Virus record (IMG/VR): IMGVR_UViG_3300003690_000271
Span: 1 to 23,250 of that record
Source: a virus
Length of the DNA: 23,250 nt
Direction: 5' to 3' (one strand)
In this document: in pieces, positions 1 through 23,250 of the stretch
How positions within the stretch are numbered: the stretch's first letter is position 1
How the letters are laid out: every line of letters starts with the position of its first letter
Translations under genes and position numbers: made by a program
Notes under the pieces: generated by a model
What the model saw: the letters and a program-made list of their open reading frames with translations, nothing else
Database searches by the model: none
What the model was told of the DNA's origin: nothing

Positions 1-3
1 GGG

Positions 4-120
4 TTACTTCTTCTTGGGTTTCTTATAGCTGACTTTCTTACCGGACTTCTTGGCTGCGGATTTGGCTTGGGCCTGGCCTTTTTTGGTATAGGCATAGTGT
101 CTGCTGCCGACTTTGGGCAT
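4..120 (-). CDS. Small Lys-rich basic protein, 38 aa
   Basis: Seen: on the minus strand an ATG at 120-118 opens 38 codons ending in TAA at 6-4. GGAGA lies just upstream of the start (GGAGAACACC then ATG). The protein begins MPKVGSRHYAYTKKGQAQ and then becomes a Lys/Ala/Ser tail ending in KKPKKK. Known: very small proteins starting M-P-x-V-G-x-x-x-[FY]-x-Y-T-x-K-G and ending in a Lys-rich tail recur in phage genomes, mostly without an assigned function. Inference: the charge suggests nucleic-acid binding or a virion-associated role. It is the only convincing minus-strand gene here and may be the promoter-proximal gene of a leftward module beyond the window edge. A plus-strand ORF over the same bases (67-249) is Gly/Trp-rich and looks like its shadow. 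Confidence 0.75.
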   Translation of the reverse strand: MPKVGSRHYAYTKKGQAQAKSAAKKSGKKVSYKKPKKK

Positions 121-285
121 GGTGTTCTCCAATCGGGGTATGGGGGGTTGGTTGTATTCGGCAAGGTATGCAATTGGGTTTGGGAAAGGAAGGGCTGGAT
201 CTTGGGGGAACGGTTGCTATTCTGTAGAGGATTGTGTAGAATGGGGTAGGGGGTCTATATATTATATGGAATAGGGGAAACTTGT
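121..285. promoter_or_regulatory. Divergent intergenic region with a candidate rightward promoter
   Basis: This stretch separates the leftward 38-residue gene from the rightward genes, so outward transcription in both directions is expected. An AT-rich tract at about 254-268 (TCTATATATTATATG) resembles a -10 element. TTGTGT at 232-237 is a weak -35 candidate with non-ideal spacing. An AGGGGA ribosome-binding site follows before the ATG at 286. No convincing leftward promoter consensus was found. The assignment rests on position and base composition only. Confidence 0.35.
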
Positions 286-438
286 ATGGGAGCTTCGAGG
301 GAGCGTGAAGATTCTTTCTGGGACGGTTGCTACCGGCAATGGCTTTACGGGCAACTGGTGTCTTATCAGATCAGAAGGTTATGCAAGGTGCTGCGTCGGA
401 TGGAGTATGTTTCTGTTTGGGAGGTCGAGGATGGCTGA
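286..438 (+). CDS. Small hypothetical protein, 50 aa, coupled to the ribbon-helix-helix gene
   Basis: Seen: ATG at 286 is preceded by AGGGGA about eight bases upstream and opens a 50-codon frame ending in TGA at 436-438. The product is rich in aromatic and charged residues, including FWDGCYRQWLYGQL followed by a basic stretch RRLCKVLRRMEY and an acidic end WEVEDG. Its last eight bases overlap the start of the next gene (ATGGCTGA), a layout typical of translational coupling. No family is recognised. The alternating Trp/Tyr/Arg helix and the coupling to a probable DNA-binding protein make a regulatory or toxin/antitoxin-like partner conceivable, but nothing in the sequence proves this. It could be a chance ORF. 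Confidence 0.45.
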   Translation: MGASREREDSFWDGCYRQWLYGQLVSYQIRRLCKVLRRMEYVSVWEVEDG

Positions 439-610
439 ACAGATTCATATCTTGTGTGATCTGGAGTTGAAGCAGGTGGCTACGGAGCAGGCCAAGACGG
501 ACGGTATATCTCTATCAGCCTGGATTTGTCGGTTGATGGAGGAAAGTCTTGACCGGCCTTCATTGTCGTCTCGGGTCAAGGCGTTGGAGGAAAAGGGGTT
601 GCCTATATAG
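431..610 (+). CDS. Ribbon-helix-helix (Arc/CopG-like) small protein, 59 aa
   Basis: Seen: the chosen start is ATG 431, with GGGAGG six bases upstream. A longer in-frame reading from 305 has no comparable ribosome-binding site. The protein starts MAEQIHILCDLELKQVATEQ and fits the ribbon-helix-helix plan: a short beta strand (EQIHILCDL, residues 3-11), helix A (about 12-25), a turn GISLS (26-30), then helix B (WICRLMEESLDR). Known: Arc/MetJ/CopG-type proteins bind DNA as dimers with the antiparallel strands in the major groove, and include phage repressors and antitoxins. Inference: a transcriptional regulator, perhaps acting on its own divergent promoter region. The residues after 42 (PSLSSRVKALEEKGLPI) form a short helical tail. 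The fold call is moderate, and the target is unknown. Confidence 0.65.
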   Translation: MAEQIHILCDLELKQVATEQAKTDGISLSAWICRLMEESLDRPSLSSRVKALEEKGLPI

Positions 611-772
611 AATGGGGTGACTATTGTTCACAGCGAAGGGTTATACTTCGGTGGAAAACCGTTCTGGGGAGAGCGGCCGATTGTCTGATCTTTCGTTTGG
701 TATAGAGGGGATTGCCGGTCACTTGTGGGGAGCAAGCCGGTAGTTCTCTCTTTTTTATAAGGGGAATGGAAT
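611..772 (+). other. Intergenic region, weak hairpin and weak promoter-like element
   Basis: No gene with good support lies here. A five-base-pair inverted repeat (CGAAG 634-638, CTTCG 646-650) and a T-rich run at 746-756 are present, but they are not adjacent and do not make a clear terminator. TGGTATAGA at about 699-707 resembles an extended -10 element without a good -35. A 30-codon GTG-started frame (651-743) is too short and unsupported to call. AAGGGGA at 759-765 serves the TTG start at 773. Confidence 0.3.
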
Positions 773-1552
773 TTGGCAGGTACCTTGCAAAGTCTTGGCC
801 GTATCGGCCAAGATCCACAGATGGCCAATCGGATTGTCCAGGCTTTGATTGAGTCTACCAGTGGCGGTGCTGCGCCTACGCCCAGCATTGATCCGCAACT
901 TTTACGACTGATTGCATCTGCTATGGGCCAAAGCCTGCCTGCTGACCGCATGGACTCGTTTCCTCCTGCCGGCTATCAACGCCAACCTCAACTGATGTCC
1001 CCCCTCGGTCTACCTGATGTGGATCGGGCTGGACTAACAAGGGATGCTTTTTTTGGAGCGGGGGAAGACGCCGTACGCGCTGAGATGGTTGCTGGTCCTG
1101 GCGGCATTCCTATTCGGGGCCTAAATCGGGCTGGCTTATCAGGTGGTAGAGTTCCAAACCTTCCTGACGCAAGATTGTTTGTAGAAAACGCCTTGAAGAA
1201 CGAATCCAGGCTCGCTACTACCCCAAAGGAAGCGGTGAGAGAGCAGTTTGAGGGTATGCGCGATAGACTTCTTGGGGGTGGGACAACCTTCAAGATACCG
1301 CCAGAAGTCAAAAATCTCGTTAAGGAGGAAGGCTATTTAGGCTTCGACACTGTTGGTGAGGTGGCTCAATCTATCCTCCAACACTTTGATTTCGCCCATA
1401 GATGGGAAATACCCTCCAAATTCGTTCCACAGTTAAAGAAATGGCGCGAGATGGTCTTAAGGGAAAACCCGGAAATCCTGGCGCGTGAGTTCAAGACCCG
1501 AAAGTCTATTATGAAGGGCAGCAAACGTTTTCCAGGCGTAGGTTCAGATTGA
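773..1552 (+). CDS. Hypothetical phage protein, 259 aa, with N-terminal LGRIGQDP peptide
   Basis: Seen: the frame has an in-frame TAA at 758-760 and its only plausible start is TTG 773, served by AAGGGGA. Residues 2-29 (AGTLQSLGRIGQDP, then QMANRIVQALIEST) match residues 57-84 of the next gene product at 16 of 28 positions. The middle is Gly/Pro-rich and probably disordered (about 30-130). The C-terminal part (about 140-250) is helical and basic, with FEGMRDRLLGGG, VKNLVKEEGYLGF and a closing KTRKSIMKGSKRFPG. No known family is recognised. Context: it lies between a regulator pair and the terminase block and is followed 32 bases later by its partial paralogue, so the two are probably co-transcribed. 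A virion-associated or assembly role is inferred from the shared peptide seen in other structural proteins here. Confidence 0.75.
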   Translation: MAGTLQSLGRIGQDPQMANRIVQALIESTSGGAAPTPSIDPQLLRLIASAMGQSLPADRMDSFPPAGYQRQPQLMSPLGLPDVDRAGLTRDAFFGAGEDAVRAEMVAGPGGIPIRGLNRAGLSGGRVPNLPDARLFVENALKNESRLATTPKEAVREQFEGMRDRLLGGGTTFKIPPEVKNLVKEEGYLGFDTVGEVAQSILQHFDFAHRWEIPSKFVPQLKKWREMVLRENPEILAREFKTRKSIMKGSKRFPGVGSD

Positions 1553-1584
1553 ATGACTGAATTCATTATGAGGGGTATTCCATA

Positions 1585-3897
1585 ATGGCCCGTAATCCAA
1601 CTGAAGACGTTCATGCGTTTGATACCGGCGGCTGGCGTAAATATGGCCATCTGACAGGTAAGCAGCGGCAGACCATCCGGCAGAAATTGTCGGAAGGCAC
1701 ATGGGATACCAGCGGCACCTGGGATCAGAACATGATGCCTGCTTCCCAGGCTTCCGGCACCATGTTCAATCTCGGTCGCGTCGGTCAAGATCCGGAGATG
1801 TCCAATCGCGTTGTTCAGTCCATGACCGGGTCAACTGCCGCGCCCTCGACGGCAGTCACGGCGCCAGATTTCTCCCTTGCCGCTATCGGTGCAAACACCG
1901 CTGGGGCTTTTCCAGCTGATTCGGGACTTACCGAGAGAGAGGGTACCTCGGGTGCGTCGGGGAGTTATACCGGCCCGGACGATATATACGGCTGGGAAGA
2001 TGGCGTTCGCGCTGGCACCGTAGACCGTCTTGACAATGGTGGTTCCTGGGTCTATCGGGATGGGATGGGAAATAATCTGGGTTCAGTCAACAAGTCTATA
2101 TCCAAGGCCGAACGCGAGGCCACGATGGGCCTGGACCTCGCGCTTGAACCGGCAATAGATCCTGAACCCCCTCCCTTCCCTGAACCCGATCCCTTGCCAG
2201 TGGGGATTGATCCTGGTCCGGAGTTGGGTCAGGATCTTGAGGGAGAAATGCCAGTTGGGGACGCTAATAGATTTACAGTTGAGAACCCTCCACCGCCAAT
2301 GGAATATACTGGCCCTAAAAGAGGTGAGCCGGGCTTTGTCGGCTATCCGTGGGGGGAGGACGAGCTAATTCAATATGAGTATGATGATCGTGAAGAAGAC
2401 GAGTTCCCTATTCAGCCTAACCAGTTTGACGATCCCCAACCCGGCGATCCCGATTATGACGAGTGGCTTGCCGGGCTTCCTGCTCGATGGGCATCGGGGG
2501 AGTTGGCGTATGGACATGGCGAGTGGGCGGAGGGGATGGATAAGACGACTCCATCAATATGGAACACTATGGTTGGACCTTATGCGCCCGAGGAGGAATT
2601 TGAGCGGGGAATGAGGGATGATCTTGGGGAACAGTTGGGGCAACAGCCAAGGGGGTTTTATTACGCGCTTGATGATACAGGACGCTTGAGGCGGTACACA
2701 ACAGAAGAAGGGGCAGAGCCGGGTCAAGATATGTCCGGAAGAGACTGGGCAGAACTGCATCCCGGAGCAGAACTGCCAGTCGGGGAACTTCCTGAGTTGC
2801 CCAGAGGAACGATGGAGACGATGCCGGGGGAGGCAGCGGAGCAGGAATGGCAGGAACTTCAGGAGTTCCTGGATTTACACGGGTATAAAGATCTTGATCC
2901 TTTCGAGCCATATCCGTTCAAACCGGGTGACCCCGGATATCATGCGGGAATGGAGAGGCTTTTTGATTTTCTCAGGACAACGCCGAGGGGTAGGGGGTCA
3001 CTTTCTGGATCGTTTGAAGACTTTTTCCGTGAGAGCGGATGGCACATTCCTCAAGAAGGTGAAATTGAGTTGGGCCAGGATCTTGAGGAAGAACCACCTC
3101 TCGAAGAACCGGTTGTTTCCCCCGTTGAAGAGATCGAGTTGGGTCAGGATCTGGAAGTTGATCTGGTAGGCACCGAACAGCCCCCGGTGATTGCTCCGGA
3201 TGGTACTGAACTGGTAGGGGGACTGCCGCTGGTAGACGCCTACCATGCGATGAAGGTTGGTGAGGGTCCAGTCCTGACGGAAGCTCAGATCTCCCAGCTT
3301 CCACCGGAATTACTGGTGGAAGCCCGCGCCTGGATGGCGGCAAATGTTGACGGACCAAGGCAAAAGGCCGTAGCGGGGCCAGTGGACGAGGTGGAGTTGG
3401 GCCAGGATCTGGAAGCTGATTTATCGGGTGAAGAGGTGGCGCCGCAGCCAGCAGCAAAGGGGTCGGCTGGCCTGGACAAGAGTCCAGTGTTCCAACGTGA
3501 AGACGATCCAGAGAGATTTGCTGTTCCCGGCAATACGTATTGGAAGGAAGGAAGGGAGTGGATTCGAGGGCTTCGCTTGGCCGAGCAACGGCGCATTGAC
3601 GCGCAGCAAATGAGAGAAGATTTCAATCGTATAGTTGATGAAGGAGAGGCAGCTCCACCACTTCAGTCTCGACCAGTGACTGGGCCAGATGCTTACTGGA
3701 GCGGCCCCTCTGGCTCCCCTCGGAGACCCTCTCAGAGACCCCACGAAACAGAACTTGATCAGCAAGCGGCTTGGAGAGTTTGGGAAGAGATGGGTGCTAT
3801 AGAGAGGGGTCAAAACTGGGGCACTACTAAATACCCTAATGGCGACTTTGGGTATTGGTACACGACTGAATGGCTTAGCCGCGTAGTACTTATGTGA
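1585..3897 (+). CDS. Large acidic Pro/Glu-rich repeat protein, 770 aa, unknown function
   Basis: Seen: ATG 1585 follows AGGGG. The N-terminus (about 1-56) is basic and Trp-containing, with a small repeat GTWDTSGTWD. Residues 57-84 match the N-terminus of the preceding protein. From about 190 it is acidic, Pro/Glu-rich and probably disordered. ELGQDLE occurs four times, at residues 213, 495, 518 and 604. A second looser repeat, [PR]G[DE]PxY/F, occurs as RGEPGF, PGDPDYD (codons at 2440) and PGDPGYH (codons at 2923). The C-terminus (about 640-770) regains aromatic and charged residues. No enzyme motif, signal peptide or membrane span was found. Known families: none recognised. Inference: a multivalent scaffold-like or virion protein with repeated binding peptides. 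Position next to packaging genes fits a structural role but does not prove it. Confidence 0.8.
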   Translation: MARNPTEDVHAFDTGGWRKYGHLTGKQRQTIRQKLSEGTWDTSGTWDQNMMPASQASGTMFNLGRVGQDPEMSNRVVQSMTGSTAAPSTAVTAPDFSLAAIGANTAGAFPADSGLTEREGTSGASGSYTGPDDIYGWEDGVRAGTVDRLDNGGSWVYRDGMGNNLGSVNKSISKAEREATMGLDLALEPAIDPEPPPFPEPDPLPVGIDPGPELGQDLEGEMPVGDANRFTVENPPPPMEYTGPKRGEPGFVGYPWGEDELIQYEYDDREEDEFPIQPNQFDDPQPGDPDYDEWLAGLPARWASGELAYGHGEWAEGMDKTTPSIWNTMVGPYAPEEEFERGMRDDLGEQLGQQPRGFYYALDDTGRLRRYTTEEGAEPGQDMSGRDWAELHPGAELPVGELPELPRGTMETMPGEAAEQEWQELQEFLDLHGYKDLDPFEPYPFKPGDPGYHAGMERLFDFLRTTPRGRGSLSGSFEDFFRESGWHIPQEGEIELGQDLEEEPPLEEPVVSPVEEIELGQDLEVDLVGTEQPPVIAPDGTELVGGLPLVDAYHAMKVGEGPVLTEAQISQLPPELLVEARAWMAANVDGPRQKAVAGPVDEVELGQDLEADLSGEEVAPQPAAKGSAGLDKSPVFQREDDPERFAVPGNTYWKEGREWIRGLRLAEQRRIDAQQMREDFNRIVDEGEAAPPLQSRPVTGPDAYWSGPSGSPRRPSQRPHETELDQQAAWRVWEEMGAIERGQNWGTTKYPNGDFGYWYTTEWLSRVVLM
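2221..3414 (+). repeat. Four dispersed 21-base repeats encoding ELGQDLE
   Basis: Copies are at 2221-2241, 3067-3087, 3136-3156 and 3394-3414. All encode ELGQDLE. At DNA level they differ only at one third-codon position (GGT/GGC) and in the last two codons (CTT GAG or CTG GAA). Conservation of the invariant codons, including third positions, is higher than peptide selection alone requires, suggesting recent duplication or gene conversion. The flanking residues are acidic but not conserved. Confidence 0.85.
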
Positions 3898-3978
3898 AGA
3901 CCTGCGTCCCAAAGAGGATCACCTAAGTTTACATGGTATACCCAGATAATTAACACCAGAGATTGAAACTCTGTTAAG
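3898..3978 (+). promoter_or_regulatory. Leader of the terminase block with small hairpin
   Basis: Eighty-one bases separate the 770-residue gene from TerS. They contain TTTACA (3928-3933), TGGTATACC (3934-3942, weakly like an extended -10), GATAAT (3945-3950) and an inverted repeat CAGAG/CTCTG (3957-3961, 3969-3973) just before the TerS start. Spacing between the TTTACA and GATAAT boxes is too short for a standard sigma-70 promoter, so a promoter here is only possible. No strong Shine-Dalgarno sequence precedes the ATG at 3979. Confidence 0.3.
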
Positions 3979-4749
3979 ATGCCTCGACAAGCTCCCAGAT
4001 CCAGATGCACCGACCAGCAGATGAAGGCCATTCATTACCTGGTGCTGGATCGTCATGCCAAGACGGATATGACCAAAAAGATTGCCCAGCTCGTTGGCTG
4101 CCAGCCGGTCACCGTCAGCCGCTGGCGCAAACTGGACTACTTCCGCTCGGAGTTTGATCGTCAGGTACGATTATACAGAGCGAACTTCGATGATGTCCCC
4201 CTGGCCGACCGCAAAGAACGGGTCAAAGCTCTGCAAGCCATCTATGAAGATCTGCAGGAACGCGACAAGGCCATGAAGTTGAAAGTGCTGATGGCCATAC
4301 GTCAGGAAGTGGGCGATGACAAGCAGGTCATCGAGCATCATATCTCCGGTGCCGTCGGTGTCAACCTCCCGCCCCGCGCTTCGTCCTACGAAGAGTGGAT
4401 CACCCAGAATACGGAGATGTACAAGGCCGTCGGGGAAGCGCCCAAGGTCGAGATCGAACCGATTCTCTCGGCAGAACCCGAAATCCCCCGCATTGAGACT
4501 CTCAATATGCGGAAAATGGGGCCGTCCACGCAGGAAACGGAAGATGGCATCCCTCTGTGGACAATTGACCAGTTCGGCCGGCCCGTTCTGCCCAACGGAT
4601 TCCAGGAACGAGTCGAAAAGGCCAAATCCTGGGAGCAGAAGGACGACGAGGCTGCGGAAAAGGAACGGCAGCGACTGATAAACGCCATGCGCTCAGTCCA
4701 GGAAGACGAAGCCATGGATCTGACCCGAAAAGAGGTTCCGATTGGCTAA
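3979..4749 (+). CDS. Terminase small subunit (DNA-recognition component), 256 aa
   Basis: Role: the small terminase recognises phage DNA and regulates the large ATPase/nuclease during genome packaging. Seen: residues about 32-56 form a helix-turn-helix, TKKIAQLVGCQPVTVSRWRK, followed by a basic helix. A charged helical region (about 70-115, ADRKERVKALQAIYEDLQERDKA) could mediate oligomerisation. The second half is Pro/Glu-rich and less structured, ending in a helix EKERQRLINAMRSVQEDEA. Known: this HTH-plus-helical-domain layout and the position just before TerL are typical of small terminases. The start has a poor ribosome-binding site; ATG at 4021 is an alternative but also lacks one, and starting there would leave the HTH intact. 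The end overlaps the next start by eight bases. The call combines HTH and synteny. Confidence 0.75.
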   Translation: MPRQAPRSRCTDQQMKAIHYLVLDRHAKTDMTKKIAQLVGCQPVTVSRWRKLDYFRSEFDRQVRLYRANFDDVPLADRKERVKALQAIYEDLQERDKAMKLKVLMAIRQEVGDDKQVIEHHISGAVGVNLPPRASSYEEWITQNTEMYKAVGEAPKVEIEPILSAEPEIPRIETLNMRKMGPSTQETEDGIPLWTIDQFGRPVLPNGFQERVEKAKSWEQKDDEAAEKERQRLINAMRSVQEDEAMDLTRKEVPIG

Positions 4750-4996
4750 AGTCAAGAAAGCAACCAAGAAAGTCCCGAAAAAGGAGGCCGTACCGGCCAA
4801 AACGGTGTTGGCAGCGACGGCACCCGTACCGCCAGAACCGCCAAAGCCCTCCAAGAAGGAACTGGCCCAGAAGGCGCTTGATACCCTCGGTGCAGCAACG
4901 CCTTCGGTGGGATCTGACGGGGAAGTGATTATCTGGCTCAAGGCAGGAGAGAACAAGATCATCGAGGACTGCCTGGTGGCGATTGTCAACAGTTGA
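4742..4996 (+). CDS. Small Lys/Ala/Pro-rich protein between TerS and TerL, 84 aa
   Basis: Seen: a TTG start at 4742, with AGAGG seven bases upstream, overlaps the TerS stop by eight bases. The first 40 residues are Lys/Ala/Pro-rich, resembling histone-H1-like tails (AKVKKATKKVPKKEAVPAKT). The rest looks like a small folded part with KELAQKALDTLG and a possible strand GEVIIWLKAGENKIIEDC. The frame ends 14 bases inside TerL. No family is recognised. A basic protein translated between the two terminase subunits could bind DNA or assist packaging, but that is inference from charge and position. Confidence 0.65.
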   Translation: MAKVKKATKKVPKKEAVPAKTVLAATAPVPPEPPKPSKKELAQKALDTLGAATPSVGSDGEVIIWLKAGENKIIEDCLVAIVNS

Positions 4997-6272
4997 ACTG
5001 GAAGAGGCAGTTGTCCCGACTCCCTGGCAGCCACAGCCGGGACCGCAGGAAAAGGCCATCCGCGCCTCGTTCGTGCCGGAACTTTTCTTTGGCGGCGCTC
5101 GGGGCGGCGGCAAAACCTCCTTTCTCATGGGAGATTTCGCCTCGGATGTACAGAAGTACGGATCGGTATGGCGCGGTGCCACCGGCACCGTCACCCTCCG
5201 ACTGCGTCACCTGGAGAGCGAGGCCGATGCCGACAACTACATGGGGCATCAGTACACCTACATCGCCTTCGATGAGTTGTGCAACTGGCCTAACCTCGGG
5301 GGCTACAACAAACTCAAAGCCTGCCTGCGCTCGACGGCCAAGATCGACAACCTGCGGGTCCGTGCCACCGGCAACCCCGGCGGTGTCGGCCATCAGGCGG
5401 TCAAGGAATACTTCATCGATGCCGGCGCTCCGGAAACGATCATCCAGGACGACAAGTCGGCCATTCCCCGCATGTGGATCAAGTCGCTTGTCACCGACAA
5501 CAAGATCCTGCTCGATGCGGACCCGCTCTATATCAAGCGACTGCAGTCCGTTGGCGATCCCGAGTTGGTACGGGCCTGGCTGGAAGGTGACTGGTCTGTC
5601 TCCCTCGGAGCCTATTTCACCAACTGGAATTCCAGACACTGTGTCATCCCCTCATTTGAAATTCCAGAGCATTGGCCCCTGTTCGGGGGCCTGGACTATG
5701 GCGAATCTTCGCCCACGTCATTTGGTCTTTACACCATCGATTACGACAGCCATGTCTACCGGCTCTGCGAATACTACCAGGCCGGCGCCACCGCCTCTAC
5801 ACATGCCTATGAGATTGATCGGATGATCGCGGCCAACCCGCATACCAACGGCCGCCGACCCCAGCAGATCTTTGCCGATCCCTCCATGTGGGTCAAGCGG
5901 AGATTGTCGGAAGTAGTCAACCAGTCGCCGGCCGATGTGTTTCTGCAGCAGGGCCTTTCCCTGACCAAGGCCAACAACGACCGCGTCACCGGCTGGCGGG
6001 TCATCAACGACATGCTGGCCCAGCGCAAGCTGCATTGCTTCGATGGCTGGAACGATAACCTCTGCCGCACGATACCCTCACTGCCCCGCTCCAAGAGCAA
6101 CCCCGAAGACCTCGACACCCACACCGAAGACCACGCCGCCGACGAGTTGCGTTACGCGGTGATGCACCTGTATCAGCCATCCCGCGCCATGCCCAGTCAG
6201 AATGCCAACCCGTTCTTTGGCAGCAACGTCCTCGACCAGCTGCCGGTCGCCAAGCAAAGGCGCATAGCATGA
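4983..6272 (+). CDS. terL: Terminase large subunit (ATPase/nuclease) with an apparent internal deletion, 429 aa
   Basis: Role: the motor that translocates DNA into the procapsid and cuts it. Seen: Walker A FGGARGGGKT (36-45), Walker B YTYIAFDE (91-98), coupling motif ATGNPGG (128-134), and nuclease acidic residues in GGLDYGE (D238), FADPS (D299) and EDHAADELRY (D383/D387). Known: relatives normally have roughly 35-45 further residues between the WRG that follows Walker A and the strand leading to Walker B, including an F/V-R-R-T segment. Here YGSVWRG (59-65) runs straight into ATGTVTLRLRHLE. A perfect hairpin sits at that junction. The TTG start (4983) is the only one that keeps the PQPGPQ...FFGGARGGGKT N-terminus; it overlaps the previous gene by 14 bases, so translation is probably coupled. 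The stop overlaps the portal start as ATGA. Confidence 0.9.
   Translation: MSTVELEEAVVPTPWQPQPGPQEKAIRASFVPELFFGGARGGGKTSFLMGDFASDVQKYGSVWRGATGTVTLRLRHLESEADADNYMGHQYTYIAFDELCNWPNLGGYNKLKACLRSTAKIDNLRVRATGNPGGVGHQAVKEYFIDAGAPETIIQDDKSAIPRMWIKSLVTDNKILLDADPLYIKRLQSVGDPELVRAWLEGDWSVSLGAYFTNWNSRHCVIPSFEIPEHWPLFGGLDYGESSPTSFGLYTIDYDSHVYRLCEYYQAGATASTHAYEIDRMIAANPHTNGRRPQQIFADPSMWVKRRLSEVVNQSPADVFLQQGLSLTKANNDRVTGWRVINDMLAQRKLHCFDGWNDNLCRTIPSLPRSKSNPEDLDTHTEDHAADELRYAVMHLYQPSRAMPSQNANPFFGSNVLDQLPVAKQRRIA
5175..5189 (+). repeat. Perfect inverted repeat at the TerL gap junction
   Basis: GGTGCC (5175-5180), ACC, GGCACC (5184-5189) form a six-base-pair hairpin inside terL. It lies exactly where the protein jumps from WRG to the Walker-B-proximal strand. 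Such a palindrome is compatible with a deletion or assembly-collapse point, but short GC-rich inverted repeats also arise by chance. Confidence 0.6.
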
Positions 6273-8362
6273 TCCAAGAAAAAATAGATTTCTGGCAAAA
6301 CACGTTTATCAATACGGAAAAGTTCATGGAGGAGCATCACCGTCGCTGGCGCCGGCTGCATCGACAGTACCGGCTCGACTTTGACGACGTGGTGTCGCTC
6401 GATTCCAGCAAGATCCGCAAGATCTCGCAGTTCTATCCGCTGGCCCGACAGATCATCGCCTCCATCGTCTTCCAGAACCCGCGCATCTTCTTCCGTGTAT
6501 CAGCCCCGCAGAAGGCTTTTCAAGCGGAAATCATGCAGCGCACCATCAACAACGCGCTGGAGTTGTCCGACGCCAAGGCGCATGTGCAGCAGATGGTGTT
6601 CGATGCCCTGTTCGCCTACCGTGGCATCCTCAAGACCGTGGTCAACCCTCGCGGCGATGAAGATCTGATGCCGCCGTATGTGGCCAACGATACGTTGCAG
6701 AACGGCATGGTCGCCACCCTGCGCGTGTCCCCGTTCAACTTCTTTGGCGATATCGTCACGCCCAACCATGTGTTCGGTCACCAACGCTACTGTTATGAGA
6801 AAATGCTGGTGCCGATGGAGTTCGTAAAAGCCGACGACCGCCTGCAGCACAAGGGCGATATCAAGCCCCTGACCTCCGACGACCGGGAAGACCTCATGCT
6901 CGGAGACTGGGAGTCGGATCAGGAGGGCGAAGACGCTGAACGCAAGGCCATGGAAGAGTCACGCATTCTCGGAGAGTACGTGCTGCTGCGCGAGGTGCAT
7001 GACCGCATCCACAAAAAACAGTACATCTTCGCGCAGGGCGTTAAGAAGCCGGTGCTGGAGATCGATCACCCGTTCCTCGCCGGGGAAACCCGCATGGCGC
7101 CGGACCCGCTTACCGGCGAGATGGTCGCCACCGACGACTTCACCCCCAGAGGGGGCTTTCTGGTGATGAACGGAACGCCCTATACCTCCCTGACCTACGA
7201 CAATACCCCGGAAGAGTTCTACGGCCTGCCGGTCATGGCTTACGCCGAGGACACCCAGGCCGGCATTGTCGAGTCGCTGACTCGCCGCGCCGACGGCGTC
7301 AAGCGCAACTCGCGTACGATCCTGGGCCGCAAGGGAGAGCAGGCCAACAATCCGGATATCGGTGACGATATCGACAAGGCCCAGGACGGCAAAATCATCT
7401 GGGTGGACGACGTACACAACTCCTTCTCGGAGATGACGCAGGCCACGCCCCCGGCCGATCAACTGGGCCTGGAGTCGGACTACCGCAACTACCAGGAGCA
7501 GATCCTCAATGTCTCGTCGCTGACCTCTGGTGGCGGTCCTCGACGAACCGCCACGCAGGCGGCACTGGAAGCCTCGTTCGGCCAGTTGAACCGCGACTGG
7601 ATGCAGGGCAAGGTGGCCCAGGTGTACAAGGAGCTGGCCTACAATTACGCCAGGATCATCAGCGACGTGCGCTATGAGCCGAAAGCCTTCCTGGTCAATG
7701 TTGCCGAGTCAGAGAACGACCCGGTATTCGAGGCGGTGCGGGGTGATATGATGGCGGCTCGCTTTACCGTCGAGGTCGAGGCGGCGTCGATGAAGCCGAT
7801 GTTTGAGGAAATCGAGAAGGAAGATGCCCTCGCGCTGGCAACCTGGCTGATGCAGTTCCCGCAGGTGCCCCGGAACGAAGTGCTGCGCCATGTGCTGCAG
7901 AGCTTCCGGGTGCCTAATATGGAGAAGTTCATCGGGGACGCGGCTCGAATCGACGCCCAGCGGGCTGCTCAGTATGAGAATCTGCTGCTGATGAGCGGCC
8001 AGCAGGTGAGGGTGCATCCGGGTGAGCAGCATACGACCCACGCCGAGGTGCATAAGAAACTGCCGGAAGATCCGAAGTTCCAGCAGTTGGCCCAGGCCAA
8101 CCAGATGCTGGCCCAGCAGATCATGCAAACCATACAGCAGCATATGCAGGAGCATCAGGAAGCCTTCCAGGCCCAGGCCGGAGGGGGTGGCGGTCAGCCC
8201 CAGCCCACTGGCAAGATCGAGGGTATCGGTGGCGATAGCAGGGGCACCGGTTCTCCGTTGAGCCAGGTGCAACAGACCGTCGGCTCGATCAACTCGGCCG
8301 TACGCTCGAACGCCCAGAGAATCTCACAGCCCGGTGCTGTGGTTGACAGGAATCAGAACTGA
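6269..8362 (+). CDS. Portal protein, 697 aa
   Basis: Role: the dodecameric portal forms the DNA channel at one capsid vertex and docks the terminase and later the adaptor. Seen: it starts at ATG 6269 in an ATGA overlap with terL. The N-terminal helix-rich region includes KIRKISQFYPLARQIIASIV and FQNPRIFFRVSAP (about 45-80), typical of the entry to portal wing/clip domains. A mid-region (about 330-440) contains AGIVESLTRRADGVKRNSRT and GPRRTATQAALEAS, resembling the long helix and stem of portals. The last 100 residues are Gln-rich (QANQMLAQQIMQTIQQHMQE) then Gly/Pro-rich, consistent with a barrel-like or flexible C-terminus. Length fits large podovirus-type portals. Position directly after terL strongly supports the call. 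Confidence 0.85.
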   Translation: MIQEKIDFWQNTFINTEKFMEEHHRRWRRLHRQYRLDFDDVVSLDSSKIRKISQFYPLARQIIASIVFQNPRIFFRVSAPQKAFQAEIMQRTINNALELSDAKAHVQQMVFDALFAYRGILKTVVNPRGDEDLMPPYVANDTLQNGMVATLRVSPFNFFGDIVTPNHVFGHQRYCYEKMLVPMEFVKADDRLQHKGDIKPLTSDDREDLMLGDWESDQEGEDAERKAMEESRILGEYVLLREVHDRIHKKQYIFAQGVKKPVLEIDHPFLAGETRMAPDPLTGEMVATDDFTPRGGFLVMNGTPYTSLTYDNTPEEFYGLPVMAYAEDTQAGIVESLTRRADGVKRNSRTILGRKGEQANNPDIGDDIDKAQDGKIIWVDDVHNSFSEMTQATPPADQLGLESDYRNYQEQILNVSSLTSGGGPRRTATQAALEASFGQLNRDWMQGKVAQVYKELAYNYARIISDVRYEPKAFLVNVAESENDPVFEAVRGDMMAARFTVEVEAASMKPMFEEIEKEDALALATWLMQFPQVPRNEVLRHVLQSFRVPNMEKFIGDAARIDAQRAAQYENLLLMSGQQVRVHPGEQHTTHAEVHKKLPEDPKFQQLAQANQMLAQQIMQTIQQHMQEHQEAFQAQAGGGGGQPQPTGKIEGIGGDSRGTGSPLSQVQQTVGSINSAVRSNAQRISQPGAVVDRNQN

Positions 8363-8373
8363 ATGAGAGAGAT

Positions 8374-8973
8374 TTGAAGGTATTTCTGCGAATCCCCACC
8401 GCCGACGGTATTGACAGGGAGTTGACGCGCTGGCTGGTGTGGTTTGCCAGAGAAATGCCTGATGCAGACATTGACATCCACTGCTCCTGCTGGGGCGTGG
8501 TCGAGAACAGGAACCAGATATGCCAACAATTTCTGCACAGCGACTGTACCCACCTGTGGATGGTCGATGCGGATACGGTACCGCCGAAGAACCTGAATTT
8601 GCTGGAGCATGCCGACGAATTTCCCTGTCTCAACGGCATCTACCAGCATCTGACGATGGAGGGACTGGTGTGGGACACCTGGTTCAGAACGCCAGACAAC
8701 AGCTACGCGCCGATCCCCCAGCGACGCTGGCCCAAAGAGCGCCTGTTCAACGTCGATGCTGTGGGCTGTGGCTGTATGGTGCTGCAAAGAGAGCTGGTCG
8801 AGGCGATTCAAGAGCCTCGATTTGAGATGGGTGACGGCAAGGGAGAAGACTTCCACTTCTGTGAGCGCGTTGCCGAGGCGGGATACAAGGTGATGGTTGA
8901 CAGGGACTATCGATGTGACCATCAGAAGGACGTGAGCCTGCGGCTCTTGTCCCGCATAACGAAGGGCATCTGA
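8374..8973 (+). CDS. GT-A type glycosyltransferase-like protein, 199 aa
   Basis: Role: transfer of a sugar from a nucleotide-activated donor; the acceptor is unknown. Seen: a TTG start with a GA-rich ribosome-binding site (GAGAGAG). The fold signature is present: ENRNQICQQFL before HLWMVDADTVPP, whose D65-A-D67 matches the metal-binding DxD motif. GCGCMVLQREL (131-141) follows, then GEDFHFCERVAEAGYKV (157-173), which resembles the E-D catalytic/acceptor region of family-2-like enzymes. A late CDH (181-183) could complete metal binding. Known: small GT-A proteins are sometimes found in phage head operons and may modify virion proteins or be structural remnants. Context: it sits between portal and a zinc-ribbon gene. 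Family-level confidence is good; function is open. Confidence 0.75.
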   Translation: MKVFLRIPTADGIDRELTRWLVWFAREMPDADIDIHCSCWGVVENRNQICQQFLHSDCTHLWMVDADTVPPKNLNLLEHADEFPCLNGIYQHLTMEGLVWDTWFRTPDNSYAPIPQRRWPKERLFNVDAVGCGCMVLQRELVEAIQEPRFEMGDGKGEDFHFCERVAEAGYKVMVDRDYRCDHQKDVSLRLLSRITKGI

Positions 8974-8974
8974 C

Positions 8975-9337
8975 ATGCCTCGAATGGAGGACTACGAATG
9001 TTCTACTTGCGGTTTCGTAGAAGTTGATGTTTACTTTTCATTAAGGAGTGAGGTTACGCCTTGCCGTCCGTGCGTTGAGTGCGGCAGCGAGGCCAACAGG
9101 GTGTTTGCCCACCCCAAACAGAACTTCATCCATATGACGCATTCGTCCATGTATGGGAAGTTCGAGCCGGGGCTGGGCGTTGTGGTCGAGAATTACGGCC
9201 ACAAGCAGCGCCTGATGAGGGAACTGGATGTGCAGGAATCGTCTGATCCTACGGGCGGTTCCAGGTGCTATCAGAAATCTGATCCCGGACCTTCCTCCAC
9301 ATTGCCAAGCTGGGTCAGTGACCCGCACGGCGAATAA
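8975..9337 (+). CDS. Zinc-ribbon (FmdB-like) small protein, 120 aa
   Basis: Seen: ATG 8975 lies one base after the glycosyltransferase stop. The N-terminus has MPRMEDYECSTCG (Cys9 and Cys12) and then CRPCVECGSEANRVF (Cys30, Cys33, Cys36). This is the two-knuckle CxxC arrangement of a zinc ribbon, with the Y-x-C-x-x-C-G start common in FmdB-type putative regulators and in small phage proteins. Residues 50-80 are His/Met-rich (NFIHMTHSSMYGKFEPGLG), and the C-terminus is polar. A second ATG at 8984 would also preserve the ribbon. Function is unknown. The position between portal and scaffold suggests a late-expressed accessory or assembly protein. Confidence 0.7.
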   Translation: MPRMEDYECSTCGFVEVDVYFSLRSEVTPCRPCVECGSEANRVFAHPKQNFIHMTHSSMYGKFEPGLGVVVENYGHKQRLMRELDVQESSDPTGGSRCYQKSDPGPSSTLPSWVSDPHGE

Positions 9338-9349
9338 GGACAGAATAAG

Positions 9350-10246
9350 ATGACTGAAGCCGTCCAAATGGACTCTTCTGAAGATAGTGGAACGACCGAA
9401 GAAACAGCCGACAGTGAAGTGATCGATCTGGGGGCCGACCTTGAGTCCCCGAGCGAAGCACCGACCATTGAAGGCTCTGTTTCATCGGATTCTACTTCTG
9501 CAAGGAGAGCGACCACAGCGGGCGCACCAGACCGACCAGCAAGCATCGACATCGATGCTGACCTGGAGTCTATTCCCGAAGCATTAAGGCCAATGGCCCG
9601 GCAACTGAAGGGTTCCTATACCCAGAAGAGCCAGGAAGTGGCCACTCAGCGACGGCAGAACGAGACTCTGCAGCAACGCCTGCAGTTGGCGACGTTGCAG
9701 AACCAGCAGAACAATCTGAGTGCGCGTGTGGATGCTGCCTCTCCGGAGGAAGATCCTTTCGCAGCAGTTCGTGCCCGACTCGGCCCCGACGAGCAAGGCG
9801 CCCTCGATATCATGCGCGAGGTTGTCAAGACCGACGTGGGTCAGAGAGTGGAAACGCAGGGACAACAGGTAGAGCAGTTGACGAACGCGGTTCGCCAGCT
9901 CGCTGTGCATATTGTCCAGCAGTCCACGCAGGCACAGAACACCGCTGCCCAGGACGCTCGTCGGCAATACCCGAATATCGACCAGTATCAGGCGCAGGTA
10001 AACGCCCTGACCGCTGTGCCGAATCCGGCGACGAGAAAGAACTACACGCCCGCTGAAGCGTACGAGTTGCTCACCGGTATTTCTGGCCAGAAGTCTGCAC
10101 AATTACAGGCTGGCCAGAGGAAAGTCCGGCGCAACGCGGCTGGTAATGCCTCGTCTACTCCCTCTGTTGCTGCTGATAATGGCTCGGGTGCTTTATCCGA
10201 AACAGAGCTTGCCTCAAAGCTGGCAGCACTGGGTTTGAAGGCGTAG
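9350..10246 (+). CDS. Probable scaffolding protein, 298 aa
   Basis: Role (inferred): guides capsid-shell assembly and is lost before or during packaging. Seen: it lies immediately upstream of the major capsid gene. The N-terminal 60 residues are acidic and Ser/Thr-rich. A long Gln-rich helical section (about 75-200: KSQEVATQRRQNETLQQRLQ, then VETQGQQVEQLTNAVRQL) predicts coiled coil. The end is a helix SETELASKLAALGLKA (about 283-298) after a flexible basic linker; scaffolds commonly bind coat protein through C-terminal helices. It contains two motifs, VIDLGADLES (24-33) and SIDIDADLES (65-74), which echo the ELGQDLE repeats of the 770-residue protein. AAGGA lies just before the ATG. The call rests on composition and synteny, not a sequence signature. 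Confidence 0.7.
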   Translation: MTEAVQMDSSEDSGTTEETADSEVIDLGADLESPSEAPTIEGSVSSDSTSARRATTAGAPDRPASIDIDADLESIPEALRPMARQLKGSYTQKSQEVATQRRQNETLQQRLQLATLQNQQNNLSARVDAASPEEDPFAAVRARLGPDEQGALDIMREVVKTDVGQRVETQGQQVEQLTNAVRQLAVHIVQQSTQAQNTAAQDARRQYPNIDQYQAQVNALTAVPNPATRKNYTPAEAYELLTGISGQKSAQLQAGQRKVRRNAAGNASSTPSVAADNGSGALSETELASKLAALGLKA

Positions 10247-10264
10247 CTCTACAACGCCAACAAA

Positions 10265-10280
10265 GGGAGCGATTGCTCCC
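10265..10280 (+). promoter_or_regulatory. Hairpin upstream of the major capsid gene
   Basis: GGGAGC-GATT-GCTCCC is a perfect six-base-pair stem with a four-base loop in the 53-base gap between scaffold and capsid genes. No T-run follows, so it is unlikely to terminate transcription. It ends 19 bases before the capsid start and just upstream of the AGGGG ribosome-binding site. A role in transcript stability or processing is possible. Confidence 0.5.
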
Positions 10281-10299
10281 ATAGACAGGGGTTCCAATC

Positions 10300-11298
10300 A
10301 TGGCTGCTGCAACCACCAGTGAAACCTGGGACGCGGCTTGGACATTGACGATGCGGTCGCATCGGAAGCGGCTGACGGATAATATCTCCGACAGCTATCC
10401 GACGACAGATCGTCTCAAGCGTTCGGGTGTCATGGAAGTTGAAACCGGTGGCAAGGAGATCCAGGAAGATCTGATGTACGGTCTTGGATCGTCCGAGTGG
10501 TTCGACGGTTACGACGTATTGTCCACCAACGCGAACGACGGCATCACAGCCGCGTTCTATCAGTTCCGCTACAACGCCGTCCCAGTGGTTATTTCTGACA
10601 CTGAAGACGACGAGTCCCGTAAGTCTGGATCGGTCAAACTGATTACGGCCAAGGCCAAGCAGGCCATGACCAAGTCGTTTGATACGATTAATGCTTCGAT
10701 CCATAGCGCCCAGTCCGGTAAGTCGATGATTGGCCTGCAGGACATTTGTGCAGAGTCGTCCGGCACAACGCTGGGTGGCATTTCGCAGACCGCCAATACG
10801 TGGTGGGACAACAAGCGCGGCGATTTCACTGCTGGTACGGGTGAAATGCTGGCCACGTATACCAATTTCCTGACCAAGATCGGTGATCAGTACACCGGCA
10901 TTCTGGCCATGGGCCAGATGTGGAATGCGGTTTCTGAGGGTAATGACAAACCCACCCTTCTCATTGCTTCGCATACCCATTACGGGAACTACGAGGCCGT
11001 GTTTGAAGGCACAGGCCATACCCGCTTTACTGGCGCGGGGAAGGCAGATCTTGGTGTCACTGGCGATGTCACGTTCCGTGGCGCACCGCTGATTGCTGAT
11101 CGGGATTGTGTCACTGACAGTATGTATTTCCTCAACACCAAGTATCTGAAGTTGAAGGTGCAGGCTGGCCGCAACTTCTCGAAGACCCCGTTCCAGCGTC
11201 CGAGCAATCAGCTTGCCCGTGCTGCGTTCGTGGTATTTGGTGGCCAGTTGGTCACCAACAATCGTCGTCGTCAGGGTCTCTTGTACGACCTGGCATAA
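10300..11298 (+). CDS. Major capsid protein, 332 aa
   Basis: Role: forms the icosahedral shell. Seen: ATG 10300 is preceded by AGGGG. The protein begins MAAATTSETWDAAWTLTMRS and has features of phage coat proteins: an early helical N-arm, a YQFRYNAVPVVIS strand region (about 87-99), a spine-helix-like stretch VKLITAKAKQAMTKSFDTIN, a segment with Gly/Thr turns around GIQ-like SGKSMIGLQDI, and a C-terminal P-domain-like VTFRGAPLIADRDCVTDSMYFLN strand that is very typical of capsid proteins ending in an axial domain. Length is within the usual range for HK97-fold coats. It follows the scaffold and precedes a decoration gene. Codons are more T-rich than in the terminase genes, as often seen for highly expressed genes. 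Confidence 0.88.
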   Translation: MAAATTSETWDAAWTLTMRSHRKRLTDNISDSYPTTDRLKRSGVMEVETGGKEIQEDLMYGLGSSEWFDGYDVLSTNANDGITAAFYQFRYNAVPVVISDTEDDESRKSGSVKLITAKAKQAMTKSFDTINASIHSAQSGKSMIGLQDICAESSGTTLGGISQTANTWWDNKRGDFTAGTGEMLATYTNFLTKIGDQYTGILAMGQMWNAVSEGNDKPTLLIASHTHYGNYEAVFEGTGHTRFTGAGKADLGVTGDVTFRGAPLIADRDCVTDSMYFLNTKYLKLKVQAGRNFSKTPFQRPSNQLARAAFVVFGGQLVTNNRRRQGLLYDLA

Positions 11299-11305
11299 AC
11301 CCTTG

Positions 11306-11328
11306 CCCCCAAGCCAATGGGGGTTCTT
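11306..11328 (+). terminator. Weak hairpin after the major capsid gene
   Basis: CCCCCA (11306-11311) pairs with TGGGGG (11318-11323) around a six-base loop, eight bases after the capsid stop. It is followed by TTCTT. The stem is short and the T-run interrupted, so it is at best a partial terminator or an attenuator that raises capsid over downstream transcript. Confidence 0.45.
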
Positions 11329-11353
11329 ACCCTGCCCATAGGGGAAAGGATGT

Positions 11354-12083
11354 ATGATGAGTTATTTGAATCACAACTTCATCACCTGATGGAATTGGCA
11401 GCAAGGCTGGCCAGGGTATTTATGCAGAGTCCTCGACTGCCAAGTTTGCTATTGGTGAGAGACTGGACTTTGCAGATGGTCGCGTATTCCGTTATGGATA
11501 TACGGCTGCTGCCATCAATGCCGCAGAATTGGTTTCACAGGACATATCGGCCACTTCTTTGATTGAAAACGATAATCTTGTAATCGCTGCTTCTGGCGAT
11601 TACTCGCCTTCTGCGGGTTCCTCAAAGCTCCAGATTACTCTTTCAGGTAAGACTGCGAACCAGTATGCCGGCGCACTTTTGCAGATTGCTAATGACGGCG
11701 GTGACGGTATTGGTGAAGGAATCCAGTATCGCATCAAGAGCAATAGTGCAACAGGGGCTACGACCAGCGGCAAGGTGGATATTGAGCTGTACCTGCGAGG
11801 CGCTCTTGGCGGTGCATCGGATGCAACGGTAGATTATGTCATTTCTGGTGTTTCTCCTATTGCATTTACCGCCAATTACTATGGATGGTTTCAGACTGCT
11901 GGAATCGCCTTGATTTCATCTGATGGCGCCCTTGCTGTTGGAGTAAACACGACGCTGTCCGACACTGATATTGGCCATGTTCAGTTAAAGGATGCTGAAA
12001 CTGAGCCTTTGGTGGGTTACACTGTATATGCATCGGATGACAATGGTCATGTAGGCGTCGTCCTGCAGGGCTTGGTGCCGTAA
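11354..12083 (+). CDS. Decoration/head-stabilising protein read through a +1 frameshift, about 242 aa
   Basis: Role (inferred): binds the capsid surface, from its place next to the coat gene. Seen: after AGGGGAAAGG, ATG 11354 opens MMSYLNHNFIT and reaches TGA at 11387-11389. The +1 frame continues at once as DGIGSKAGQGIYAESSTAKF and then IGERLDFADGRVFRYGYTAAA, running open to 12083. That frame has no ATG/GTG start before 11529 (a TTG), which would discard an obviously coding 47-codon segment. The joined peptide is smooth (FIT-DGIGSKAGQG). The remainder is Gly/Ala/Thr-rich and beta-like, with repeated strand-turn patterns. Either ACC TGA T is a +1 shift site or the sequence has one extra T. 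If translated without shift only 11 residues result. Confidence 0.75.
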
Positions 12084-12094
12084 CCAGTCCGAAT

Positions 12095-12135
12095 CAAGAG
12101 AAGGAGGTGCCTTCGGGTATCCTCCTTCTCTTGTT
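12095..12135 (+). terminator. Strong intrinsic terminator after the decoration gene
   Basis: CAAGAGAAGGAGG (12095-12107) is perfectly complementary to CCTCCTTCTCTTG (12121-12133). The apex contains CC-TTCG-GG, a stable UUCG tetraloop. The stem begins 12 bases after the stop codon and is followed by a short TT and then AAAA. Stem strength is high, while the T-tract is short. It would separate capsid-decoration transcripts from downstream tail genes. Confidence 0.8.
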
Positions 12136-12153
12136 AAAATCGAAACGACACAG

Positions 12154-12364
12154 GGAGAACTGAAATGCCACATAGAAGAAGAGTGACTCAGGGTAGGGCA
12201 AAAAGGGTTCCTCGGGCTGCAAGACCAAGAACGTATCGGCCACCAGCGAGATCGAGTACCCTGGCGGCTCGGTCACGCCGCCCAAGAGTGATCCGTGGCG
12301 CAGGGCGTCGGAAAAGAGCGTCTCTCTATCATCAAGAGAATACGATACGAGGAGAACTGAAATG
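12154..12364 (+). repeat. Duplicated translation-initiation sequence
   Basis: GGAGAACTGAAATG occurs at 12154-12167 and again at 12351-12364, each time placing a ribosome-binding site and ATG ahead of an ORF. The upstream dozen bases are also similar (GAAACGACACAG and GAATACGATACGA). The two copies lie 197 bases apart, so the starts are in different frames. Confidence 0.7.
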
Positions 12365-12410
12365 GCAGCAGAGCAGAAGTTGGATCTTGACGCGTTGGTT
12401 GCTGTGCTGA
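12165..12410 (+). CDS. Small ORF of disputed reading frame, 81 aa as read
   Basis: Seen: ATG 12165 has a strong ribosome-binding site (GGGAGAA). As read it gives MPHRRRVTQGRAKRVPRAAR and stays Arg/Pro/Ala-rich, overlapping the next gene by 49 bases. The frame offset by -1, open from 12197, reads GKKGSSGCKTKNVSATSEIE and then YPGGSVTPPKSDPW. It has strongly G/C-biased third codon positions like the neighbouring genes and joins in frame with the gene at 12362. It has no start codon of its own. The two frames meet at an A5 run (12200-12204) where a -1 slip, or one missing A, would give RAKKGSSGCKTK. The likely product is either a basic 81-residue protein or, more plausibly, a frameshifted N-terminal part. 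No family is recognised. Confidence 0.4.
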   Translation: MPHRRRVTQGRAKRVPRAARPRTYRPPARSSTLAARSRRPRVIRGAGRRKRASLYHQENTIRGELKWQQSRSWILTRWLLC

Positions 12411-12781
12411 AGGATGCTCCTGATCATGTGAAGACACAACTGCGCCAGGCGCTGGGCGCCTCGGGCACGATCACGCGTAAAAGCACCCCGCAGAACAACG
12501 CTGACGCCAAGCGCATTGCCTTCACCGTCGGTGAGGCCCTGCACCCTGAAGGCTGGACGCCAGAACCGTCAGAAGCTATGGCAATGGCGCTTGGCTATGA
12601 AGCGGCCAAGGCGGCAGTCTCTGAACGCTGGCTCATTAATCAGAATGCTACTGGTGCCATGACGACTCTCACGGGCCGTGACGTGGATCAGATGCAAACC
12701 GGCGTTGATCCGGTGTCAACACCGGAGGCACCGAACATGACTCTCGATCCAGAGGCTCTGGCTGACCTGGCCGTTGAATGA
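12362..12781 (+). CDS. Hypothetical virion-region protein, 139 aa
   Basis: Seen: ATG 12362 with GAGGAGAA upstream. The first 30 residues form an amphipathic helix pair (LDLDALVAVLKDAPDHVKTQ, then LRQALGASG). A central part has IAFTVGEALHPEGWTPEPSE and a helical YEAAKAAVSERWLINQ. The last 35 residues are acidic and flexible. No enzyme motif or membrane span was found, and no family is recognised. It ends in an ATGA overlap with the next gene, so the two are probably co-translated. The place between decoration and adaptor genes suggests a minor head or head-tail protein. Its frame is open for a further 55 codons upstream of the ATG, which raises the possibility that it is the C-terminal part of a longer frameshifted protein. 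Confidence 0.7.
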   Translation: MAAEQKLDLDALVAVLKDAPDHVKTQLRQALGASGTITRKSTPQNNADAKRIAFTVGEALHPEGWTPEPSEAMAMALGYEAAKAAVSERWLINQNATGAMTTLTGRDVDQMQTGVDPVSTPEAPNMTLDPEALADLAVE

Positions 12782-13071
12782 CCCAGCTCCGTGAGCCTCG
12801 CCTGACTGAGCCTCGCAAACGGCAGAGCCAGTCTGACCCTGTTGTTGCAGGGCAACAGAACCAGGCTGTGTCCTTTGGTGAACTGGGCGTTTTCGGTCAT
12901 GTCGAATGCAATTCACTGAAGGTAGACTCACCCACAGGGTTCCTGCAGTGTACGTCGCTGACCACCACCGAGCGCAATGCGCTCACGGCAGTCAACGGCA
13001 TGGTGGTGTACAACGAGACAGACAACAAGTTCCAGGGCTATGAGAACGGTGCCTGGGCAAATCTGATCTGA
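12778..13071 (+). CDS. Small fibre-like protein with C-terminal YNETDNKFQGYENG motif, 97 aa
   Basis: Seen: ATG 12778 overlaps the previous stop (ATGA). The N-terminus is basic and polar. Residues 35-60 are strand-like (GVFGHVECNSLKVDSPTGFL). The end, LTTTERNALTAVNGMVVYNE and then TDNKFQGYENGAWANLI, matches a short C-terminal module I recognise from phage fibre and appendage proteins, where a small Tyr/Asn/Trp-rich cap follows a TTxxRxAL linker. Known: such modules often end trimeric fibres. Inference: a short trimeric spike or decoration fibre. The protein is too short to include an adsorption domain. Confidence 0.65.
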   Translation: MTQLREPRLTEPRKRQSQSDPVVAGQQNQAVSFGELGVFGHVECNSLKVDSPTGFLQCTSLTTTERNALTAVNGMVVYNETDNKFQGYENGAWANLI

Positions 13072-13077
13072 GGCAGC

Positions 13078-14007
13078 ATGACGCTTGCACAAGCCATTAC
13101 CATGACACTGAACCGCGTCGGCCTGTTGACCACCAATACGACGTACAAGGATCAGGCTCGGCTGTATCTCAACATGGCAGCGAAGCGGGTGTCAGGAGAG
13201 ATTGGTGGCAAGTGGTGGTGGCTGCATAAGACCACCACGTTCAATACGACCAAGACCCTCACAGTAACGGGCATCAGCACTGCATTCACAGCGGGTGAGA
13301 TTGTTGAACTGGACGCAGACACAACAATTATTGGGACGATAGATGCTGACTATGACGTGACCAACTACCCGACGGCGTTGCTTCTGTCTTCTGTGACAGG
13401 AACGTGGGTAGCTGGTGCTATGACAGGACGAAGCAGTACTGCCACAGCAACGGCGGTGTCTATCGCCGTGACTCAGACCTACGCCCTCGACGCAGACGTG
13501 CTGGTGCCGCATTCGTTTATCGATGAAACCAACAGCCGCACCATCTCTGGTGCCGGTCTTGACATGATCGACGCAGAAGATCCTGACAGAAACAATGAGA
13601 CAAATGCGAGGATATGGGCGGCCGATGGGGTAGACGCGCTGTCGGGCAAGATCCGGGTTCGTCTGTGGCCCTATCACAGCACACCGGGCGATGTTATCCG
13701 CTACCGCTATCGTGGCTTCATTGTTGACTGGACTTCAAGCAACGACTCTACAGAACTGGACAGGTGGTTACCGGAGATCCTGCAGCCGGCGGTGATCTTT
13801 GGTGCGACTGAGATGTATCTGCAGGAGAAGGGCGACTCCGAGGCCGCCGGGGAGAATCGCTTTGAGTACAACGAGGCGATTGATAACGGCAAGGAAACCA
13901 ACCGTACGATCTACGGCAATCGGGTTTGGCGTAGAGCGCAAGTAGGAGATCTCTCAGGCGGGTTCAATTACGTGCCAGCTGATAGCAGTCTTTCGGCAGC
14001 AAGCTGA
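13078..14007 (+). CDS. Head-to-tail adaptor (P22 gp4/T7 gp11-like), 309 aa
   Basis: Role: binds the portal after packaging and provides the platform for the tail nozzle. Seen: GAGG precedes ATG 13078. The N-terminal helices ITMTLNRVGLLTTNTTYKDQ and ARLYLNMAAKRVSGEIGGKW are characteristic of such adaptors. The C-terminal half has YALDADVLVPHSFIDETNSR, IRYRYRGFIVDWTSSNDSTE, LDRWLPEILQPAVIFGATEM and a closing basic helix, all typical. Between them (about 56-140) lies a Thr/Val/Gly-rich beta segment that resembles an inserted beta domain. The stop overlaps the next start (TGATG). Synteny with the following nozzle gene supports the call. Confidence 0.78.
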   Translation: MTLAQAITMTLNRVGLLTTNTTYKDQARLYLNMAAKRVSGEIGGKWWWLHKTTTFNTTKTLTVTGISTAFTAGEIVELDADTTIIGTIDADYDVTNYPTALLLSSVTGTWVAGAMTGRSSTATATAVSIAVTQTYALDADVLVPHSFIDETNSRTISGAGLDMIDAEDPDRNNETNARIWAADGVDALSGKIRVRLWPYHSTPGDVIRYRYRGFIVDWTSSNDSTELDRWLPEILQPAVIFGATEMYLQEKGDSEAAGENRFEYNEAIDNGKETNRTIYGNRVWRRAQVGDLSGGFNYVPADSSLSAAS

Positions 14008-15551
14008 TGGCAATACGTGCCGGTGATATTCAGTACGGTCCATGGACGGGCGGCGTGTGGTACTCGCGGCCTGAAGAGGATGTGGCAGTCGAGGAGATTT
14101 CTGCCATGGAGAATACTCGAATACAGGCGGCCGGCGCCGTAGAGAAGCGCCTCGGTACGGCTTCGTACAAGTCGGCGGCCAACATCTCCCTGGACCCGAC
14201 ACTGACCATGTGCGCCCAGTTCACCGTGCCGCCATCAACCGAGTATGTGGTCATCGTTGCTGGCACGGCCATTTACAAATACTCGTCTGGCTGGTCAGCC
14301 ATTACCGGCAGCGTCACTGTCACCGCTGGCGATGATAATACTTTCGAGTGGGCGACAGACGAGGGCAGCGGTACCCTCTTTGCCACCAACGGCGTCGATA
14401 TTCCCTTCAAGTGGACCGGCAGCAGCAATGCTGCAGTGGTGGATGTAGACTCGCGCTTCACCCGAGCGGATCATGTGGCGCACTGGGACAACCGGGTCTG
14501 GTGGGGCAGCACAGGCACCGACTATGACCGGCTGTGGTTCAGCGATACTGCCGATATTGATACGGTGGGGGCGACCTCGTTCTACCAGTTCGGTCATCCG
14601 ATTACGGCCCTGGTGTCAACGCGCAACGCCCTGTCGGTGCATACCAGTGGCGGCATCTTCACCATGGTGCCCACGGGCAACTCACAGATCCCCTACCAGC
14701 AGCAGCAGCGCACCTCTCGGGCCGCGCTTCATGGCAGAGCGGTGGTGGTGCTGCCTGGAGATCGCCAGTTGATGGTCCGCGAGGACGGCATCTACGAGTG
14801 GGATGGCGGGGATGACGTAGAGAAGAAGTCCTTCGCGCTCGATCTGGGATACTGGCCCCATATCAACGCCTCACGTCTGGTGGAGAGTTTCTCGCTGTAC
14901 TATCCAGCCGAAGCGGAAGCCTGGTTCTGGGTGCCCTATGGCACCGGTCAGACAGAGATGAACCACATCATCATCTACTCGGATCGCCATGACTGCTGGT
15001 TCGGTCCTTACAGCGGATCTGGAGCGTACTTCGACCGCAACTGTGCGGCGTTGATTGATCAGACGCCTCATGCCGGGACATTGGACTCGTCAGGTGATAT
15101 CGGCGGCAAACTGGAAGATCATGCGCCTGCAAACACCTACAACGACGATGACGATACCTCTAATGGCACCGCTATTCGGGCCTATTTCCGCACCGGGGCA
15201 CCAGCACCGTCTGGATCGGCCGAGCGGGTCAGATGGCTGTATTCGCGCACCTACTTTGATGCCACCGGAGATTATAACATCACTGTCAACCAGGAATCGT
15301 CAGGCATATCCGGTACCACCAGGACGCTGAATGTTGCTGGCGGTGGATTCATTCTTAATTCAAGCAAGACCGACGAAGAAGAGCTGGGTACGGTGCGGAT
15401 GCTGGCGCAGGATCTGGACATGAGCGAATACGATCCTCACTCCAGCCTGAAGTTTACCAACAATTCAATTGATGAATTATTTCGTATCCGACGTACGCAT
15501 CCGGTATACAAAGATATTGGCAAGAAGCGCAGAGTTAAGGCAGGAGTTTAG
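14007..15551 (+). CDS. Tail nozzle/DNA-stabilisation protein (P22 gp10/T7 gp12-like), 514 aa
   Basis: Role (inferred): forms the tail tube below the adaptor and closes the DNA exit. Seen: it is coupled to the adaptor by TGATG. The N-terminus (SAMENTRIQAAGAVEKRLGT) is the usual entry of this family: a list of residues naming the anchor, then repeated strand pairs with Trp/Gly/Asp. Propeller-like blades follow: ATDEGSGTLFATNGVDIPFK, HWDNRVWWGSTGTDYDRLWF, HTSGGIFTMVP and EDGIYEWDGGDDVEKKSFAL. The C-terminal region (about 380-514) is a second beta domain ending with RIRRTHPVYKDIGKKRRVKA. Length is close to P22 gp10-type proteins. No enzyme motif was seen. Confidence 0.75.
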   Translation: MAIRAGDIQYGPWTGGVWYSRPEEDVAVEEISAMENTRIQAAGAVEKRLGTASYKSAANISLDPTLTMCAQFTVPPSTEYVVIVAGTAIYKYSSGWSAITGSVTVTAGDDNTFEWATDEGSGTLFATNGVDIPFKWTGSSNAAVVDVDSRFTRADHVAHWDNRVWWGSTGTDYDRLWFSDTADIDTVGATSFYQFGHPITALVSTRNALSVHTSGGIFTMVPTGNSQIPYQQQQRTSRAALHGRAVVVLPGDRQLMVREDGIYEWDGGDDVEKKSFALDLGYWPHINASRLVESFSLYYPAEAEAWFWVPYGTGQTEMNHIIIYSDRHDCWFGPYSGSGAYFDRNCAALIDQTPHAGTLDSSGDIGGKLEDHAPANTYNDDDDTSNGTAIRAYFRTGAPAPSGSAERVRWLYSRTYFDATGDYNITVNQESSGISGTTRTLNVAGGGFILNSSKTDEEELGTVRMLAQDLDMSEYDPHSSLKFTNNSIDELFRIRRTHPVYKDIGKKRRVKAGV

Positions 15552-15553
15552 AG

Positions 15554-18500
15554 ATGCCCCCACCTATTAGTCCCTTCTTTCTTTTTAAAGATCCTTCTGA
15601 CATTCAATGGTCTGGTACCCAGAGGCTTACGGGCAACCAGTTGCGTGGGTTTGGGGATTTTGGGTTCGATCCGAACATCTCTATTGGCGACATTATTCCC
15701 GGCGCCTCTCAACCTGGTACTGCCTATCAGGCGCCCGGCACTCGGGGCATTTTCCAAGACGGCATCCAGATCGGCTCTACCAGCGAGAGGAACGTAATTG
15801 AGACACCTGGTGGACCCGGTGGCGAGGGATTCTCTCTCTTCACGTCTACTGCTGCAAACGGTCAGGCTGTGGATGCCTTGCCGGAAACAGTTGTGAGTGT
15901 TGCCGATGACGAAGGCGCTTTGCCGGCAGCAAAAAGTGCTGGTGTCCTGCCTGTTGACTATGAATTGGACACTGCTGATGACGATGATGCTGCTGCCGCT
16001 GATGATGGTACCGTCTTTACACCGACCACTGGAATAGGGGCACAGTGGGACCCGGATTGGTTTGAAGATCAGGCGCCGTGGCAAAGCCCAGTAGACTATC
16101 TCTATAACCCCTGGTTTACAGACCTGGATCTGCGAAGTTTCACCGAACACCATTTCGGCAGCAGAGAATATTTCGCCCTGTATGGGGGCCGGCCTGGCAG
16201 AGCCTTCCGAAACTTGGGTACTGATCCTGTAGTGCAGATGCTCGTTCAAAGGTGGAAGTACCCTGATAGGGATGTACCTCGTCCTTCCGCTAAACAGATG
16301 CAGGAGCTTACCACCAAGTTTATGCAGGAAATGCTCCGCATTAGAGGCGAGTCTGAGAATATAGAGACAGAGATTGTTCAATCGGTTACCGGCAGCACCC
16401 CAGCCGGCCACCAAGACTCCATATTTATGACCAATCTCTATGGGATGCCTCCTGAGCTGCTCAATATGTTTGCCGAGTTGCCAGGGACCATTGGTACGGA
16501 CATCCTTGCCAATCTCGGCGGTCTGGGTGCAGATATTCTCGGGGGTCTGGACATCCCTGAACTTGCCAGTGACATCGGCACGGGTATTCGTGGCGCTATT
16601 GATCCTCTGACCGGCGCTGACTTTGGCCTTGATGTCATCGAGCGGGACATTTTTGGCGAAGGCGGCTTGGAGGAGAAACTCCGCGGCCTCGGCCTTGGGG
16701 AGCTTGCCGCGGCCATCGGTACACAGGGTGGCCGTCTTAATGAGTTGGCAAATCAACTGCGATTAGGGATGAAATTCCCTACTGGATTTGTTGAAACAGC
16801 AGGGACTTTGGCAGATCAACTGGGCGGTATGACTGACGACCTTGGGGTGCTGGGCGCATCTCCTGTGCCCAACGCGTTATTCAGGAACCTGCAGAGGTCG
16901 CAGGGCTTGTTGGATGATATTATCGGCGGCTCCTTTGGCGGTGAGGGATATGGCTTCCCGGCACAACGGACTGGCTTGGCAAAGGCGCTCGGTCAGGGCG
17001 AAGACCTGGAGACGCTGCTGGGTGGATTGCCTGCACCGCCTGATCTGAGCCTTACAGGCGGTCCATTAGATCAGGCCCGACTGCTCAACGAGCTGTTTAC
17101 TCTCGGGGAAGGTCAACTTGAAGGTCTTGGCGAGGACGTTGGCGCCCTGCGGCGTGGGGCCGTAACAGATCTTAGTGACGACTTGGAAAGACTGGGGCTT
17201 GGAGGCTTAGAAGGAAAGATTGGATCATTCTTGGGAGAAGGAGGCACCTTCAAAAACCTTGAAGGCTTACTGGGTGGCCTCGGCCTCGGGATAGACGATC
17301 TGCTACCGAGTCGGGAGCTGCTACGTGAACAGCTCGCGTATCGTGCCCCCAGATTGACGGCAGCTCAGGTACTGCCGGATGAGGGGATTCTGGATGAGGC
17401 GTGGACAGCGATGAGGCCGGAGCAATTGACGACAGGCGATCTGCTGCCGGATGAGGGGATTCTGGATGCAGCGTGGACGGGGATGCGGCCTGTCCCGCTG
17501 ACGTTGGACGACCTGCTGCCGACCGAGGGCCAACTGACTACAGCGTGGGATGAGCGTAAGCCCGTCGGATTGGGCGTGGAGGGCCTGCTGCCGGGGAAGG
17601 ATGAGTTGGATAGAGCGTGGGCGCTGCGGAGACCTACCAGGTTGACAGCAGGGGACTTGCTGCCTGGGGACTTGACGGAACGGTGGGATGAGATGCGGCC
17701 CTCCCCGCTGACGATAGACGACCTGGGCCTTGATCCGCTCAATGCCCTCCTTGATCGCCTGGATCTTGGTGGTCTTGATCCGCTTGGTCGCCTTGAAGAT
17801 TCCTCTGCGTATGTGGGTCCGCTGAACGATCTACTGGCTGGCATTCAGGCTGGTGATTTTGGTCGATTGCCAGATCTGTTGGCAAATGCCGGTGTCGATA
17901 TCAACTTGCCAGGTCTGGATCGTATCGAAACTCTCTTAGGCCCTCTTAGCCTCCTGCCGGGCATGGGAGGGCAAGTACAAGGTTTGGCAGATACGATGCC
18001 CGGCGAGTTAAGCAAGATCATCGAACTTCTTGGCCCAGAGGGTTTGGGTAGGGGTGGTGGAGTCACAGATATCTCCGGCCTTGAGGACTCGCTGGCCGAC
18101 ATTCTGGCTCGACTGGACACCGCCGACGGCCTACAGCCTTCCGGCGCAGGTGGCGTATTTGAGGAGTTGCTTGATGCCATTCGAGGCGACTTTGACCGAC
18201 CGACCACAGCAGAAGAGTTGCGGGCCGATCCGATCACTGCCTCGATTCTCGCAGATCAGGAAGAGCAAGATCGCCTGCGCGAACGGGAGGACCGGGAGCT
18301 GCTGCAGAGGTTTGGCGTCCTGCGTGGTGGTCAGACTATCGATCTGGCCAATCTACGAGCCGACGACCAGAGCCGTGCGGTACTGGCAGCGTTGGGACAG
18401 GGCGCCGAGAGGGCCGAAGCTCGCTTCACCGGAGCCATTGGAGCCGGCACCGACATCGCCGGCCTGCTGGAGCGCAGGGAACTGGCACGGGCAGGGGAAC

Positions 18501-18745
18501 TGGGGTGGATGGACGGTGAACGCACCCTTGCTGGTCAGGATCAGGATGCGGCACTGCTGTCCGCTATCTTTACCATGTTGCAGAGCGAGTTTAATCCACT
18601 TACGACGGCAGACCAGCAGCAGGTTGACCTGGTTCGGTCGTTACTGCCTCTGCTTCCTCCAGATATGCGTCAAACATTGGAAGAAATGTTTGAGGGGGCT
18701 GGTTTTGCAACTCCTAACACCAGGAATAGAGATCGCTGGAGATAA
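15554..18745 (+). CDS. Large Leu/Gly-rich structural protein with 24-residue tandem repeats, 1063 aa
   Basis: Seen: AGGAG precedes ATG 15554, two bases after the nozzle stop. Residues about 1-190 are low-complexity and acidic. LGTDPVVQMLVQRW (221-234) and IVQSVTGST (274-282) echo peptides in the 259- and 770-residue proteins. From about 300 to 590 the sequence is a run of Leu/Gly-rich amphipathic helices (LGGLGADILGGLDIPELASD and similar). Five 24-residue repeats occupy 601-718. The C-terminal part (about 890-1050) is charged helix and then SAIFTMLQSEFNP. No transmembrane span or catalytic motif is evident. No family is recognised. In podovirus-like gene order this position holds internal/ejected virion proteins, so an ejected or core-stack protein is the working inference. 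Confidence 0.75.
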   Translation: MPPPISPFFLFKDPSDIQWSGTQRLTGNQLRGFGDFGFDPNISIGDIIPGASQPGTAYQAPGTRGIFQDGIQIGSTSERNVIETPGGPGGEGFSLFTSTAANGQAVDALPETVVSVADDEGALPAAKSAGVLPVDYELDTADDDDAAAADDGTVFTPTTGIGAQWDPDWFEDQAPWQSPVDYLYNPWFTDLDLRSFTEHHFGSREYFALYGGRPGRAFRNLGTDPVVQMLVQRWKYPDRDVPRPSAKQMQELTTKFMQEMLRIRGESENIETEIVQSVTGSTPAGHQDSIFMTNLYGMPPELLNMFAELPGTIGTDILANLGGLGADILGGLDIPELASDIGTGIRGAIDPLTGADFGLDVIERDIFGEGGLEEKLRGLGLGELAAAIGTQGGRLNELANQLRLGMKFPTGFVETAGTLADQLGGMTDDLGVLGASPVPNALFRNLQRSQGLLDDIIGGSFGGEGYGFPAQRTGLAKALGQGEDLETLLGGLPAPPDLSLTGGPLDQARLLNELFTLGEGQLEGLGEDVGALRRGAVTDLSDDLERLGLGGLEGKIGSFLGEGGTFKNLEGLLGGLGLGIDDLLPSRELLREQLAYRAPRLTAAQVLPDEGILDEAWTAMRPEQLTTGDLLPDEGILDAAWTGMRPVPLTLDDLLPTEGQLTTAWDERKPVGLGVEGLLPGKDELDRAWALRRPTRLTAGDLLPGDLTERWDEMRPSPLTIDDLGLDPLNALLDRLDLGGLDPLGRLEDSSAYVGPLNDLLAGIQAGDFGRLPDLLANAGVDINLPGLDRIETLLGPLSLLPGMGGQVQGLADTMPGELSKIIELLGPEGLGRGGGVTDISGLEDSLADILARLDTADGLQPSGAGGVFEELLDAIRGDFDRPTTAEELRADPITASILADQEEQDRLREREDRELLQRFGVLRGGQTIDLANLRADDQSRAVLAALGQGAERAEARFTGAIGAGTDIAGLLERRELARAGELGWMDGERTLAGQDQDAALLSAIFTMLQSEFNPLTTADQQQVDLVRSLLPLLPPDMRQTLEEMFEGAGFATPNTRNRDRWR
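17354..17707 (+). repeat. Five tandem 72-base (24-residue) repeats
   Basis: Units start at 17354, 17426, 17498, 17570 and 17642; the fifth is 66 bases. A partial sixth begins at 17708. Consensus: L-T-x-x-D-L-L-P-x-E-G-x-L-D-x-A-W-x-x-M-R-P-x-x. Units 1 and 2 share CTGCCGGATGAGGGGATTCT exactly, so duplication is recent. Later units have diverged in sequence while keeping Leu, Pro, Trp and Arg-Pro positions. Confidence 0.9.
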
Positions 18746-18747
18746 TT

Positions 18748-19233
18748 ATGGGACCATTAGGAATAGCAGCACTAACGGCGCTAATTACTTCGGGCGTTCA
18801 AGCCGGCGCTGGTGCGCTTGAAAGCCGTAGACAGGGAAAGATCGAGAAAAAGAGGGCAGGTCTTCAGGACGTTCTTCAGGCCCTTAATCCGCAGACGGCA
18901 GGTCAGCAGCCCGTACGTCAAGGACAGGGATGGGGGCAACTTGGAGATACTATGGCTGATCCTCTGGTACAGAATCTCGTGAAGGATCTGATCGGTAAAA
19001 TTATGCCGTCACAAAAACGTACCAATCTACCTGATGCCAGCCAGGCGCTGACAGGTGGTGGGCGGTTCGGTGCCGCTGGATCTGGCGTTCCGGGTGCAGC
19101 ACGAAGGCCAAGTGCTGTTTCGAGAGCGCCAGCGGCTGTGCCGTATCATCTTCAGAACCTTCGTCAGCCTTCATTGGGAGCAGAGGGAACACCATTGCCT
19201 GCCGGCCTCCTTGATTTGCTGTTCCGCGGATAA
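18748..19233 (+). CDS. Small virion-type protein with N-terminal hydrophobic helix, 161 aa
   Basis: Seen: TGGAGA precedes ATG 18748, two bases after the previous stop. Residues 3-24 (PLGIAALTALITSGVQAGAG) form a Gly/Ala-rich hydrophobic helix, followed by a basic segment (ESRRQGKIEKKR). LGDTMADPLVQNLVKDLIG (65-83) resembles the DP-x-x-x-N-x-V peptides of other proteins in this window. The C-terminus is Pro/Ala/Arg-rich and flexible. Known: small ejection proteins of T7/P22-type phages carry Ala/Gly-rich hydrophobic helices that enter membranes. Inference: an ejected protein or pore-forming component. No sequence family is recognised. Confidence 0.65.
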   Translation: MGPLGIAALTALITSGVQAGAGALESRRQGKIEKKRAGLQDVLQALNPQTAGQQPVRQGQGWGQLGDTMADPLVQNLVKDLIGKIMPSQKRTNLPDASQALTGGGRFGAAGSGVPGAARRPSAVSRAPAAVPYHLQNLRQPSLGAEGTPLPAGLLDLLFRG

Positions 19234-19244
19234 CGAGGATAACA

Positions 19245-20858
19245 ATGCCAGGTGAAGTGACCAATCTGCAAAACAGGCTTCGTCAACTGAATCCAGAGGC
19301 CGCTGCCCGTGCCGAGGAACTCATCGCGGGTGGCATGGAGCCTGCGGCTGCGTACGCGAAGGCGGCTCAAGATTTTGGCGTCTCGATGCTGCCCGATGTC
19401 CCTACCGTATCGGATGATTTTGATACGCCCATCCAGCCTCCGACTGACGAGTTGGATATTACTATTGGCCAGGACGATTCCTTTGCAGAGACGGACCTCT
19501 TGTCTCAGGGTGGTGCCAATGGGAGGTCTGCCGTCATGCAGGCCCTCTCCGCAGTGGGCCAGCGACCTGCTGTAGAAGCTCCTGTAGTACAACCGCCTGA
19601 TCTCAAGCTGAGTATCCTGCAGGCGTTGTCAAAGGCAGGCAGTGGCTTGCTCGGGTTGAGGGATCAGTCCCGTACCGAGAAGCGCAATCGGGCTTCACAG
19701 GCTACAGCCAATGTGATCAACGCCTTGTCCAAGGGCCGTGCAGGGGCGCGTGGGCTGCAGGAAGAGTCTCGTCCAGGTCTACTTACCCGACTGGCCGCAG
19801 TGCCTGGTCAGGTGGCAGGTGCTGGCCTGGAGTTTCAGGCTGATCGACAGGCTGCTGAACAGCAGGCTTTTGAGAACCGCATCAAGGGTGCTGGTCGGCC
19901 CTTTGACGAGATGAATACGATATTGCAGCGTCAGCAGGAAGAGGAGCGGATACGGATAGCCCAATTAAATGCCGCGATGCGTGACCGCACAACGACAGTG
20001 GCTGAAGAAGGCTCTACTTTGAGAGCGGATAAGTTTGCGTATGAGCAATGGCGTGACGACTTAGACCTGGAAGGCGAAGAGCCGACATCTTCCTTGCAGA
20101 CAGGATTGCAAGAGTTGGGTCGCAAGGGCATGTCGCTGAACACCGTACTCGACGGCGATGTAGAGCTTCGTGAACGATATAATAGTTATGGGCCTACTGG
20201 CAAGTTGGTATTTGAACAAGCATTAGCCAAGGGCACTCGTTTACATGCACAAGAACTTGATAAGGCACTACTGACGTTGCGTCGTGGGATGGGGGCGGCG
20301 GGTTCGGCTTCAGAGCGAATGCAAATTGCCGCTGCGGAATCGTTCCAGGGCGAACTTAAGGATCTACAGGGCCTCTGGAATGCTGCAGGGATGCGTGGCT
20401 TCGTTCAGGGTTTATTCCAAACTGTCAATATCGGGTTTGATCCAGATGAACACACCGGATCGCTGTTTATGCGTAGAGTCTTCGACGATTCGGCCAACCT
20501 CAGTGACGCTCTTGTAGGGTTCGGTCTGAAGATTGCCCGTATTCTCAATGGTGGTCGCCCGAGCGATAAGGATCTTATTGCCGCACGTAGGTTGCTACCC
20601 TTGCAGTCGGACAGCGACGCTTTGGCCGAGAAGAAGTTCCAGTTCCTGCAGACAGTCTTCCAGCACCGAGTCAACGCTATCCGCAACCAGTTGACGACGA
20701 ACTTTGGCCCTGCCGCTGACGAGAGTGTGGAAGATTATATCAAACGGGCCATGAACAACCCCGGCGAAGTAGTCTCGGCGGCTGTTGTAAATGCAGAGAC
20801 AGGTGCTGTGCCGGTGGAGGATGGTGGTGTAGAAGGGTCAGCGGAGGACTTTGACTAA
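19245..20858 (+). CDS. Putative internal virion protein, 537 aa
   Basis: Seen: GAGG precedes ATG 19245. The N-terminus (VTNLQNRLRQLNPEAAARAE, then ELIAGGMEPAAAYAKAAQDF) is helical. An acidic patch DELDITIGQDDSFAETDLL (68-86) echoes the ELGQDLE motif. Residues 90-260 are Ala/Gln/Arg-rich helices (QADRQAAEQQAFENRIKGAG, RQQEEERIRIAQLNAAMRDR). A more globular section (about 330-500) has MQIAAAESFQGELKDLQGLW and SLFMRRVFDDSANLSDALVG. No lysozyme or protease motif is visible. The stop overlaps the next start (TAATG), implying coupled synthesis. Gene order and helix content suggest an ejection protein; no family is recognised. Confidence 0.68.
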   Translation: MPGEVTNLQNRLRQLNPEAAARAEELIAGGMEPAAAYAKAAQDFGVSMLPDVPTVSDDFDTPIQPPTDELDITIGQDDSFAETDLLSQGGANGRSAVMQALSAVGQRPAVEAPVVQPPDLKLSILQALSKAGSGLLGLRDQSRTEKRNRASQATANVINALSKGRAGARGLQEESRPGLLTRLAAVPGQVAGAGLEFQADRQAAEQQAFENRIKGAGRPFDEMNTILQRQQEEERIRIAQLNAAMRDRTTTVAEEGSTLRADKFAYEQWRDDLDLEGEEPTSSLQTGLQELGRKGMSLNTVLDGDVELRERYNSYGPTGKLVFEQALAKGTRLHAQELDKALLTLRRGMGAAGSASERMQIAAAESFQGELKDLQGLWNAAGMRGFVQGLFQTVNIGFDPDEHTGSLFMRRVFDDSANLSDALVGFGLKIARILNGGRPSDKDLIAARRLLPLQSDSDALAEKKFQFLQTVFQHRVNAIRNQLTTNFGPAADESVEDYIKRAMNNPGEVVSAAVVNAETGAVPVEDGGVEGSAEDFD

Positions 20859-23092
20859 TGGCAAAAGTTCAAGGCGGTACATTCAGGACTGTGGAGGCCA
20901 TAGGGCAGTCCCTTATTGACCAGATTCCTGGCCTTGAAGGGCGTGACCCTGAAGAGATTGGCGAGAAGGCTCTTCGCAATCCGAAGTATGCGAAGATCTT
21001 CACCCACTCTCCACAGGACTACTCTGAGATTGACATTTCTACTGCAGCAAGGAAGGCTATTCCCGACTTTGCCCAGACAGCAGGAGAGACTGTAGAAGGC
21101 TTGGGTCAATTCGCCCTGCATCCTATTGATACTGGCATAGAGATGGGCAAGTTGGCTGCTGCTGGTGGCCAGGAAATCACTGAACGCTTACCACCCATGA
21201 TGGTGGCTCAGAACCCCCTCCTGGGCTTGATTTCCAGGCTTGATCTCAGTGAAGACACCCGAGAGGGGGCCAGGGAGTTTGGGCGAGAGTTGAAACGCTC
21301 GGTCAGCCCGGAAGGTGTTCAGCATCGGCCTGCCTTGGCGGCGTCAAACCTTCTTATTCCGGTGCCAGGCGGTGCCGGCATCAAAGGAGCGTCCATGGCC
21401 GGTAAGACCGGCCAGTTCTTGCAGAAACTAAAGATGGTCCGCAATCTCATTGATCCATCCGAGTTGCCCATCACTGCGGCACGGGCTACAGGCAGAGTCA
21501 CCGGGGGCGTGCTGAAGACAGGCGGCAGGGCCTCGGCCCATATTGGCAAGAAAGCCTTTGAGTCTGCACGGGGCCTTGCCGAATCCATCCGTACGGCCGA
21601 CTCATCAGTCAGAGCAGACATCATGTCTGCGGTGCTGGGATTTACCACTGGCCGTGGTCCCCGGTTCATCCGAGAGATGATTCGCAAGGGGTCACCGGAA
21701 GATATAATCGAGCGCACTGTCTCAGTTACCGACGATCCCTCTTTCGCCAGGGGTAGGCCCATCAAGCAGACAGGCCCCGAAGTGCAGCGTGAGTTTCGCA
21801 CTATGGAGCAGGGTGATGCCGAGCGCATCATCGCCACCCGTGCGCTGGAGTCAGTAGACCGATTCAAAGAGGGCATGAATGCTGCTTTTGAGCAAGCCTT
21901 GAGCGAACTGCCTCTCGATGCTCCCATCGATATCCCGTTATCCTTGCGGCGTAAGGCTGGCCAGGCACTGCGCGACATGCAGGTCAAGGTCAAGGGCGCA
22001 GAAACTCGGGAAATTGTGCCTCGGGCAGGCATGACAGAGGTAGAGGAACTGAGTCGTATCGAAGCGGGCCAGCCCACTATTAGCCGTAGAGCAGTACCGA
22101 CAGGCGAGGGCCGACTGGTATTTCCCGACTTCGGTGATGATCCAGGCACCACCACCAAAATTTCTGCACAGGGTGGTGGTAGAGCTTTGATGCAGGATGC
22201 TTTTGGTCGTCTGATCAATGCGCCTGACGTTGTGACGATGGAAGACTTGATGAATTTTCGGCGTAGTATCGATGACGCCTTGTCTGTGACCACCAGCGAG
22301 GTGAGTGGCGAGGCGCGAGTTGCGCTTGGCCGACTGCGGAAGATTCTTGCAGACGAGTTGAATGAGGTGCCTGGCTACTTGGAGACAATGGGCGAATACG
22401 AAGAGGCGTCCACAGCTTTGTTCCGCATGGAGCAGGAGTTAGGCGTCGTTCCTGGCGCGTTGACCAGTGCCGGCGAGATTCGTGACCTGAAGACCTCAAC
22501 GCTGGTGCGGAATCTTATGCGGACCCTGTCGGAATCGGGACCAGAGACACCTTTCAGGGCGCTGGAGGAGTTGGAGAGAAAGGGGGGTGACCCCTCCCTG
22601 ACCCCAGCTCTTGTGGGCGCTGGCTCCAAGCCCCTGGCGGGTACTGGACTGGTGGTCAAGAGCGAGTTGTCACAGGCGGCGAGAATGGCGGCGGCTTGGC
22701 CGATGGGGGCTGTCAGCATAGCAAGCCTCTGGAAAATCCCAGCAGCGGTGATGTTCAGTCCCCGTGGCGTCAACGAGATCATGCTACGGGTTTTGGACCC
22801 TGACAACCTGGGTGGTACCATGGCCCGTAATTGGGATCGAGTGAAGGGTGTTAAGAAGGTGCGACCTGCTGCAGAAGGCATCCACCAGGCTTTCCAGAAA
22901 GCTAACGAGTCTTCCGGTGGGCAACTGGCGAAATTGGCTGCGAAGGAGTACTTGACGATAGGCCAACTATTGGAACGATTGGAGATCAATCTTGGTGTTG
23001 AGTTTGAAGAAGGAGACTTAGCACAGTCTCCCAGAGCCAGTACATTTATGAAAACCATCGGCGGTATTGGTAGGACTCCCGCAGCACGTTAA
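20858..23092 (+). CDS. Putative large internal virion/ejection protein, 744 aa
   Basis: Seen: GGAGG lies just upstream, and the ATG overlaps the previous stop (TAATG). The N-terminal 150 residues are helical with acidic/basic mixes. Residues 160-190 contain NLLIPVPGGAGIKG, a Gly-rich hydrophobic stretch common in ejected proteins. A long helical middle (about 270-600) includes FRTMEQGDAERIIATRALES and MEDLMNFRRSIDDALSVTTS. A hydrophobic patch near 635-665 (AAWPMGAVSIASLWKIPAAV) could enter a membrane. The C-terminus is basic/helical. GASMAGKT (177-184) matches a P-loop pattern by chance. No peptidoglycan hydrolase signature is visible. The size, helix content and place before the tail fibre fit the large ejection protein of podoviruses, but no family is recognised. 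Confidence 0.68.
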   Translation: MAKVQGGTFRTVEAIGQSLIDQIPGLEGRDPEEIGEKALRNPKYAKIFTHSPQDYSEIDISTAARKAIPDFAQTAGETVEGLGQFALHPIDTGIEMGKLAAAGGQEITERLPPMMVAQNPLLGLISRLDLSEDTREGAREFGRELKRSVSPEGVQHRPALAASNLLIPVPGGAGIKGASMAGKTGQFLQKLKMVRNLIDPSELPITAARATGRVTGGVLKTGGRASAHIGKKAFESARGLAESIRTADSSVRADIMSAVLGFTTGRGPRFIREMIRKGSPEDIIERTVSVTDDPSFARGRPIKQTGPEVQREFRTMEQGDAERIIATRALESVDRFKEGMNAAFEQALSELPLDAPIDIPLSLRRKAGQALRDMQVKVKGAETREIVPRAGMTEVEELSRIEAGQPTISRRAVPTGEGRLVFPDFGDDPGTTTKISAQGGGRALMQDAFGRLINAPDVVTMEDLMNFRRSIDDALSVTTSEVSGEARVALGRLRKILADELNEVPGYLETMGEYEEASTALFRMEQELGVVPGALTSAGEIRDLKTSTLVRNLMRTLSESGPETPFRALEELERKGGDPSLTPALVGAGSKPLAGTGLVVKSELSQAARMAAAWPMGAVSIASLWKIPAAVMFSPRGVNEIMLRVLDPDNLGGTMARNWDRVKGVKKVRPAAEGIHQAFQKANESSGGQLAKLAAKEYLTIGQLLERLEINLGVEFEEGDLAQSPRASTFMKTIGGIGRTPAAR

Positions 23093-23102
23093 GGTTTAAG
23101 CC

Positions 23103-23250
23103 ATGCCTAATATCAGTAGAACGAAGACCTGGAACGCCAACGAGACATTGACGGCAGCTGATTTGAATGCCGAGTTCAATGGGATACTCACAGGCGTCAA
23201 CGACAATACCCTCAACAACGACAACCTGAACCAGACCGACGACTATCTGT
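23103..23250 (+). CDS. Tail fibre/spike N-terminus, partial (runs off the window)
   Basis: Seen: ATG 23103 opens MPNISRTKTWNANETLTAAD and continues LNAEFNGILTGVNDNTLNND to the window end with no stop. Known: phage tail-fibre and appendage proteins often begin with this kind of segment: a short strand, then [TS]W or F-x-x-[GN]-[ED]-x-[LV]-x-A-x-[DE]-[LV]-N-A-x-F, followed by N-rich text. That part serves as the attachment end. Receptor-binding domains would lie beyond 23250. The upstream ribosome-binding site is weak (AAGG at 23091-23094). Confidence 0.8.
   Translation, partial: MPNISRTKTWNANETLTAADLNAEFNGILTGVNDNTLNNDNLNQTDDYL

Follow-up and report, generated by a model that had tools for sequence, protein, structure and literature searches.

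The window, by which we mean the whole stretch of 23,250 nucleotides analysed here (positions 1 to 23,250 of the virus record IMGVR_UViG_3300003690_000271), contains a small terminase-like gene followed by a large terminase gene, terL, and the features of these genes are collected in Table 1. Between terS and terL, and overlapping both, sits an 84-aa ORF rich in Lys, Pro and Ala (4742-4996) for which the search of PHROG gave no match. Further downstream the ORF at 10300-11298 matches phrog_9953 as a major head protein (E 3.5e-47), so both the packaging region and the head region of a phage are represented in the window.

Table 1. Features of the terminase region, in window coordinates.
Feature	Coordinates	Strand	Remarks
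terS-like small terminase ORF, intact, 5' of terL	3979..4749	+	phrog_2538, E 1.3e-5
terL, 429 aa	4983..6272	+	TTG start; ATPase domain, then RNase H-like nuclease domain; bears the deletion
Walker A GARGGGKT, residues 38-45, K44	5094..5117	+	
Perfect 6-bp hairpin GGTGCC-ACC-GGCACC, spanning the junction	5175..5189	+	probably incidental
Deletion junction, between G65 and A66	5176..5177	+	123 bp (41 codons) absent, in frame, relative to all close relatives
Walker B YIAFDEL, residues 93-99, D97/E98	5259..5279	+	
Coupling motif ATGNPGG, residues 128-134	5364..5384	+	intact

The identity of the protein is well supported by profile searches. It is matched by the PHROG terminase large subunit family phrog_2 over residues 14-401 (E 3.2e-33), which runs across both the ATPase and the nuclease domain, and by phrog_979, also a terminase large subunit family (E 1.5e-14). 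In each case the score is lower than that of L001, a full-length relative found in a viral contig (116.5 against 138.6 bits for phrog_2 and 54.6 against 78.3 bits for phrog_979). PF03237 gives 20.3 bits for the window TerL, under the 22-bit cut-off, compared with 28.6 bits for L001 and for a second full-length relative, L002, while PF17289 stays under its cut-off for both the window TerL (18.2 bits) and L001 (17.9 bits). A first-pass annotation made from the sequence had described all the motifs outside the Walker A to Walker B interval as intact and in frame, and this holds. Walker A, Walker B with its catalytic glutamate and the coupling motif are all present, with K44, E98, N131, P132, G133 and G134 (window numbering) invariant in alignment A1, and R116 is kept as well. 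The RNase H-like nuclease half retains its acidic residues, D238, D299, D383 and D387, which are in frame and likewise invariant in A1.

The unusual property of this TerL is the spacing of its ATPase motifs. The first-pass annotation had given about 52 residues between K44 of Walker A and D97 of Walker B, and the count is indeed 52. That annotation also estimated that about 40 residues were absent and put the junction somewhere in 5160-5230; comparison with close relatives places it between bases 5176 and 5177, with a one-base uncertainty that stems from a base common to both ends, and gives the number as 41. Five viral contigs (L001, L002, L003, L004 and L057) extend past the junction in both directions, and all five carry exactly 123 extra bases at this point, encoding the 41 residues. 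They are 94-98% identical to the window at the nucleotide level in the main blocks flanking the junction and are colinear with it up to the junction. Another contig, L005, starts within the segment and keeps the 83 bases that it reaches. In the left blocks that they share, L002 and L057 do not differ in identity or in number of mismatches, and they may represent one phage, thus the five contigs are not fully independent. The full-length TerL of L001-L004 has 470 aa, and these contigs resemble the window in their terS-terL order where it is covered and in all other motifs, and differ from it in having the 41 residues. Against G002, the longest of the close relatives, no indel other than the deletion occurs in 3965-11350, with gapless alignments over 3965-5177, 5177-11043 and 11044-11350. 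Outside this stretch, in 1-3965 and beyond 12350, there are indels and diverged blocks, which is expected for faster-evolving genes. These alignments show a single deletion, clean and in frame.

The deleted form appears to be confined to this contig. The junction peptide, searched as a degenerate pattern, was found in 0 other viral contigs, in a search from which records of the window's own or very near genomes were perhaps excluded. The left-flank haplotype of the window, which is marked by one private base, had 0 matches in the viral contigs, and the sole match to the right-flank pattern was the contig of L001, which is full-length. The record itself, a 23 kb fragment, has one TerL match only and no second TerL.

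The wider family gives the same picture. From the Walker A lysine to the Walker B acid there are 86-97 residues in all 152 scorable relatives, compared with 53 in the window, and the segment that has been lost measures 37-46 residues over these 152 rows (39 or 41 in most). The alignment to TerL relatives that the first-pass annotation had proposed as a check therefore returned no short form. The relatives were gathered by a protein search of viral contigs, from which the best 80 of 198 relative-encoding stretches were taken, and about half of the 152 rows came from a scan with patterns for Walker A and the C-terminal nuclease motif, so that short forms could have surfaced. At least 7 of the rows are contigs that were fetched twice. 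A scan of genome contigs gave 8 loci, all distant (25-40% identity), and four of these are in the count while four weak ones were excluded. We also left out sequences with stops (L022, L055 and L127), those with no Walker A (L115, L116 and L145) and partial matches (L005, L010, L046, L047, L050 and L051). In both L022 and L127 there is one stop only, and it precedes the conserved start of the match. L055, a TerL relative at 1785-3109 of its contig, has 13 stops in the match frame and thus probably contains frameshift errors or is a broken gene. Among GenBank phages 661 records match the TerL by protein at less than 60% identity and stand outside the Walker spacing count; none of the GenBank phages matched at the DNA level. 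A literature search, which was not exhaustive, showed no report of such a TerL deletion among the papers listed.

The deleted part is conserved and belongs to the core of the ATPase domain. In L001 numbering it comprises residues 66-106, which form an edge strand, a helix and the first half of a beta-hairpin. R69 is invariant both in alignment A2 and in 152 of 152 rows, and L75 is conserved in 98% of them, so the window TerL has neither the spacing nor the arginine common to its family. The annotation had expected an R-R-T motif and a strand-helix pair in the missing segment. The motif does occur in more distant relatives, but the close ones have R-R-S in its place. The strand-helix pair is recovered in the AlphaFold model of L001 (pLDDT 85.4, pTM 0.74), which has strands at 65-69, 94-96, 101-106 and 109-117 and a helix at 72-89, with R69 terminating the first strand after Walker A. 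Modelling of the ATPase domain, a further check suggested by the annotation, thus gives L001 four strands in the interval from Walker A to Walker B and predicts none there in the window TerL, where strand 33-37 is followed next by 93-96. The model of the window TerL scores lower (pLDDT 82.0, pTM 0.55, with residues 66-68 below 50), and AlphaFold has limited reliability on deletion variants. According to a review (PMC7617512), the ASCE ATPases are defined by an additional beta-strand that separates Walker A from Walker B, and this strand is missing from the window TerL in the predicted model, which is not a solved structure.

Comparison to solved terminases can help to place the lost segment relative to the DNA. 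Among solved structures the D6E large terminase (PDB 5OE8-5OEE) is the best match, both in profile comparison (E 1.8e-15) and in fold. Unlike the window TerL it has the Walker A-B segment, including the tunnel loop L1, whose R101 is an expected DNA contact according to PMC5727402. We took the D6E chain numbers to be the numbers of that paper plus 3, by our own count from matching the Walker B glutamates. A profile alignment on this numbering puts R101 at L001 residue 99, within the lost segment, whereas loop L2 (K123 of D6E) is kept in the window TerL. In the structural comparisons, the ATPase domain of the P74-26 large terminase (PDB 4ZNL, chain 4znl_B) shares its fold with the full-length model of L001, to which 216 residues align at Z 19.9 and rmsd 3.0. 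With the window model 174 residues align, 42 fewer, at Z 13.4 and rmsd 2.9, a drop that approximates the number of residues removed. The P22 nuclease domain (4dkw_A) is unchanged, with Z 19.6, rmsd 2.6 and 171 aligned residues for the window model and Z 19.4 for the full-length one. The D6E structure 5oe8_C gives a tie (Z 22.7 with 342 aligned for the window model, Z 22.5 with 386 aligned for the full-length model), and the rmsd is about 15 for both models because the two domains are differently placed. The Foldseek matches listed for the full-length model include the ATPase domains of P74-26 and T4 on their own, and these are absent among the 50 matches listed for the window model. Both domains do align to the window model by VIA, and the Foldseek absence is no evidence.

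The substitutions in and around terL bear on the age of the deletion. Bases private to the window were scored within 3965-9269 at the 5299 positions that allowed comparison with three or more relatives, and 70 of them were found. All 12 private substitutions in terL are synonymous, while 4 of 16 change an amino acid in terS on its 5' side, as do 5 of 23 in ORF 6269-8362, which lies 3' of terL in the portal position and has no profile match. The two parts of terL together differ from L001 by 19 synonymous changes and 1 non-synonymous change. The gene has thus not decayed, and the deletion would have to be young, artefactual or harmless. Substitutions alone do not pick among these three.

Taken together, we consider it very probable that the window TerL is the product of a recent deletion in an otherwise ordinary TerL, that this deletion causes loss of function, and that it comes from a defective genome or from a junction made in vitro. 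An ancestral TerL of 470 residues, like that of L001-L004, would have lost 123 bp in a single blunt in-frame event. The product would retain the P-loop, Walker B, the coupling motif, the lid and the nuclease. It would be without beta-2, which bears the invariant arginine, and without alpha-2, and of the beta-hairpin close to the DNA-tunnel loop L1 it would miss the first strand and the turn. Such a shortened protein would probably be unable to couple ATP to the gripping of DNA, and so could not package on its own. The outcome would be either a defective minority genome that needs full-length TerL in trans, or is dead, or else a chimeric junction from amplification or library preparation. Some observations speak against loss of function. 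The frame is kept, for which the chance is one in three, the rest of terL is undecayed, as a working short protein would show too, and the terminase fold persists in the remainder of the window model.

Between the two origins of the junction we find no preference; they are equally possible, each with a little less than an even chance of being correct. One is a true deletion carried by a minority or defective phage genome, which would be packaged in trans by the full-length TerL of co-infecting relatives or be near to loss. The annotation had named deletion with complementation among its options, and the retention of the 123 bases in every contig that crosses the junction supports the deletion itself. 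The ends of the deletion share 0-1 base, as measured in five relatives, which would be hard to produce by k-mer overlap, and a molecule or read bearing the junction therefore probably existed. Relatives that could supply the full-length protein are there at 94-98% identity. The review PMC7617512 notes that as many as 3 inactive subunits are tolerated by the T4 motor, so that one dead subunit would not have to disable a mixed ring immediately. What weighs against a true deletion is that the allele was not observed a second time in the viral contigs searched. The same confinement to one contig would be expected of the other origin, in which the polymerase jumped while the whole genome or the library was being amplified. 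Two sites 123 bp apart would have been joined in this way and the contig built on the product, with the phage itself intact. A terL without decay would also be consistent with such an in vitro chimera. Technical errors may have left a trace in the comparison set as well, since L055 is the one sequence with many stops among the 158 translated relatives and may be such an error. However, in the one measured MDA set, described in PMC1855051, direct-orientation joins of less than 10 kb made up 11 of 475 chimeras, and at least 2 complementary bases were present in 90.9% of such direct joins, against the 0-1 here. By these figures the junction would be no typical MDA chimera. Chimeric joining is also disfavored by the 20 of 20 window-G002 alignments being in one orientation.

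A functional minimal TerL, which the annotation had offered as an ATPase core not seen before, is very unlikely. Here the short core would fold and package DNA, and the role of beta-2 and loop L1 would be taken over by a partner protein or by what is left of the hairpin strand. The preserved reading frame, the purely synonymous private changes, the retention of Walker A, Walker B, the coupling motif, R116 and the nuclease residues, and the preserved rest of the fold in the model could all be read in this way. Against it, none of the 152 relatives is short, the invariant R69 is gone, the model lacks the strand that defines the ASCE class (PMC7617512), and loop L1 is lost according to the profile alignment and PMC5727402. 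Least probable of all is a repeat collapse, the usual sense of the assembly collapse that the annotation had named, in which the assembler merged two repeat copies flanking the segment; the 123 bp do fall within the 100-135 bp that the annotation expected at the junction, but in L001 and L002 the two ends are not matched by any direct repeat, and ends that share 0-1 base in five relatives are not those of a repeat collapse.

Relocation of the segment was rejected, as blastn-short and tblastn gave only chance-level matches to the 41 residues elsewhere in the window. The hairpin at 5175-5189, which the annotation had pointed out, is real. Most relatives already have its inner four pairs in their right flank, and the window contains 59 perfect 6-bp hairpins (simulated mean 36.6, range 26-51), so we regard it as unremarkable and reject it as the cause of the deletion.

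The recent deletion that we favor has a practical side, as a single contig with a clean in-frame deletion can pass for a novel minimal motor, and a brief look at its relatives exposes the lost core segment. If a TerL without the class-defining strand does package alone, this strand, the invariant arginine and loop L1 would not be essential for packaging. Should the allele prove to be common in the reads and to yield intact phage, it would be a direct test of which parts of the ATPase sheet, and which DNA-gripping loop, are dispensable. That a TerL without the class-defining strand, the invariant arginine and L1 does package, or works alongside full-length subunits from a co-infecting relative within a mixed ring, seems to us highly improbable.

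Other parts of the window show features of their own. In the head gene block, ORF 8374-8973 is glycosyltransferase-like (PF13641, 20 bits with a cut-off of 27), and 5 of its 10 private substitutions alter an amino acid, compared to 0 of 12 in terL. Upstream of terS, the ORF at 1585-3897 encodes an acidic, proline-rich protein of 770 aa with recurring ELGQDLE-like units. Its region aligns to the close relative G002 only in parts (1737-2252 at 89% and 3061-3471 at 94%), which points to fast evolution of this ORF. A 72-bp tandem repeat of 2.1 copies lies at 17372-17521 within a 1063-aa ORF (15554-18745), and several overlapping alignments to G002 suggest that there are further diverged copies of it.
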